This document shows positions 1 to 64,000 of a stretch of 64,000 nt of DNA, piece by piece. How positions within the stretch are numbered: position 1 is the stretch's first letter; every line of letters begins with the position of its first letter. Made by a program: the position numbers and the translations under genes. The DNA lies in the NCBI GenBank assembly GCA_025351345.1, contig JANXWB010000044.1, forward strand, positions 1 to 64,000. The letters are read 5' to 3'. This DNA is from Synechococcales cyanobacterium GL140_1_metabat_312. GTDB lineage: Bacteria > Cyanobacteriota > Cyanobacteriia > Leptolyngbyales > Leptolyngbyaceae. The notes under the pieces were generated by a model. That model made no database searches. It was not told where the DNA came from and worked only from the letters and a program-made list of their open reading frames with translations.

Positions 1-960
1 CATGGTTTTTGGCAAAGGTGCGATCGCTTCGATCCATTCTTCTGTAACGGGATGCAATAGTCGTAGTCGCCATGCGTGCAGAGCTTGCCCCGTTAGATTT
101 ACATTCACCAATTTACGACCAGCACCATAAAGCGGATCGCCCAAAATCGGATAGCCGATATGAGTTGTGTGGACTCGAATTTGGTGGGTTCGCCCGGTTT
201 CAAGTTCATACTCCATGCTAGTGAACGCCCCGATTCGCTCTTGAACTTTCCAATGGGTAATCGCCGATCGTCCCCCCGCACTTTCCGCCACAATCGCCTG
301 CTTTTGCCGATCGACTGGATGACGACCGATCGGCTGATTGACGGTGCCAGAATCTGCTTGAGGTGCGCCGTAGACGATTCCTCGGTAGGATCTGCGGGCG
401 GTTTTGGTTTTGAATTGGGCTTGAAGATGGTGCAATGCCTGTTCAGTTTTCGCCACGACGATCGCCCCTGTAGTGTCTTTGTCGAGACGATGGACGATGC
501 CGGGGCGCTGGATGCCGTTGATGCCTGGAAGGGTCTCCCCCTTGGCTTCGCAGTGAAAGAGAAGTGCATTGACTAAGGTGCCGTTGCTGTGACCGGGGGA
601 CGGATGGACGACCATGCCCGCTGCTTTGTTGATGATGATCAGGCTACTGTCTTCGTAAAGAATTTCCAATGGAATATCTTCTGCTGGGAGCGTCATCGGT
701 TCTGTGGGGGGAATGACGATCGAAATCCAGTCGGCAGCTTTAACGAGCGTTTTTTTGTTGTCGCAGAGTTGATCGTTGACGGTGACATGACCACCTGCGA
801 TTAGTTTTTGGAGGCGCGATCGGGATAAGTACTCGATTTGTTCAGCCAAAACTGCATCCAGCCGTCCGCCCAAGCCTGCGACGGTTAATTCGATGGTTTC
901 AGACTCATCAGGCAATTCTATTTCAAGGGAGTTCAAGACTTCAGACTTCAAATCAGACAT
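1..960 (-). CDS. RluD-type 23S rRNA pseudouridine synthase (3' end outside window)
   Basis: The frame opens at an ATG on the minus strand (958-960) and stays open to the window edge, so the C-terminus is missing. An S4-like RNA-binding region (residues about 27-85, with LSRSRLQKLI) is followed by the RluA/RluD catalytic domain. The catalytic motif HRLDKDTTG begins at residue 157, and its first Asp (residue 160) is the expected nucleophile. Further family motifs visible are GMVVHPSPGH and GRTHQIRVH. The family isomerises uridines in large-subunit rRNA. The S4 + RluA layout fits RluD better than RluC or RluA, but position specificity cannot be read from sequence. It is divergent from the YdcF-like gene. 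Confidence 0.9.
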   Translation of the reverse strand, partial: MSDLKSEVLNSLEIELPDESETIELTVAGLGGRLDAVLAEQIEYLSRSRLQKLIAGGHVTVNDQLCDNKKTLVKAADWISIVIPPTEPMTLPAEDIPLEILYEDSSLIIINKAAGMVVHPSPGHSNGTLVNALLFHCEAKGETLPGINGIQRPGIVHRLDKDTTGAIVVAKTEQALHHLQAQFKTKTARRSYRGIVYGAPQADSGTVNQPIGRHPVDRQKQAIVAESAGGRSAITHWKVQERIGAFTSMEYELETGRTHQIRVHTTHIGYPILGDPLYGAGRKLVNVNLTGQALHAWRLRLLHPVTEEWIEAIAPLPKTM

Positions 961-1120
961 GGGATAACGTTCCGCGATTGTAAGGTTCCGGTTTCAACAA
1001 TTTCCCGGTTTCAATTCGGGTCGTAGGGAATACTCGTAGGGAACACATTGTATGCGTTCTCTGGAATGATTGGAACGGTCTTTTTTTAATTTCTCCACCA
1101 CCACACTCTGCACCAGAACT

Positions 1121-1825
1121 ATGCACCAAATTTTTCGGGTCTTTAAATTAGCCGATCGGCGCGATCGGTGGGGATTGACGTGGCAAGGTTGGGGGTTTGG
1201 AATTGCGCTGGTGGTCGCCTTATTCTGGGGTGTGGTGAGTCATGCCCATGGATTTTTCGCCATTAATCAACCGATCGTCACCCCGGATTTATTAATTGTG
1301 GAAGGTTGGGTCACCGATAAAAATGCTAAGGATGCGATTCAAGAGTTTCGATCGCGATCGTCTTATAAATTTATTATCACAACGGGAACCCAACTTCCTC
1401 GCGGTTATTATCTTTCAGAATACAAAACGTTTGCCGCCCTATCCCGCGCCTCTTTAATCAAAATGGGGATTCCTGCAAGCCAAGTCATAGCGGTTCCGGC
1501 ACTTGGAGTCCCTAGAGATCGGAGCTATACGTCAGCTGTTGCCGTTGCTAATTGGTTGCAACTACAGGAGCCAAGTTACTCCGGGCGATCGGCCAATTTA
1601 TTATCTGAAGGTGTTCATGCGCGCCGAAGTTGGACACTCTTTAAAAAAGCGTTTAAAAAAGCGATCGGGCCGCAACTTAAACTGGGTATTATCTCGGTGC
1701 CATCAGAAGAGTATGACGAGGACAGATGGTGGACCCAGAGTGAAGGATTTAAAAGGGTGGTGTTTGAAGGTATTGGTTGGTTTTATGTGACATTCTTCAA
1801 TAAAACAGAACAAGCTATCAAATAA
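1121..1825 (+). CDS. YdcF/SanA-like (DUF218) membrane-anchored protein
   Basis: A 234-residue protein with one N-terminal membrane segment (WGFGIALVVALFWGVVSHA) followed by a DUF218/YdcF-like fold. Features are a beta-strand DLLIVEGWVTD, the ITTGTQLP stretch, Y-T-SAVAVANWL and the late HARRSWTLFKKAF motif. The domain probably lies outside the cytoplasmic membrane. YdcF/SanA/ElyC relatives act in envelope homeostasis, but their biochemistry is poorly defined. A TTG start at 1070 would add 17 residues; the ATG at 1121 is preferred because the extra residues look like non-coding translation. Function is not assignable beyond the family. Confidence 0.75.
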   Translation: MHQIFRVFKLADRRDRWGLTWQGWGFGIALVVALFWGVVSHAHGFFAINQPIVTPDLLIVEGWVTDKNAKDAIQEFRSRSSYKFIITTGTQLPRGYYLSEYKTFAALSRASLIKMGIPASQVIAVPALGVPRDRSYTSAVAVANWLQLQEPSYSGRSANLLSEGVHARRSWTLFKKAFKKAIGPQLKLGIISVPSEEYDEDRWWTQSEGFKRVVFEGIGWFYVTFFNKTEQAIK

Positions 1826-1945
1826 AATAAACTGTAATCTATTTGTGTGAGTTTACTCCAACGATCGCAACGATAGGTTACGAATTGGGATAAGGCCGAT
1901 CGGAAATACTAGACTAACACTAGATGAAAAGCCCGAGGAAAGTTT

Positions 1946-2059
1946 ATGGATTACCCCCACAGAATGCTTAAGCACGATGAAACTGTTAGTCATATTTTGA
2001 TTCTGTCGCTGGTAATCTTCACGGCCTTTACGACCATCTTATTGGCGGGTTTCTTTTAG
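1946..2059 (+). CDS. 37-aa single-pass membrane peptide
   Basis: A short ORF with an ATG at 1946 preceded by the purine-rich stretch GAGGAAAG (ribosome binding site about 6 bases upstream). It encodes a polar 16-residue N-terminus (MDYPHRMLKHDETVSH), then one hydrophobic helix (ILILSLVIFTAFTTILLAGFF) running to the stop. The layout resembles the small single-helix subunits of cyanobacterial photosynthetic or NDH-1 complexes, but I do not recognise the sequence as any named one. The good ribosome binding site and clean amphipathic-to-hydrophobic profile support it being real. It is followed by a possible terminator at 2131. Confidence 0.55.
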   Translation: MDYPHRMLKHDETVSHILILSLVIFTAFTTILLAGFF

Positions 2060-2130
2060 AGAATGATTTAGGCCAGGCATCATCTTTTAGGTGATATTGA
2101 TTTAGTTTTTATAGTTTAGAAGACTCCTTT

Positions 2131-2165
2131 GAATCCCCTGATGGACTACCGTTGGGGGTTTCTTA
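2131..2165 (+). terminator. Possible Rho-independent terminator after the 37-aa ORF
   Basis: GAATCCCC pairs imperfectly with GGGGGTTTC across a 13-15 base loop and is followed by TTTCTT. One mismatch and a large loop make this weak. Confidence 0.35.
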
Positions 2166-2211
2166 CAACCATGATGGTAGAATGTCCAAGTGGGCATTAT
2201 AAATCGATGCA

Positions 2212-2325
2212 ATGTCCTATTTTTCTGAGCTTACTCTAGATTTGACCAAAGAACGACGAGGCAGTTGGATTTACTATCGGTTAGTGGCAGAGCGTTTGGC
2301 AGAGTTACGATCGGTCTTGTCCTAA
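2212..2325 (+). pseudogene. C-terminal remnant of an ArsR/SmtB-type repressor
   Basis: A 37-codon frame reads LTKERRGSWIYYRLVAERLAELRSVLS. This matches the wing and last helix of ArsR/SmtB-family winged-helix regulators, where an ERRG-x-W-x-YYRL wing is typical. The recognition helix, metal-binding residues and N-terminal two-thirds are absent: upstream DNA (2060-2211) shows no matching frame on this strand. It is best read as the decayed 3' end of a lost regulator gene. A functional micro-protein is unlikely, since it begins in the middle of the wing. Confidence 0.6.
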
Positions 2326-2354
2326 AGCAATCTATACAATAGGAATTAATTCAA

Positions 2355-3488
2355 TTAGAAATCTACGCCACGTTTAAGATCAATACCACGGGCGGCATAA
2401 TGTTTATGGCAAATCATTTCTGAATGGACATTGGCTAAATCGAAGTAAGCGGGCTGATTTTTACAGCGACCCGTGATAATGATTTCCGTATCTTTGGGTT
2501 TACGAAGAATCGCTTGGACAACAGGTTCCTCGGGAAGAAGTTCTAAATCTAACGTCGGATTCAGTTCATCGAGAATAATGGTTTTATAGAGACCAGATGC
2601 GATCGCGCTTTTGGCAATTTCCCACCCCCGTTCCGCTTCTACATAGTCAATATCCTGCTGCTGTCCACGCCAAACAATGGCATCCCGCCCGCACCGTTGA
2701 TGATCCACCAAATCAGGATAACTCTGGCGCAAGGCTTGAATGGCCCCGTCTTCCGTGTAACCATTACCGCCCTTCAACCACTGCACAATCAATACGCGAT
2801 GGGATTTGTCTTGGCTGATTCCTTTTCCGATCGCCTGCAAGCCTTTCCCCAATGCACTAGTCGATTTCCCCTTCCCTTCGCCCGTATAAATTTCGATGCC
2901 GCCCGTCCCTGCTTCCAGCGTTACATCGTGGTAGTGGGGCCTCATTTCAGAATGTAAATCTGCAATATCAATCAAGCCTTGAGGTGCGCCGCGTCCAGTT
3001 GCAATAATTTCCATGGGTCCGGGTTTGCGTTTCAGTACGCTTGCCACTTCATCGATCGCCAATAGACCCAAATCCAACACCGGATTCAGCTCATCCATCA
3101 CCACAACCGAATACAAGCCCGACGCGATCGCTCCTCTGGCCACATCCCAACCGCGCAACGCCTCAAGCCGATCGAATTTAGTAATCTCATCCGCCCCAAA
3201 AAACTCCGATCGTCCCGTCCGCACTTGATCAATTAAATGAGGAAACCCGCGTTGCAATGCTTCGATCGCCGCATCTTCGTCATACATCCGATCGGGACCC
3301 TTAAGAAACCGCAACAGCAATACTCGCGTCTGAGAAGACGATTGAATCCCAAGACCAATAGACCTCAACACTACCCCCAAAGCCGCCTGAGACTTGCCCT
3401 TCCCTAGCCCATCGTAGACATGAATTTGTCCTGCCAACCGTTCTGACGAATCCTGCGCTGTCCGAATGCCAATTCCTGCACGAGCCAT
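2355..3488 (-). CDS. Tandem CobO/BtuR-like corrinoid adenosyltransferase, two P-loop domains fused
   Basis: A 377-residue protein made of two homologous copies of the CobO/BtuR P-loop fold. Copy 1 (about 20-190) has GLGKGKS at 27-33, DELNPVLDLGLL from 132 and ATGRGAP. Copy 2 (about 197-377) has GEGKGKS at 203-209, DELNPTLDLELL from 307 and ITGRCKN. CobO/BtuR transfers the adenosyl group of ATP to cob(I)alamin or cobyrinate. Single-domain enzymes are about 180-200 residues and dimeric, so this looks like a gene duplication that fuses the pair. Both P-loops end in Ser where the family more often has Thr. Whether both sites catalyse is unknown. No cobalamin riboswitch is visible upstream. Confidence 0.8.
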   Translation of the reverse strand: MARAGIGIRTAQDSSERLAGQIHVYDGLGKGKSQAALGVVLRSIGLGIQSSSQTRVLLLRFLKGPDRMYDEDAAIEALQRGFPHLIDQVRTGRSEFFGADEITKFDRLEALRGWDVARGAIASGLYSVVVMDELNPVLDLGLLAIDEVASVLKRKPGPMEIIATGRGAPQGLIDIADLHSEMRPHYHDVTLEAGTGGIEIYTGEGKGKSTSALGKGLQAIGKGISQDKSHRVLIVQWLKGGNGYTEDGAIQALRQSYPDLVDHQRCGRDAIVWRGQQQDIDYVEAERGWEIAKSAIASGLYKTIILDELNPTLDLELLPEEPVVQAILRKPKDTEIIITGRCKNQPAYFDLANVHSEMICHKHYAARGIDLKRGVDF

Positions 3489-3686
3489 ATATCTAGTGTC
3501 CTGACTCTACATCACCGCCCCATTATAGAAGAACTCCTGAAATCCTATCCAAATTTTCGTTCCAAACACCAGAACGACGCGTAAAATTTGGGAACTGAAT
3601 CTTCGTACACTATTTACCCCCTTGTTTCCTGACTTATTTATCGTCTTTATCGCCCTCTTTCAAAGCCCTCTTTCAAAGCTTTAGTA

Positions 3687-4247
3687 ATGCCACCGATCAT
3701 TAACTACACCGATGTTTTGCCTCTACGGGCGATCGCCTTTCAACTTTTGTTTCTGTTCATGGCGATCGCCATCGAAGCTGCCGTCCTGAATGAGCGGCTT
3801 AACCTGGGACGAAAATTGAGTATGCAGTATTCGGCCACGGTCAATCTGCTCTCGACCGTTGTAGGTTGGATTGTGTTCTTTGGAGTCGAATCTTGGTTGC
3901 CTAGTGCCGCTCGCCAGCTTTTAGTGGAATATGTCTTTTTTGGGATCCGATCGGTGCCGCCCACTGTATATTTAATTGGGTTCGCGGCTTTTCTTCTAAC
4001 CTTTGCCCTTAAGCTTCAAGGCATCGAATTTTTGGAATTGATTCTTGAAAAAAATACACTTCCCACTGTCGAAGAAGCCAACCATCCTCGCAAGTTTCAG
4101 GGCCGCAAAAAACAGATCGAACTCAGTGCCGAGAATCAACCTAATCGTCCTATGGCGGTTCTTTGGGCCAATGCGTTTAGCTTTGTCGCTATCACGGTAA
4201 TTTTGATCATCCGAGTTATGGTCGATCAAATGATTCCGATCGCCTGA
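3687..4247 (+). CDS. fraC: Filament integrity protein FraC
   Basis: A 186-residue integral membrane protein with helices at about 13-35, 48-68, 90-112 and 160-182, and a charged cytoplasmic-type loop (about 122-150). The segment EAAVLNERLNLGRKLSMQYSATVNLLSTVVGW is the conserved FraC core. It is first of three consecutive genes (spacing 80 and about 80 bases) in the order fraC-fraD-fraE known from Anabaena. There, FraC and FraD sit at septa and are needed for filament integrity and intercellular transport. The assignment rests on sequence pattern plus operon order. Confidence 0.85.
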   Translation: MPPIINYTDVLPLRAIAFQLLFLFMAIAIEAAVLNERLNLGRKLSMQYSATVNLLSTVVGWIVFFGVESWLPSAARQLLVEYVFFGIRSVPPTVYLIGFAAFLLTFALKLQGIEFLELILEKNTLPTVEEANHPRKFQGRKKQIELSAENQPNRPMAVLWANAFSFVAITVILIIRVMVDQMIPIA

Positions 4248-4327
4248 TTTTCACTCCCTTGATCTTCACTAATTAGTTGTTCAAATCGTCATTTTCCTAG
4301 ACGTTTCGCCCTATTCCTTAAAGCTCA

Positions 4328-5362
4328 ATGAAAGACCTGTTTAATTCAATCCGATCGTACCTCACCCCTAAAGATCCCGCCAGTTGGCAAACCTTCATAC
4401 TGCTGAGTTTGTTTAGTGTTGTGATGGCCGCATTCATGTCTCCGACGGCCCAAAACATTGTGTCCTCGTTTGGTTGGTTTTTCTTGATTGTGGCGGTATG
4501 GTGGTTTGTCTATGGAAAAGATATTCAAACAGCACTGACCTTTAATGCTATTTTCATTAAGGTTTTTCTCGGTCCATGGATTATTTCTACCTTAATCGTC
4601 CTAGCCGTGTTTGGAAGCTGGAGTGGATTTGGAGATCTCGTGGGCGTTGCTCCGCCCGCCTTTATCTCTGTTGCCCCGATCGCCGCCATAATCGCCCTTG
4701 CCCCTAAGTTCATTAAAAGTAGTAAAGACAAAACACCTGAATTCACCATCCCAGCCGTTAAGGATCGTCAAGGCATGGTGTTATTTTTTTTAAGTCACCT
4801 GCTAATTGCCTGTTGGTTCCAGTTCTATTTTCTGCTCCAAGGCTGGCTCAATCTATATCCAAGTTTAATGGCTGAGGATTTTAGTCGTAGTTCATTTGTC
4901 GTCCGAGTCCAGCCTAGTATTCAAGTTTCCCGTGGACGTGAAGTTTTGAATGCGGCGGAAAGTGACTTGCGCGATCGGCTCAATAATCAAAGCTGGTCTG
5001 CCATTGAACGCTGGTTGTTTGAAAGTAAGGTGAGCAATCAATGGATAACTGACCTTGAAAGCAATGTTCAATCTCGTCTAAGAAATAAGCTAGGCGGCGG
5101 CGAAATGGATCTCTGGAGTCTTTCCGGCAAAGTCGATGCAGACCCCTATGATTCCGGAGCCTATTACAACTTGGTGTTGAATGCAACTTGGAAAGGCCCA
5201 ACCGCAACCCAAGCGCCCCACACCGTCAGCAAGCGCTGCGAACTTATTCCCAAACGGATGTTTAATCGTCGGACAAAATCTACTATTCCTGAAGCAACAG
5301 TGATTGGAACCCTGAATTGTGCTGACGTAAAAGATGCCGCGTCATTCATAAAGAAGGTTTAA
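4328..5362 (+). CDS. fraD: Septal filament integrity protein FraD (DUF5357)
   Basis: A 344-residue protein, close to the length of Anabaena FraD. Five hydrophobic segments (about 20-37, 44-60, 72-98, 108-128, 146-172) lead into a soluble domain (about 180-344, expected to be periplasmic). That domain includes a helical stretch (SRGREVLNAAESDLRDRLNNQSW) and two Cys residues in RCELIPKR and LNCADV. In Anabaena, FraD is a structural component of septal junctions. The gene lies between fraC and fraE. A single polycistronic transcript is likely, since no terminator is visible in either spacer. Confidence 0.85.
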   Translation: MKDLFNSIRSYLTPKDPASWQTFILLSLFSVVMAAFMSPTAQNIVSSFGWFFLIVAVWWFVYGKDIQTALTFNAIFIKVFLGPWIISTLIVLAVFGSWSGFGDLVGVAPPAFISVAPIAAIIALAPKFIKSSKDKTPEFTIPAVKDRQGMVLFFLSHLLIACWFQFYFLLQGWLNLYPSLMAEDFSRSSFVVRVQPSIQVSRGREVLNAAESDLRDRLNNQSWSAIERWLFESKVSNQWITDLESNVQSRLRNKLGGGEMDLWSLSGKVDADPYDSGAYYNLVLNATWKGPTATQAPHTVSKRCELIPKRMFNRRTKSTIPEATVIGTLNCADVKDAASFIKKV

Positions 5363-5440
5363 CGGATAAGGTTTAGGGTATTGTATTGGACGTATTGAGT
5401 TAGAACTATTGTGTTTGGACCGAGTGGGTCGGACGTTGCC

Positions 5441-6220
5441 ATGTTTGTTTCAATTCCTCGGATTTTAACGATCTCGTCTAATGCATTTCTTGAAGTAGTG
5501 CGCGATCGAATTCTGTATACCTTAGTTTTATACGGCGCATTTTTGTTGGTCGCCGCTCGGTTATTACCTGAAATCGCCGCCGCCACAGAAGCGAAAATTT
5601 TGCCTGATTTAGGATTGGCTGCGATGCAAATCCTTGGTGTAATCTTGGCCATTGTTGTCGGAACCGGATTGATTAATAAAGAAATTCTAAATCGAACAAT
5701 TTTTGTCCTCATCGCCAAGCCCGTCACTCGAACCGAATTCGTTTTAGGCAAACATTTGGGCCTGAGTATCGTGCTGGTGTTGATGGTGGCACTCATGAGC
5801 GTGATGTATTACGGAGTGATGGTCGTCAATAAAATCTCCATTGTTCCCGTTGAACTTTTGATTCATTCGGGATTTTTGTGCATTCAGCTTTCCTTAATCA
5901 CGTCGATCGCATTGTTTTTTGGCGTATTTACCAGTTCGCTTCTGGCCATGTTGATGACTGTCGCTATCTATCTCATGGGTATTTCCAGCTCTGGTATGGT
6001 TAAATTTTCCAAGCTTTCGCAGAATCCTATGATTGAAAAAGTTGCGGGTTGGCTTTACCTGTTATTACCCGATCTGAGTCGTTTAGATATAAAAAATCAA
6101 GTGGTTTATCATCTCATTCCATCCCAAATGGCCTTGCTGACCAGTGTTGGTTATGGTTTGCTATATACCCTGTTGGTGTTGACGGGGACATCGCTTATTT
6201 TCTCTCGTAGAGAGTTCTAG
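5441..6220 (+). CDS. fraE: FraE-type ABC-2 permease, filament integrity
   Basis: A 259-residue permease with six hydrophobic segments. The N-terminal part (FLEVVRDRILYTLVLYGAFLLVAARLL) and the INKEILNRTIFVLIAKPVTRTEFVLGKHLG loop are typical of ABC-2-type permeases. Position after fraC-fraD matches the Anabaena operon, in which FraE is needed for filament integrity and diazotrophic growth. A GTG at 5411 would add ten residues (VFGPSGSDVA); I chose ATG 5441 because the added residues look non-conserved, but neither start has a strong ribosome site. The ATPase partner is not encoded nearby. Confidence 0.75.
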   Translation: MFVSIPRILTISSNAFLEVVRDRILYTLVLYGAFLLVAARLLPEIAAATEAKILPDLGLAAMQILGVILAIVVGTGLINKEILNRTIFVLIAKPVTRTEFVLGKHLGLSIVLVLMVALMSVMYYGVMVVNKISIVPVELLIHSGFLCIQLSLITSIALFFGVFTSSLLAMLMTVAIYLMGISSSGMVKFSKLSQNPMIEKVAGWLYLLLPDLSRLDIKNQVVYHLIPSQMALLTSVGYGLLYTLLVLTGTSLIFSRREF

Positions 6221-6259
6221 AATAGTGATCAATACTCTCCGCCAAAGTTTCTAACCTCC

Positions 6260-7081
6260 ATGATTGCATCGCTCATCACGCTTGAAAAACTGACCCAACT
6301 TACTGCTCTGTTTAAAGACATGGACCAGGCACTAATTGCCTATTCTGGTGGAATTGATAGCACATTAGTTGCAAAAGTCGCCTATGACACCTTGGGCGAT
6401 CGTGCCCTCGCCATTACCGCCGAATCGCCCTCTTTGTTACCCGAAGATTTGGACGATGCAGTCACCCAAGCCCAAGCGATCGGTATTCGTCACGAGGTCG
6501 TCGCTACCCACGAAATGGACAATCCCGATTACACCAGCAACCCAATTAATCGCTGCTATTTTTGCAAAAGTGAACTGCATGACACCTTGAAACCTATGGC
6601 GATCGGTCGGGGATTTTCCTACGTGGTAGACGGCGTGAATGCGGATGATCTGCGCGATTATCGACCCGGAATTCAAGCCGCTAAAGAACGCGGTGCCCGA
6701 TCGCCCCTAGCTGAACTCGGCATTACTAAATTTGAAGTGCGCGAGATGTCTAGACATTTAGATCTACCTTGGTGGGACAAACCCGCCCAACCCTGTCTCA
6801 GTTCTCGATTTCCTTACGGTGAAATGATTACTGTCGAAAAGCTTCAGCGGGTAGGTCGATCGGAACTCTACTTACGTAAACTGGGTTGGAAAAATTTACG
6901 GGTCCGATCGGATGGCGATACTGCCCGGATTGAAGTGATGGCTGACCAAATTCAAGATTTCATTCTCACTACAAATTTACCTCTGCTTACGACGCAGCTT
7001 AAGCAATTTGGCTTTCTATACATCATGTTGGATTTAGAAGGGTATCGCAGTGGAAAATTGAATGATGTTATCAGTCGCTGA
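6260..7081 (+). CDS. larE: LarE-like ATP-dependent sulfur transferase
   Basis: A 273-residue PP-loop ATP pyrophosphatase with SGGIDST at residues 29-35. Cysteines at 99 and 102 (NRCYFCK) and Cys179 in the PCLSSRFPYG motif are visible. Cys179 aligns with the conserved Cys of the LarE family that donates or carries sulfur during assembly of the nickel-pincer cofactor. The LarE family is broader than lactate racemase maturation, and no larA, larB or larC lies in this window. The substrate here is therefore open. It follows fraE by about 40 bases and may be co-transcribed. Confidence 0.8.
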   Translation: MIASLITLEKLTQLTALFKDMDQALIAYSGGIDSTLVAKVAYDTLGDRALAITAESPSLLPEDLDDAVTQAQAIGIRHEVVATHEMDNPDYTSNPINRCYFCKSELHDTLKPMAIGRGFSYVVDGVNADDLRDYRPGIQAAKERGARSPLAELGITKFEVREMSRHLDLPWWDKPAQPCLSSRFPYGEMITVEKLQRVGRSELYLRKLGWKNLRVRSDGDTARIEVMADQIQDFILTTNLPLLTTQLKQFGFLYIMLDLEGYRSGKLNDVISR

Positions 7082-7345
7082 CTTTTTATGGTGATCTCGG
7101 ACCCTACGCATAGAGGGTGATCTATAGTCTGTACAGTAGCGTAAACTGCTGCTGACTGGACCTCTATTTGGCGTTTCCCACCGAACATAACGCTATGGTG
7201 GTTGAGTTATACAGAACGAATTCAAAATCCGCCGTGAGATTGAGAAAAATGCATCTATCTGCTACTAGACTGTGTACTATAAGCTAAAAGCAAACCCCTA
7301 TATTTATATCTTTTTACGTCATTCACTTCATCTCCATCATATTCT

Positions 7346-8659
7346 GTGGCCACTCCCCATAGCTCCAAATTATCAGACGATCGCTCGAAACCAGGCGAAA
7401 TTTCCGAACTTCCGTCAGACACCGATCGGGATACTATTTTTTCGTTAATCGATCGGGTGCTGCCCTTTGAAGCTTGTCTCTACCATCAAGTCTTGCCGCT
7501 TTCATTAATCAATAATGAGTTGCGTATGGGCATGGTGGACTTAATGGATGTCAGTGCTTTGGACTATCTGCGGAAAGTGTTGGCCTATCTCCAGTATCGC
7601 CTCGCACCGCAGGTCATTTCCTGCGACCTTCACCATCAGGTCTTGTCGGCCTATCTGAAATTCAAGGTTAATGACACGGTTAAACCCGTAGAACAAACCG
7701 AGCCACTAGAACCGACAACTGTTTTCTTTGAGCGGCCTATGATGTTTGAGGACGACGAAGATAAGAATCCGACGCTTTCCGGAGAACGTCTCATCCCTCC
7801 TCCCCGAACGACCGTAGCCAAGCCGGGATTGCCAGCGCTGCCAATCGATCGGCACACTCACGATACTTTAATCGTAGAAGATCCCGAGCCGCAATTCGAT
7901 GGCAGCACCATCATCCAGCCTCAGCTCTCAGAATCCATCTCATCAGAATCTATCTCATCGCCAATCCAATCTTCCCCTTTTCCCTTCGCTCTTCCCGGTA
8001 GTGCCCTGCCGCAACTTGAGACCAATAGTCTCCATATCAATGCATCCTCTGAAAAACTCTTGGCATTAAGTCCCAAAGATTTACTCCAAGCGCTTTTAGG
8101 CCGTATCTTAGCGACTGGAATTGGACGGCTGTTTTTTGAGCATCAGGGCCATCAGGGACGAATATTGTGGAGTGATAGCGGTGTATTTCAATCATTTTTG
8201 GATTGTTTACCACTCGCAACCTTTAATGGTGTGATTGCGGAACTTAAGCGGCTCACTTCGTTACCTATGGATCCGGTTGAGAACGTAGTTCAAGTCGAAA
8301 TTGAACGAATTCATGAAAAAAATCGACTTTTGTTGCGGTTGAAATTGATGCCGAAGCCCCAAATTGGTGATCGTCCCCGATCGGAGGGAGAAGATGCAAC
8401 CTTGCAAATTCTTCGCGGTACAGCCTTGCGTTTTTATCAACAGCAGCAAGCCTCTAGTCTCAGCCGTGACACCCTGACTGTCGCCCGTCAACTCCAACGA
8501 AAAGTCCAGGAACTCCACCGCCGATCGTACTCCACCCTACCAATCAACTCCGACGAACTCGGTGTCATGCCAGAACTTCAGGAGGTGCTGCAAACGGTCA
8601 AAAACCAACTCATCGAAATCGAACGTCAGACTAGTACGTTTAGTGATCCTATGCCCTAA
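7346..8659 (+). CDS. Orphan PilB/GspE N-terminal-like protein without ATPase core
   Basis: A 437-residue protein from a GTG start. Residues about 28-110 (DRVLPFEACLYHQVLPLSL...LRMGMVDLMDVSALDYLRK) look like the N-terminal domain of type II secretion/type IV pilus ATPases (GspE/PilB). A low-complexity Pro/Ser linker (about 115-225) joins it to a second region (about 230-437: LLQALLGRILATGIGRLFFEHQ...GRILWSDSGVFQSFL, LQILRGTALRFYQQQQ). That region resembles the segment preceding the PilB ATPase. No Walker A or B is present, so it cannot be a motor itself. It may be a regulatory or adaptor paralogue; this is inference. Confidence 0.6.
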   Translation: MATPHSSKLSDDRSKPGEISELPSDTDRDTIFSLIDRVLPFEACLYHQVLPLSLINNELRMGMVDLMDVSALDYLRKVLAYLQYRLAPQVISCDLHHQVLSAYLKFKVNDTVKPVEQTEPLEPTTVFFERPMMFEDDEDKNPTLSGERLIPPPRTTVAKPGLPALPIDRHTHDTLIVEDPEPQFDGSTIIQPQLSESISSESISSPIQSSPFPFALPGSALPQLETNSLHINASSEKLLALSPKDLLQALLGRILATGIGRLFFEHQGHQGRILWSDSGVFQSFLDCLPLATFNGVIAELKRLTSLPMDPVENVVQVEIERIHEKNRLLLRLKLMPKPQIGDRPRSEGEDATLQILRGTALRFYQQQQASSLSRDTLTVARQLQRKVQELHRRSYSTLPINSDELGVMPELQEVLQTVKNQLIEIERQTSTFSDPMP

Positions 8660-8763
8660 ATTAATCCCTAAAAAATCAAGGGTACGATCGTGGATAGGGT
8701 ACGCTCTCCTGTATCCTGGTAGATCACGTTAAATGAATTTATATAGGATTGGATGCTGGGGAT

Positions 8764-9546
8764 ATGACAGGGCAAATTACTCTTCTCTCAAAACGTGAAA
8801 TCGAAAAAATGCGGGTTGCAGGCCATTTAGCAGCCAAGTTATTGAAGCATTTAGAAGCATTTGTCAAAATTGGTGTCAGTACCCAATCATTGAATGATGA
8901 AGCAGAACGCTGGACCAAGGCTCATGGGGCAAAAAGTGCTCCTTTGGGATATGGCGCAGAGGGCGATCGTAAGGCATTTCCCCGATCGATTTGTACCAGT
9001 GTGAATGAGGTGGTTTGTCATGGAATCCCTAATTCTAAGCAGATTTTAAAAGATGGCGACATTCTCAATATTGATGTGACGCTGATTGTTGAAGGCTATC
9101 ACGGCGACACGTCTCGGATGTATTTGGTGGGTGAACCATCTCCCATTGCAAAGCGTTTGGTGGAAGTTACTAAAAAATGTCGTCAGCTTGGCATTGAACA
9201 AGTGAAACCGGGCAATCACATTGGCGATATTGGTGCATCGATTCAGGAATATGCTGAGTCTCAGGGGTTTAGTGTGGTCCAAGATTTTGTCGGTCATGGG
9301 ATTAGTAATGTCTTTCATACCGAACCTCAAATTTCCCACTATGGTGAATGGGGCGACGGGAAGAAGATGCGGCCCGGAATGGTCTTCACTATTGAACCTA
9401 TGATCAATGAAGGGACCTTTGAGGTGAAGCTGTTGAAAGATAATTGGACGGCTATTACCAAAGACAAAAAACTTTCTGCCCAATACGAACATACGATCGC
9501 AGTGACTGATACGGGGTACGAGATTCTAACGCCTTACGAAGACTAA
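8764..9546 (+). CDS. map: Type I methionine aminopeptidase
   Basis: A 260-residue pita-bread metallopeptidase. The five metal ligands are recognisable: Asp in GDILNIDVT, Asp in YHGDTSRM, His in FVGHGI, Glu in TIEPM and Glu in QYEHTIAV. The substrate-side His in VVCHGIPN is also present. It removes initiator Met from nascent proteins in the cytoplasm. ATG 8764 was preferred over an upstream TTG (8749), because MTGQITLLSKREIEKMR is the usual N-terminus and GGGG lies just upstream. There is no N-terminal zinc-finger extension. Confidence 0.95.
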   Translation: MTGQITLLSKREIEKMRVAGHLAAKLLKHLEAFVKIGVSTQSLNDEAERWTKAHGAKSAPLGYGAEGDRKAFPRSICTSVNEVVCHGIPNSKQILKDGDILNIDVTLIVEGYHGDTSRMYLVGEPSPIAKRLVEVTKKCRQLGIEQVKPGNHIGDIGASIQEYAESQGFSVVQDFVGHGISNVFHTEPQISHYGEWGDGKKMRPGMVFTIEPMINEGTFEVKLLKDNWTAITKDKKLSAQYEHTIAVTDTGYEILTPYED

Positions 9547-9549
9547 TTC

Positions 9550-10737
9550 TCAATTTGATAGATGCGATCGGATGGCCTTGGAAAGCACCTCAATTTGATC
9601 TGGGGTGTGGGTGGCCATTAGGGTTAAGCGAATTCGGCTGGTCGGCACGGTTGGGGGACGAATCGCGGGGGCAAAGATACCCGAGTTTTGTAGGTGCTGG
9701 CTGAGCTTTAATGCATCCTGAACGGTCGGTTGCGGAATACAAACAATGGCAGAATCAGATGGAAATGTTTGAATTTTAGTCTGATTAATTTTAGTTTGAT
9801 TAAACTGATCTGGATTAAATTGATTTTGTAATAGTCGGATATTGTGCCAGAGATTATCACGCCTTTCGGGTTCGGTGCGAATGATCTCAATGCCAGCGAG
9901 AGCGGCGGCGGTGTCAGCGGGTGAAAGGGCTGTGGTGTAAATCCAGCTTGGCGCACGGTTTTTTAAAAAGTCAATCAGGATTGAAGATCCCGCGACATAG
10001 CCGCCGAGAGAACCGATCGCTTTACTCAAGGTTCCCATTTGAATGACAGGTCTGTTTGTACAACCACAGGCTTCAATCCCCCCCGCACCCGATCGTCCTA
10101 AAACTCCTGTTCCGTGGGCCTCATCGACTAGAACCATACTTTCAAATTCAACGGCAAGATCTAAAATTTCACTTAAAGGCGCAAGATCTCCGTCCATACT
10201 AAAAACGCTATCGGTCAGAATTAGACATTTTGCAAAGTGCGATCGGTGCTTCTCAAGCTGTTCTCGTAGATTCGACATACTACAATGTTGATAATCCAGA
10301 CTGCTCGCGCCTGACAAGGCGCTGCCATTACGAAGACTAGCGTGATTATATTGATCATTTAAAATCAAATCACGTTTTCCCATAAGAGCCGCGATCGTTC
10401 CAATATTTGCACTATATCCAGAGCTAAATACAAGAGCAGCCTCCGTACTTTTTAGGGCTGCAATATTTTGTTCTAATTGATCATGCAATACTCTATGCCC
10501 GGTCACGAGTCGAGAGCCTGTTGTACCTGTGCCATGGCTTTGAATAGCATCGATCGCAGCATTTTTTAATCGAGAATCATTAGCAAGCCCTAGATAGTCA
10601 TTGCTGGAAAAATTGATGTATTGTTTCCCTTCCACTTCAATATAATTTCCGACAGCAGATGTGATGGTCCGTGGGGTTCTATACCAACCTGCTTTATGAA
10701 TTGTTTTTAGAGATGATTGGAGCCAATCGTAGGACAT
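9550..10737 (-). CDS. bioF: 8-amino-7-oxononanoate synthase (biotin pathway)
   Basis: A 395-residue fold-type I PLP enzyme of the alpha-oxoamine synthase family. [10 protein letters not shown] (42-51), [29 protein letters not shown] (204-220) and the PLP-binding Lys239 in [13 protein letters not shown] are characteristic of BioF, which joins pimeloyl-ACP/CoA and alanine. The KBL paralogue is less likely given the SRLVTG and EAHGTGVLG context. The segment about 300-325 ([20 protein letters not shown]) is a short N-rich repeat not expected in the family core. It is convergent with map (3 bases apart). Confidence 0.9.
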
Positions 10738-10772
10738 TTTGAATTGAGAATGGTGAATGAATAATTAGTTAG

Positions 10773-11144
10773 TCAGTTTAGAGGGATATTGTGAATGGTG
10801 GCGTAACTGAGGAGCCAGTTTACCATCGTGGCGCGTCGGGTTTTGCGGGGGATGAGTTCATTCAGCGTGTAGCCTTCAAAACCGAGTTGGGTTTTTAGAA
10901 GTTGTTTGTTTTCGGGTGGAATCGATCGGGTGAGTTTGACGGTGGCGGGACGGCTTTCGATGAAGTTGGGTGGATCTGGATAGGCCGCAGCCCAGTCTGG
11001 ATCGGTAATGCTCCAGGCTTGGGTTTTTGGGTTTTGAATATAGCCGAGATAATGCCAAACGAGTTGATTTGCCGCACTATCCTCTAGAGTATCACGCAAA
11101 ATTTCCCATAGTGTTTCATGGGTGAGTGGAGCAATTTTTGTCAT
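10773..11144 (-). CDS. DUF1823 family protein
   Basis: A 123-residue soluble protein with the DUF1823 pattern: LVWHYLGY, a W-x-DPDWAAAYPDPPNFIESRPATVKLTRSIPPENKQLLK core and the C-terminal RKTRRATMVNWLLSY. The family is conserved in cyanobacteria and plastid lineages and has no established function. There are no membrane segments or Cys clusters. It lies immediately upstream of bioF on the same strand (35 bases), so they may share a transcript. Confidence 0.8.
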   Translation of the reverse strand: MTKIAPLTHETLWEILRDTLEDSAANQLVWHYLGYIQNPKTQAWSITDPDWAAAYPDPPNFIESRPATVKLTRSIPPENKQLLKTQLGFEGYTLNELIPRKTRRATMVNWLLSYATIHNIPLN

Positions 11145-11171
11145 AGTTTAAGTGTCATAGTTCTAAGAGTT

Positions 11172-12524
11172 CTAGCCAACATGAAATATTGAAATACTCA
11201 TCGTAATCAATGTTAAAAACATAATAAAACCGATCGTATCTAACATTGTTGTTACTAATGGACCACTGATTAACGCTGGATCTAAATTTAAACGCTTGAA
11301 TCCGATCGGCAACAGCGTCCCTAATGTTACAGCCACTAATGTATTGGATGACATTACAGCCCCCGCAATCAATGCCACCCAGCGTTCTTCTGGTTTAGTC
11401 CAAATCAATGCCAGCAAGATCATTGTTCCGCCCAACGCAACAGCAGTTCCTAATCCAGCCAGTAATTCCTGTTTTAATACCTTCAGGGTATCGTCTGGAG
11501 TGACTTCTCCAAGGCCAATAGATCGAATGGTTACGGTCATGGCTTGAATGCCAACGGTGCCTCCAGTATTTGAAAATAAAGGCATAATCACTGCTAAGAC
11601 TGGAATTTTTTGAATAGTGTCTTGAAAGGGCGAAATTGAACTTGATGCACCAATATAAAGTGCCATCACTCCAAGTAACCAAGGAAGCCGATTTCTGAGT
11701 TTTTCGAGCGGCGGTGATAATGATGATTCGTCCCCACTCGCGACTCCGGCCATGCGCTGAATGTCCTCGGTGGCTTCTTCTTCGAGAATATCCATGACAT
11801 CATCAATGGTGACAATGCCCACGAGGCGATCTTCACGATCGACCACAGGAACCGCCAATAAATCATAGCGCTTCATCACCATTGCCACTTCTTCTTGATG
11901 CATTTCGGTGGTGACTTTAATCACCCGATCGCTAGCAATATCCCGTACGAAGGCGGTTGGCAAGGAGAAAAACAATTGCCGCAGCGATACGACTCGCACC
12001 AGTTTACGATTGTTATCTGTGACCTAGGCGTAGTAGATAGTTTCCTTGTCTTGATCATTGGCGCGGATTTTAGCGATCGCTTCCTCGACCGTCAGCCCTT
12101 CACGAAGCTGTACATACTCCGTCGTCATGACGCGTCCTGCCATGCCTTCGGAATATCCTAAAATAAGATCCGTTGCTTGACGTTCTGCGGGGCTGAGTTG
12201 CCGAATCAGACGTTTAACAATCCCAGCCGGAAGTTCATCGAAGAGTTCAGCCCGATCGTCCGGACGCATTCCCTCAACAATCTGACATACGTGGGTATCG
12301 TGGAGCGCCCCAATGAGTTCTTCACGAACGTCTGGTTCTAGATATTCAAATACATCGGTGGCTTGATCTTTACTGAGTAGTCTAAACGTCAAAGCCCGTT
12401 GATCGACGGGTAAATCTGCAATATAGTCGCCGACATCAACAGGCGGCATCTGAATGAGTTCGAGTTTCAGACGGTTGAGGTCTTGAATTTCGGATAACGT
12501 AAAACGTTCTTCCTGAGTAAGCAT
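11172..12524 (-). pseudogene. mgtE: MgtE-type magnesium transporter interrupted by an in-frame amber codon
   Basis: Read straight through, the frame encodes 450 residues, the usual MgtE length. It has an N-domain (about 1-125), paired CBS domains (about 135-250) and a five-helix membrane domain (from about 285, including the family hallmarks NTGGTVGIQA and SNTLVAVTLGTLLP). A single TAG at 12024-12026 follows ETIYYA and precedes VTDNNRKLVR inside the first CBS domain. Relatives usually have Tyr at that place, so one base change (TAT/TAC to TAG) explains it. There is no frameshift. A GTG at 11999 could restart a 275-residue CBS + membrane part. The gene may be inactive, translated in two parts, or an assembly error. 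Confidence 0.85.
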
Positions 12525-12891
12525 GGGTTCACCTCAAATCACTTCTGTTCCTTTGGAAGTATTCAAGAGTGACCTCCAAAGGCTAGAATTTTGTACTACT
12601 GTGTGTGGTAATGGACTTTAGTCCATATTAATCATGAGAAAGCGACATCGACCTCAGTATTGAGTATTGCTAAGCCTATGCTACCCGCGAAAGGAGCATA
12701 ATACAATGTGTGAAAAAATCTTTTAGAAAATCAGAATATTATCTCTAAGACTGTCACGAGTACTAGCGATCGGCTGTAGAGACGAAGGGGAGAGATTGAG
12801 TTGAATTTTAATCGTCCATTTGCGGTTGATGGCGTTAAGGTGAATGAATAGATTGGACGTTGATAGACTTAAAGTTGTGAGGAATATTGCG
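12525..12891 (+). other. Intergenic region between mgtE and the lipoprotein gene
   Basis: Holds the divergent promoters of mgtE and the lipoprotein gene. Two hairpins are visible: CTTTGGA...TCCAAAG (12551-12581) in the mgtE leader and a perfect ATGGACTTTAGTCCAT palindrome at 12611-12626. No recognisable Mg-sensing riboswitch core and no coding frame were found. Confidence 0.4.
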
Positions 12892-13497
12892 ATGAAAATC
12901 AGAACTCTAATAAATGATGGGACTACGCTGAGAACATGGTTCGGGGTAATAGTATTTTCTCTTTTGGTTGTGAGCTGCACTGCCCCCACGCCCACGGTTC
13001 AAAATCCACCTGTTCCATCCCCTATCCCGACACTTGCATCCCCATCCCCATCCCCTAAGCCCTCACCGAGCAACAGTCCATCTCCTGTTGAAAACTCTCC
13101 TTCGCCTAAGCCCATATCGACTCCGTTGAAGACTTCGGCAAATACTGCGTCAACGGTTCCGATCGTGATTTATCGGATGGATAGTGGTTGTAACGATTTG
13201 GTTCCGAAGACGGAAGATTTGCCTAAAGAGAAGACGTTAGATGCAGCGGTGGGTACGGTGATTAACAATAACAATAGTGCTGATTTTACGGTCAGCGATT
13301 ATGCCATTACTAAAAGAGGAAATAGCGCCACTATTGTTCTGCGTCTTCCCCCGACCGCTAAGCGTCCATTTGCGGCGATGTCGGCCTGTGAACAAATGAG
13401 TTTGTTTGGAGCATTGCGGGCGACGATCGTAGGCCGATCGGATTGGAACATTCAAGATGTACAGTTTTCTGATGGAAAGAAGGAGATTGAGTTTTAA
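12892..13497 (+). CDS. GerMN-like lipoprotein
   Basis: A 201-residue exported lipoprotein. A basic N-terminus (MKIR) and a hydrophobic stretch (WFGVIVFSLLVVSC) end in a lipobox (LVVSC-T). A Pro/Ser-rich tether (about 38-85, with SPSP repeats) follows. The C-terminal domain (about 90-201) has LDAAVGTVINNN, SATIVLRLPPT and FGALRATIV, consistent with a GerMN/sporulation-germination-like fold found in many cyanobacterial envelope lipoproteins. ATG 12892 is chosen over 12844 because TGAGGA lies about 8 bases upstream and the signal peptide then has a normal length. Confidence 0.7.
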   Translation: MKIRTLINDGTTLRTWFGVIVFSLLVVSCTAPTPTVQNPPVPSPIPTLASPSPSPKPSPSNSPSPVENSPSPKPISTPLKTSANTASTVPIVIYRMDSGCNDLVPKTEDLPKEKTLDAAVGTVINNNNSADFTVSDYAITKRGNSATIVLRLPPTAKRPFAAMSACEQMSLFGALRATIVGRSDWNIQDVQFSDGKKEIEF

Positions 13498-13984
13498 GGG
13501 CGATCGGAGTTTCTCCTTTTCAGTATTTGAACTCGAGTTTGACAATTGTAGTCATAAATATGTAGTCATAAATAAAATTCCAAATGACTGGAATATGATT
13601 CGCTGACCTCCTAATGAAATCCCATCTAGAAGTAGTAACTTAATTTTTGACAACCTGTCAAACGCTTTTAGTTGACCTTAAGGATTTTGGATAAACTGAC
13701 GATCGGAATCCCGATATTTATGATTTTATTTATCCCAACGAGTCCTAGCATTTTTGACCCCACTATCAGATCCACATCAGATTCACTAGAGTTTCACGAT
13801 ACATAACACATCAAAATCTGGAGATATGTTGATTCTCATCTATGCCTCTACACTACGCTTTTAGACAAGGACGCTACCTGCAAATAAATTAAAAAACAAA
13901 TCGTTCAATTCTGAGAAAAAGAACTCAAAATTATCATGAGAACTGTGTTAAGTTATATGAAGTTCAAGTGATTGAGGAAGATTC
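13498..13984 (+). promoter_or_regulatory. AT-rich upstream region of the MAA operon
   Basis: 487 bases without a coding frame. Contents are a tandem duplication of a TGTAGTCATAAATA unit (13548-13574), a TTGACA-spacer-TGTCAA palindrome (13647-13661), a possible -10 TTATAT near 13954, and the mysA ribosome site GAGGAAG at 13975. This spacer is the obvious location for UV-responsive control of the operon, but no specific regulator site can be named. Confidence 0.45.
13647..13661. promoter_or_regulatory. Inverted-repeat operator candidate upstream of mysA
   Basis: TTGACA-ACC-TGTCAA is a perfect 6-bp inverted repeat with a 3-base centre, about 325 bases before the mysA start. It is the shape of a dimeric helix-turn-helix binding site, but could be chance. 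Confidence 0.3.
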
Positions 13985-15232
13985 ATGGGTGACATTCAGG
14001 CGACTTTCACAGCTACAGAGAAAGCGTTTCATGTAGAAGGATATGAGAAAATAGACTTCAGTTTGCTTTATGTAGAAGGAGCCTTTGCGATCGAGAACCC
14101 TGAGATTGCCGACAGCTATCGACAGCTTGAGCGCTGCCTAATGGTAGTAGATGCAACGGTCTATGGTTTACTTAGCGAACAGATTCAGAATTACTTCAAA
14201 CACCACCAAATTGAGCTAAAAGTCTTTCAAGTTACTATTAAAGAGACGGATAAAACATTACGAACTTTTGAGAAAATTGTTGATGCATTTGCTGATTTTG
14301 GCCTAGTACGTAAAGAGCCGGTATTAGTTGTCGGCGGTGGGTTGACTACTGATGTTGCTGGTTTTGCCTGTGCCACTTACCGTCGTCGAACCAACTATAT
14401 TCGAGTGCCGACCACGCTGATTGGGTTGATTGATGCCAGTGTGGCAATCAAAGTCGCCGTGAATCATGGCAAATTGAAAAACCGTCTGGGTGCCTATCAT
14501 GCGTCCCAAAAAGTGATTCTAGACTTCTCTTTCCTAAGAACGCTACCTATTGATCAGGTGCGAAATGGGATGGCAGAATTGATTAAGATTGCAGTCGTTG
14601 CTAATGGCGAAATTTTTAATCTGCTAGAGGAACATGGTGAGGAATTACTTAGGACTCGATTTGGGTACTTGAATGGTACCCCTGAGCTGCGGCAAATCGC
14701 CCATCAGGTGACCTATGCAGCTATCAATACTATGCTCAGTTTAGAGGTTCCTAACCTGCATGAATTGGATTTAGATCGCGTCATTGCCTACGGTCATACT
14801 TGGAGTCCGACGCTGGAGCTAACTCCTGATCTGCCGATGTTCCATGGTCACAGTGTTGCTATTGATATGGCATTCTCGGCGACGATCGCTCAGCAACGGG
14901 GCTACATCTCTGTTATCGATCGCGATCGGATCTTAGGGTTGATGAGTCGAATTGGCTTAGCGATCGATAGTTCCTATTTGACTTCTGAACTCTTGTGGAA
15001 GGCAACAGAATCGATCGGTCGAACACGCGATGGATTAATCCGTGCAGCCGTGCCGAAGCCCATTGGCAGTTGTCATTTCATGAATGATCTGACTCGTTTG
15101 AATTTGACCCAATACCTTACAGCGCACAAAGAAATTTGTAGCCATTATCCACGCAAGGGCGACGGAGAAGATATGTACCTTATTCCTAATGCTCCTATCA
15201 ATACCCAAGTTCCCTTCGGAGTGCAGGCATGA
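13985..15232 (+). CDS. mysA: 2-demethyl-4-deoxygadusol synthase (MAA pathway)
   Basis: A 415-residue sugar-phosphate cyclase of the dehydroquinate-synthase superfamily. The NAD-binding motif [11 protein letters not shown] is at 117-127. Metal ligands are likely Glu198 (MAELIK), His271 (YGHTWSP) and His287 (FHGHSVAID). The ATYRRR and [17 protein letters not shown] segments fit the DDGS branch. It converts sedoheptulose 7-phosphate to 2-demethyl-4-deoxygadusol, the first step to mycosporines. DHQS and valiolone synthases are excluded mainly by context: an O-methyltransferase and two ATP-grasp ligases follow. It overlaps mysB by 4 bases (ATGA), so translation is probably coupled. Confidence 0.93.
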
Positions 15233-16038
15233 TGGCCAGACCCGTTACACCTGTGGGGATTCTAGCGGCGAAGTTAGAATCTTTGAACCGAAAAATAGGG
15301 GTTTTGGGGACTGTAGACACCGAACTCAAATCTGAGCTACATCAAGCATGGGAATTGGCGACAGGATTAGATCCCTACATCAGTAGTTGCACGACACCAG
15401 AATCGCCAGCCTTAGCCTCTCTTGTTCAACGCACCCAAACTGAAGATTGGGACCAACGATCGACAAATAACGAGACATTACAGCCCTTAGAGCAAGAAAT
15501 GGTCTCTGGACATGTCGAGGGGCAAATGCTGAAGTTCTTTGTGCATTTGACTAAAGCCCAACAGGTCCTAGAGATCGGAATGTTTACGGGATACTCAGCA
15601 CTGGCTATGGCTGAGGCATTGCCTTCGGACGGGGTGCTTGTTGCTTGTGAAGTTGATCCATTCGCGGCGGCATTTGCTCAATCCTGTTTTGAGAAGTCTC
15701 CTGATGGTCACAAGATTTTGATTAAGGTCAATCCAGCGCTGGTGACACTGAAACAATTAGCGGATACAGGTGAGAAATTCAATTTAGTGTTCATCGACGC
15801 TGATAAGGCAGGATATATAGACTATCTAAATATTTTGCTAGATAGTTCTTTGCTGGCTGAGAATGGCTTAATTTGTGTAGATAATACTTTGATGCAGGGC
15901 CAACCTTATCTGAAGGGTGAACCAACGGCGAATGGAGCTGCGATCGCGGCATTTAATCAAGCAGTAGTGGATGATTCGCGAATAGAGCAAGTGTTACTCC
16001 CCTTGAGAGATGGGTTAACATTAATTCGACGGATTTAA
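15229..16038 (+). CDS. mysB: 4-deoxygadusol-forming O-methyltransferase
   Basis: A 269-residue class I SAM-dependent methyltransferase of the caffeoyl-CoA/catechol type. The SAM-binding motif [19 protein letters not shown] (about 110-128) is followed by ACEVDPF and the metal/active-site strand [15 protein letters not shown]. An N-terminal helical extension (about 1-85) is typical of MysB. It methylates 2-demethyl-4-deoxygadusol to 4-deoxygadusol. The start overlaps the mysA stop. A MITE-like palindrome, not a gene, occupies the spacer to mysC. Confidence 0.92.
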
Positions 16039-16057
16039 TCTATATGATGTCAAAAGA

Positions 16058-16192
16058 CCCGATCCCCCTAAATTCCCTATGCCCTTTACTGCGTAACGCT
16101 ATGCGAACGGGCAGGCTATGCTACAAAAAAGGGAGACTATAAAATAAGGTTTGCTCTTGTTCCCCCTTTTTAAGGGGGTTAGGGGGATCGGG
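16058..16192. mobile_element. MITE-like palindromic element between mysB and mysC
   Basis: A 135-bp element bounded by a perfect 14-bp terminal inverted repeat: CCCGATCCCCCTAA at 16058-16071 and its complement TTAGGGGGATCGGG at 16179-16192. Inside lie a further CCCCCTTTTTAAGGGGG palindrome (16162-16178) and a TAACGCTATGCGAACGGGCA block. I recall similar arms and blocks from dispersed cyanobacterial intergenic repeats. There is no ORF. On RNA it could fold as a long hairpin within the mys transcript. Confidence 0.7.
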
Positions 16193-16266
16193 GTTCAAGC
16201 TTCACGATCTTTAGTTTTTCAAACACTCTCTATCAATCTAAATGATTTCTATTTGATGGCGTTTTC

Positions 16267-17622
16267 ATGATTTTTAATCACACCAATCCTAATCCCGTAC
16301 AGAGTTCTATAAAAACTGTAGCAACATTAAGTATTCTTCTCTTAGTACTACCTATCAATCTTGCCCTAACTACGATCGCACTACTCAGACTAGGCTTACT
16401 CAAACCGTTTCAGACTAGAACAATTGCAGCCAATCCTAAAACGATATTAGTCAGTGGCGGCAAGATGACCAAAGCCTTACAGTTGGCACGATCGTTTCAT
16501 CGGGCAGGTCATCGAGTTATTTTAGTAGAATCCCGCAAATATTCGCTAACAGGGCATCGTTTTTCCAGAGATGTCGATCGATTTCATACAACTCCCAAGC
16601 CAGATGCGAAAAATTATAATGATGCACTTCTAGAGATTGTACAAAACGAGAATGTTGATGTTTATGTCCCAGTTTGCAGTCCAGTATCAAGCTACTACGA
16701 TGCATTAGCAAAAAAAGTACTTTCACCTTACTGCGAAGTCATGCATGTCGATGTTGATCAAGTTCAGCAACTGGATAACAAATCTGAATTTTCAGCGATC
16801 GCAACCTCATTGAATCTTTCTGTTCCAGATTCCTATTGCATAACTGATCCACAGCGAGTACTAGAGTTTGATTTTTCTAAGCGCCCTCAAAAATACATTA
16901 TCAAAAGTATTCCCTATGACTCAGTGCGACGGCTAGACCTGACGCAGCTCCCTTGTGATAGTCATTCAGAAACTAAGGCATTTGTTCATAGCTTACCTAT
17001 TTCTGAGAACAATCCTTGGATTATGCAAGCATTTATTCCAGGTCAGGAGTATTGTACCCACAGTACGGTGCGGGATGGGGAACTAAGAATGCACTGCTGC
17101 TGTAAGTCATCGGCATTTCAAATCAATTATGAAAACGTAGACCATCCAAAAATTGAAGCATGGGTAAGAAAATTTGTCGGTGATTTGAAGTTAACTGGAC
17201 AACTTTCCTTTGATTTTATGGAGTCCGCCGATGGCTCTATTTATGCGATCGAATGTAATCCCCGGACGCATTCGGCCATTACGATGTTTTATAACCATCC
17301 AGATGTTGCAAACGCCTATTTGGAACAAGGGAACTCAGATACGGCCATTCAACCGCTACAGTCCAGCCGTCCTACTTATTGGATTTACCATGAAATCTGG
17401 AGATTGTTGACGAGTTTAGGTTCACCTAGTCAGGTTTGGCGACGATTGCAAATTATCATTAGCGGCAAGGATGCGATTTTCGATTGGGCTGATCCACTGC
17501 CCTTTTTGATGGTTCACCATGTACAGATTCCCTGGCTGTTGCTACAAAATCTGTGGCAGATGAAAGGGTGGATTCGGATAGATTTTAATATCGGCAAGCT
17601 TGTCGAGTTAGCGGGAGATTGA
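16267..17622 (+). CDS. mysC: ATP-grasp ligase forming mycosporine-glycine
   Basis: A 451-residue ATP-grasp protein. A hydrophobic N-terminal segment (about 18-42, LSILLLVLPINLALTTIALLRLGLL) is followed by the pre-ATP-grasp domain (ILVSGGKMTKALQLARSFHRAGHRV). The ATP-grasp core includes KYIIKSIPYDSVRRLDL, the metal-binding strand GQLSFDFMESADGSIYAIECNPRTHSAI and a C-terminal membrane-proximal helix. MysC activates 4-deoxygadusol by phosphorylation and attaches glycine, giving mycosporine-glycine. Position and length match cyanobacterial MysC. It precedes mysD with no spacer. Confidence 0.92.
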   Translation: MIFNHTNPNPVQSSIKTVATLSILLLVLPINLALTTIALLRLGLLKPFQTRTIAANPKTILVSGGKMTKALQLARSFHRAGHRVILVESRKYSLTGHRFSRDVDRFHTTPKPDAKNYNDALLEIVQNENVDVYVPVCSPVSSYYDALAKKVLSPYCEVMHVDVDQVQQLDNKSEFSAIATSLNLSVPDSYCITDPQRVLEFDFSKRPQKYIIKSIPYDSVRRLDLTQLPCDSHSETKAFVHSLPISENNPWIMQAFIPGQEYCTHSTVRDGELRMHCCCKSSAFQINYENVDHPKIEAWVRKFVGDLKLTGQLSFDFMESADGSIYAIECNPRTHSAITMFYNHPDVANAYLEQGNSDTAIQPLQSSRPTYWIYHEIWRLLTSLGSPSQVWRRLQIIISGKDAIFDWADPLPFLMVHHVQIPWLLLQNLWQMKGWIRIDFNIGKLVELAGD

Positions 17623-17624
17623 TT

Positions 17625-18656
17625 ATGGTACTTCGGGTTTTGCATTTAGTGGGTTCGGCGGTTAGTGAATTTTACTGTGATTTGTCACGGTTGTATGCAG
17701 AGGATTGTTTGGAGTCTAATGCTAATGCAGCCCTATATGAATTTCACATTGCTTATGTCACGCCCGATCGGCAATGGCGATTTCCTCAATCATTGAAACT
17801 AGATGCGATCGCGGCGGCTCGTCCCATGCCCCTAATCGAAGCGATTCAGATACTAACGGCACTCAAAATAGATGTAATGATTCCCCAAATGTTTTGTGTT
17901 CCAGGTATGACTTCTTACAGAGCCTTATTTGATTTACTAAATATTCCCTACGTAGGCAATAGACCAGATGTCATGGCATTGACTGCCCACAAGGCAAGAG
18001 CTAAAGCTGTGGTAGCTGCATCAGGTATCAAAGTGCCTTCAGGAGAACTCCTCCGCCTTGGAGACCTTCCGACGCTTACGCCTCCTACGGTCGTTAAACC
18101 TGTAAATGAAGATAATTCTTTGGGCGTAGATTTGGTCAAAGATTTTTCTGATTATGAGAATGCTTTGAAAACTGCGTTTACTCACGCTGATGAGGTACTG
18201 GTAGAAACATTTGTTCAACTCGGTCGGGAAGTCAGATGCGGTGTGATTGTAGATGAGGGAAAAGTGATCTGTTTACCTTTAGAAGAGTATGCGATGGATA
18301 GAGAAAAGCAGCCGATTCGACGGCATGAGGATAAGCTCAGAAGAAATGAAAAGGGCGGCTTGGGAATGGTGGCTAAGGGAAATACGAAGTCTTGGATTGT
18401 TGACCCCAGTGACCCCATTACTGCCATAGTTTGGGCGGCGGCTCGAACTTCTCATGTAGCTCTAGGTTGTCGCCATTACAGTCTTTTTGATTTCCGCATT
18501 GATTCCAGTAATCAGCCTTGGTTTCTAGAGGCGGGGCTGTATTGTTCTTTTGCTCAAACTAGCGTTATCTCTACTATGGCAAAAGAAGCAGGAATGCCTC
18601 TAGATCAACTTTTTAAGTGTATGTTGAATAATACTTTAGGGAATATCAACAGATAG
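17625..18656 (+). CDS. mysD: D-Ala-D-Ala-ligase-like MAA ligase
   Basis: A 343-residue ATP-grasp enzyme of the D-Ala-D-Ala ligase family. Visible are the N-terminal LRVLHLVGSAVSEFYCDLSRLYAEDCLE, the ATP-site strand PPTVVKPVNEDNSLGVDLVKD, VETFVQLGREVRCGVI and the metal-binding end DFRIDSSNQPWFLEAGLYCSF. MysD condenses a second amino acid (Ser, Thr or others) onto mycosporine-glycine to give shinorine, porphyra-334 and similar compounds. ATG 17625 has GGGAG about 7 bases upstream; the TTG at 17619 overlaps the mysC stop but is weaker. No mysE-type NRPS or mysH follows. Confidence 0.92.
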   Translation: MVLRVLHLVGSAVSEFYCDLSRLYAEDCLESNANAALYEFHIAYVTPDRQWRFPQSLKLDAIAAARPMPLIEAIQILTALKIDVMIPQMFCVPGMTSYRALFDLLNIPYVGNRPDVMALTAHKARAKAVVAASGIKVPSGELLRLGDLPTLTPPTVVKPVNEDNSLGVDLVKDFSDYENALKTAFTHADEVLVETFVQLGREVRCGVIVDEGKVICLPLEEYAMDREKQPIRRHEDKLRRNEKGGLGMVAKGNTKSWIVDPSDPITAIVWAAARTSHVALGCRHYSLFDFRIDSSNQPWFLEAGLYCSFAQTSVISTMAKEAGMPLDQLFKCMLNNTLGNINR

Positions 18657-18847
18657 ATCTCTATAACTACAAATAGATGTAAGAATTTATACGATCGCCT
18701 TTGAATCTATCGTATTAAATAATAATATCAATTCATTAAACTGAACCCGATCGGGCTTCACAACTCAACCCTGCCAAAACCAAATGCAAAAAATATAGTG
18801 TTATGGAAAAGAATTGCGATCGTCCTACTCAACACTAACTATCAATA

Positions 18848-19729
18848 CTAGTTCAAACTCTTCCAATACCGGGTTCCCACGATCGATAAAAAGCTCGCAT
18901 AGCCGATCGCCTGCAATAAATACAAATTCTGCGTATAGCCAAATAACGCCTTCAAAATCAAACCTGGAAATTGATTATCTGGCAGCCGATCGCTCAAATC
19001 CCACACCATTGGCCCCAGCAAACAAGATGCATTCTCGCCCCAACAAAAACGATGCCATTGCGGATCAATTTGATTAAGTAATCCCAAACTCAGCTCAGTC
19101 TTTCTAAATGCCGTCACCACCAACCCCGCCACAATCAACAGCAAAACTGTCCCCATAATTTTAAAAAACAAGCCTAAATTAATTCGTCGTCCACCCTTAA
19201 AAATCAACAACCCGATCGCCGTCGCCCCCGCCAACCCCGCGATCGCTCCCACCGCCGGAATCCAACCTTGATTGAGTTGCGTCCCCAAAAACAAAACCGT
19301 CTCAACCCCTTCCCGCAACACCGCCACAAACACTAACCCAAACACGCCCCACGAAGTATTCTCCGCTAACGCCGCCTGCACCGATTGCTCCACTCCAGCC
19401 TTCAACCCCTTCGCCTGTTGCGTCATCCAAATCAACATCCAACTCAAAAGACCGATCGCCACGATCGCAATTCCGCCCTGCAACGCCTGTTTGACCGCCG
19501 GACCATAGACCCAACTTGACAACCCCAATTGTTGAAGTCCAAAATTAACGCCAATTCCCAAAAGCAAACTGACCCCAAGGCCCGCAAACACCCCTTGATA
19601 AACAGCCCCATTCAAATGACTCGCATTTGCTTTACCGAGGCAAGCTAAAACAATACCTACCACCAGCGCCGCTTCAACCCCTTCACGTAGCGTAATCAGA
19701 AAAACAGGCAAAGCCGCAGTGAAATCCAT
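18848..19729 (-). CDS. FTR1/EfeU-family high-affinity iron permease
   Basis: A 293-residue membrane protein with seven predicted helices and two REGVE iron-transport motifs (residues 15-19 and 139-143), the signature of FTR1/EfeU permeases in which the Glu residues carry iron across the membrane. In EfeUOB systems it works with a periplasmic cupredoxin/M75 protein and a peroxidase, but neither is adjacent here, so the mode of iron delivery is open. It is convergent with mysD. The codon pattern is C-rich in wobble positions compared with the mys genes. Confidence 0.9.
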   Translation of the reverse strand: MDFTAALPVFLITLREGVEAALVVGIVLACLGKANASHLNGAVYQGVFAGLGVSLLLGIGVNFGLQQLGLSSWVYGPAVKQALQGGIAIVAIGLLSWMLIWMTQQAKGLKAGVEQSVQAALAENTSWGVFGLVFVAVLREGVETVLFLGTQLNQGWIPAVGAIAGLAGATAIGLLIFKGGRRINLGLFFKIMGTVLLLIVAGLVVTAFRKTELSLGLLNQIDPQWHRFCWGENASCLLGPMVWDLSDRLPDNQFPGLILKALFGYTQNLYLLQAIGYASFLSIVGTRYWKSLN

Positions 19730-19836
19730 AGGATTGAGAATTAAGTAATTGATATGAATACGCTATCCATAGTTTGACGTAAATTTAAGTTGAATGCAAA
19801 CTTCAAAAACATTCATGCCAATATTTATCATCGCTA

Positions 19837-22194
19837 CTACAACAAGACAAAAAGACCAACTCCGACAAACACCCCGCCAATCAAAATCGACCAAACCTGA
19901 TGTCCGCCTGACAGCACACCCTGCCCCGTCCGTGCCGCCTCCACATCCAGCCACATCGTTGCCCCGCGCCGCAGCCAGCCTGAAACCATCACCTCTTGCC
20001 CCACATACCGCACCAAAGTTCGATTCCCAAAAAACTCCCGCAACCATAATCCGATCGGACCCAAACTCGCCCCAACATGTAACTTAATCCGATCGCCCGA
20101 GGCCATCTCAATCCATAAATCTTGGCCCAACCAATTCGCCACGCCCGATCGGCCTTGGAGCTTGCCCTCAAGCATTACCAGTTGCGGTTTTAGCAGTATC
20201 GCATTCGCTTGAGCCAACGAATCAATCAATGCCTCATTTTCAACATTCAATGCTTCCGAACCCGCCGCATTCAAATGAGACCGATCGCAGCGACTCATTG
20301 CTGTCGAGAGTTCTGGGAAAAAACGATTAAATCGCATCCAAGTTCCCGCACCAAACCCAATCATCGGCAATCCTAAAAACAAACTATAGTCACTGCCCAA
20401 CCAGGCCAATTGTCTCTGCCCCACCCAATACAATATCCAACCCAATCCCCAGGCCAGCCATGCCAATCCATAGGCTGCGATCGCCCAAACGAAAGGAGTT
20501 GCCCAAGTCCGAATCGACTGACTCGGCAATCTGGTCAGTGATTTTGGTCCAGAAAAAAGAGGGGCTAAATTCCAGTGAGATGCGATCGTCCCGAGTTGGA
20601 TCAATCGGGTTTCTGTGGGCCGTTGAGATTGATTAATGGCCCACCAAAATTCCACAGATCTCAATGGGACGGTTGTACAGTCGCGTAAGCTCACAGTCAA
20701 CAAATTCTCAAACCCTTCCAATACAAATGTCCCAAACGATCGCTGAACAATTACATCTGCCGTCCATGATCGCAATTGCAATACCGTACTCGTGAGACCA
20801 TTCGGATTGCCCGTCAAATTACAAACCTTCCGATCGCCCTCTTCTGAACGTAATCGGGACAACCCAAACCCCATCCAGCGCAAAAATGCAAAAACACCAT
20901 AGCTAATTGCTGCGATCGTCGCAAAAAACAATCCTGCAATTTTCCAAATCCAAGGCAACACAAATAATGATTGGGGTTGTAACGCTAAAGTTAGAAACCG
21001 ATCGCCCAATTTAGAACATTCCCAATAAACGGTATGAGGCAAAAGCGCCAATGTTGTCGTCGAAGCCAAAATCGCTGTCGTCCAATTGGCCAAATTATTC
21101 ACTTCAATTGTATAGAGTGTCGCAATCTCAGCATCTTGAAAGCCCTCCAACAATGCCCGACTCACCGCAATCGTTTGGTGCATCGGCAAAACGCCATAAC
21201 TCAAAGCCAACGGCAAATCTGTCTCAATAATTTCTAAGCGAGGCAAGGCCATTTTTGCATCCTTACACCCACGCTGAAGCACCCGATAGGCTTCGGGACT
21301 ATAGTGGGAAAGCTGACTCGTCGAAAGAGTTTTCACCTTACCCGATCGATTCAGTTGCCAGCGAATAATCCACGGACTCACGGCAATTGCCCCGATCGCC
21401 AACAAGGTCAGATTCAGCCAAGGAATTTCGATGGCCATCGGTTGCTGCGACTCCAAAAACGGCAGCGTATTTCGTATCGATCCCAAGATCTGAGCACTCC
21501 ACTGCAAGCTCCCAATCAACGCCGCCGGAATGCCCACCAGCCCCGCGATCGTCAACAATTGAATGAGGGGTAAATTTAAATTTTTCGTTTCTTTTAATGG
21601 ACTCCACTGGGTCGAACGATCGTAAGGTTGCGCCGGATCAAAGACCCTATTGGTTGAATGATGGTCTGTAACGGATAGATCTGCCGAATTAGCCTGAAAA
21701 TCATTACCGCCACTCGAAGTTCCAGGAGATGCCCCGATCGCACCATCAGATATTTCACCCGATGTCCCCCCAGATATTCCACCCGATGTTCGACGACGGC
21801 GTTCTGGGCGTGGCGCATTTTCATCAAAAGCCATAAATCCAGTGTCGTGGCTCGTGGCTTGGGGCGTATCTGTAGATGAAGATCTCTTCCAATGAGTCGG
21901 CTGAGTTGTCCCAGTGCCATCCATCGCCGCCAATTGAGCGTTAGCCCAATCATTCACCTTAGAATTGCGAACAAGAGTTAAAGGACCAACCATCTTGCGG
22001 GCGATCGCTAGATTTCCAGCTCGTTGATGCAGCGTCACAAGACCCATTTGAGCCTTCCAACCGTCACTCGTATCCACCATTCCCGCCTGCTCCAAATCTG
22101 CAATGACTTGAGTGAGGTGCTGGAAAGCTGTGCTGTCGTCGCCTTGAGAAAGGGACTGTAGACCGCGTTGGAGCAGTTGGGAAATTTCCGACAT
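19837..22194 (-). CDS. M48-like membrane protein with lost HExxH site
   Basis: A 785-residue protein. The N-terminal TPR-like helices (1-90, LLQRGLQSLSQGDDSTAFQHLTQVI) are followed by a low-complexity linker, several membrane segments and an M48-like region (about 295-420: YSPEAYRVLQRGCKDAKMALPRLEII...YGVLPMHQTIAVSRALLEGF). Where M48 peptidases have HELGH, this protein reads TIEVN (about residues 362-366), so the zinc site is gone and it is unlikely to be a protease. The C-terminal part (about 650-785) has a beta-rich domain (GVANWLGQDLWIEMASG) and a last membrane helix. ATG 22194 is preferred over 22290, which adds 32 unlikely residues. Confidence 0.7.
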   Translation of the reverse strand: MSEISQLLQRGLQSLSQGDDSTAFQHLTQVIADLEQAGMVDTSDGWKAQMGLVTLHQRAGNLAIARKMVGPLTLVRNSKVNDWANAQLAAMDGTGTTQPTHWKRSSSTDTPQATSHDTGFMAFDENAPRPERRRRTSGGISGGTSGEISDGAIGASPGTSSGGNDFQANSADLSVTDHHSTNRVFDPAQPYDRSTQWSPLKETKNLNLPLIQLLTIAGLVGIPAALIGSLQWSAQILGSIRNTLPFLESQQPMAIEIPWLNLTLLAIGAIAVSPWIIRWQLNRSGKVKTLSTSQLSHYSPEAYRVLQRGCKDAKMALPRLEIIETDLPLALSYGVLPMHQTIAVSRALLEGFQDAEIATLYTIEVNNLANWTTAILASTTTLALLPHTVYWECSKLGDRFLTLALQPQSLFVLPWIWKIAGLFFATIAAISYGVFAFLRWMGFGLSRLRSEEGDRKVCNLTGNPNGLTSTVLQLRSWTADVIVQRSFGTFVLEGFENLLTVSLRDCTTVPLRSVEFWWAINQSQRPTETRLIQLGTIASHWNLAPLFSGPKSLTRLPSQSIRTWATPFVWAIAAYGLAWLAWGLGWILYWVGQRQLAWLGSDYSLFLGLPMIGFGAGTWMRFNRFFPELSTAMSRCDRSHLNAAGSEALNVENEALIDSLAQANAILLKPQLVMLEGKLQGRSGVANWLGQDLWIEMASGDRIKLHVGASLGPIGLWLREFFGNRTLVRYVGQEVMVSGWLRRGATMWLDVEAARTGQGVLSGGHQVWSILIGGVFVGVGLFVLL

Positions 22195-22346
22195 AAGCTG
22201 AATACCTATCGATAACCCTGAAAGATTCGCACGGTGATTTTCAATTCGCCCTTCTAGGATACCCAACTTCCCGCAGGTGGGTCGTCTCAAAATGCTAAGG
22301 TAATCAACAACCAGCGGGCCGAATTAACCAGCGTGATGAATTTTTT

Positions 22347-22700
22347 ATGAGTCTTCAAGTTTACGGAATCCCAAATTGTGGCACCTGCAAAAAAGCGCTA
22401 ACTTGGCTAACTGGCAATAATATTGACCACGAGTTTATCAATTCCCGCGAAATTCAAATTCCCAAAGAAACGATCGCGAGTTGGGTTGCATCCCTCGGTA
22501 ACAAGCCGATGCGTAATACTTCCGGACAATCTTATCGATCGTTAACTGAGGAAAAAGATCAATGGGATGATGATCAATGGGTGTCGGCCTTTACCCAAGA
22601 CACCATGCTATTGAAGCGCCCACTTTTTGTGAAAGATGGCATTGCCGTTGCCGTTGGATTTCGGGATCCTGATGGGGTTCGTCAAGCGATTTTAGGATGA
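22347..22700 (+). CDS. ArsC/Spx-family thioredoxin-fold protein
   Basis: A 117-residue protein with the ArsC/Spx fold. The redox motif is CGTCKKAL (Cys11 and Cys14), followed by INSREIQIPKETIASWV and the family's LLKRPLFVKDGIAVAVGF segment. Spx/YffB/ArsC-like members are annotated either as glutaredoxin-type arsenate reductases or as regulators. The CxxC spacing and the length fit the Spx/MgsR/YffB side, but the substrate is unknown. It is divergent from the M48-like gene and 27 bases upstream of the dehydrogenase, perhaps in one transcript. Confidence 0.8.
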   Translation: MSLQVYGIPNCGTCKKALTWLTGNNIDHEFINSREIQIPKETIASWVASLGNKPMRNTSGQSYRSLTEEKDQWDDDQWVSAFTQDTMLLKRPLFVKDGIAVAVGFRDPDGVRQAILG

Positions 22701-22727
22701 GATGCTTTTACCTGAGAGGGGTTTCAC

Positions 22728-23669
22728 ATGAATAAGGTGCTTGCGGTTGTGGTTGATCCAAGTGCGATCGGACGGCTGAAGCTTGCAACCGTTGAGCCGC
22801 CTATTTCGTTGCCCCATGAGTCGATCGTTTCGGTTCATGCCGTATCGGTGAATCGGGGTGAAATTCGTCGAGCACAAAACGCTAAGGCAGGCGATCGGAT
22901 TGGCTGGGATTTTGCAGGAACTGTGGACCGATCGGCAGCGGACGGCTCTGGGTTTGCCGTTGGAACTCGCGTGGTCGGTTTTTTGGCAACGGGTGCATGG
23001 TCTGAATCGATCGCAGTGCCTACAACAGCTTTAGCTGCCATCCCCGATGACATCTCCATGGAGGTCGCCTGTACATTGCCGATCGCGGGTTTAACGGCAT
23101 TATTTGCCTTAGAAAAAGCGGGATCAATTCTGGGTAAAAACGTCCTGATTACTGGAGCATCCGGCGGAGTTGGTCATCTGGCCTGCCAGTTGGCGCGGGC
23201 TTCGGGAGCGATCGTCACCGCTCAAGTCCGTAGACCCGAACAATCCGCATTTGCCCTAGCCTCTGGCGCACATCAAGTGGTTTTAGGGAATGCGTTCAAC
23301 CCGGATCACTTCTTTGATTTGGTATTAGATTCGGTGGGCGATCGACTCCTGACTACGGCGATTAAACAACTGGCAAAAGATGGAATTCTGGTTACATTTG
23401 GTGCAACAGCGGGCCAAGAATCAACCCTAGATATCGCTAGTTTTTATGGCAAAGGCGGATTGAATCTCTACGGCTTTATTCTGTTTCATGAAGTTCTCAG
23501 AAATCCCATAAATCTTGGCTTAACGCGTCTGCTGGCCTTAGTTCAACAGGGTGTTTTAACGCCACATATCGATCGTTCTATGCCTTGGGAACAAGTGGGA
23601 AATGTGGCTCAAGACTTAACCGATCGCGTGTTTTTAGGAAAAGCCGTGCTGCGAGTACGAGACGATTAA
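22728..23669 (+). CDS. Zinc-free quinone-oxidoreductase-like dehydrogenase (MDR superfamily)
   Basis: A 313-residue medium-chain dehydrogenase/reductase. The GroES-like N-domain (1-115, GWDFAGTVDRSAADGSGFAVGTRVVGF) is followed by a Rossmann domain with VLITGASGGVGHLACQLARASGA (about 136-160) binding NADPH. DLVLDSVGDRLL and LVTFGATAG are also typical. The catalytic-zinc Cys/His ligands of alcohol dehydrogenases are absent, so it belongs to the quinone oxidoreductase/enoyl reductase group. The substrate cannot be inferred. Confidence 0.85.
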   Translation: MNKVLAVVVDPSAIGRLKLATVEPPISLPHESIVSVHAVSVNRGEIRRAQNAKAGDRIGWDFAGTVDRSAADGSGFAVGTRVVGFLATGAWSESIAVPTTALAAIPDDISMEVACTLPIAGLTALFALEKAGSILGKNVLITGASGGVGHLACQLARASGAIVTAQVRRPEQSAFALASGAHQVVLGNAFNPDHFFDLVLDSVGDRLLTTAIKQLAKDGILVTFGATAGQESTLDIASFYGKGGLNLYGFILFHEVLRNPINLGLTRLLALVQQGVLTPHIDRSMPWEQVGNVAQDLTDRVFLGKAVLRVRDD

Positions 23670-23725
23670 AACAACATTTAAGAACCGATCTAAGAATCAA
23701 TCTAAGAATCAATCTAAGAACCTCG

Positions 23726-24832
23726 TTACACCATGCCCCATAGCTCAGGATTAACCTGAATTTGCACACTATTCATCTTGCTTTTTCCGGGCAACTCTTG
23801 GGCACTCATAATGAATTTTTCTTGTTTCAATCCTTCGATCGTTCGCCAAAAAATCTGATTATTTCGAGAACTATTACTGCCTAGTAAATCCAAATTATTA
23901 AACAATCCTTGCTTCGACAAAATCATATATTGCCCATCTGACAGCAATCCCCACGCCACCCGACTGGCCAAATAAATCAACAACCGCATCCGATAATCAT
24001 TTTTAGCATTGCCTCCCAGCCGTTGAGACAAATCTACAGTGTTAGGAAACAATATCCGACTCGTCGTCCCATCCCGCCGACAATTCAGATCCACTGTATA
24101 GCGCTCCGCCATCTCAAAACTCATATCCGCTGCCCGAAACAAATCAAAGCCCGAAGCCGATCGTTCTGGGACAAAATCCACAATCTTCAATAGCGATCGG
24201 ACCTCCACCTTCCGACTCGCACTTTCCCCTGCCGCTTTCCCCAACATAATGGCCCTCGGGTACACCAGCTCCACCCGATGCAGCGCCACCAGATCTTGAT
24301 GCACCTGCGATCGGACTTTCGAGGCAAATCCACCGTCTTTTGTCCGGGTGTAGCCCAGCGCCATTAACAAGTCATCAGAATTCACTGTCACCTGTCCAGA
24401 AGCCGACGTACCTTGCTGATAACAATATAAGAGAATTGCCAGTTGCCGAGGATTGAGAAACGTCATCAGGGAGGTCAGCCAGCGCCGTTGCGATCGTTGC
24501 TGTACCCCCGCCAATCCCTGACTCAGGCCCTTATTAACACAAGCCGACCAGTCCATCTGTTCAAGCGCAATCGGCAATGTTGTAAGGGCTTCCGGTGAAA
24601 GACTTTCAATCGCAATCCGCCGCACGAGTCCCAACTCTCCATCCTCACTCGACTCCACTCGCATCTCTAAAAAAGCATCCTCACCGTCCCTCCGCACCAG
24701 TGGTGACCGTAAGTTAGGGTTTCGCAAGGGAATGCTCGCACGAGACACTAGCCGTAGTAGATGGCCATCCACGGCAAAGCTTCCGGATGAGCCATTGACA
24801 GAAGTCTTAGATGAAGGAATAGGGTGCGACAC
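23726..24832 (-). CDS. Unrecognised protein divergent from the CyRepA1-like gene
   Basis: A 368-residue soluble protein of unknown family. The middle (about 130-200: LNPRQLAILLYCYQQGT..., DDLLMALGYTRTKDGGFASKVRSQVHQDLVALHRVELVY) has the helix pattern of a winged-helix DNA-binding domain of the kind seen in replication initiators and phage regulators. A second helical unit lies near 290-350 (YLASRVAWGLL..., FWRTIEGLKQEKFIM). It faces the CyRepA1-like gene across the iteron-bearing spacer, so a role in replication or its control is a reasonable inference only. There are no membrane segments. Confidence 0.6.
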   Translation of the reverse strand: MSHPIPSSKTSVNGSSGSFAVDGHLLRLVSRASIPLRNPNLRSPLVRRDGEDAFLEMRVESSEDGELGLVRRIAIESLSPEALTTLPIALEQMDWSACVNKGLSQGLAGVQQRSQRRWLTSLMTFLNPRQLAILLYCYQQGTSASGQVTVNSDDLLMALGYTRTKDGGFASKVRSQVHQDLVALHRVELVYPRAIMLGKAAGESASRKVEVRSLLKIVDFVPERSASGFDLFRAADMSFEMAERYTVDLNCRRDGTTSRILFPNTVDLSQRLGGNAKNDYRMRLLIYLASRVAWGLLSDGQYMILSKQGLFNNLDLLGSNSSRNNQIFWRTIEGLKQEKFIMSAQELPGKSKMNSVQIQVNPELWGMV

Positions 24833-24966
24833 GGGAATAACACTCTCGGGACGACAATGACTTGACCAAGAATAGAACCAACCACACTACATCTAGCGTA
24901 GTGACTCGTCAGTTCACATAGCATACCCCGTATTTAGTCCGTGTGTAGATATAGCGTCGGAGGAAA

Positions 24967-25270
24967 TCCATAACGGCTGCGTCCGATTTTACCCGATCGA
25001 CCTGTTCCTTTGCCGTCTAGTGATCCCTTAAATTTGGATCCAGAAAATAGCCTCTTTCCGTAACGCCATCGTCTAAATTCAGTTCTCCACTGATCCCCAC
25101 ATTTGAGGGTGAACGATCGCCCAGCCTACTGCCCGATCGCGAGAGCAATCCGTTACACCTGCGTCTAGAAAAAATAGATTTATCAGCCATTCAATTTTGT
25201 CGTCCATAACACGATTGTCTAAATAGATCCGTAACACGATCGGATCACTCAGCCATAACGCCTGTGGATC
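24967..25270 (+). repeat. Six iteron-like direct repeats, candidate replication origin
   Basis: Copies begin at 24967, 25057, 25149, 25203, 25228 and 25252, all on the plus strand, each about 19-22 bases. Approximate consensus is TCCRTAACRCCWKCGTCTA. Copies 2, 3 and 4 are the fullest (TCCGTAACGCCATCGTCT, TCCGTTACACCTGCGTCT, TCCATAACACGATTGTCT). Copies 5 and 6 keep the CCRTAAC core and end in GGATC. The last three are spaced 24-25 bases apart, near two helical turns. A DnaA-box-like TGTGGAT (25263-25269) overlaps copy 6. The array lies directly upstream of the replication protein gene, as in iteron plasmids. Confidence 0.65.
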
Positions 25271-25314
25271 GGTTTTTTGCCCCTCTTGAGATCTTGAAGG
25301 AGGAATGTTAACTT

Positions 25315-25440
25315 ATGGCCGTTGAGGTCTTCTACCACAGGCTAATAAATTGCAAGCTACCACCTTGTAATTTCAGCATTGGGATAGGTACCGCTGGGTC
25401 ATCACATGGTCATCCCATCCCGCTTTGTGAAAAGTTTTAA
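25315..25440 (+). CDS. Possible 41-aa leader peptide upstream of and overlapping the rep gene
   Basis: ATG 25315 sits 10 bases after AAGGAGGA, the best ribosome site in this region. The frame runs 41 codons and stops at 25440, overlapping the start of the replication protein in another frame. The peptide (MAVEVFYHRLINCKLPPCNF...) has no recognisable family. Such an overlapping leader could couple or limit rep translation, as copy-control leaders do in some plasmids. This is inference. Confidence 0.35.
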   Translation: MAVEVFYHRLINCKLPPCNFSIGIGTAGSSHGHPIPLCEKF

Positions 25441-28400
25441 CCAATTTTTTTCAAAGCAAAACCCCTTTAGCTTCCCTACCACAGTTAGCTCAAGGGGTAA
25501 TTGTTCAACCTTGTCATCCCAATTTGCGGTTGGGATATCTGTCCTTATGTCTAGAAATTGTATCAGAGGTTGTGGCTCTAGCATAGAGTTGCGATCAAAT
25601 TCACATTTGAATTCGTTATCAATCAAACCGTCACTAAAATCTCCCTCTAATTCGTCAATTTCGCGATCGGTACTCAGTCGATCGATTTTGAGCAAACGGG
25701 TTGCAAAAGATCATGAACAGGAATGGTTAGACAGCGGCGTAGATGGACAAATTATTCATCTCAATGTTCAAACGTTGATCGACTCTGAAGTGGATGAACA
25801 TTGCCGGGAGATGCGATATCCCATTGCAGAACGATTGAATTGGAATGCGAGACAATCAAAGAATCGGACATTGCGAGGTTGGTGGGTTAGTGGAATTGAT
25901 CCTTTGACCAATTGGCAACAAATGCTGTGGGGACGGTTTAAACCAGATGCCGCAACTCCAGTTATTACTCCGACCACGGGAAAGGCTGCAAAGTATTTAA
26001 GTCCTAGTCTGGGCAAAGGTTCAAGTCGTTTAGTATTGCTGGATGTCCCCTCTTCTGTATGGCAGCGGGTGGCCGATCGGTACCAGATTTCGATTAAACG
26101 TAGTGATACTCGAACAGGATTTTGGAGTTGGGTGCAGCGCAATGCGGTTCCGGTGGTTTTGACGGAGGGGGAAAAAAAGGCAGGATGCTTGTTGACAGCG
26201 GGTTATGCAGCGATCGCATTGCCAGGAATATTTGGTGGGTATCGTAAAGAGAACAATCAATTGATTCCTGAATTGGCAATTTTTACAGAAATCCCCCGTA
26301 GTTTTTTGATTTGTTTTGATTATGAGTCACGCCTTCATGTTGCTCAACAGGTCAATAATGCGATCGGATGTTTGGGGCATTTGTTGTCCCGCCCAGTTCA
26401 GAATAATAATGATCACTCTAATAATCATGCCAATGTCAGACGATCGATCGTTAAGGTGGTTGAATTGCCGGGTCCAGAGAAGGGCGTGGATGATTTTATT
26501 GTGGGCCGCAGTGCGATTGAATTTGATGCCGTTGTCGGGAACTCGATGCGGTTTGAACATTGGCAGCAGAGTCAAGCTTGGAAACTAACCTATAGCGCTT
26601 CTCAGATCGTCAATCTCCCGTTTTTGTCAGGGGTGAATTACCCCAGTTCTGGATTAATCTGTGTTAAAAGTCCTAAGGGCACCGGAAAAACAACGGCATT
26701 GCGATCGTTTTTAGTCCAGCCTCCGCAAGCCGATCGTAAAGTATTGGTGATTACCCATCGAATTCAATTGGGGCGAGCAATTTGTCAAGGATTAGGATTG
26801 CCTTGGGTGAGTCAAATCAAAGACAATGCAAGCCTAGGAATGAATGGCTATGGATTGTGTGTCGATTCGTTATATGCGACCTCCCAAGCGAATTTTATGC
26901 CGGAGGATTGGGCAAATTCTATTGTCATTTTGGATGAGGTGGAGCAAGTAATATGGCACGCCCTTAATAGTCCAACCTGTGCGAATACTCGCGTTAAAAT
27001 TTTGGAGACATTGAGAGAATTGATTCAAATGGTATTGAATTCTGGCGGCGTAGTGATTGCTCAGGATGCAGATTTATCAAACATTAGTATTGAATATCTA
27101 TTAAGTTTATTAGATGAACCCCTAGAACCTTGGGTCTTAATCAATCAATGGCATGGCGATCGATTCATCCAAACCCAGTTTTATGACACTCAAAATCCGG
27201 CTGCTTTGATTTTTCAAATGGAGCGTATTATTGAGACGGGTCCAGTTTATGTTTGTTTGGATTCTCAAAAGGTAAAAGGGCGTTGGAGTTCGAGAAATTT
27301 AGAAACTTATTTTTCCGATCGATTTCCTGAAAAACGGATTCTACGAGTTGATAGTGAAACCGTGGTCGATCGGACTCATCCGGCCAATGGCATTGCTAAT
27401 AATATCAATGCTGTGATGCAGCAATATGACATTGTATTGGCAACTCCAACAATAGGGACGGGAGTTTCAATTGATATTGACAATCATTTTGTGGCGGTCT
27501 TTGCTATTTTTAATGGCGTGATGTCGGATACTGAATCCCGACAAGCCTTGGCACGCGTCCGCTCGTTGGTGCCGCGCTATATTTGGGTATCAAGCTATGG
27601 TTTGGGGAAAATTGGTAATGGTAGTTCTTATTATCGGGAGTTAGTAAGGTCCACTACAAAAGCTGTTCGGTACAATATAATGCTGCTGAGAGAAGTAGAT
27701 TTTGATGTCGATCGAGGCACTGATCCAGTCACATTGCGTACTTGGTCAAAAATGGCGGCTCGGGTGAATTTATCTTTGAATCGCTACCGGATGGAAATGT
27801 ATAGAGGGCTAGAAAGAGAGGGCCATAGGATAACCACTGTGACGGATAATCCTATAGAAATTCTGGGTGATGCCTATAGTCTGGAGGCTCAGTATGATTT
27901 GTTGATGGGAACGCGAGAAGTTGCGGGATTTGAATATCTAGACCTTCGCCATGATTCTGAGGAAATTGAACATATTTACAATACAATAGCGCAAGTGCGT
28001 GAAGAGAATAAGCAAGCGGAGGCAGAGGCTATTGCTGGTTCTATGGAACATTGCTCCGATCAATCTGATTTGCCTATGATGGATCAACGCTATAGTCAGC
28101 GTAAACAGGAATTAAAGGGTCGGTATGTGGTGAATGTTACGCCAGATCTTCAAATTAAAGATTCGGAAGGTTGGTATCCCCAATTGCGATTGCATTATTA
28201 TTTGATTCACGATCCGCTTTTCGTTCGATTACGCGATCGTAAGCTGTTGGATTCTATGTTGCAACAGGGCAATGGGAGGTTAGCATTACAAGATGTGAAA
28301 TTGATAACCGCTCAAGTTGAAATGCTGAGAGCGTTAGATTTAGCCGTACTGTTTGATCCCGATCGGAGGACGCGAACGACGGATGAGGATATGCAAAAAT

Positions 28401-28669
28401 TGTGGGCTATGGTGTTGGCCCATCGTCAGGATATGCGGCTTCTATTTGGGATTAATGTGACCGACAAAACGGCTCCTATGACGGCTATTCAGTCAATTCT
28501 GGCGAAGATGAATTTGCGATTGATTTGCGTATCTCGCGATCGGAATTTGGTGAATGGTTGCCGAGGTGGATTGCGAGTCTATAAGTTTGTTATCCCTGAG
28601 GACAATCGGCTTGATATTTTCAAACAATGGAAAAATCAAGATATGTTGTGTTTGAAAGCGGCGACTTGA
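25406..28669 (+). CDS. CyRepA1-family replication protein
   Basis: 1087 codons. From residue about 95 the protein follows the cyanobacterial plasmid replication (CyRepA1) layout. HEQEWLDSGVDGQIIHLNV is followed by a DUF3854/Toprim-like region (VVLTEGEKKAGCLLTAGYAAIALPG from about 248; LICFDYE near 305). A helicase-like module has Walker A PKGTGKTTAL (about 423-432), ITHRIQLGRAIC and a Walker B-like ILDEVEQ (about 510), and ATPTIGTGVSID (about 680) acts like helicase motif V. The Ser-rich first 94 residues look atypical, and a TTG at 25688 could be the true start. The gene's neighbours are chromosomal. Confidence 0.8.
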   Translation: MVIPSRFVKSFNQFFSKQNPFSFPTTVSSRGNCSTLSSQFAVGISVLMSRNCIRGCGSSIELRSNSHLNSLSIKPSLKSPSNSSISRSVLSRSILSKRVAKDHEQEWLDSGVDGQIIHLNVQTLIDSEVDEHCREMRYPIAERLNWNARQSKNRTLRGWWVSGIDPLTNWQQMLWGRFKPDAATPVITPTTGKAAKYLSPSLGKGSSRLVLLDVPSSVWQRVADRYQISIKRSDTRTGFWSWVQRNAVPVVLTEGEKKAGCLLTAGYAAIALPGIFGGYRKENNQLIPELAIFTEIPRSFLICFDYESRLHVAQQVNNAIGCLGHLLSRPVQNNNDHSNNHANVRRSIVKVVELPGPEKGVDDFIVGRSAIEFDAVVGNSMRFEHWQQSQAWKLTYSASQIVNLPFLSGVNYPSSGLICVKSPKGTGKTTALRSFLVQPPQADRKVLVITHRIQLGRAICQGLGLPWVSQIKDNASLGMNGYGLCVDSLYATSQANFMPEDWANSIVILDEVEQVIWHALNSPTCANTRVKILETLRELIQMVLNSGGVVIAQDADLSNISIEYLLSLLDEPLEPWVLINQWHGDRFIQTQFYDTQNPAALIFQMERIIETGPVYVCLDSQKVKGRWSSRNLETYFSDRFPEKRILRVDSETVVDRTHPANGIANNINAVMQQYDIVLATPTIGTGVSIDIDNHFVAVFAIFNGVMSDTESRQALARVRSLVPRYIWVSSYGLGKIGNGSSYYRELVRSTTKAVRYNIMLLREVDFDVDRGTDPVTLRTWSKMAARVNLSLNRYRMEMYRGLEREGHRITTVTDNPIEILGDAYSLEAQYDLLMGTREVAGFEYLDLRHDSEEIEHIYNTIAQVREENKQAEAEAIAGSMEHCSDQSDLPMMDQRYSQRKQELKGRYVVNVTPDLQIKDSEGWYPQLRLHYYLIHDPLFVRLRDRKLLDSMLQQGNGRLALQDVKLITAQVEMLRALDLAVLFDPDRRTRTTDEDMQKLWAMVLAHRQDMRLLFGINVTDKTAPMTAIQSILAKMNLRLICVSRDRNLVNGCRGGLRVYKFVIPEDNRLDIFKQWKNQDMLCLKAAT

Positions 28670-28678
28670 TTGTTTATT

Positions 28679-29620
28679 TTATGATTTCTTAAATCCGACA
28701 ATCTCAGAGACAGTATAGAGTGGTCGGCCTTTAACTTCTTCGTAAATGCAGCCAATATATTCACCAAGAATGCCAATACAGACCAATTGCACGGCTCCGA
28801 GAAAGAAAACGGCGACTAGGATCATTGTAAATCCAGTGAGTGGAGAATGCGGTACGAAGATGCGCCAATATAAGATTAATAGAGCCATGAATAATGAAAC
28901 AATGGCGGCAAATAATCCAACATAGGTCGAAAGGCGTAATGGGACTTGAGAAAATGAAACAATACCGTTCATTGCGAGTTTAAATGATTTCCGGAAGGTG
29001 TATTTTACTTCTCCGGCAAATCTGGAATCCCGACTAAACGGGACCGCCGTCTGATTGAATCCCACCCACGATCGCAATCCTCGTAAATATCTTGTACGTT
29101 CTGGCATTGAATTTAATATATCAATTACCGATCGATCGATCAAACAAAAGTCTCCTGTATCGGTTGGAATGTCTATGTCTGCTAATTTCCGTAAGACTCG
29201 ATAAAACCAATAGGCAAGAAACCGTTTCCCCCAAGATTCTTCAATGCGTTTTGTCCGTTGAGCATAGACGACTTGGAAACCCGATCGCCATTGTTTAATC
29301 AATTCTGGAATCAATTCTGGTGGATCTTGTAAATCTGCATCCAGAATTATTGCCATATCGCCACGCACAAAATTCAGGCCTGCTGTGACAGCAATTTGAT
29401 GACCGAAATTACGGGCTAAATTGATATAGCAAATCCGATCGTCTTGTTGATGAAACGATCGTAATAGCATTAATGATTGATCTTTGCTGCCATCATTAAT
29501 CAAAACTAATTCCGTGGGTTCATCCAATGAATTCATCACATCAGTTAAACGCCGAACTAGTTCTGGAAGGGTATCTTGTTCATTGTAGAGTGGAACAATT
29601 AGGGAATAAATTGGCTGCAT
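28679..29620 (-). CDS. GtrB/DPM1-like polyprenyl-phosphate glycosyltransferase (GT2)
   Basis: A 313-residue GT2 enzyme. The GT-A domain (1-225) has [28 protein letters not shown], the DxD motif [10 protein letters not shown] and TGDFCLIDR. Two C-terminal membrane helices follow (about 232-258 and 268-292), ending in [17 protein letters not shown]. This is the layout of bactoprenol glucosyltransferase/GtrB and dolichol-phosphate mannosyltransferase relatives, which load a sugar onto undecaprenyl phosphate on the cytoplasmic face. The sugar is unknown. It is convergent with the rep gene, 9 bases apart. Confidence 0.88.
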
Positions 29621-29643
29621 TTTGGGAATTAATTATTGAGTCT

Positions 29644-30948
29644 TTATAGCGCTGAAAGAACGGATCTTAATCGAGTCACAATCCGATCGATGTGTTCTTT
29701 TTCAATAATCAATGGCGGCGAAAGGGCAATAATGTCTCCGGTTGTGCGGATTAGTAAGTCTTGTTCAAAACAATTAACTAGTGCCTGATATGCTCTCGCG
29801 CCAGGAGATCCGGGAATAGATTCTAATTCAATCCCTGCAATTAAACCGATTGTCCGGATATCAATAATACAACTAATATCTTTAAGGGATTGCACTGCAT
29901 CTTGCCAATAGGGTGCGATCGTAGCGGCTTTGGCAAATAGATTTTCGTTTTGATAAATATCTAATGTTGCGAGGGCAGCGGCACAGGCAAGAGGATGACC
30001 AGAATAGGTATACCCATGGAAGAGTTCAATAGCGGTTTCTGGTCCCTGCATGAATGCATCTCGAATCTGCTCTTTAGCAAAGACGGCTCCCATCGGTACA
30101 CAGCCATTTGTAATTCCTTTAGCGACGCAGATCAAATCAGGAATAACATTGAAATAGTCGGCAGCAAAGGGCGTGCCCATTCGACCAAATCCGGTAATCA
30201 CTTCGTCAAAGATCAATAAAATACCGTATTTGTCGCAGATCGATCGTAGCTTTTCTAAATAGCCTTTGGGAGGAATAAGAACGCCTGTTGATCCCGCAAC
30301 AGGTTCAATAATGATGGCGGCAATGGTAGTGGGGTCATGAAGAGTAACAATGCGCTCCAAATCATCGGCTAAATGCGCCCCCCATTCGGGTTGGCCTTGG
30401 CTATAAGCATTGTGTTCAAGATTGTGAGTGTGAGGTAAATGATCAACGCCTGAAAGTAATGGTCCAAATCCTCGGCGATTGGTGGCAATACCTCCGACTG
30501 AAATCCCGCCAAATCCGGTGCCATGATAGCCCCGTTCTCGTCCAATTAAGCGGGTTCGGGTGGCGTCTCCTTTGGCTCGGTGGTAGGCGATCGCAATCTT
30601 TAGTGCGGTATCAACGGCCTCGGAACCAGAATTCGCGAAGAAGACTGCATTTAAATCTCCGGGAGTGATCTGCGTGAGGCGATCGGCAAGTTCAAATGGC
30701 CCTGGATGTCCCATTTGAAAAGTGGGGGCAAAATCTAAGGTTTCAATTTGTTTTTTGACAGCCTCCGCAATAGTACGACGGCCATGTCCCGCATTCACAC
30801 ACCACAATCCCGCTGTCCCGTCCAAAATTTCCCGATCGTCGATGTCTTTGTAATACATACCCTGTGCGGATGCCAGCAGTCTGGGTTTTGCTTTGAATTG
30901 ACGGTTGGCGGTGAAGGGCATCCAGAAGGCGTTGAGGTTGGGATTCAT
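29644..30948 (-). CDS. Class III (omega-amino acid:pyruvate type) aminotransferase
   Basis: A 434-residue fold-type I PLP enzyme of aminotransferase class III. NAFWMPFTANRQFKAKPRLL at the N-terminus is typical of omega-amino acid:pyruvate transaminases. FFANSGSEAVDTALKIA, GRERGYHGTGFGG, LIFDEVITGFGRMG and the PLP-Lys motif ICVAKGITNGCVPMG are all intact. The preferred amino donor (beta-alanine, taurine, putrescine or other) cannot be read. It is 23 bases upstream of the glycosyltransferase on the same strand, with no obvious functional link. Confidence 0.85.
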   Translation of the reverse strand: MNPNLNAFWMPFTANRQFKAKPRLLASAQGMYYKDIDDREILDGTAGLWCVNAGHGRRTIAEAVKKQIETLDFAPTFQMGHPGPFELADRLTQITPGDLNAVFFANSGSEAVDTALKIAIAYHRAKGDATRTRLIGRERGYHGTGFGGISVGGIATNRRGFGPLLSGVDHLPHTHNLEHNAYSQGQPEWGAHLADDLERIVTLHDPTTIAAIIIEPVAGSTGVLIPPKGYLEKLRSICDKYGILLIFDEVITGFGRMGTPFAADYFNVIPDLICVAKGITNGCVPMGAVFAKEQIRDAFMQGPETAIELFHGYTYSGHPLACAAALATLDIYQNENLFAKAATIAPYWQDAVQSLKDISCIIDIRTIGLIAGIELESIPGSPGARAYQALVNCFEQDLLIRTTGDIIALSPPLIIEKEHIDRIVTRLRSVLSAL

Positions 30949-31017
30949 GGGGATGGAGTGATGGGGTGAACTTTGAAGAGACGATTTAATGATGGAATTC
31001 TAAAAAATCACTTAAAT

Positions 31018-31050
31018 AAAAGGCATTGAAATAATGGATCTCAATGCCTT
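31018..31050 (-). terminator. Rho-independent terminator after the HTH/basic-tail gene
   Basis: AAGGCATTGA at 31041-31050 (minus reading) pairs perfectly with TCAATGCCTT, followed by a T-rich run (TTTTATTT) on the minus strand. It lies 30 bases beyond the stop at 31081. Confidence 0.75.
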
Positions 31051-31080
31051 CTTAATGCTTTTTGTTTAATTAAATTGGCC

Positions 31081-31590
31081 TCAAACGCTAGTTGCTTTAC
31101 GGCGACCGCGAGTGGTCGTTGATTTTATTGTGGTTTTAGTTCCTAATTTAGCCGGACTTTTATCACTCTTACTCACTTCGGGCGAACTAGATTCACTGTC
31201 GGTCTTGGATTTGCGACCACGAACCTTCTTCCCGTCTGGTTCACTCATGGCATCTACCGCAGCATTGGCGTTAGTTAACGTTGTTTCCGTCAATTTCCCG
31301 ACGACGCGGCGCTTGATATTTTTGCCACGCCGTACAGCCGATAAATAATATTTCAAGGTCGATGGACTAATTTCAACCCCTTGTTGGGTCAGCATTGTAG
31401 AAAGTTCAGGGTAATCGTACCCTCGATCGAGAGCCAAGATAATTTGGTCCTGCAATGCATTGATCGCTTCGCGCAATGACCAGATTTCCTTGGGCTTGTC
31501 TGGCAAATCCATTAGCGTTGACGATGCTTGCGAAATAGCAGCCTTTGAGACGAGTGTAGCAGTCGGAGAACGACGTTTTGCTCCAGTCAT
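31081..31590 (-). CDS. Helix-turn-helix protein with a basic, RGR-containing tail
   Basis: A 169-residue protein. Residues about 38-90 (LREAINALQDQIILALDRGYDYPELSTMLTQQGVEISPSTLKYYLSAVRRG) form a helix-turn-helix of the type seen in plasmid mobilisation and TraK-like accessory proteins, where the ISPSTLKYYLS helix is the recognition helix. The C-terminal third (about 112-169) is a low-complexity Lys/Ser/Thr tail with KVRGRKSK and TTRGRRKA, resembling AT-hook or histone-H1-like DNA-contact tails. It is probably a DNA-binding protein, but the target is unknown. A strong terminator follows. Confidence 0.6.
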   Translation of the reverse strand: MTGAKRRSPTATLVSKAAISQASSTLMDLPDKPKEIWSLREAINALQDQIILALDRGYDYPELSTMLTQQGVEISPSTLKYYLSAVRRGKNIKRRVVGKLTETTLTNANAAVDAMSEPDGKKVRGRKSKTDSESSSPEVSKSDKSPAKLGTKTTIKSTTTRGRRKATSV

Positions 31591-31839
31591 TAGAATATCC
31601 CTTTTTGTAGTGTTGGCTTAGTAACTTTATTGCGTAACTTTCTCTAATGTATACCTCGATAATTCAAGGTTGACAAAGTATTTTTATTTTTTGTGATTTC
31701 TAATCCAAATCCACCGTTTTATTGATGTCTCGATCGGTTTTATATCAGCATTCTTCGCCCTATTAGTTCGATCGACGCTTGGAATGGATATGATGTAACA
31801 TTACGATCGCTTTAGCATTTCACCTAGCCGTTAAGATGC

Positions 31840-32583
31840 TTATAAATGAATGGCTTTGGCGATCGTGAACAAGATTGGTGCAAGGAGTAATGCAGGTAAA
31901 AATGAGCTAACTCGAATAGGAACTAACTCTAGTAAGTTGCAGCCAATGCCCATGACCATCAATCCACCTACTCCAGAAACGAGCGCAACACAGGGGTCAC
32001 TGCTCGGATTTGGGAGAACTTGAGCAAGGCTGCTGGCCACCAGAGAGAGACTGCCTTGATAGATCAAAATCATCAGGCTAGAGAATGCCACACCAATGCC
32101 ATAGGTACTGCTAAATGCGATCGAGGCCAGTCCATCCATCACGGCCTTAACGGTAAGAATTCCAGGGTCTCCGTTCAAACCATTGTTTAAACAGCCTAAA
32201 ATCGCCATGGGACCGACACAGAACAATAAACTCGTCGCAACGAACCCTTCTGTAAATCGTCCGCCGCCTTTGACTCGGTGCTTTAGCCAATCGCCCAATT
32301 GGGTGAGTTTCAATTCAATGTGTAATGCTTCCCCGAGAATGCCGCCAAATACTATAGATAGCAATTCTAAAATCGTACCATCGACTATTCCAACCGTTGC
32401 ATTTCGCATTGCCCCAGCCATGGTGATCCCTAGAAAAATAGTAAATAATCCCAATCCTTGGGTTAAGACCTGCTGCATTCCGGCAGCCATTCGTCCCCGT
32501 AGGCTTAGTCCGATCGTCGTACCCATAAGAATGGTAAATACATTGATCCAGGTGCCGCTTGTTTTTTGCCAAAGGGAGAGCAT
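31840..32583 (-). CDS. DUF554 family membrane protein
   Basis: A 247-residue membrane protein with about seven hydrophobic segments and the DUF554 (YdfK/YqgA) pattern: NVFTILMGTTIGLSLRGRMAAGMQQVLTQGLGLFTIFLGI at the N-terminus, LLFCVGPMAILGCLNNGL in the middle and SGVGGLMVMGIGCNLLELVPIRV near the end. The family is a presumed transporter of unknown substrate. It lies between unrelated genes on the same strand. Confidence 0.85.
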   Translation of the reverse strand: MLSLWQKTSGTWINVFTILMGTTIGLSLRGRMAAGMQQVLTQGLGLFTIFLGITMAGAMRNATVGIVDGTILELLSIVFGGILGEALHIELKLTQLGDWLKHRVKGGGRFTEGFVATSLLFCVGPMAILGCLNNGLNGDPGILTVKAVMDGLASIAFSSTYGIGVAFSSLMILIYQGSLSLVASSLAQVLPNPSSDPCVALVSGVGGLMVMGIGCNLLELVPIRVSSFLPALLLAPILFTIAKAIHL

Positions 32584-32616
32584 AGAGAAACCGATCGTAG
32601 TGTAGATAAACTAAAT

Positions 32617-33549
32617 CTACAGTAGAGCCTTCAAAATAATCTGACTGACTTCTTCATTGCCCATCGCATTGAGATGAATATTGTCGTGGTAGAGCTGTTT
32701 TGCATTGTCCTTAGCTTTAAAGGGTTCTAGCAAATCAATATAGTTAATTCCTTCTTTTTTCGCTAGTTCATCCAAACGATCGCGGGCTACTCGTTCATAG
32801 TTACGAGATTTTCCATCCACTTCTCGTAATAATGGAGTCATGAGCATTAAAAATTCGACATTGTTTCTCAGTGTTAATCTATGAATGGCCTCAATTGCCT
32901 CCAAAATCCTCCCCACCCGATCGCCCTCTTCACTGTGAATTCTTTGTAATTCAGATAAAGGCGGGAGCTTAGACAAGCGATAGCGCTCGATTAATTCACC
33001 AATGGCTCCGATAGGTTTACGATCGAGATAATTTTTTTCACGGCCCACCACAAGACTATTTGGAGCCGTACCAAACAAATCGTCAGTATTAATAATCAGA
33101 ATCAAGATATCCGTATCAAATAGCCCAAACTGGCGCAGATATTCCAATTCATTGCGCGGGGACCAAGAATTGGCCGAGGCATTCAAAACGGTAATAGTGG
33201 GAACGTTTTCGAGTTGACTCTCCTGAAGATGTTGCTTAAATCGTTCAGAAATGATCGAGTCTTGCGGATTCCACCAACCCCCATTGGTCACCGAATCGCC
33301 AATGAAAAAAAAGCGGCGTTCACCGGGAATTTTACGATCGCTAATTTCATCACTACGCATCGAATACCGATTGATCCGAATAGTGTTGCCATTGCGAATA
33401 ACGGTTTGGTTCGGTGCAATCAAATAGCCTACTTTTTCATCTGCCTGATACAAAAGTGGATCGCCCAGCCCATAGCGCGATCGGAGGATCACTTCAAGAA
33501 TTAGAAGTAAGACCATGCTCAGTAGACTGATAGTTAAAAAAAGTTTCAT
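32617..33549 (-). CDS. SGNH/GDSL-type esterase or hydrolase
   Basis: A 310-residue protein with one N-terminal signal-anchor (FLTISLLSMVLLLILEVIL) and an SGNH hydrolase domain. The block I nucleophile is in FFIGDSVTNGGWW, the oxyanion/Asn region is around NASANSWSPRNELEYL, and the catalytic Asp/His pair is in YHDNIHLNAMG. The domain should face the periplasm. Related cyanobacterial proteins are thought to modify envelope polysaccharides, but the substrate is unknown. It is divergent from the 57-aa ORF. Confidence 0.8.
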   Translation of the reverse strand: MKLFLTISLLSMVLLLILEVILRSRYGLGDPLLYQADEKVGYLIAPNQTVIRNGNTIRINRYSMRSDEISDRKIPGERRFFFIGDSVTNGGWWNPQDSIISERFKQHLQESQLENVPTITVLNASANSWSPRNELEYLRQFGLFDTDILILIINTDDLFGTAPNSLVVGREKNYLDRKPIGAIGELIERYRLSKLPPLSELQRIHSEEGDRVGRILEAIEAIHRLTLRNNVEFLMLMTPLLREVDGKSRNYERVARDRLDELAKKEGINYIDLLEPFKAKDNAKQLYHDNIHLNAMGNEEVSQIILKALL

Positions 33550-33623
33550 AAATATTCAGAAAAACTATAAATCGAGCGTGCGGCGATCGGAGGTAAAATA
33601 AAAACAATTATTTTTCTTATTTT

Positions 33624-33797
33624 ATGTTGAAACGAATTTGGGAAGGCGTGTTAGTGATTGTGGCTGACCTTAAGCTGGGTATGACTAAGAGAGATGGGGC
33701 CGATAGTCCAGTTTGGATTGGCCTATCGACCGTCATTATTTTAGGGGCGATTGGATATTTAGTCATCTGGGCGACCCGATTGGCCTATTTGTTTTAA
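33624..33797 (+). CDS. 57-aa single-pass membrane protein
   Basis: An ORF from ATG 33624 to a TAA at 33795-33797. A short charged N-terminus (MLKRIWEGVLVIVADLKLGMTKRDGADSP) precedes one transmembrane helix (VWIGLSTVIILGAIGYLVIWATRLAYLF). It lies in the divergent gap between the SGNH gene and acs. Composition and hydrophobic profile look protein-like, and no overlapping frame explains it. I recognise no family. The upstream 70 bases are AT-rich with no strong ribosome site. Confidence 0.5.
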   Translation: MLKRIWEGVLVIVADLKLGMTKRDGADSPVWIGLSTVIILGAIGYLVIWATRLAYLF

Positions 33798-33837
33798 GTG
33801 ACCCTTGGGCCAGCAAACGCTTGAGTCATTAAACGTC

Positions 33838-35799
33838 TCAGCCTCTCAGCTTCTCCAACACGCTGATATCTTCCAAGGTGGACGTGTCACCAGAAATCTC
33901 TTGACCCGCCGTCAAGCCCCGGAGTAATCGCCGCATAATCTTACCCGATCGAGTTTTTGGCAATGCCTCCGCAAACCGAATTTCTCCAGGACGGGCGATC
34001 GCACCAATTTCTTTTACGACATGTTTTTTGAGTTCTTTCATCAACTCGTCGCTGGCAGTATAAGTGCCTTCCAACGTGACAAACGCCACAATCTCCTCGC
34101 CCTTCAGATCATCGGGTTTCCCAACGACTGCCGCTTCTGCAACTGCTGGATGGGAGACCAATGCTGACTCAATTTCCATAGTGCCTAATCGATGTCCCGC
34201 TACATTAATCACATCATCCACACGGCCCATCACCCAGAAATAGCTATCTCCGTCTCGGCGCGCCCCGTCTCCTGCGAAGTAAATGTATTTTCCATCTACA
34301 GGCGCAATATGTTCCCAATAGGTTTCGCGGAATCTGTTGTCGTCACCATACACCGTGCGCATCATTCCCGGCCAAGGATGACGAATCGCCAAATATCCGC
34401 CCTCTCCAGCAGGGACAGTATTGCCGTCCATATCAACCACATCTGCCAGAATTCCAGGGAACGGAAGGGTTGCAGAACCCGGTTTTGTGGCGATCGCTCC
34501 CGGCAATGGCGTAATCATGATGCCCCCTGTTTCGGTTTGCCACCACGTATCAACAATAGGGCACCGTTCCGCCCCAATCACAGTGTGATACCACATCCAA
34601 GCTTCTGGATTAATCGGTTCACCGACGCTTCCAAGCAATCGCAGCGACGTCAAGTCTCTTGAATTCGGATGTTCATCGCCCATTTTGATAAAGGCGCGAA
34701 TGGCGGTCGGCGCTGTGTAAAGAATGCTGACCTTATGCTTTTGAATGACATCCCAAAATGCACCAGGATTCGACGGACGCGGGGCACCTTCATACATCAC
34801 CGTCGTTGCGCCGTTAGACAATGGACCATACACAACATAGCTATGTCCCGTAATCCAGCCTACATCCGCTGTACACCAGAAAACGTCCTGTTCCTGCAAA
34901 TCAAAAATCCATTTGCAAGTCACATGGGAATAGAGGTTATAGCCGCCTGTTGTATGAAGTACACCTTTGGGTTTGCCTGTCGATCCGGAGGTATACAACA
35001 CAAACAAATTGTCTTCTGCATCCAATTCTGCCGCCGGACAATCACTCTCTACTGTTGCCATTAGTTCGTGCCACCAATGATCGCGCCCTGATTCCATGGT
35101 GATATCTTGCGCCGTCCGTTTGGCTACAATCACGGTTTCGACTTTGGTTTGACCATTAGCGATCGCCGCATCCACAGCAGGTTTCAACGGTACAACAACA
35201 TCCTTACGCCAGCCACCATCGGCTGTAATCACAACCTTGGCTTCCGCATCTACTAACCGATCGCGTAATGCCTCCGCACTAAATCCACCAAACACAACCC
35301 CATGCACCGCACCAATTCGGGCACAGGCCAACATTGCAACCGCCGCTTCCGGAATCATGGGCATATAAATCCCGACCCGATCGCCCTTCACCACGCCCAT
35401 TTTTCTCAGAACATTTGCAAACTGACAAACTTGTTGATGCAATTCCCGATAGGTAAGCGTAATTGAATCACCCGGTTCGCCTTCCCAAATGATGGCGGGT
35501 TTATCACCTCTCGATTCTAAATGACGATCGAGGCAGTTATAAGACAGATTGATTTTTCCATTCACAAACCACTTTGCAAAAGGCGGATTGCTCCAGTCTA
35601 ATCCCTTAGTCCAAGGGCTAAACCAATGCAATTCTTTTTTGGCTAACTCTTCCCAAAACGCGACTGGGTCGGCTGCTGCCCGATCGTAAAGCGCCTTATA
35701 TTCATCAAAGCTTTTCACCGTTGCCTTGGCCGAGAATTCAGCGCTGGGCGCAAAGGTCCGATTTTCTTGGAGAATCGATTCAATAGTGGGTTGGGACAT
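33838..35799 (-). CDS. acs: Acetyl-CoA synthetase (AMP-forming)
   Basis: A 653-residue ANL-superfamily enzyme, the normal length for Acs. The adenylate-forming P-loop [18 protein letters not shown], the acetate-pocket region [51 protein letters not shown] and the C-terminal [14 protein letters not shown] (with the acetylation-regulated Lys) are all present. It makes acetyl-CoA from acetate, ATP and CoA in the cytoplasm. It is a single gene with no actP or other acetate gene adjacent. Confidence 0.96.
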
Positions 35800-35904
35800 G
35801 GGTACTCGAAATGAAAATACTGATCCTACGATACTGGTTTGCCTCGTCCGATCGTATTACTATGTACTTTCATAACGCGATTGGTATGACCGATTACACC
35901 GCTT

Positions 35905-37833
35905 CTACATCAGTTCAGCAAGCTCCATCCACCGATCGGTCGATCGTTCAATCTCACTATTAATATTGGCCAGCCGATCGGACAATGCCTGAATATCACT
36001 GTAGCCACCGGACGAATTGCTGTAGAGCTTCGCTTCCAGTTCAGCTTTTTCGGCTTCCAGCTTTGGCATTTTAGCTTCTAGTTCTTCGTATTCTCGTTTC
36101 TCTTTGAAGGTGACTTTGCGGGCTTTGGTGACGATCGGAGTTGGTTCAACTAAAACAGGTTCAGGAGCAGTTGGTTTAGGGCCAACTTGAATGGTGGGCG
36201 CTGAGTTTTCTTCTCGCTTCTCATCTTTTTTACAATCGAGATAGATGGAGTAGTTGCCGGGATAACGACGAACGTTACCGCCCGGTTCTAAGGCAAAAAT
36301 AGTCTCAACGGTCCGATCGAGGAAGTATCGATCATGAGATACCACTATGACAGCGCCTTTGAAATCTTCCAAATATTCTTCAAGCACCCCCAACGTTTGG
36401 ACATCCAAATCATTTGTCGGTTCATCCAAAATTAGAACATTTGGTGCAGATAGTAAAACCTGTAATAGGAAGAGTCTACGCTTTTCGCCTCCCGAAAGTT
36501 TACCGATCGGCGAATATTGTTGATTCGGTGAAAATAGGAATCGCTCCAGCATTTGTGATGCGGTAATAATCGATCCGTCAGACGTTTTTACTAATTCCGC
36601 AATGTCTTTTAAATAATCAATTACACGCTGATTGTTATTAATCCCACTTTGCAGTTCATCAGAATGTTGATCAAAGTAACCAAACTGAATCGTCGAACCA
36701 ATATCAACCGTTCCAGAATCCGGTTCAACTCGTCCTGTAATCAAATTCATTAAGGTCGATTTACCCGCGCCATTCATGCCGATGATGCCAATCCGATCGT
36801 CGGGGGTGAATTCGTAGGTGAAATCTTTGATCAACGTCCGATCGCCGTAGCTTTTGCTGACATCGGTAAGTTCAGCAACTTTTTTACCAATACGACGGCC
36901 CATAGTCGAAATTTCGACTTTCCCTTGAACGGTTTTGAATTCCGTCGCCTTCATATCCTCAACTCGACCAATCCGCGCCTTTTGTTTAGTACTACGCGCC
37001 TTTGGTCCTTTTTTCAACCATTCCAGTTCCCGCCTTAAAACCCCAGCAAATTTGCGTTGACTACTAGCGGATGATTCTTCTTGGGCTGCTTTTTTTTCTA
37101 AATAATAGGAATAATTTCCTTCATAGTTAAACAGTTCTGCCCGATCGATTTCCAAAATACGATTGGTCACTTGGTCCAAGAAATACCGATCGTGCGTCAC
37201 CAAAAGCAAGGATCCGGTATAGCGCGACAAATAGCCTTGTAACCACTCGACAGAATCCGCATCCAAATGGTTCGTCGGTTCATCCATCAACAACACATCA
37301 GGCTGGGCAATTAGAGCCGTGGCGATCGCGATCCGTTTACGATAACCGCCCGACAGATCTCCCACTCGCGTCGTAAAGTCAGTGATTCCTAACTGATTGA
37401 GCGCGATCGTCGCTTGAGTTTCCAGTTCCCAAGCTCCAGTTTGATCCATCCGATGGGTGAGACTGGACAATTTATTGAGAAGCTTATCTTGGTCCGCATC
37501 TGGGTCAGCGAGTGCTTCAGAAACGGCTTCGTACTCTTTAATCAGCGCCATCACGTCGCCGCTGTCAGTAAATATTTGCTCTAATACAGTTTTTTCTTCA
37601 TCTACATCGGGCTGCTGGGGTAAATACACTACCCGCACACCACCCGGAATCTCGATTTCGCCGCCGTCAATTGGCTCGATTCCCGCAATCATTTTCAGCA
37701 ATGTAGACTTGCCAGAACCGTTGGTGCCAATGAGTCCCACCCGATCGCGGTTCTCTAGAACAAAATTGCCCTCCTTCAACACCTCTTTAATTCCAAAGTC
37801 TTTACGGATCGATCGCAGTGTCAAAAGAGCCAT
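35905..37833 (-). CDS. ABC-F family ATPase (Uup-like, with C-terminal coiled coil)
   Basis: A 642-residue soluble protein with two ABC modules. Walker A GTNGSGKS (36-43) with signature LSGGYRKR and Walker B VLLMDEPTNHLDADS form module 1. GMNGAGKS with LSGGEKRRLFLLQVL and LILDEPTNDLDVQT form module 2. The inter-domain P-site linker (about 240-300) is rich in Lys/Arg (LKKGPKARSTKQKARI). A C-terminal coiled coil (about 575-640: KEKREYEELEAKMPKLEAEKAELEAKL) marks the Uup-type subgroup, which acts on ribosomes or branched DNA intermediates. There are no membrane segments. Confidence 0.92.
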   Translation of the reverse strand: MALLTLRSIRKDFGIKEVLKEGNFVLENRDRVGLIGTNGSGKSTLLKMIAGIEPIDGGEIEIPGGVRVVYLPQQPDVDEEKTVLEQIFTDSGDVMALIKEYEAVSEALADPDADQDKLLNKLSSLTHRMDQTGAWELETQATIALNQLGITDFTTRVGDLSGGYRKRIAIATALIAQPDVLLMDEPTNHLDADSVEWLQGYLSRYTGSLLLVTHDRYFLDQVTNRILEIDRAELFNYEGNYSYYLEKKAAQEESSASSQRKFAGVLRRELEWLKKGPKARSTKQKARIGRVEDMKATEFKTVQGKVEISTMGRRIGKKVAELTDVSKSYGDRTLIKDFTYEFTPDDRIGIIGMNGAGKSTLMNLITGRVEPDSGTVDIGSTIQFGYFDQHSDELQSGINNNQRVIDYLKDIAELVKTSDGSIITASQMLERFLFSPNQQYSPIGKLSGGEKRRLFLLQVLLSAPNVLILDEPTNDLDVQTLGVLEEYLEDFKGAVIVVSHDRYFLDRTVETIFALEPGGNVRRYPGNYSIYLDCKKDEKREENSAPTIQVGPKPTAPEPVLVEPTPIVTKARKVTFKEKREYEELEAKMPKLEAEKAELEAKLYSNSSGGYSDIQALSDRLANINSEIERSTDRWMELAELM

Positions 37834-38109
37834 GGAGTGCTGGGGGTGAGAGGAATCTCAGACATAAAAGATAGCAGGCATAACCCTATCACTTCTCGGT
37901 AACAAAAACTTTACAGCTCTGTGATGCCAATCACAATGCATATGACCATTTCTTCCAATAATAAGTAAGGTGCATCCATCCGTATAAATTCTGAATGTCT
38001 GAATTCTCGAAAAAACGTCGGGAACAGGATAGATATCTATCCCTTCGTTCTGTTTTCTTTGAAATTTGTGCCATTCGCTACTTTTTTGTTCAGTCCATAA
38101 CTTCTACTT

Positions 38110-38346
38110 ATGCTGGTAATTGTGATGTGCATCCGCGATGTCGTTGATCAGGCGTTAATGACTGGACTCTTGACGTTTGAAGCTGAGAACCAACTCCGAG
38201 GTTTGTTGTCGAAAAAGTATGGTTACGAAGATTGGCAAGCTTTTATGGCGTTGCAATCAGCGGCCATGCTAGGTCAGGTTCAACAAGAATCTCGTTATTG
38301 TCTACCCGCGCGCGATCGCCAAGGTTTGGAGCCTGTTGTGGAATGA
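38110..38346 (+). CDS. Conserved small cyanobacterial protein, function unknown
   Basis: 78 codons. IRDVVDQALMTGLLTFEAENQLRGLLSKKYGYEDWQAFMALQSAAMLGQVQQESR is the pattern of a short helical protein seen across cyanobacteria, usually beginning near the IRDVV segment. A start at ATG 38125 (MCIRDVV) is therefore as likely as 38110. There are no catalytic motifs. It lies 130 bases before ispG on the same strand. Confidence 0.65.
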   Translation: MLVIVMCIRDVVDQALMTGLLTFEAENQLRGLLSKKYGYEDWQAFMALQSAAMLGQVQQESRYCLPARDRQGLEPVVE

Positions 38347-38475
38347 CTAATGAGGTGTTCTAGAGGAGAGCTTCTGGATGCAAGCCTTCTGGCCATGTGA
38401 TATTTTAGGGAATGCATCCATCGGGGCATTTTTTGTGGCAATCTGGAACTCACAAAGATTTTTTCCGTAAGCGCT

Positions 38476-39723
38476 ATGCAAACTCTGATGATCCCTGAGA
38501 CCGCGCCCCTGAATAGCCCAAGTAGCTTGATGCTATCGACTGATCCTGGTATTCGTCGTCGCAAAACCCGATCGGTCCCGGTGGGCAGCATCATGATCGG
38601 CAGTGAGCATCCGGTGGCGGTTCAGTCGATGATCAATGAAGACACTTTAGACATTGAGGGATCGGTCGCTGGAATTCGTCGCCTCCATGAAATTGGTTGT
38701 GAAATTGTTCGGGTGACGGTGCCCAGTATGGCCCATGCCAAAGCGATGGAACAAATTCGCGATCGGCTTCATGCGACCTATCAGCCCGTGCCATTAGTGG
38801 CTGATGTCCATCATAACGGCATGAAAATCGCGATTGAAGTTGCAAAATATGTAGACAATGTACGAATTAACCCAGGTCTCTATGTCTTTGAAAAGCCAGT
38901 GGAAGGCCGCACCGAATATACAAAACAAGAATTTGACGAGATTGGCGAAAAAATCCTCGAAACTCTCGCGCCATTGGTCATTACGCTGCGGGACCAAAAC
39001 AAATCCATGCGAATTGGCGTGAACCACGGATCCTTGGCAGAACGGATGCTGTTCACGTACGGCGATACTCCAGCAGGCATGGTCGAGTCAGCTCTAGAGT
39101 TCATTCGGATGTGTGAGTCGCTGGATTTCTATCATTTAGAAATTTCCCTCAAGGCATCCAACGTACCCGTCATGTTGGCAGCCAATCGGCTGATGGTGCA
39201 GCGGATGGATGAATTAGGCATGATGTATCCATTACATCTTGGGGTGACGGAAGCGGGCGATGGTGAGTATGGTCGCATCAAATCTACAGCAGGCATTGGC
39301 ACGTTACTGGCCGAAGGCATGGGCGATACTTTGCGCGTTTCGTTGACAGAAGCTCCAGAGAAGGAAATTCCAGTGTGCTACGGAATTTTACAAGCCTTGG
39401 GACTCCGGCGAACCATGGTGGAGTATGTTGCTTGTCCCTCTTGCGGTCGGACATTGTTTAATCTGGAAAATGTACTCCACAAGGTTCGTGAGGCCACAAG
39501 TCACTTAGCGGGACTGAATATTGCGGTGATGGGGTGCATTGTGAACGGTCCGGGTGAGATGGCGGATGCTGATTATGGCTATGTGGGTAAGACGGCTGGG
39601 ACGATCGCCCTTTACCGGGGTCGCGAAGAAATTAAACGGGTCCCCGAAGCGGAGGGTGTGAAGGAACTTGTGGCGTTGATTAAGGCGGATGGTCAGTGGG
39701 TGGAGCCGGAAGAAACCCCCTAG
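38476..39723 (+). CDS. ispG: 4-hydroxy-3-methylbut-2-enyl diphosphate synthase (MEP pathway)
   Basis: A 415-residue enzyme of the GcpE/IspG family. The TIM-barrel part has [67 protein letters not shown] and [37 protein letters not shown]. The [4Fe-4S] ligands are in [12 protein letters not shown] and the [20 protein letters not shown] motif, whose Glu completes the cluster. It makes HMBPP for carotenoid, phytol and quinone synthesis, normally with ferredoxin in cyanobacteria. The start [11 protein letters not shown] carries a short family-variable extension. Confidence 0.96.
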
Positions 39724-39839
39724 GAGACTTTAGATCGAGCCTAGAGTTTTACTCATTTTCTTTAGTCCCGATCGGACCCGATCGACGATTTATTCGTTAT
39801 GCTACATAATCAATCTAGTCTTATCCTGAGCTTCTTGAC

Positions 39840-41108
39840 ATGACCTTGACCAAGCGGGCAATCGTTCTAGGAACCACTGTAATTGCCCTAACGGCGGTGA
39901 CAGTGTCGCTGGCGGGGATCAACTTTTCTCGCGGAGCAGGTTCACCGTCGAAGGCTTTGGTGGATGAGGTGTGGCAGGTGATCGATAATTCTTATGTGGA
40001 TGGGACGTTCAATCAGACGGATTGGCGATCGGTCCGGCGGGATTTTATGGGGCGCGAATACAAGGATAAGACTCAGGCATATCTAGCGATTCGGGAAATG
40101 CTCAAGAAGCTCAATGATCCCTATACTCGGTTCATGGATCCTGAAGAATTTAAGAACATGAAGGTTGAAACGTCGGGCGAACTGATTGGGGTAGGAATTC
40201 AGCTAGCGGCTGATGAGAAAACAAAAAAATTGACCGTGATCTCTCCTATTGAAGGCAGTCCGGCATCGAAAGCGGGTATTTTATCCAAAGACATCATTAT
40301 TAAAATTGATGATCAATCCACTGAAGGTATGGATTTGAACAAAGCCGTCACTCTCATTCGTGGAGAATCGGGCACGTCGGTGAAGCTCACGATACAGCGT
40401 GGCACCCAGATGATGGATTACAACTTGAAGCGCGATCGGATTGAATTGCATCCTGTTAGTTCAAATGTGCAAAAGACAACAGCGGGTGAGACAGGTTACA
40501 TTCGTCTACGCCAGTTTAGTGCGCCTGCGGTTAAAGAAATGCGCGAGGCCATTCGGAATTTAGAAAAGCAAAATGTGGCGGGTTATGTCTTAGATTTACG
40601 ATCGAATCCCGGTGGATTGTTGAATGCAAGTGTAGAAATTAGTCGCATGTTGATTAAAGACGGCACAATAGTTTCGACGGTTAATCGTCAAGGTGTGTCC
40701 GATCGGCAAACGGCAAATAATTCGACCTTGACGGATAAGCCTGTGGTGGTGTTAGTGGATGGTGGGTCGGCGAGTGCCAGTGAAATAGTCTCTGGAGCGC
40801 TGCAAGATAATAAACGGGCTAAGATTGTTGGTATTAGGACCTTTGGTAAGGGACTGGTGCAGTCGGTAAGAGAACTTGGGGATAATGAATCTGGAATGGC
40901 GGTTACAATTGCGAAATATCTGACTCCAAATGGTCGCGATATTAATAAGCATGGCATTGATCCTGATGTGGAGATCAAACTAACAGAACCCCAACAAAAA
41001 GAACTTCAGGCCGATCGGGATAAAATAGGAACGCCTGCTGATCCGCAATTCGGCAAAGCTATTCAAGTGTTATCCGAAGAAATTAACGTAAAAAAAGCGG
41101 GCAAATAA
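39840..41108 (+). CDS. C-terminal processing peptidase, S41 family
   Basis: A 422-residue exported protease. An N-terminal hydrophobic signal/anchor (AIVLGTTVIALTAVTVSLAG) is followed by a PDZ domain (about 108-190: GIQLAADEKTKKLTVISPIEGSPASKAGILSKDIIIKID) and the S41 catalytic domain. The catalytic Ser lies in VDGGSASASEIVSGAL and the Lys in RTFGKGLVQSV; GYVLDLRSNPGGLL is also diagnostic. It resembles the CtpA/B/C proteases of cyanobacteria. One of these matures the D1 precursor, but which paralogue this is cannot be decided here. Confidence 0.92.
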   Translation: MTLTKRAIVLGTTVIALTAVTVSLAGINFSRGAGSPSKALVDEVWQVIDNSYVDGTFNQTDWRSVRRDFMGREYKDKTQAYLAIREMLKKLNDPYTRFMDPEEFKNMKVETSGELIGVGIQLAADEKTKKLTVISPIEGSPASKAGILSKDIIIKIDDQSTEGMDLNKAVTLIRGESGTSVKLTIQRGTQMMDYNLKRDRIELHPVSSNVQKTTAGETGYIRLRQFSAPAVKEMREAIRNLEKQNVAGYVLDLRSNPGGLLNASVEISRMLIKDGTIVSTVNRQGVSDRQTANNSTLTDKPVVVLVDGGSASASEIVSGALQDNKRAKIVGIRTFGKGLVQSVRELGDNESGMAVTIAKYLTPNGRDINKHGIDPDVEIKLTEPQQKELQADRDKIGTPADPQFGKAIQVLSEEINVKKAGK

Positions 41109-41223
41109 CGCTAGGAATACAAGTGTGATCTTTATCTATATCGATGATATTGAAAGAACGCTTGCTACCTTTCTGATGATGGTATGGAGGAGACGTTCCA
41201 GTTTTTCCAAACATTCAAACATT

Positions 41224-41340
41224 AGAAATCAGTTGATTGATGAGGATGAATAGCGATCGCTCTTCTAGAATAAAAAATCTCTTCAGTATTCATAATACTC
41301 ATTCAATCATCGATTGCAGATCCAATGAGAAATATCATTA
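41224..41340. repeat. Imperfect duplicate of the NACHT gene 3' end (copy A)
   Basis: Matches copy B at 41910-42045 over about 115 bases with small indels. Shared blocks include GTTGATTGATGAGGA, CTTCTAGAATAAAAA, GTATTCATAAT and CTCATTCAATCATCGAT. It lies beyond the toxin end of the TA pair. The right part of copy B is coding (NACHT C-terminus); here the same sequence has no gene. Confidence 0.7.
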
Positions 41341-41365
41341 GTTGCCGATCGCCAAAATAAAATAC

Positions 41366-41623
41366 CTAATTAATCAATCTCTCGTACTCGTCGTGTGTGC
41401 CAATCCAAATCCAATAATAATTTTCTCCTTTTTTCAAAGCCAATGCTCGAAATCCACCACTAATTCGAGCAGACCAAAGCGTTTTTCCTACTTTTTTAAA
41501 ATGTAAGGATGGGTGAAATAAATTCTCTTGCCAAAGCTGATAAGCTTTTTGGGCTGGCTCTTTTACTTCTGGAGAGAGTTTTGCATAGGATTTCCAAAAG
41601 TCAGCCGTTGTTAAGGACTTCAT
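41366..41623 (-). CDS. RelE/ParE-type toxin
   Basis: An 85-residue small basic protein with the RelE/ParE pattern: FWKSYAKLSPEVKEPAQKAYQLWQENLFHPSLHFKKVG at the N-terminus, then WSARISGGFRALALKK and the final strand YYWIWIGTHDEYERLI. Toxins of this superfamily are mRNA interferases or gyrase poisons, and which applies here is unknown. The start overlaps the antitoxin stop by 23 bases, the typical TA coupling. The pair sits between two imperfect direct repeats (41224-41340 and 41910-42045). Confidence 0.8.
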   Translation of the reverse strand: MKSLTTADFWKSYAKLSPEVKEPAQKAYQLWQENLFHPSLHFKKVGKTLWSARISGGFRALALKKGENYYWIWIGTHDEYERLIN

Positions 41624-41822
41624 GGAGTTCTCTCACTTGGTTGATTTCAATAGCTGCTTCTGCCCTAGCAATCAAAGCATCTAGTTTTCCAGTTGCCAGA
41701 TCTGTTTCTAATTGGTTATCCCATCGCTGGTTCAAGTAGTCCTGAAGCCACTTTGCAAGATCACGAATTTCAGCTTCTGGCATTTTTTCGATCGCAGCTT
41801 CTACTTCAAATCGAGTTGTCAT
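41601..41822 (-). CDS. Antitoxin of the RelE/ParE-type pair
   Basis: A 73-residue acidic, helical protein (MTTRFEVEAAIEKMPEAEIRDLAKWLQDYLNQRWDNQLETDLATGKLDALIARAEAAIE...) placed upstream of and overlapping the toxin. The KMPEAEIRDLAKWLQDY segment is common in antitoxins paired with this toxin type. There is no obvious DNA-binding fold, so autoregulation is uncertain. Confidence 0.75.
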   Translation of the reverse strand: MTTRFEVEAAIEKMPEAEIRDLAKWLQDYLNQRWDNQLETDLATGKLDALIARAEAAIEINQVRELHEVLNNG

Positions 41823-41909
41823 ACAAAACCTCTATTGTTGAACGACATTTCTACATTATCGCATCAAATTTCGATCGATCACTTTCCTCTAATGAAAACA
41901 GTATTACGT

Positions 41910-42045
41910 AGAAATAGATCGGTTGATTGATGAGGACGAATAGAGATCGACTGCCCTTCTAGAATAAAAATCTTTTCGGTATTCATAATTCTCATTCAAT
42001 CATCGATCGCAGCCCATCGATCGCCGCTCCAATGGGAACATCATC
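41910..42045. repeat. Copy B of the duplicated segment, includes the NACHT stop codon
   Basis: Partner of copy A, about 690 bases apart. From 41992 rightwards it is the last codons of the NACHT gene (…DGLRSMIE). The TA pair lies exactly between the two copies, so the repeats look like the footprint of an insertion or a recombination at the gene end. Confidence 0.7.
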
Positions 42046-44766
42046 AGGTTGAGTCTCAATCCATTGAACTACATCGGGAAGAATAGTTTCAGATTTTTGA
42101 TTCAATCGGCTTAATGCTTTTGCTGAACTAGAACGTATATAAGGGGCATTATCATTGAGTAATCTGAATAATCCAGACACCACCTCCGTTGATGTATTCC
42201 CCAATTTAACCAACGATTCTGCCGTAGACAATCGCACATCAGAATCCTCATTTTTGAGTAAGTCAAACCATCTATTTACCCCTTCTCTCGACCCATCTAC
42301 CAATTGGTCGAATGACATCAATGGCAACATTGATATCATCAAATCCTTCAATACCTTAACGGCCTCATCGTTTTCGAGTAAGTCATGCAATTCATTTCGC
42401 ACCTTCGACGAAGTATTTTCCGCAATTTTAAGTAACGAGAATCTCGCATGACGACGTTCTCTATGACTAGAGCTTTCATTTTTGAATAAGCTGATCAGCA
42501 CTTCGATCGCCTTCTCCTCCTGCCCCAAAGAAGCCTGAAATTCGAGTAATCTAAACCGATCGATCGCCTCCCCACAGTCATTTAATCTATTCCAAATCTC
42601 CCTTTCAAAAGCAGTTCCACCCAAACGATGAATTATTTTAGAGCCTTCTTCTCTCGCTTCCTCTCCCATTCGTTCAGTATCCCCAACCTCGATCGCAACT
42701 AACCGATCGAGAATTTCCCCGACCAATTCCGGTGCCACCACTTTCAAATCCACCGGGTCTTCCGTCAAACACCAACCCACAAAAAACAAATCTTGATGTA
42801 ACCACTTCTCATACTCACTTCCCGCCTTCAACACTGCCTCAATCGCCTTAGCCGCCCGCTTTTTCTTCAGCTTCGACACCAGCAACAACAACACCTCACG
42901 CCAATGTCCATCATGCAAATGATCTCGAATATGATCCAAAATCACCTCATCCTCACCCTCCTCAAACCGATCGTAAATCTCCTCCGCCGTCAAATACTCC
43001 TGAAACGTTTTATGAACAAACGCATACCGATCGCGCCCCTGTTCATTTAGCAATCCCGTCCGCCGCTGAATGAAATCAACAAACCGTCCCGATTCCTGTT
43101 TCGCCTCATGTGGCTTACAAGATTTCAGATTACAAATCTGCTTACATAACTGTCGAATCAATTCATCCTTATCAATCAGCGTTCCACTATCTGTCTCCCC
43201 AGCATTTCCCTGATCATGAATCCAATAGGCTAACTTCTTCAACACATACAATAAGTCATCCGCCTTCAAATACTCCAAAACCTCATACAGCTTCAACTCC
43301 TTCCCACTATCCCAACTCGTCAACAACGTCTCCACCGCCTTCTCATACAGCTTAAAGCGCTGCCTCGGCAACTCCGCTTGATAGCGATGAATCAACGCAA
43401 TAATCGTCAACAACAATGGATTTTCTGCTAGTTTTTGAATGCGGTCGTTCCCCTTAAATGCCTTCTGCAAATCCGCCTTCAACCGATCGGCCTTAGCCTT
43501 ATCATCCTTTACCCGACTGTCATACCAATGCTCAATAAATTCATTCCGTTGCCTCTCATCAAATGGCTCCAACGTATAATGCGGAAACTCATCCAAATTA
43601 AAAAAGTCCCACCGATACCCCGCCGGACGCGACGTAATCACCGCCGGATTATCCTGATACCGATGCAAAAAAGTCTCAATCTCCTCCGCAACCTTCCGCC
43701 GCTGCGCCTCATCCACAACCTCATCCAATCCATCCAACAAAATCAACGCCTTCCCCCGATCGAGCCAATATTCAAAAAACCCGATCGGCAAACTTTTCAC
43801 CGTCATCTTCTCAGCATACGATCGTAAATACTCCAATAACCCCACTCCCGGCGACAAAATCCAATCCCGAATTCTGACAACGATCGGCAACCAATCCCCA
43901 TTCGCATCAAACCCAATATTCGTCGGATCATTCGCCAACATCAACCCCAAATAACTCGCCAACGTCGTCTTTCCCGAACCCGGCGCACCCAACAACACCG
44001 CCTTATTTTTAGACTGTTTCAACACATCACGAGCCGAAATTCTAGGAGAACTCCGATCGCGAATTGCCCATTCTTTTTGTTCCTCTAACAGCGATCGACT
44101 TTGATCACTACCAAACATTCCATCCATCAAAATATCTTTAGCACCCTTACGATCGAACATTCTCCCAATTGACTTACTTTGCTCCTCTCGCACATCCGGC
44201 ATCACAAAAATCTGTTCTAAAGTCTCCTGCTTCTCCACCTCATCCCCCGGCACCGCAATCCCCACAAACTTCACGTCATCCAATCGTTGCGCCAACTGCC
44301 TCAAATATTGCTCCTTTGCCACCTGAAAAACGATCGCCGCCTTCGTCCGATCGAAATACGTCTGAGCAAACGTCTTCACCCACCGCTCCAGACTCCCAGC
44401 CATCAATTCCAGCTTCAACTCCGCCGCAACTGACTCAACAACCTTCACCAAACAATCAACCTCAATATTGCCACTCTCCTCCAAAGGTTTGCGCAGCTCC
44501 GCGAGTGTTGCTGAATGTTCAATGACTTTAGCTAATAGTGCATCGCGATCGTTCTCATAACAGCGATAGAACAAATGTTGCGAAGGTGGATACAAATCGT
44601 CCTCAGCCTTTGCCTCCGCAATCCCGGCCGCCACTGCCTTCTCTAACTCCCCCGGAAAAATCTTTGCCTTTCCCTTCTCCACCCCAATCCCTGCCAGCTT
44701 TGCTGCTCCAGAACTCACCGCAGCCTTAACCGCAACCCCACCAAGCAAGGCCCACTCAATCACCAT
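41992..44766 (-). CDS. NACHT-type STAND NTPase with HEAT-like repeats
   Basis: A 924-residue protein. The N-terminal region (1-170) starts with a hydrophobic helix (WALLGGVAVKAAVSSGAAKLAGI) and is of unknown fold. The NACHT core has Walker A VLLGAPGSGKTTLASYL (about 257-273), Walker B ALILLDGLDEV (about 338-348), the sensor-like AVITSRPAGYRW and PLLLTIIALIHRYQAELPRQRFKLYEKAVETLL. HEAT-like repeats occupy about 740-924 (SDVRLSTAESLVKLGNTSTEVVSGLFRLLNDNAPYIRSSSAKALSRL). Bacterial NACHT proteins include antiphage defence systems, so defence is a reasonable inference. ATG 44766 is preferred over 44811, which adds 15 residues. Confidence 0.85.
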   Translation of the reverse strand: MVIEWALLGGVAVKAAVSSGAAKLAGIGVEKGKAKIFPGELEKAVAAGIAEAKAEDDLYPPSQHLFYRCYENDRDALLAKVIEHSATLAELRKPLEESGNIEVDCLVKVVESVAAELKLELMAGSLERWVKTFAQTYFDRTKAAIVFQVAKEQYLRQLAQRLDDVKFVGIAVPGDEVEKQETLEQIFVMPDVREEQSKSIGRMFDRKGAKDILMDGMFGSDQSRSLLEEQKEWAIRDRSSPRISARDVLKQSKNKAVLLGAPGSGKTTLASYLGLMLANDPTNIGFDANGDWLPIVVRIRDWILSPGVGLLEYLRSYAEKMTVKSLPIGFFEYWLDRGKALILLDGLDEVVDEAQRRKVAEEIETFLHRYQDNPAVITSRPAGYRWDFFNLDEFPHYTLEPFDERQRNEFIEHWYDSRVKDDKAKADRLKADLQKAFKGNDRIQKLAENPLLLTIIALIHRYQAELPRQRFKLYEKAVETLLTSWDSGKELKLYEVLEYLKADDLLYVLKKLAYWIHDQGNAGETDSGTLIDKDELIRQLCKQICNLKSCKPHEAKQESGRFVDFIQRRTGLLNEQGRDRYAFVHKTFQEYLTAEEIYDRFEEGEDEVILDHIRDHLHDGHWREVLLLLVSKLKKKRAAKAIEAVLKAGSEYEKWLHQDLFFVGWCLTEDPVDLKVVAPELVGEILDRLVAIEVGDTERMGEEAREEGSKIIHRLGGTAFEREIWNRLNDCGEAIDRFRLLEFQASLGQEEKAIEVLISLFKNESSSHRERRHARFSLLKIAENTSSKVRNELHDLLENDEAVKVLKDLMISMLPLMSFDQLVDGSREGVNRWFDLLKNEDSDVRLSTAESLVKLGNTSTEVVSGLFRLLNDNAPYIRSSSAKALSRLNQKSETILPDVVQWIETQPDDVPIGAAIDGLRSMIE

Positions 44767-44981
44767 AGTAATCTCGCCAGCACATTCAGAATTTCCTCTA
44801 TTATGCTGCAAAATCTAAAAAAATGTTTCACCTAAAGACGTTCGTCGTCTCGAAGGGACTTTCGCTATTAGTCCACAATTCATTCGTAAGTGGTCTATGA
44901 AAAAGATGATGACCTTTTGTCGGTCGGAGACGATCGAATCAATAAATTATTGATAGTATTAGCTACTCATTTAGTCACTAA

Positions 44982-45995
44982 TCACGACAATTCCCAAGTC
45001 CAAGGACGCTTAGCTGTAGCTTTCTCTTTGGGAAATGCTTTGCTCCAATAGGTTGAAATTTGTTTGAGATCCACATTACCGCCACTAACAATTACTCCAA
45101 TTCGCGCCCCAGGTTGATTAACAATACCTTCTAAAAGGGCCGTTGCTGCCAATGCCCCCGTCGGTTCCACCACAATCTTCAACCGCTCCCATAAATAGAA
45201 CATCGATCGGGCAATAGCAGCATCACTGACCGTTACCATATCTTGAACTTGTTCTAAAACAATGGGAAACGTTAATTCACCTAAGGATTTAGATCGGGCA
45301 CCATCGGCAATGGTATTTGTTTTTTCTGTGCGCTGTAATTTTCCCGACAAAAACGATCGGGTTGCATCATCCGCGAGCTTAGGTTCAACGCCAATAATTT
45401 GACAGTTTGGTGATAAGTAATGGGCCGCGATTGCACTACCCGAAATCAAACCGCCACCGCCCACACACACTAACAACAAATCCAAATTACCCACCTCTTC
45501 AATCAATTCTTTTACCGCCGTTCCTTGCCCCGCAATGATGTCAGGATGATCAAACGGGGGAATTAGAATGGCACCTGTTTTTTCTAAAATTTCCTGCGCT
45601 ACCGATTCACGGGTTTGAAGGTTACGATCGTAAAAAACAATTTGTGCGCCATAATCACGGGCTGCATTTTGTTTTACCAATGGTGCATCGCTTGGCATCA
45701 CAATGGTCACATCGATATCCAACAATTTTCCTGCTAAAGCCATTCCTTGGGCATGATTCCCTGATGAATAGGCTATTGCCCCTCGTTTACGATCGGCGGC
45801 ATTCAACTGTGACAATGCATTGTAAGCGCCCCGAAATTTGAATGATCCGGTACGTTGAAAATTCTCGCATTTAAAAAAGACTTGGCTTTTAGTGCGATCG
45901 TCAATGAGGGTGGAGGCCATAACGGGCGATCGGTGGGCAATTCCCTTTAGCCGATCAGCCGCCCGATCGATGTGGTCATAGGAAATTGTAGACAT
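44982..45995 (-). CDS. Threonine/serine dehydratase-like PLP enzyme
   Basis: A 337-residue fold-type II PLP enzyme. Lys53 in GSFKFRGAYNAL is the PLP Lys, SSGNHAQGMALAGKLL binds the substrate carboxylate, and VCVGGGGLISGSAIAA binds the PLP phosphate. It lacks the C-terminal ACT-like regulatory domain of biosynthetic IlvA. It thus belongs to the short catabolic threonine ammonia-lyase/serine racemase group. Substrate choice (Thr, Ser or threo-3-hydroxyaspartate) is open. The gene lies just downstream of phoH on the same strand. Confidence 0.85.
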   Translation of the reverse strand: MSTISYDHIDRAADRLKGIAHRSPVMASTLIDDRTKSQVFFKCENFQRTGSFKFRGAYNALSQLNAADRKRGAIAYSSGNHAQGMALAGKLLDIDVTIVMPSDAPLVKQNAARDYGAQIVFYDRNLQTRESVAQEILEKTGAILIPPFDHPDIIAGQGTAVKELIEEVGNLDLLLVCVGGGGLISGSAIAAHYLSPNCQIIGVEPKLADDATRSFLSGKLQRTEKTNTIADGARSKSLGELTFPIVLEQVQDMVTVSDAAIARSMFYLWERLKIVVEPTGALAATALLEGIVNQPGARIGVIVSGGNVDLKQISTYWSKAFPKEKATAKRPWTWELS

Positions 45996-46012
45996 GAATA
46001 ATCCTGAAAATT

Positions 46013-46966
46013 TTACAGATCTTGCGCTTCATAGGCTTCCACAATGCGCTGGACTAAGGCATGACGCACCACGTCCGATCGATTGAAATAGCAAAACGAT
46101 GTGCCTTCAACTTGGCCCAAAATCTTCTCTGCTGTCGCCAATCCTGACACTTGACTAGGTAATAAATCTGTTTGAGTTAAATCGCCTGTCACTACCATTT
46201 TAGATTTAAACCCAATTCGAGTTAACAACATTTTCATTTGTGCTGGGGTTGTATTTTGTGCCTCATCCACAATCACAAATGCATTGTTCAATGTCCGACC
46301 GCGCATGTATGCGATCGGGGCCACTTCAATAATTTGGCGCTCCATCAAATTGGTAATTTTTTCGGGTTCAATAAAATCATGCAGCGCATCATAAAGCGGA
46401 CGAAGATAGGGATCGATTTTCTGCTGCAAATCCCCTGGCAGAAACCCTAGCTTTTCCCCCGCTTCCACCGCTGGACGAGTTAAGATAATCCGCTCATACT
46501 CGTTATTTAGTAAGGCTTGAACCGCCAGGACGGCAGCTAGATAAGTTTTTCCAGTTCCCGCTGGGCCAATGCCAAAGGTCAAATCGTGGTTCCGAATTGC
46601 TTCAACGTAGTGTCGCTGACGAAAGGTCTTCGTCCGAATCATTTCCCCTTTGCGATTTTTGCCCAAATTATCAGATTGCATGGCCTTCAGCGAAGACTCT
46701 TGCCCAGACTCTAGCGCATGGGCTGCTGTCTGAACATCAACATCCGTAATCACTTTACCGACGCTCCAATACGGTTCAAGCGCTTTGAGGATGCGATTTG
46801 CACGATGAATTTGATTGTTGGTGCCTGAAATTAAGAGATCTTGGCCGCGCATTACAATTTTTGCACCCGTCATTCGGGTTAGGGTTCGGAGATTGACTTC
46901 TCGTTCTCCAGCTAGAGCAATGGCACTGTCAATGGTCGGTAACTCTAAGGTCAGGGTGTCGGGCAT
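46013..46966 (-). CDS. phoH: PhoH family ATPase
   Basis: A 317-residue protein. The N-terminal KH-like part (1-100: LTRMTGAKIVMRGQDLLISGTNNQIHRANRILKAL) precedes a P-loop ATPase with FGIGPAGTGKTYLAAVLAVQAL (about 130-150), LTRPAVEAGEKLGFLPGDL and AFVIVDEAQNTTPAQMKMLLTRIG (Walker B). This is the PhoH/YbeZ type, which in other bacteria works with YbeY in ribosome and rRNA maturation. Upstream on this strand are rpsP and a decayed KH-like frame, with a strong terminator between. Confidence 0.92.
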   Translation of the reverse strand: MPDTLTLELPTIDSAIALAGEREVNLRTLTRMTGAKIVMRGQDLLISGTNNQIHRANRILKALEPYWSVGKVITDVDVQTAAHALESGQESSLKAMQSDNLGKNRKGEMIRTKTFRQRHYVEAIRNHDLTFGIGPAGTGKTYLAAVLAVQALLNNEYERIILTRPAVEAGEKLGFLPGDLQQKIDPYLRPLYDALHDFIEPEKITNLMERQIIEVAPIAYMRGRTLNNAFVIVDEAQNTTPAQMKMLLTRIGFKSKMVVTGDLTQTDLLPSQVSGLATAEKILGQVEGTSFCYFNRSDVVRHALVQRIVEAYEAQDL

Positions 46967-47036
46967 AGCGGCTCAACTGAAGAAGTACAGGTTCTTGTTA
47001 TCGTACCGCGTCAACTGTGGGGCTGGCGAATTAGTC

Positions 47037-47064
47037 ATAAAAAACGCCCTGATCATTCAGAGCG
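47037..47064 (-). terminator. Rho-independent terminator downstream of rpsP
   Basis: On the minus strand CGCTCTGA-ATGA-TCAGGGCG forms an 8-bp stem (one G-U pair) with a 4-base loop, followed directly by TTTTTT. It separates the rpsP transcript from phoH. Confidence 0.88.
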
Positions 47065-47126
47065 ATTCTTATACATTGAATTCTTAATTCAGAAGGGTGG
47101 GGACTTTAGCTTTTGAGTGAGTCGGA

Positions 47127-47312
47127 TCAAGAGGAGATTGGGCGATACCTGGGAGTATCCTCATGAATTTCAACTGAAATGATGTGACCCGAGATTTTCC
47201 TAATACAATCCAATGTCTGACGAATGGATCGAATGTTGTTACAATCTCGACCATCAGGGCCGCCCGCGATCGGACCCACGTCTAAAAGGATAAAGCCTGA
47301 CCTCTGATGAAT
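47127..47312 (-). pseudogene. Degenerate KH-domain (KhpA-like) frame after rpsP
   Basis: A 61-codon open frame follows the rpsP stop with no ATG, GTG or TTG; the only initiator-like codon is ATT overlapping the rpsP stop. It reads GFILLDVGPIAGGPDGRDCNNIRSIRQTLDCIRKISGHIISVEIHED. This parallels the second half of cyanobacterial KhpA-type proteins, where GRGGRNIQAIR precedes an alpha helix and a final V-YLDIY strand. The GxxG RNA-binding loop would be GRDC here. The N-terminal half of the usual protein is missing. KhpA-like genes commonly lie between rpsP and phoH in cyanobacteria, so this is probably a remnant in place. Confidence 0.5.
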
Positions 47313-47608
47313 TACTCAGCGGGTGCGGCTGGTGCTTCTACAGTGACAGTTTTACGAACTTTAGCCGATTCTTTGGGCAGTAAATTTGCCTTGATCAACA
47401 AGCTTCTAACGGTGTCAGTGGGCTGTGCGCCTTTTTTGAGCCAATCTGCAACGGCTTCTTCGTTAAATCGAGTTTCGTTGTTGCGAGGATTGTGGAATCC
47501 AATTTCAGCAACGGGACGACCGTCACGACGGGAAGTACTTTGAGCGACCACAACACGGTAGCTGACTTCACGTTTTTTACCCATACGCTTCAATCGCAGT
47601 TTAAGCAT
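47312..47608 (-). CDS. rpsP: 30S ribosomal protein S16
   Basis: A 98-residue protein with the complete S16 signature. [41 protein letters not shown] is followed by [28 protein letters not shown] and a short Ala/Pro/Glu tail. S16 is needed for 30S assembly. Downstream on the strand are the degenerate KH frame, a strong terminator and then phoH. Confidence 0.97.
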
Positions 47609-47778
47609 GGCTTATGTTAGCATTCCCAATATTTTACATAATTTGCTTGCCTAGGATATCACAGATGGGCCGACGATCGGTCGCAGGATTGATAATTGCT
47701 TGATGCGTTTGTGGCTTGATGCTTCTGTGAAAGCGATAATAGTGTCGTTGCTGATTTGTTCAACGGCTTCGATCACAA

Positions 47779-47803
47779 ATGAAATAAGAAATGCTTATTT
47801 CAT
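47779..47803 (-). terminator. Hairpin downstream of the CPA1 antiporter
   Basis: A perfect 10-bp inverted repeat ATGAAATAAG / CTTATTTCAT with a 5-base loop lies 30 bases after the antiporter stop. The minus-strand 3' arm is T-rich, but there is no long T tail, so it may be an mRNA-stabilising hairpin. Confidence 0.5.
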
Positions 47804-47832
47804 CTATCACAACGATTTTTATTACTTTTTCA

Positions 47833-49092
47833 TTACTTTGTAGATTCAACGAACAATGCAGCCAATCGCTGATTTCGAGTCTCAATCCGCCGATCGTACC
47901 AGTTCATAAGTGGTGTTGAAGTAATGCCGTGTAGCACAATAGAGATCACCACGGTGATTAGCGTAATCCAAGAGATTTGCTCTCCAACTTCAGATTTTAA
48001 ACCCTCTCCCAATGAATAAAATAAGTAGTAAAGTGAACCGACTCCTCGAATCCCAAACCAACCCAATAGCCAAGGCCGAATAGGATTCGTATTCTGCCCC
48101 ATACTGCTGATCCAAGCGCCTACTGGACGGATGACAAACAATAGTAAAAACGCAATCAGGAGTCCCTGGCCGCCATATTTGACAATAGGCTCAATGCGTA
48201 AGAGTGAACCTAGTAACAAGATTGTTCCAATTTCAGCCAGCTTTTCAATCGTCTCAGTAAATTCTAGCTGAGAATTCTTTTTTTCTGGGTCGTGGTAGTG
48301 CCGTTGTGTCGTAATACCTGCTATAAACACCGCTAGAAAACCGTATCCATTCACAAATTCTGTCAATGAATAAGTAAGTAGAATAATACTTAGTCCTACA
48401 AAGTCTTCCATCAAAGCATCCACCCGATGGAATTTCTGAAGCTTGTTGTCTACCCAAATCACACTTCGAGCCACCATGACACCCATAGCAAGCCCGGCAG
48501 TGATCGCCCAAACTAAATCCACCATGACCCACTCGGTCGCCCAGTTTTGCCATTGAGTATCCTTCAGCCAACGCAATCCAAAATAGACAAAGGGAAAAGC
48601 AAGGGCATCGTTTAAGCCTCCTTCTGAGGTCAGCCCAAACCGAAGTTCATCGCGATCGTTAGGATGAGAAATTTGGACTTCTGAGGCAAGAACAGGATCC
48701 GTCGGAGCCAAGATTGCCCCTAGTAAAATTGCTGCACCGACTCCCATTCCTAGCCCCCAGTACCCGATCGCCGCAACTGAAAAAATGCAAATGGGCATCA
48801 ATATCCCAATCAGCCTTGCTGTTGACTGCCAAGCCCAAGCCCGAAGCGGTCGATTCATTTTTAGCCCACAGCTAAAGAGCGAGATAATCACAACTAGCTC
48901 AGTCAACCGTTCTAAAAACTCTGCTCCAGGACGAATTTGAACCAAGTTAAAACCATAAGGACTCATCAGAATCCCAACAATTAAGTAGATAAGAGCATAG
49001 GAAATAGGAAGACGTGAAATCCAACCCGACCCTAAGGTCACAACTATTAGCAGGAATCCAATAACAAACAGATAAATAATGTGGTAATCCAT
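47833..49092 (-). CDS. CPA1-type Na+(K+)/H+ antiporter
   Basis: A 419-residue membrane protein with about 12 hydrophobic segments. The GAILAPTDPVLASEVQISHP motif (TM5-like) carries the acidic/Pro residues of the CPA1 transport site, preceding GLNDALAFPFVYFGLRWL (the Asn-Asp pair), a hallmark of cation/proton antiporters. The IRGVGSLYYLFYSL motif near the C-terminus is also typical. There is no C-terminal regulatory domain. It exchanges monovalent cations for protons; the cation is not predictable. ATG 49092 (MDYHII) is preferred over 49116. Confidence 0.87.
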   Translation of the reverse strand: MDYHIIYLFVIGFLLIVVTLGSGWISRLPISYALIYLIVGILMSPYGFNLVQIRPGAEFLERLTELVVIISLFSCGLKMNRPLRAWAWQSTARLIGILMPICIFSVAAIGYWGLGMGVGAAILLGAILAPTDPVLASEVQISHPNDRDELRFGLTSEGGLNDALAFPFVYFGLRWLKDTQWQNWATEWVMVDLVWAITAGLAMGVMVARSVIWVDNKLQKFHRVDALMEDFVGLSIILLTYSLTEFVNGYGFLAVFIAGITTQRHYHDPEKKNSQLEFTETIEKLAEIGTILLLGSLLRIEPIVKYGGQGLLIAFLLLFVIRPVGAWISSMGQNTNPIRPWLLGWFGIRGVGSLYYLFYSLGEGLKSEVGEQISWITLITVVISIVLHGITSTPLMNWYDRRIETRNQRLAALFVESTK

Positions 49093-49138
49093 ACACCGCT
49101 CTATGCTACGAATCATTCCAATCGTTTCGTAACTTCAA

Positions 49139-49180
49139 AATTGCGATCGAGCCATACAAAATAGATGGTCGATCGCAATT
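49139..49180 (-). terminator. Inverted repeat after the DUF2267 gene
   Basis: AATTGCGATCGA (49139-49150) and TCGATCGCAATT (49169-49180) are perfect 12-bp complements with an 18-base loop. They lie 8-50 bases after the DUF2267 stop and before the antiporter on the same strand. The minus-strand 3' side continues TTGAAG, so the T tail is poor. Confidence 0.5.
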
Positions 49181-49187
49181 CTATGAT

Positions 49188-49745
49188 CTATGCCTCTGTC
49201 CAGAGTTCTCGAACACCATCTTCAGGTAACCAAGTCGAAATTTCTGCAATTCTCTCGTCGGAAAGCTCTTTCTTAGTGGCTGCGAAAACCGCTTTTACGG
49301 CGCGCTTACGATCGGCATCCTTATGCTTTATTCCTCTTTCCAGTCCACCTTCATTTGCGGCCCTAAAAAAGAAGCGATCGGAATTAATCTTAAAGATTCC
49401 TGGACCTTGCCACGGTGGACGGACTTGGCTCAGAAATCCAACTAATGGATTGGTATCTTTCCAGAGATCGGTTACTTCCATCTGGAGCGCTTTTTCCTTG
49501 GTGGGCAAGATCTCTTCATGCAGCTCCTCAGCAACCCTGTCAGCAGCTTCAGTGGTCATCAAATCCCGCATAATCCGAAACACAACTTCAGTGAAGTCTC
49601 TTGCATCATAAGGATCAGCAAATCCACCTTCTACCATCACTTTTTCCAGAAAGGAGCGATCCTTATCGGCAAAAATGGCCCTCGGATCTTCTAGCTGAGT
49701 CGGATCAATTTCAGGTAGCCTTTGTTTAGATGTTTCATTGCTCAT
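49188..49745 (-). CDS. DUF2267 family protein
   Basis: A 185-residue acidic soluble protein. [50 protein letters not shown] matches the DUF2267 helical repeat, with a second unit near the C-terminus ([36 protein letters not shown]). A central segment ([21 protein letters not shown]) joins them. The family is widespread in cyanobacteria; function is unknown. Downstream is a hairpin that may end the transcript. Confidence 0.8.
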
Positions 49746-50578
49746 CAGTAATTCTCCTAATGTTAATAGGGCTAATAGTTCAATTAATATTGCATTTGAC
49801 TAAATATTGCGTTTGTAAGAAGCTCCGTCAGTATAAGAAGAAAACTAATATTTATGGTGTATCTTTTGGCTGATTTGAACTCCCCTAACAATCACTCGAT
49901 CGAATCTAAATGAATACTGACGAAAATCTTATTTCAATGAACGATGAACCTTTAAGCCAAGACTTATAATGCTTCGTGTATAGTCCCTGATCGCCTAATC
50001 TAAGTGTAGAAGGAGGAGGTTCAATGTGAGATGAACAGGGCAATAGAGAGTTTGTTCTTAGAGAAGAGGGAGCGATCCTAAGGGTAATCACACCAACGCA
50101 GCAACTTAGTCATGCAACCAACCCTCGTTTGTATTTTGAACTGCTGAAGTTCGTCCATCAAGGCAATTGATGGGATTGGCAATATGATTTAATTCCTATT
50201 TGTTTAATCACTAACTTATGTTAGGCAATTAGAGTATTAACGATCGAATCAAGAAAATTAATAGAATTATCGGTTTCATTTAATCTTTACTCTTCAAGTA
50301 GTGAAGTAATCACGAGCAAAAGTATGAATTAACGCATAGGGATTTATTCATACTTCATCAAATCTTTATTCCTCTACAGATCGTTTTATATTCTTATATG
50401 CCGTAAGAAGTATATTTGAATTCATCCTCGTATTTTGAATTTATCTGCCGATGCATCTTGGAATAGTGAAGTATAACGCGTTGATTATCAAATGAAATCG
50501 ATCGGTAATGCTATGGTGGGTTATGAGTAAGCTATTTGCACAATAGAGATATGGTCACAGCTACCTTAAAAGTATAAT
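49746..50578. other. 833-bp AT-rich gap without a supported gene
   Basis: No frame with a ribosome site and protein-like composition was found on either strand. The segment 49900-50130 has lower AT content than the rest and contains AAGGAGGAGG (50009-50018) with no following ORF longer than a few codons. A 61-codon minus-strand frame here was not accepted. The gap could hold a small RNA or a decayed element. Confidence 0.4.
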
Positions 50579-50857
50579 TTAAAAGTGCAATCGCGGATTT
50601 AACAGACGGTCGATGGGTTCCACTGCATGAATAATTTCTGCGGCATCTTCTGGTTTCACTTCGCAATACCATACTGATCGAGTGCCCGATCGTAGTACTT
50701 GTACATTTGGTCCTATATGACATTGACCCTGACATCCGCCCGCTGAGATCACAGTATCAGCAGGCAAATCGATCGCCAACAATGCATCCAAAACTGCCCG
50801 CGATCGTCGCCGCAAGCAGTTGTCATATTGGCACACCCATAATTCACGCTTACTCAT
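50579..50857 (-). CDS. Thioredoxin-like [2Fe-2S] ferredoxin
   Basis: A 92-residue protein with four Cys in the thioredoxin-like ferredoxin pattern: Cys9 and Cys14 (VCQYDNC), then Cys42 and Cys46 (GGCQGQCHIGP). This fold binds a [2Fe-2S] cluster and resembles the NuoE C-terminal domain and Aquifex-type ferredoxins. A role in electron transfer or cluster carriage is likely. It is 11 bases downstream of the CobW-like gene and probably co-transcribed with it, suggesting a shared metal-related role. Confidence 0.85.
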   Translation of the reverse strand: MSKRELWVCQYDNCLRRRSRAVLDALLAIDLPADTVISAGGCQGQCHIGPNVQVLRSGTRSVWYCEVKPEDAAEIIHAVEPIDRLLNPRLHF

Positions 50858-50868
50858 TCACAGCTACT

Positions 50869-52065
50869 CTATTTACGCAAAAAACCTTTTCCACGAGTAC
50901 TAGAAGTAGTCGTCAAACAATTATCTAGCTGAGTTCGTAAGGCATCATGATCTAGATTTTGACCAATTAAAACCAATTGATTTTTACGTTCAGGCGTTTT
51001 CCATTGATCATCATCCAATGAAAAGCGTTTGCCGCTCAGATGGAAAATATGACGCTTCTCACTTTCAGAGAACCAAAGAATTCCTTTTGCTCGGAATACC
51101 GTTTCAGGAATTTGGTTATCTAAAAAGAATTGGAACTTACGAATACTGAAGGGCCGATCGCTCTGGAACGATAAAGACGTAAAACCATCGATCGCCAAAT
51201 GATCTGAATGATCATGCCCGTGACCTGAATGATCGTGGCTTGAATGGTTATGACCTGAATGATCGTGTTCCGAGTCATCGTGTTCCGAGTCATCGTGTTC
51301 ACATTTGCCGTGATCGTGATCGCAACTACTATGATCAGATTCATCATGACTGTGAGAATCGTGTCCGTAGGAATCGTGACTATGCGCCTTTTCAGGCTCG
51401 AAGTAATTATCAGACTCAAATAAACCCACGCTCAGCAACAATGATAGCGGCACATTTCCGCGCTCAGTCCGTAGAATTCGAGCACCTTCTTTGATATCGC
51501 GAATTTGGACTTCTAATTTATCTAGATCAGCTTCATCCACCAAATCTGTTTTGTTCAATAAAATAATGTCGCCATACGCAATCTGACTTTGAGCAACTTC
51601 AGAATTAAACAAACTAATATTGAAATTCTCAGCATCAACAACCGTGACAATAGAATCAAGCCGCGTCAAATCTCGCAATTCTGAACCCAAAAACGTCAAT
51701 GCCACAGGCAACGGATCCGCAAGACCCGTCGTCTCGACAATCATGTAGTCAACCTTGTCGGGCCGCTCCATGATTTTATAAACAGCATTAGCAAGATCTT
51801 CATTAATGGTGCAACAGACACAGCCATTGCTCAGCTCAACCATCGTGTTGTCGTCGCTGGTGTTGACAATTAGCTCATTATCAATGCCAATTTCTCCAAA
51901 TTCATTCACCAACACAGCCGTCTTAATGCCTTGTTGATTGGTCAAAATGTGGTTCAGAAGCGTGGTCTTACCACTGCCCAAAAATCCGGTAATAATCGTG
52001 ACCGGAAGCCCCGTTTTTGGAACATTCATCGTGGAAGAGGTGGACGGTGCAGTGGTGGGGGTCAT
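50869..52065 (-). CDS. CobW/COG0523-family GTPase with His-rich metal-binding segment
   Basis: A 398-residue G3E GTPase. Walker A GFLGSGKTT is at 27-35, and VNEFGEIGID and ILLNKTDLVDE fit the other GTPase motifs. The metal-binding CVCC motif is at 82-85. A His/Asp/Glu/Ser-rich insertion (about 227-290) is built from degenerate SEHD/SGHxHS units with over 20 His. The CobW C-terminal domain follows (FRAKGILWFSESEKRHIFHLSGKRFSL). The family inserts or traffics metals (zinc, cobalt). The His tract suggests zinc or nickel storage or sensing. No Zur box was recognised. Confidence 0.88.
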   Translation of the reverse strand: MTPTTAPSTSSTMNVPKTGLPVTIITGFLGSGKTTLLNHILTNQQGIKTAVLVNEFGEIGIDNELIVNTSDDNTMVELSNGCVCCTINEDLANAVYKIMERPDKVDYMIVETTGLADPLPVALTFLGSELRDLTRLDSIVTVVDAENFNISLFNSEVAQSQIAYGDIILLNKTDLVDEADLDKLEVQIRDIKEGARILRTERGNVPLSLLLSVGLFESDNYFEPEKAHSHDSYGHDSHSHDESDHSSCDHDHGKCEHDDSEHDDSEHDHSGHNHSSHDHSGHGHDHSDHLAIDGFTSLSFQSDRPFSIRKFQFFLDNQIPETVFRAKGILWFSESEKRHIFHLSGKRFSLDDDQWKTPERKNQLVLIGQNLDHDALRTQLDNCLTTTSSTRGKGFLRK

Positions 52066-52270
52066 GGAGGTGCTCCGACAATTCGGTGAGGCGTGAAAAA
52101 CGGTAGACTAATCTAAACTTTTATCTTGAGTCTGGACTAGACTGCTTTATCAGTTTATCGCAAATCTCTCTCAGCTAGACACATCAGTCTAGATACACAA
52201 TTCATAGACAAGCCCTAGATAAACGTCTTCCCCCTAAATTATCTTCGTCATTCCTACTGAGCCTCCCGCC

Positions 52271-53749
52271 ATGACACTCACGATATACAACACCCTGACC
52301 CGCCAGAAGTCACCCTTCATCCCACTTGAAGAGCATCAGGTCAAAATTTATTGCTGCGGCGTGACGGTCTATGACTATTGCCATTTGGGTCATGCCCGAT
52401 CGTACATCGCCTGGGATACAGTGCGGCGTTATCTGGAATGGCGTGGATATGAGGTGCGTTATGTCCAAAATTTCACTGATATTGATGACAAAATTCTAAA
52501 GCGTGCCCGTGAAGAAAATTCCTCTATGGATGCGATTTCTGAAAAATATATTGCGGCCTACTTTGACGATATGGATCGGCTAAATATTCGTCGTGCGGAT
52601 GAATATCCCCGAGCCACCCATACGATCGATGGAATAAAGCGCTTAATTCACGAATTGGAGGCCAAAGGTTCAGCTTATGCATCCCAAGGTGATGTCTATT
52701 ATTCCGTACGAAGTAAATCGGATTACGGCAAACTTTCTGGCCGCAAACTAGAGGATTTGGAAGCTGGGGCAAGTGGCCGGGTAGATGGGGAAGAATCGAA
52801 AAAAAGAGATCCCTTTGACTTTGCCTTGTGGAAAGCGGCGAAATCAGATGAACCCTATTGGGAATCCGCTTGGGGCAATGGTCGTCCGGGATGGCATATT
52901 GAATGCTCGGCCATGGTGCGCGATCGTCTCGGTGACTCCATTGATATCCATTGCGGTGGCGGCGACTTGACGTTTCCCCATCACGAGAACGAAATCGCCC
53001 AATCCGAATCTGCCACAGGTAAACAGCTCGCTAGCTACTGGATGCATAACGGCATGGTCAACGTCGGCGGCGTAAAAATGTCTAAGTCCTTGGGCAATTT
53101 CACCACCATTCGAGATCTCCTCGACAAAGGCCATATTGAACCCATGGCCATGCGATTTTTTGTTTTAGGTGCCCAATATCGTAAACCCATAGACTTTACC
53201 GAAGAAGCCATGACAGCGGCAACCAATGGCTGGCACACCTTGCAAGATGCGATGCAATTTAGCGCCGTCGGGACGACTAAGTTGGGTTGGGTGCTGGATT
53301 CAAGTTGGGATTTAGACCAAAATGTGTCCGATCGCCCGCTAGCTCAACTTGATTCTGCGGCGATCGAGAGTTTCCAACTGGCTATGGATGACGACTTCAA
53401 TACCGCATCCGCCTTGGCTGTTCTGTTTGACTTAGCTAAAGGAATTAACCGGGAAGCCAATCAACTTATCCATCAAGGAACAATAGATGGGGATGCCCAA
53501 ACGCTCTTAACCACTTGGAAAACACTGCTAGTGTTGTCATCTATTCTAGGATTGCAAGGCGAAAAGGCCGAGTCAATCACAGCCAGCCTTTCGACTGAAG
53601 CCATTGAATCCGCGATCGCCAAACGATCGGCAGCAAAAGCAGCAAAAGATTTTAAAACAGCCGATCAAGTACGCAACGAATTGAAGGAGCAAGGAATTCT
53701 TTTAGTGGATCAACCGGGTGGAATCACAACCTGGCATTTTGAAGCTTAA
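52271..53749 (+). CDS. cysS: Cysteinyl-tRNA synthetase
   Basis: A 492-residue class I aminoacyl-tRNA synthetase. CCGVTVYDYCHLGHARSY (28-45) contains the zinc-ligand Cys29 and the HIGH-equivalent HLGH (38-41). WHIECSAM and DLTFPHHENEIAQSES supply the other zinc ligands. KMSKSLGNF is the KMSKS loop. The C-terminal DALR-like domain (DDDFNTASALAVLFDLAKGINREAN...) is complete. ATG 52271 gives the usual MTLTIYNTLTRQKSPF start. Confidence 0.97.
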   Translation: MTLTIYNTLTRQKSPFIPLEEHQVKIYCCGVTVYDYCHLGHARSYIAWDTVRRYLEWRGYEVRYVQNFTDIDDKILKRAREENSSMDAISEKYIAAYFDDMDRLNIRRADEYPRATHTIDGIKRLIHELEAKGSAYASQGDVYYSVRSKSDYGKLSGRKLEDLEAGASGRVDGEESKKRDPFDFALWKAAKSDEPYWESAWGNGRPGWHIECSAMVRDRLGDSIDIHCGGGDLTFPHHENEIAQSESATGKQLASYWMHNGMVNVGGVKMSKSLGNFTTIRDLLDKGHIEPMAMRFFVLGAQYRKPIDFTEEAMTAATNGWHTLQDAMQFSAVGTTKLGWVLDSSWDLDQNVSDRPLAQLDSAAIESFQLAMDDDFNTASALAVLFDLAKGINREANQLIHQGTIDGDAQTLLTTWKTLLVLSSILGLQGEKAESITASLSTEAIESAIAKRSAAKAAKDFKTADQVRNELKEQGILLVDQPGGITTWHFEA

Positions 53750-53770
53750 TCCACTGGTCACCTCGAACAA

Positions 53771-53908
53771 TCACCCAATAAAAGAGGAGATAAGACTGAT
53801 GCCTAGACCATCCGGTTGATGCTGATGGATGTACGATCGCTGCTGGTCGGTCAGTCGAGGACTATTATCAACCCACCAAATCCAAATGTGTGTATCCAAA
53901 ATGATCAT
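53771..53908 (-). pseudogene. Truncated VapC-type PIN-domain toxin
   Basis: 45 codons: MIILDTHIWIWWVDNSPRLTDQQRSYIHQHQPDGLGISLISSFIG then TGA. MIILDTHIWIWW is the conserved first strand of VapC with the catalytic Asp5. The family continues for about 80-90 more residues carrying the other acidic residues, all missing here, so the protein cannot be active. It ends in the cysS 3' spacer. Confidence 0.7.
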
Positions 53909-53970
53909 GACATCGCATCCCAATCATCAGGATTGACCTCTAGATCAGGATTGAGTAGGGTTTGACTCAT
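53905..53970 (-). pseudogene. Residual antitoxin tail fused to the VapC start
   Basis: 21 codons (MSQTLLNPDLEVNPDDWDAMS) whose stop overlaps the VapC start (ATGTCATGATC), the usual VapBC coupling. The DNA-binding N-terminal part of the antitoxin is absent. The break coincides with the RsmE remnant beginning 30 bases away. Confidence 0.5.
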
Positions 53971-53999
53971 GAGGCTTACCTAGGGAAATCAGTGACTAA

Positions 54000-54356
54000 T
54001 TTTATTCGGAACGATCGCAGACTCCGACGGTCGAGGAACCGATCGATTTTTCGCGGTATTTGAATGAATTAGAACCGCCCAAGTCTGATGATTTGCGATA
54101 TTTTTGTTGGGGGCGTGAGGATTCAGTGCATTTGTTATCACAACTTCAAACTGATTTGCTAGCGGGCGATCAGATTGATAGGAGTATTGGCATTACGATC
54201 GCCATTGGCCCTGAAGGTGGCTGGACCGATGAGGAAGTGACTCGATCGGTGAAGGCTGGATTTGTCTCGGTTTCTCTGGGGAAACGAATTTTGCGGGCAA
54301 TCATGGCTCCGGCTGCGGCGATGGCGATCGTCGGTGCGGTTGTAGAGGCGGATTGA
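54000..54356 (+). pseudogene. C-terminal half of RsmE (16S rRNA m3U1498 methyltransferase)
   Basis: The open frame starts right after a TAA (53997-53999). It reads RSQTPTVEEPIDFSRYL, then ITIAIGPEGGWTDEEVTRSVKAGFVSVSLGKRILRAIMAPAAAMAIV. This is the SAM-binding SPOUT knot of RsmE with its GPEGG and LGKRILR motifs. The N-terminal PUA-like half and start of the catalytic domain are missing, as is any good start (TTG 54060 is weak). Intact RsmE is about 240 residues. Unless a full copy exists elsewhere, this is a loss of the only gene. Confidence 0.75.
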
Positions 54357-54455
54357 ATTTAGAATTTTTAGATGTTTGATTTGGATTCGATCGCTACTTT
54401 CCCCTTCACCTGATCAAAAGCGATCGCTGTCATTTTGTTGATTCAAATTTAAAAA

Positions 54456-54500
54456 GCGATCGCCTAAAAATCATGACTCATAGTACTAGCGATCGCCTAC
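54456..54500. repeat. 45-bp direct repeat, left of the ParD/RelE pair
   Basis: Shares GCGATCG-CTAAAAAT-A-GACTCATAGT-GCGATCGC with the copy at 55251-55295 (about 82% identity by eye). Each copy carries HIP1-like octamers at both ends. Additional HIP1 sites lie just left (54420). Confidence 0.65.
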
Positions 54501-54587
54501 AGCAAACCCTTTAGCTACCAAGCGAAAGCCCTGTACTCTATCCGTTTACAAGGATGAGTGACGGGATTGAAGGTGCCTAGAGACTTG

Positions 54588-54632
54588 GTTGCAATATGCA
54601 ACAATTTGATATATATTGCAACAAGTTTGATT
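54588..54632. promoter_or_regulatory. Operator-like repeats upstream of the ParD/RelE pair
   Basis: A perfect inverted repeat GTTGCAATAT (54588-54597) / ATATTGCAAC (54613-54622) overlaps two direct repeats TGCAACAATTTGAT (54597) and TGCAACAAGTTTGATT (54617). This is the usual form of an autoregulatory antitoxin site, 12 bases before the antitoxin ATG. Confidence 0.65.
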
Positions 54633-54643
54633 GAGGTTTTACC

Positions 54644-54865
54644 ATGTCTATCGCAATCAGAATTTCCGATGATTTAGCCCAAAAAGCAAAAAGTCGATCT
54701 AAAGCGATGCATCGCTCAGTTGCGGGTCAAATTGAATATTGGGCGGCAATGGGCGAAATCCTTGAAGACAATCCAGAGCTTTCGTTTGGCTTTGTTCAAG
54801 CAATATTGATTAGTCGTGAGCAAGCTAAGAATTCAGAATTAACGCCCTATGAGTTTAGTGAATAA
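54644..54865 (+). CDS. ParD-like antitoxin
   Basis: A 73-residue protein. The N-terminal ribbon-helix-helix-like segment (SIAIRISDDLAQKAKSRSKAMHRSVAGQIEYWAAMGEI) is typical of the ParD-like antitoxin family. The acidic C-terminus would bind the toxin. A ribosome site GAGG precedes the ATG. It sits 5 bases upstream of the toxin, with palindromic and direct-repeat operator candidates immediately upstream. Confidence 0.8.
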   Translation: MSIAIRISDDLAQKAKSRSKAMHRSVAGQIEYWAAMGEILEDNPELSFGFVQAILISREQAKNSELTPYEFSE

Positions 54866-54870
54866 ATCCG

Positions 54871-55158
54871 ATGGGTGAGATTCAAGTTTTTCAAACGCCC
54901 TTATTTTCAAAAATTAAGAAAAAGTTAAAGAAAAATCAAGTTAAAGATCTTGATAATGCCGTAGGAGAAATTATCAAAAATCCCGAACTTGGGGAACAAA
55001 AAAAGGGTGATTTAGCCGATGTGTGGGTCTATAAATTCAGAATGGTTGATCGAGAAAATCTCCTTGCGTATCAATGGGATGAGAAAACGAGAACTTTAAT
55101 TGCCCTTGGAGTTCATGAAAACTTTTATCGTGACATCAAAAAATATAAAAAATTCTAA
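54871..55158 (+). CDS. RelE-type toxin
   Basis: A 95-residue basic protein: FSKIKKKLKKNQVKDLDNAVGEIIKNPELGEQKKGDLADVWVYKFRMVDRENLLAYQWDEKTRTLIALGVHENFYRDIKKYKKF. The LADVWVYKFRM and LLAYQWDE strands and the final basic helix fit the RelE/ParE superfamily (mRNA interferase type). It is the second gene of the pair at 54644-55158, which lies between two imperfect 45-bp direct repeats. The very Lys-rich N-terminus and AT-rich codons differ from flanking genes, suggesting transfer. Confidence 0.8.
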   Translation: MGEIQVFQTPLFSKIKKKLKKNQVKDLDNAVGEIIKNPELGEQKKGDLADVWVYKFRMVDRENLLAYQWDEKTRTLIALGVHENFYRDIKKYKKF

Positions 55159-55250
55159 ATTTATAAAAATTGCTGTGACATTTCTGCTGTCGCTTCAACT
55201 ATTTTTCTAACTGAATTCACCCGCACTAGCTAAGATTAAATATGAAGGTT

Positions 55251-55295
55251 GCGATCGTCTAAAAATAACGACTCATAGTGATGGCGATCGCACTA
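55251..55295. repeat. 45-bp direct repeat, right of the ParD/RelE pair
   Basis: Partner of 54456-54500. Blocks GCGATCGTCTAAAAATAA, GACTCATAGT and GGCGATCGCACTA are shared in order. Confidence 0.65.
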
Positions 55296-55392
55296 CGTAA
55301 TAATGTTAGAAACAACCCCCATACCTATGCGTCCATCTTCACGAAGTGGCCTAGATTCTCATTCCTGAGTGATGCAACGCCATAATTCCTAA

Positions 55393-57090
55393 TCACTCCA
55401 ATTCCAACAAACTTGCCAAAAAGTCCAATTGTTCACCCTCGGATTCTAGAATTGGTTTTGTTATCCGTTTTGATTTGCGTTTCTCACCATCTCCAGGCGG
55501 CGATTTTCGGGCAGTAATATTCACATGGGCTACCAACCACGATCGTAATGCCTGGGACTGTGCCAAATCTAAACTATCCAAATCTAGTGCAGGCGGAAAT
55601 AACGATCGCACCTCCTCCTGTGCCCATCGAACCTCACTCTCAAACCGATCGCTACCAAACGGCATCAACGACTCCGGCATTCGCGTCAAAAACGGTACTA
55701 CATCGGCAGTCTGGCGGAATGCTTTACGCTGATGCTCTAATTGTTTAACTCGACGATGACGAGCTTGTTTGTAGTCCAAAATAGGCGTAATATAACCCGC
55801 ACTTTTCGGCGGCATTCCTAATTGAACAGGCGCAACTGTACGCAATTCAGGAACCCAGCGTTTAATGAATGTTCCCTTTGGATCACACCGATCGACCGCC
55901 GCCTGTTCTGGATTATAAATGCGGGTCCACGACTTATCTAAACAATGGGTTACACCAGCTTGCATGGCCCATTGATAATGATCGATCGGACAATCCCCAT
56001 CAATCAAATGCCGCATAAAATGCAATGCACCATAGCGCCAATCCATACCAATTAGATTGCTTAAAAAACTAGAATATATTGCCCTTGTGCGAAAGTTCAT
56101 CGCCAGCCAGCCGCCTGTTTCTTGAAGGCATCGTGCCGCCGCATCAATAATTGGAAACCCTGTTTCACCATTTTGCCACGCCACATACATCCCTTCATCA
56201 AACTCCCAATCGTCTTCCTCAAATACGGTATACAACGATCGTAGTTCCAACTGCGGTAAATATCGAAACCGTTGCGTAAAACCTGTTCCCCACCGTAATC
56301 GAGAAATCAATTGTTTTAAACTCAATTGCACTCGTTTATCTTTTTCACCTTTCAGTCGTGCCTGGGCTGTTTGAAAGCATTCTCGGACTGAAATTACACC
56401 AAATTTAATATGCGGACTCAATCCTGTTGTCGCTTCAGCACTTGGCAACGACAATTGCCAATAGTACCGATCGCTCTTTTCCGTAAAGAAAGTCTGAAGT
56501 AATTCCCGCGCATAATGAGTACTCGCTGTTGGAACCTTTTTACGATCGGGCACCATTCCCAAACTCAACAAAGACGGCAGATTATCCGATCGGACATCAT
56601 CCGGAACTTGAATTATTTTTGGTGTGGGAAGAATAGGCGCACACATTTCCTTAAACCAATGGAACCGATATTGTGGATAGGGAACCAATTCACTGATCCC
56701 AGCTGTCGGCTCAAACCATCGAAGGCGCTGACCTGCTTTTTCTAAAGCCGCATTCACCTTCGCATCCCGCACTCGGCCATAAATCCGCTCGTAGTCAATG
56801 TAGGCATAAATCCCTTCGGCTTGAGTTTCTTCTACTAGCTTTGGCAACACCTCCGCCGGATCGCCGCTGCGAAGAATCAACCGCCCACCACAATTTCGCA
56901 AATCTTGGTCCAGAGAATGCAATGCATCAATCATAAATGCCACCCGAGATACCGCCGTCTCGGGGTGATAGAGCAATGCCCGATCGAAAATGAAAACCGG
57001 AATCACTTCACCGCGCCCCGCCGCCCGACATAATGGCTCATGATCGCTAATTCTTAAATCTCGTCGAAACCAAACGATCGTCCGCTTCAT
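55393..57090 (-). CDS. Cryptochrome/photolyase family protein
   Basis: A 565-residue protein. The N-terminal alpha/beta photolyase domain (MKRTIVWFRRDLRISDHEPLCRAA...) is followed by the FAD-binding domain (about 200-460). FAD-site segments ETGFPIIDAAARCLQETGGWLAMNFRTRAIYSSFLSNLIGMDWRYGALHFMRHLIDGDCPIDHYQWAMQAGV and the FIKRWVPELR helix are intact. The C-terminal extension (about 490-565) is variable and basic. Photolyases repair UV dimers while cryptochromes signal; which this is cannot be decided by eye. A light-repair enzyme fits with the MAA sunscreen cluster elsewhere in the window. Confidence 0.88.
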   Translation of the reverse strand: MKRTIVWFRRDLRISDHEPLCRAAGRGEVIPVFIFDRALLYHPETAVSRVAFMIDALHSLDQDLRNCGGRLILRSGDPAEVLPKLVEETQAEGIYAYIDYERIYGRVRDAKVNAALEKAGQRLRWFEPTAGISELVPYPQYRFHWFKEMCAPILPTPKIIQVPDDVRSDNLPSLLSLGMVPDRKKVPTASTHYARELLQTFFTEKSDRYYWQLSLPSAEATTGLSPHIKFGVISVRECFQTAQARLKGEKDKRVQLSLKQLISRLRWGTGFTQRFRYLPQLELRSLYTVFEEDDWEFDEGMYVAWQNGETGFPIIDAAARCLQETGGWLAMNFRTRAIYSSFLSNLIGMDWRYGALHFMRHLIDGDCPIDHYQWAMQAGVTHCLDKSWTRIYNPEQAAVDRCDPKGTFIKRWVPELRTVAPVQLGMPPKSAGYITPILDYKQARHRRVKQLEHQRKAFRQTADVVPFLTRMPESLMPFGSDRFESEVRWAQEEVRSLFPPALDLDSLDLAQSQALRSWLVAHVNITARKSPPGDGEKRKSKRITKPILESEGEQLDFLASLLELE

Positions 57091-57136
57091 ACTAAGCCCC
57101 AGTCAATTCCCCAAAGAACGCCCAAGACAACAAGGC

Positions 57137-57535
57137 TTAGAATTCCAGAGACTCCTCTTGATAATATCCTGCCTCTTCTAGCAAATACTTGACCGCATTG
57201 AGCATATCTTTCGGTTGATAGGGCTTCGTAATATAAGCATCCGCGCCCTGCTTCATCCCCCAATACCGATCGAATTCCTCACCCTTCGTACTGCACATAA
57301 TCACTGGAACGTTGAGCGTGGTCGGATTACTTTTAACCCAACGACACAGATCGTAGCCATTCACCTGGGGCATGATCAAGTCCGTCACCACTAATATTGG
57401 CGGATTTGCAGCGATTTTGACCTTCGCATCCGCACCATCCACCGCAGTCTCCACGGTGAATCCCGATCGGCGCAACTCACCCGACAGCATTTCTCGTGCC
57501 AGCGTACTATCATCAACTACTAAAATCGTGCCCAT
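57137..57535 (-). CDS. Single-domain response regulator
   Basis: A 132-residue receiver domain with no output domain. The acidic pair Asp8-Asp9 (VVDDS), phospho-acceptor Asp52 (VVTDLIMPQ), Ser/Thr in CSTK and the conserved Lys in TKPYQP are all present. It resembles CheY-like/PilG/PilH-type regulators of cyanobacterial phototaxis operons, but no histidine kinase or Hpt gene is adjacent, so the partner is unknown. It lies 46 bases upstream of the photolyase on the same strand. Confidence 0.9.
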   Translation of the reverse strand: MGTILVVDDSTLAREMLSGELRRSGFTVETAVDGADAKVKIAANPPILVVTDLIMPQVNGYDLCRWVKSNPTTLNVPVIMCSTKGEEFDRYWGMKQGADAYITKPYQPKDMLNAVKYLLEEAGYYQEESLEF

Positions 57536-57755
57536 AGAAAATTCCCAGCCCAGCTTTCTTGATTATCTGCAAAACCCGTCTTTTACAGATAGTTCACAGA
57601 TTATTAGTTTAGAGATTATTGCAAATCGATCGGGCTATATTCCTCCTGAATAATATTAGTCTCTAAACGTAAGTTACCCGAATCATTCCCTTACATTATC
57701 TTTTTCACGGGAATGATCCAATATTCCGTCCGATCGGGTCTCCTTTGTCCAAACT

Positions 57756-58706
57756 TCACCGACTTGCGCGACTAACCCGGTCGATTTGCGCAATTTCTTC
57801 ATCATTCAACGACCAACCGATCGCACCTGCATTCTGAGCCGCTTGGTCTGCGGTTTTTGCGCCCGGAATCGGAATCACGCCAGGTTGGGAAATCAGCCAA
57901 TTGAGTGCAACTTGAGCGCAAGTCCGATCGTGTTTCCCACCAATTTCCTTGAGCGTAGTCAAAATAGGCTGAATTTTCTCTAGTCCCTCAGGCTTAAATC
58001 GTGCATCCATTTTTCGCGCTCCAGTCGCCACTGCCGGACCATTCACCGTATATTTTCCCGTCAACAACCCCTGTGCGATCGGACTGTAGGCCAAAATTGT
58101 TACCCCAAGCTCCCGAGCTGCCGCCAAAACGCCATTACTCTCAATTTTACGATCGAGCAGGGAATATTGTATCTGGTTAACCGCTAAAGGAATGCCGAGA
58201 CTGGCTAGCGTCCCATGAGCCTCGCGCATTTGGCTTTCAGAATAGTTACTCACGCCCAATGCCCCAATCCGTCCGGCCTCCACTTCGCGGGCCAAGGTTT
58301 TAAGCAGCGTCTGCTGGCCCATCAAAAAACTGAAAGGTTGATGAATTTGATACAGATCAATAAACTCGACCCCTAATCTAGAGAAACTCGCATTCACCGC
58401 ATCAGACACCTGCTTTGCACTAACCCGCCACGGCACAGGCATGTACTTTGTCGCAATATAAATCTTTTCTTTAGCCGTCTTCACCAAGCGCCCAACAATC
58501 CGTTCAGACTCGCCTAGCCCATAAATTTCAGCCGTATCAAACAGCGTAACTCCAGCCTCCACACTCGTATTAAAAGCTTCAGCAATTTGCGCTTCGCCAT
58601 ACTCTTTCCCATAGGTCCAGAAAAACGAATCTCCCCAAGCCCAAGTGCCGACTCCAATAGGTGCGATCGCAGATTTACCAAGCTGAACAGTAGTGGGAAT
58701 AGTCAT
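57756..58706 (-). CDS. Aldo/keto reductase
   Basis: A 316-residue TIM-barrel NADPH oxidoreductase. The catalytic tetrad is visible as Asp in LFDTAEIYG, Tyr in the same helix, Lys in IATKYMPVPWR and His in LYQIHQPFSF. NADP-binding segments are PIPGAKTADQAAQNAGAIGW. The start at 58706 (MTIPTTVQLG) is preferred over 58799, because the extra N-terminus is basic and non-conserved. The substrate is unknown. It is divergent from the PucC-like gene. Confidence 0.9.
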   Translation of the reverse strand: MTIPTTVQLGKSAIAPIGVGTWAWGDSFFWTYGKEYGEAQIAEAFNTSVEAGVTLFDTAEIYGLGESERIVGRLVKTAKEKIYIATKYMPVPWRVSAKQVSDAVNASFSRLGVEFIDLYQIHQPFSFLMGQQTLLKTLAREVEAGRIGALGVSNYSESQMREAHGTLASLGIPLAVNQIQYSLLDRKIESNGVLAAARELGVTILAYSPIAQGLLTGKYTVNGPAVATGARKMDARFKPEGLEKIQPILTTLKEIGGKHDRTCAQVALNWLISQPGVIPIPGAKTADQAAQNAGAIGWSLNDEEIAQIDRVSRASR

Positions 58707-58874
58707 GGGGGCGGGCCTCAAAGGGACAATGCACTTGCGTAGACGATGCCTTACAAAAGCGTACCTAAATTGTAACGATAGATGAAGCCGATTCACCACT
58801 CTATTCCACTTCCGGACGGGTTTCCCTCTATTCTAGGTAGGTAGTCTAAGCCGTAACTCAGCATAGTAGCTCGC

Positions 58875-60377
58875 ATGGATAGCATAGAACGCCCAATTTT
58901 ATCTCCAGATACCCTGACCTACCCTCTTCCTCGGGTTAGTCTTTGGACCATGATGCGGCTGGGGCTGTTTCAAATGGGCTTAGGAATGATGTCGGTCTTA
59001 CTGTTTGGGTTGCTAAATCGGGTGCTGATTAAGGAATTGGGTGTTCCAGGAACGATCGCAAGCATTGTCCTAGCGGTGACTTTGTTTGTCGCCCCCGCGC
59101 GGATTTGGTTTGGCCAATTGTCAGATACAAAACCAATCTTCGGTCTGCATCGCACTTGGTATGTCAGATTTGGGGCACTGAGTTTTGCCACGATCGCCTT
59201 TCTCGCTGTGCAGCCGCTGTGGAAAGTGGGGGCGCTTTTAAATAAAACGTCTGGCAGCAATAATCTACTGCAAGCGTCAGAATGGATTATTCTCTCAACT
59301 ATCTTGTTTGGTCTGTACGGCATTGCTATCAGCGCTAGTTCAACTCCCTTTGCGACGCTGCTGGTAGATATTACTGAAGAAGAAGACCGATCGAAAGTCG
59401 TCGCCGTAGACTGGGCCATGCTGCTAATAGGGACGATCGCTGGGGCCATTACGATTGGGGTAATGCTAAAAAAACTAGGCACAAATCCGTCGATCGAGTC
59501 CTTACAAACTAGTGTCAATCAATTGTTTTTAGTGGTGCCGTGGTTGGTCGTCTCGATGGCATTCATTTCCACTTGGGGCGTTGAGAAGAAATATTCACGG
59601 TTCTTACGATCGAATCAAGAACGAAAAGCGATCGCCCAGAGCAACACCAACGAGATCAATCCAAATATCCACGAAACTAAAGAAATAGTGGGTTTAAGTC
59701 GAGCTTGGTCTCTCATAACAGCTAGCAAACAAACCCAATATTTTTTCACCTTTCTCATCACCATGACCTTGGGTTTATTTTTGCAAGATGCCATTTTGGA
59801 ACCCTTCGGCGGAGATGTTTTTAATTTGACGGCGGGGGAAACGGCGCTGTTGAACGTACCTTATGGCGTGGGCACCGTAATCGGCATTTTGATCTCTGGG
59901 TTCTTTATTTCGCCCCTAATTGGTAAAAAAAGAACCACTCAAGTCGGGTGTCAGGCCGTAGCATTGTCTCTCGGGACCATTATTTTGGCGGGATTCACCG
60001 CAAACGCAGCAGTGCTGAAACTGTGTCTCTTACTGTTTGGATTAGCCTCTGGCACAACCACAACAGGCGCAATTACTCTAATGCTGGATTTGACCGCCGC
60101 TGAAACTGCCGGAACCTTTATCGGAACTTGGGGACTAGCGCAGGCATTGTCTCGCGGAACAGCAGCAATTTTGGGCGGAAGTATTTTAGACATTGGCACT
60201 CAGATTTTTGGCATGTCGCCTCAAGGTGAACGACCGTTGTGGGCTTATGCCATGGTACTGGCCGTTCAGGCTGGCTTTATTTTGGGCGCGATCGGACTTC
60301 TGGGTCGAGTCAATGTCCAGGAGTTCAAAACCGATGCCCGCAGCACAATTAATTCGGTGATTGCAAACGATGGCTAA
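58875..60377 (+). CDS. PucC/BCH-family MFS transporter
   Basis: A 500-residue 12-helix protein. LTYPLPRVSLWTMMRLGLFQMGLGMMSVLLFGLLNRVLIKELGVPGTIASIVL at the N-terminus, VAPARIWFGQLSDTKPIFGLHRTWYV and LQDAILEPFGGDVFNLTAGETALLN match the PucC/BCH family. These proteins act in (bacterio)chlorophyll handling or light-harvesting complex assembly in phototrophs. A hydrophilic loop (about 235-275, with EINPNIHETKEI) separates two bundles. The precise role in cyanobacteria is not settled. Confidence 0.85.
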   Translation: MDSIERPILSPDTLTYPLPRVSLWTMMRLGLFQMGLGMMSVLLFGLLNRVLIKELGVPGTIASIVLAVTLFVAPARIWFGQLSDTKPIFGLHRTWYVRFGALSFATIAFLAVQPLWKVGALLNKTSGSNNLLQASEWIILSTILFGLYGIAISASSTPFATLLVDITEEEDRSKVVAVDWAMLLIGTIAGAITIGVMLKKLGTNPSIESLQTSVNQLFLVVPWLVVSMAFISTWGVEKKYSRFLRSNQERKAIAQSNTNEINPNIHETKEIVGLSRAWSLITASKQTQYFFTFLITMTLGLFLQDAILEPFGGDVFNLTAGETALLNVPYGVGTVIGILISGFFISPLIGKKRTTQVGCQAVALSLGTIILAGFTANAAVLKLCLLLFGLASGTTTTGAITLMLDLTAAETAGTFIGTWGLAQALSRGTAAILGGSILDIGTQIFGMSPQGERPLWAYAMVLAVQAGFILGAIGLLGRVNVQEFKTDARSTINSVIANDG

Positions 60378-60531
60378 ACTACTACTAAATTACTAAGTTA
60401 GAGGGCTAAATTAGTAAATTGACTAAACTAATGGTTGGGGATGATTCAGTAAATTTTGCCGCTCCGATTCTCATGAAAATGGATAAACTGATACAGACCA
60501 GTCCTCTAAACGCAGCTACTCCGGCGAACCC

Positions 60532-61083
60532 ATGGCAAAAACAGAAATAGGCAGCTACGCCCCAGACTTTGAGATACCGGGTGCCGACGGTACTGTCCAC
60601 CACTTGGCTCGCTATCTTGAATCCCACAAGGCGGTATGCGTGGTTTTCATGTGTAACCATTGCCCTTACGTCAAGGCATACCTCGATCGGATCGCCCAAC
60701 TTCACCAAGATTATCAATCCAAAAGCGTTGCAGTCATTGGCATTAACCCAAATGACGCAGCCCAGTTCCCTGATGACAGCTTTGCCAATATGAAAATTTT
60801 GGTGTCGCAACTGGGGATTGCTTATCCTTACTTGCGGGATGAGAACCAAGATGTTGCCCACAGCTTTGATGCCCTGAAAACGCCCCATGTCTTCCTGCTC
60901 GATAAACAAGGCATTGTGGTCTACAGTGGCGCGATCGATGACAATCCCCAAAATGCCAACGCTGTCACTGTGAACTACCTTCACAACGCAATAGAAGAGC
61001 TACTATCAGGCCAGATGGTGAACTTAGCTAAAACAGATCCGATCGGATGCTCTATCAAATGGCAAATCGGAGGCCACGGCTAA
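60532..61083 (+). CDS. Thioredoxin-fold peroxiredoxin-like protein
   Basis: A 183-residue thioredoxin-like protein of the AhpC/TSA-redoxin group. The active-site CNHCPYVKAY (Cys41, Cys44) is followed by VIGINPNDAAQFPDDSFANMK and the cis-Pro region LKTPHVFLLDKQGIVVYSGAIDD. A CNHCPYV motif is typical of a cyanobacterial redoxin clade that lacks the classical peroxidatic TxxC. It is probably a cytoplasmic disulfide reductase or thiol peroxidase. It lies 48 bases before mrp. Confidence 0.88.
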   Translation: MAKTEIGSYAPDFEIPGADGTVHHLARYLESHKAVCVVFMCNHCPYVKAYLDRIAQLHQDYQSKSVAVIGINPNDAAQFPDDSFANMKILVSQLGIAYPYLRDENQDVAHSFDALKTPHVFLLDKQGIVVYSGAIDDNPQNANAVTVNYLHNAIEELLSGQMVNLAKTDPIGCSIKWQIGGHG

Positions 61084-61130
61084 GCTAAACTAGAACCGTA
61101 TTTATACTAGTCAGTCTCAGCCAAAATCTT

Positions 61131-62195
61131 ATGACGCTTACCGCCCAAGACATCCTTGACGTACTCAAACCTGTCGAAGACCCTGAACTTCATAAGAGTC
61201 TTGTCGAACTCAATATGATTCGCAACGTTAAGGTGTCCGACGGGGCGGTAAGTTTCACCTTGGTCCTAACAACGCCCTCTTGTCCCCTTAAAGCTTTTAT
61301 TGTCGAAGACTGCGAACGAGCGATTAAGATGCTTCCCGGAGTCAAAACTGTTGAAGTCGAAGTAACAGCCGACACTCCAGCTCAAAAATCAGCTCCAGGC
61401 CGAGAATTGGTCAAGGGCGTCAAAAATATTATTGCGGTATCCAGCGGAAAAGGTGGCGTTGGGAAAAGCACAGTAGCTGTCAACCTAGCCGTCGCCTTAG
61501 CTCAAGCCGGGTCAAAAGTTGGCTTAATTGATGCTGACATCTATGGACCAAATGCACCTACAATGCTCGGCCTTGCCGGAACTAAGGTCGCCGTTCGTCA
61601 AGGTGAACAGGGCGAAATCATTGAACCCGCTTTCAACCATGGAGTTAAGTTAGTATCCATGGGATTTCTGATCAATCCCGATCAACCTGTCATTTGGCGC
61701 GGTCCGATGATCGATGGCATGGTGCGAAATTTTCTTTATCAAGTGGACTGGGGCGAACTGGATTATCTGATCGTCGATATGCCACCGGGAACAGGCGACG
61801 CCCAGCTTACGATCGCTCAACGGGTTCCAGTTGCAGGCGTTGTAATCGTGACGACTCCGCAAACCGTGGCCCTTTCTGATGCGAGACGTGGCTTAAAAAT
61901 GTTTGAGCAATTGGGTACAAAAATTCTCGGTATTGTGGAAAACATGAGCTATTTCATTCCACCTGATATGCCCGATCGCAAGTATGACTTATTTGGCTCA
62001 GAAGGCGGACAAAAAGCGGCGGTCGAGCTAGGAGTTCCCTTACTGGGATGTGTCCCCCTCGAAATCTCATTGCGGGTTGGCGGTGATAGGGGAGTTCCGA
62101 TCGTGGTGTCTCATCCTGACTCGGCCAGTGCGATTGCTCTTCGTGAAATTGCCCAGAATGTTGCCGCCCAAGTCTCGATCGCAGCATTATCCTAG
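61131..62195 (+). CDS. Mrp/ApbC-type Fe-S cluster carrier ATPase
   Basis: A 354-residue protein. The N-terminal DUF59/MIP18-like domain (1-95, ILDVLKPVEDPELHKSLVELNMI...PLKAFI) is fused to a P-loop ATPase with the deviant Walker A SSGKGGVGKST (104-114). VGLIDADIYGPNAPTMLG and IVDMPPGTGDAQLTIAQ also match. The CxxC cluster-binding pair seen in many ApbC/NBP35 proteins is replaced by FIPPDMPDRKYDLFG, as in many cyanobacterial members. It presumably delivers Fe-S clusters in the cytoplasm. ATG 61131 gives MTLTAQDILD. Confidence 0.92.
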   Translation: MTLTAQDILDVLKPVEDPELHKSLVELNMIRNVKVSDGAVSFTLVLTTPSCPLKAFIVEDCERAIKMLPGVKTVEVEVTADTPAQKSAPGRELVKGVKNIIAVSSGKGGVGKSTVAVNLAVALAQAGSKVGLIDADIYGPNAPTMLGLAGTKVAVRQGEQGEIIEPAFNHGVKLVSMGFLINPDQPVIWRGPMIDGMVRNFLYQVDWGELDYLIVDMPPGTGDAQLTIAQRVPVAGVVIVTTPQTVALSDARRGLKMFEQLGTKILGIVENMSYFIPPDMPDRKYDLFGSEGGQKAAVELGVPLLGCVPLEISLRVGGDRGVPIVVSHPDSASAIALREIAQNVAAQVSIAALS

Positions 62196-62304
62196 CGCCC
62201 CCATAAGCTAAGCTCTCTCCTATTACTAAGCTTTCGCGACTAAGCTCACGCTTGCTAAATTCCCTGTAAGTTCCCTGTAAGTCAACGCTATTTAACCCCA
62301 CACT

Positions 62305-63609
62305 ATGTTCCAGAAAACCCTGATGCCTCGCATTCGTTGGAAGTCCCTTTTACAACCTTGGGAAGGACTCGATTGGTGGTTAGTATTAGGGACGGTAGGC
62401 CTCATGGTTTTGGGCTGTGTGATGATCCGAAGCATCACCCACACTACTCTGCCACTGCAATGGACCCAAAATGCCGGGATAGGAGTCATTGGAGTCTTTG
62501 CGATCGCACTTTTATCAAGATGGCGCTATGAGCAGTTGATCCAATGGCGATGGATTGTTTATGGCGTCACTAATTTTGGTTTGGTTTGTGTGATGCTTTT
62601 TGGGCGGACTGAACTCGGCGCAACCCGTTGGATTAATGTGCTGGGTTTTAATTTACAGCCCTCTGAGTTTGCCAAACTTGGGATCATTATTACCATGGCT
62701 GCTATTTTGCACGATCGGCCTGCTAATACGATTGGCTCAATGCTGCGGGCGATGTCAGTGGTTGCATTGCCCTGGACCATGATTTTTCTAGAGCCTAATC
62801 TCGGCACCTCGTTGGTATTTGGCGCGATTACCATTGGGATGCTCTATTGGGGCAATGCCAATCCGGCTTGGTTAATTTTGATGGTTTCTCCATTGCTTAG
62901 TGCAATTATGCTGCGATCGTTGCCTATGGCTTTGGGATCCCTCAATCCTGGTTTAGTCCCCTTGGGAATTGGTCTATGGTTGGTATGGGTTGCGGTGATG
63001 GGAATTGTCGCGCTGCGGAATTTGCCTTGGCCGCGCTGGGGAAGCTTTGGGGCTGTGGTAATTAATTTAATTTCCGGTGGACTAGGAGAATTTCTCTGGA
63101 CTCGGGTGCTGCAAGATTATCAAAAACAGCGCATCACTATGTTTATGAATCCCGAGCAAGATCCATTAAATGGGGGTTATCACTTGATTCAGTCGCGCAT
63201 CGCGATCGGGGCGGGGCAGCTTTTTGGTCAAGGTTTAAATAAAGGAACCCAAACTCAATTAAATTTTATTCCTGAACAGCATACAGATTTCATCTTTGCA
63301 GCGATCGGTGAGGAGCTTGGATTTGTTGGCTCGATCGCAGTATTACTTACATTTTTATTAATTTGCTATCGGCTGTTGGTCATTGCTCAAAATGCAAAGG
63401 ATGATTTCGGGTCCTTGATTGCGATCGGTGTGTTTTCGATGATCGTGTTTCAAACCTTCGTTAATATTGGTATGACGATCGGCTTGTCCCCTGTGACTGG
63501 GATTCCATTGCCGTACTTGAGCCATGGACGATCGGCATTGCTTATGAATTTCCTGGCTATTGGGCTTGTGGAGTCTGTGGCAAACCATCGTCAACGTTTA
63601 CGGTATTGA
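62305..63609 (+). CDS. rodA: RodA/FtsW-family peptidoglycan glycosyltransferase
   Basis: A 434-residue SEDS protein with about ten helices. FGRTELGATRWINVLGFNLQPSEFAKLGIII, LEPNLGTSLVFGAI, GYHLIQSRIAIGAGQLFGQGLNKGTQTQLNFIPEQHTDFIFAAIGEELGF and the final GMTIGLSPVTGIPLPYLSHGRSALL are the SEDS hallmarks. The RodA clade is favoured by the NFIPEQHTDFIFA motif and the short N-terminus. It polymerises lipid II in the elongasome together with a class B PBP, which is not encoded here. Confidence 0.92.
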   Translation: MFQKTLMPRIRWKSLLQPWEGLDWWLVLGTVGLMVLGCVMIRSITHTTLPLQWTQNAGIGVIGVFAIALLSRWRYEQLIQWRWIVYGVTNFGLVCVMLFGRTELGATRWINVLGFNLQPSEFAKLGIIITMAAILHDRPANTIGSMLRAMSVVALPWTMIFLEPNLGTSLVFGAITIGMLYWGNANPAWLILMVSPLLSAIMLRSLPMALGSLNPGLVPLGIGLWLVWVAVMGIVALRNLPWPRWGSFGAVVINLISGGLGEFLWTRVLQDYQKQRITMFMNPEQDPLNGGYHLIQSRIAIGAGQLFGQGLNKGTQTQLNFIPEQHTDFIFAAIGEELGFVGSIAVLLTFLLICYRLLVIAQNAKDDFGSLIAIGVFSMIVFQTFVNIGMTIGLSPVTGIPLPYLSHGRSALLMNFLAIGLVESVANHRQRLRY

Positions 63610-63909
63610 TGACAGTATTTAATGCTCAATGTTCAAGTGTTTTTCAGCCAGACCGATCGAAATTTTCAATCAATAACGTTCGATCGCAAATAACATTGCA
63701 TCAAAGACGATCGCATTTCATCCAGAAAACAAAATCCCACAATTGCAAGATCTACAAGCTCAGACTATTTCTAGTTGAGAAGGATTTTGGATGAAGCAGA
63801 GACGAATCGTAGGATTCATACAGAAAGTTGCGATCGGCCTTCTACATACATGTAAAACTCGCGACTCAATCACAATCGAGACTTTGTGGTAGCTAGGAAA
63901 GGGGGATTG
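63610..63909. other. 300-bp gap between rodA and the antitoxin remnant
   Basis: AT-rich, with several CGATCG sites. No frame with a ribosome site and protein-like composition was found; a plus-strand frame at 63606-63794 has an unlikely composition. Nothing else is seen. Confidence 0.4.
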
Positions 63910-64000
63910 TCATACCAACTCAGGAATAGTGGCTATTTCATAGTTTTCAATTAATGCACTGACAACTTCCATCAGAGATGCTAATGGATGGTTTTCATCT
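63910..64000 (-). CDS. C-terminal part of a HigA-like antitoxin (partial)
   Basis: The minus-strand frame runs from the window edge to a TGA at 63910-63912 and reads DENHPLASLMEVVSALIENYEIATIPELV. This resembles the region between the helical N-domain and the HTH of HigA-type antitoxins (…DHPLA-x-L-x-x-LIE-YE…). Here the protein ends before an HTH, so it is a short HigA variant, a truncated gene or a different protein. Only 29 residues are visible. Confidence 0.4.
   Translation of the reverse strand, partial: DENHPLASLMEVVSALIENYEIATIPELV

Follow-up and report, generated by a model that had tools for sequence, protein, structure and literature searches.

Sequence comparison indicates that a ParD-like/ParE-like toxin-antitoxin (TA) pair is a horizontally mobile cassette, found in unrelated cyanobacteria at unrelated places. 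The pair lies in a 64,000-nt stretch of DNA (the window), which is part of contig C25 of genome G000 (3.85 Mb). It is probably kept as a mobile gene cassette between two directly repeated recombination substrates, each a 41-nt module (A) that is often chained with two other modules (B and C). Pointing to this mechanism are a dispersed repeat family, arrays that run one way, the same cassette in unrelated flanks, and a boundary repeat that holds another gene in a sister species.

The pair is embedded in a gene order that runs from cysS through a VapBC remnant, an rsmE 3' fragment and a chain of HIP1-separated spacers to the left 41-nt repeat, the ParD-like and ParE-like genes, the right 41-nt repeat and a photolyase-like gene (Table 1). 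The two genes are separated by 5 nt and both match curated type II TA families; they form a type II TA pair of the ParD_like/ParE-like kind, with toxin and antitoxin activities predicted. The sequence-only reading had labelled the pair ParD/RelE-type. RelE names the superfamily only, and ParE-like is the better name for the toxin. The antitoxin gene is intact and the toxin gene open in all five copies from Pseudanabaena described below, and the inverted repeat upstream of the antitoxin gene, also kept in those copies, is a probable autoregulatory operator. A sequence search of the toxin against the PDB gave nothing at E ≤ 0.1. An insertion sequence or transposon was ruled out, as the unit holds two TA genes only and ends in direct repeats, where a transposase and terminal inverted repeats would be expected.

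Table 1. Features of the TA locus and of a further TA pair in the window.
Feature	Position	Strand	Basis
ParE_like TA pair	41366-41822		Between two ~90-nt direct repeats (41228-41319 and 41918-42012) of a dispersed family unrelated to A
VapBC (PIN) TA pair remnant	53771-53938	-	Comparison with G001, whose version is intact
rsmE 3' fragment (16S rRNA m3U1498 methyltransferase)	54006-54356	+	97% to G001 rsmE, 83% to the full-length copy in G000
TTCGATCGC joint and HIP1-delimited spacer modules	54386-54455	+	With the A copy, 95% identical to the rsmE locus of the sister species (54386-54498 = G001:C360 7070-7182)
Left A repeat (HIP1, 25-nt core, HIP1)	54456-54496	+	Profile score 66; chance maximum ~2
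Truncated module C (CTACAGCAAACCC...), frequent companion of A	54497-54519	+	Sequence comparison
58-nt dispersed element (ACCAAGCGAAAGCCCTGTACTC...), in place of the first ~77 nt/native left edge of the cassette	54510-54567	.	Matches in several Pseudanabaena genomes
Mobile cassette core shared with Pseudanabaena	54575-55250	+	Sequence comparison, 94-96% DNA identity
Imperfect inverted repeat GTTGCAATATGCAAC..TATATTGCAAC, 5' of antitoxin gene	54588-54622	.	Arms 82% complementary; kept in Pseudanabaena copies
ParD-like antitoxin gene, 73 aa	54644-54865	+	PF11903 ParD_like, 6.1e-18, 65 bits (cut-off 23)
ParE-like (RelE/ParE superfamily) toxin gene, 95 aa	54871-55158	+	PF15781 ParE-like_toxin, 3.9e-34, 116.9 bits (cut-off 28)
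Right A repeat; border with photolyase-side core genome	55251-55291	+	Profile score 55; chance maximum ~2; G000-G001 homology stops at 55250

The left and right A repeats are direct, identical at 35 of 41 positions (85%) and 795 nt apart. This agrees with the sequence-only reading, which had placed a TA pair between direct repeats at 54456 and 55251, except that the repeats measure 41 nt and not 45 bp. HIP1 octamers, said to mark each end, are exact at 54456, 54489 and 55284; the fourth repeat end reads GCGATCGT, and an extra HIP1 is present at 54420. HIP1 occurs 28 times in the window against 1.3 expected, a sequence habit of cyanobacteria. Pairs of 41-mers matching at 35 or more of 41 positions and spaced 400-1600 nt apart were found at two places only in the window, 41273/41966 and 54456/55251, each around a TA pair; five first-order Markov simulations of the window produced none. 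Equally similar repeat pairs at this spacing in random intergenic regions, which had been named as the outcome that would speak against the cassettes, were thus not seen in the 64 kb.

Module A has the structure GCGATCGC-CTARAAATCACGACTCAYAGTAATA-GCGATCGC, in which a HIP1 octamer stands at both ends of an asymmetric 25-nt core. It is chained with modules B (CTTTAGGAGATAGATTGTTGAT) and C (CTTCAGCAAACCCACAGAAAATATATCGTTGAA) through HIP1 octamers in common, at chain spacings of 63 and 74 nt; B resembles C minus ~11 nt. The 54456/55251 pair belongs to this family, both copies being 41-nt modules recognised by the profile and sharing one orientation within the locus. A stable single-strand hairpin was rejected as the nature of A, which folds only into an 8-bp HIP1-HIP1 stem with a 25-nt loop and modest z-scores.

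The ParDE cassette core is carried by five Pseudanabaena genomes, one copy lying on the P. galeata plasmid pPg_02, and was absent from three other genomes of the window's genus and from the other genomes of the family that were sampled. In all copies but one (L169), the right edge runs from GTT into GCGATCG and then A. The four Pseudanabaena copies with a full left edge start where GCGATCGC runs into CG, and the DNA upstream of them is unrelated (two have A there and two a different recurrent sequence). The left edges of the plasmid copy and of the window differ from these, that of the window having been altered by another repeat, the 54510-54567 element. The near-identity of the Pseudanabaena copies, the absence from the genus and family sample, and the stop of homology at HIP1/A together argue for a horizontally mobile cassette, so that the movement suggested by the sequence-only reading is largely borne out. 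The right-hand A copies at distinct sites are 78-93% identical, compared with ~95% for the cassette; being more diverged, A would appear to be part of the receiving site and not of the cassette. A second cassette, whose ORF weakly resembles HSDR_N, recurs at 87-99% identity in Nostoc, Desmonostoc, Anabaena, Spirulina and Pseudanabaena, and the DNA outside the repeat differs. HIP1 without A marks some cassette edges, namely those of the Spirulina copy and of two Pseudanabaena ParDE copies, so that A is not needed in every case.

Comparison with the sister species G001 revealed a slot with a different occupant. G001 has the photolyase-side repeat at the same position, and the 88% identity to the window stops there; on the other side of the repeat is a gene for an Mrr_cat (Mrr-type) endonuclease instead of ParDE. 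At the rsmE side, two TTCGATCGC 9-mers 3' of rsmE enclose a 609-bp segment of G001 that carries a ParE_like TA. A single such 9-mer, and no TA, is present at this slot of the window, and the flanks match G001 at 97% and 95%. The full rsmE of G000 itself (C73) shows a different sequence again at the same point, after CGATCG. Since the rsmE fragment is closer to the G001 gene than to the full-length gene of its own genome, it was probably imported, together with the adjoining array, from a G001-like donor.

The A family was detected in 38 of 390 genomes of the class and in 10 of 160 genera, often with 10-46 copies in a genome of Pseudanabaena. Among GTDB contigs, 58 stretches with A were found, every one cyanobacterial, with Pseudanabaena, Nostoc, Desmonostoc, Anabaena, Tychonema, Microcoleus, Planktothrix, Spirulina, Microcystis and Snowella among the taxa. 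Eight plasmids carry A; a search of IMG/VR contigs for a viral vehicle gave no exact match. A pattern search counted 14 copies in G001, a genome of the same genus, and 22 in G056, with no match to the reversed pattern in either. Neighbouring A copies with scores of at least 40 shared a strand in all 181 cases, a count to which some loci that overlap and some arrays that are related contribute. Two weak copies, scoring 33 and 38, are on the opposite strand. The copies are spaced 60-75 or 600-900 nt apart, and the units between chains are ~600-900 nt long (81 intervals of 250-2500 nt, median 779). ORFs in these intervals lie mostly on the strand of A (104, with 33, or 24%, facing the other way), and their Pfam matches include HigB, ParE, RelE, PIN, ParD_like, DUF433/DUF5615, Uma2, HNH and GNAT. 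None of the TA families was among the commonest ones in control ORFs, which were taken from the same loci at distances above 2 kb from any A; this comparison counts top families and is not a full enrichment test. Pfam was used for these counts, NCBIfam counts being uninformative because they were swamped by overlapping dehydrogenase models. A also occurs beside ordinary genes (AI-2E permease, PPK2-like). No Rfam match was found in the repeat array at L040 6300-13000. A further recurrent sequence, ending in ...AAAGACCAATAATTATTAA, stands just 5' of HIP1 at cassette left edges (L041 15182; L060, L062, L048) and sometimes replaces A.

Homology between genomes breaks off preferentially at A. At 49 loci, 127 of 301 distinct homology ends fell within 25 nt of A, eight times the chance level (random positions in the same loci gave a mean of 15.2 and a maximum of 26 in 500 trials), with positions resolved to the repeat and not to a single base. 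Where A was present in both genomes, its orientation agreed at 205 of 205 ends. The likeliest reading, and the most economical, is that asymmetric A repeats, with B and C, recombine or anneal with one another, in which case HIP1 would be a frequent joint. A circle or fragment may be released by, or carried with, direct A repeats and then join another A/HIP1 array through these repeats, either by homologous recombination or by annealing of strands; plasmids or natural transformation could deliver it, and no dedicated recombinase would be needed. Once in place, the TA pair would resist loss, because the toxin outlives the antitoxin. Counting against this mechanism, identity among A copies is often no higher than 78-90% over 41 nt, which is short for RecA-type recombination.

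The HIP1 palindrome alone might instead move the cassettes, for example by recombination of the type reported for Synechococcus PCC 7002, with A, B and C as HIP1-rich filler. The TTCGATCGC joint in the comparison of G001 with G000 and the HIP1-only edges fit this idea, as does the proximity to HIP1 of 32 of 174 breakpoints away from A (random mean 16), and HIP1-linked recombination appears in the literature, in the part of PMC4390886 that cites Akiyama 1998 and Robinson 1997. A palindrome should, however, give both orientations equally, and orientation is strictly kept (181:0 and 205:0), which makes this explanation quite improbable. The earlier suggestion of HIP1-assisted recombination is supported in part by the edges at HIP1/A and the pile-up of breakpoints on the repeats, but HIP1 is unlikely to act alone; the asymmetric 25-nt core that two HIP1s enclose seems to be important. 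That same directionality would also suit a dedicated site-specific directional recombinase acting at A, in an integron-like but unrelated system that captures cassettes with TA, nuclease and acetyltransferase genes and shuffles them between orders and plasmids. Conservation of the core across orders, exact edges at HIP1 and the mobility of single cassettes between genera are further points in its favour. A non-exhaustive search found no recombinase gene accompanying the A arrays, HIP1-only edges occur, and breakpoints are placed only to the repeat; we consider such an enzyme unlikely. Were it to exist, HIP1 would gain one concrete function.

The arrays resemble integron gene cassettes (attC/IntI) in their small accessory genes, including TA pairs and GNATs, in their unidirectional order and in single cassettes common to several genera. 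An IntI above the TIGR02249 cut-off was present in 12 of 23 tested genomes, including that of the window (C57:65599-66540, 459 bits), so that A could be a degenerate attC recombined by IntI. Yet A lacks the RYYYAAC/GTTRRRY boxes and is unlike the canonical attC (GCCTAAC...GTTAGGC) found in some IntI regions, six such regions (~95 kb) were without any A copy, and the array-rich genomes G073, G065, G069, G061 and G001 had no IntI above the cut-off. The A arrays also differ in having no adjacent integrase, several repeat copies per joint and reversed ORFs. An attC/integron identity of A was rejected on these grounds, and integron arrays are a disfavoured, very improbable explanation. Passive dispersed repeats of the MITE/SDR type, with the TA pair between them by coincidence, would agree with the occurrence of A beside ordinary genes and with the small dispersed repeats of many cyanobacteria (PMC4390886). 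Independent insertions should fall on both strands and leave homology edges off the repeats; the opposite was observed, and the cassette itself moved between genera, which contradicts this view and leaves it scarcely credible.

Other described systems share some features with the arrays. The pdif (dif) XerC/D modules of Acinetobacter are likewise discrete and in some cases TA-bearing; they have short repeated sites at their borders, and plasmids from different species have them in common (PMC6449649). Their 28-bp sites (11-6-11) are described as flanking modules in inverse orientation, whereas A is 41 nt long, direct and has HIP1 at both ends; this comparison is with the published description of the Acinetobacter sites. 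A type II ParE/ParD pair in the cyanobacterium Microcystis is fenced by two identical 152-bp direct repeats, which are longer than A, differ from it and contain a 16-bp inverted repeat; the available sections of that report (PMC7935541) describe no array or cross-genus cassette movement. The HIP1 octamer and cyanobacterial small dispersed repeats, such as SDR5 inside HIP1, are familiar (PMC4390886), and earlier work cited there (its references 5 and 6) connected HIP1 with recombination and excision. In the present arrays, HIP1 marks off the modules that lie at the borders of gene cassettes, and homology between genomes breaks at these modules. Searches of open-access text, which leaves out most subscription papers, turned up no description of these repeats or of their cassette arrays, nor any relevant paper by exact sequence words. 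The A family would be a boundary sequence that recurs at mobile TA and defence-type cassettes of cyanobacteria, could explain patchy genes of these kinds common to distant lineages, and connects HIP1, a palindrome that has long lacked an explanation, with recombination joints that can be measured.

The same genome has other TA pairs that lie between repeats. The pair at 41366-41822 is analogous in layout, and its repeat, which overlaps the 3' end of a NACHT-type gene, has similar copies in G001 (C97 twice, C212) and on C68 of its own genome. The sequence-only reading suggested that the two repeat-flanked cassettes share a mode of movement. The layouts are alike; the repeats are unrelated and the nearest relatives of the pair elsewhere are only ~67-76% identical, so shared machinery is unsupported. 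Elsewhere in G000, one further A copy and one degenerate copy lie on C53, again around a TA pair (HigB-like PF05015 and XRE). The HigA-like XRE antitoxin gene there (L003 1132-1446) has an in-frame TAA at about L003 1261 and the HigB-like toxin ORF is open; a relative of this cassette at ~90% is present in Pseudanabaena cinerea (L070).

The integron integrase of G000 is intact (L190 7555-8544, corresponding to G000:C57:65599-66540), and in the tested genomes IntI lies away from A arrays. An attC scan gave no site in L041 and two matches in L040, neither at an A copy. An attC-like 85-nt site (GCCTAAC...GTTAGAC) at L040 9775-9859, inside the A array of G056 and directly after an ORF, looks as though the array had taken up an integron cassette.
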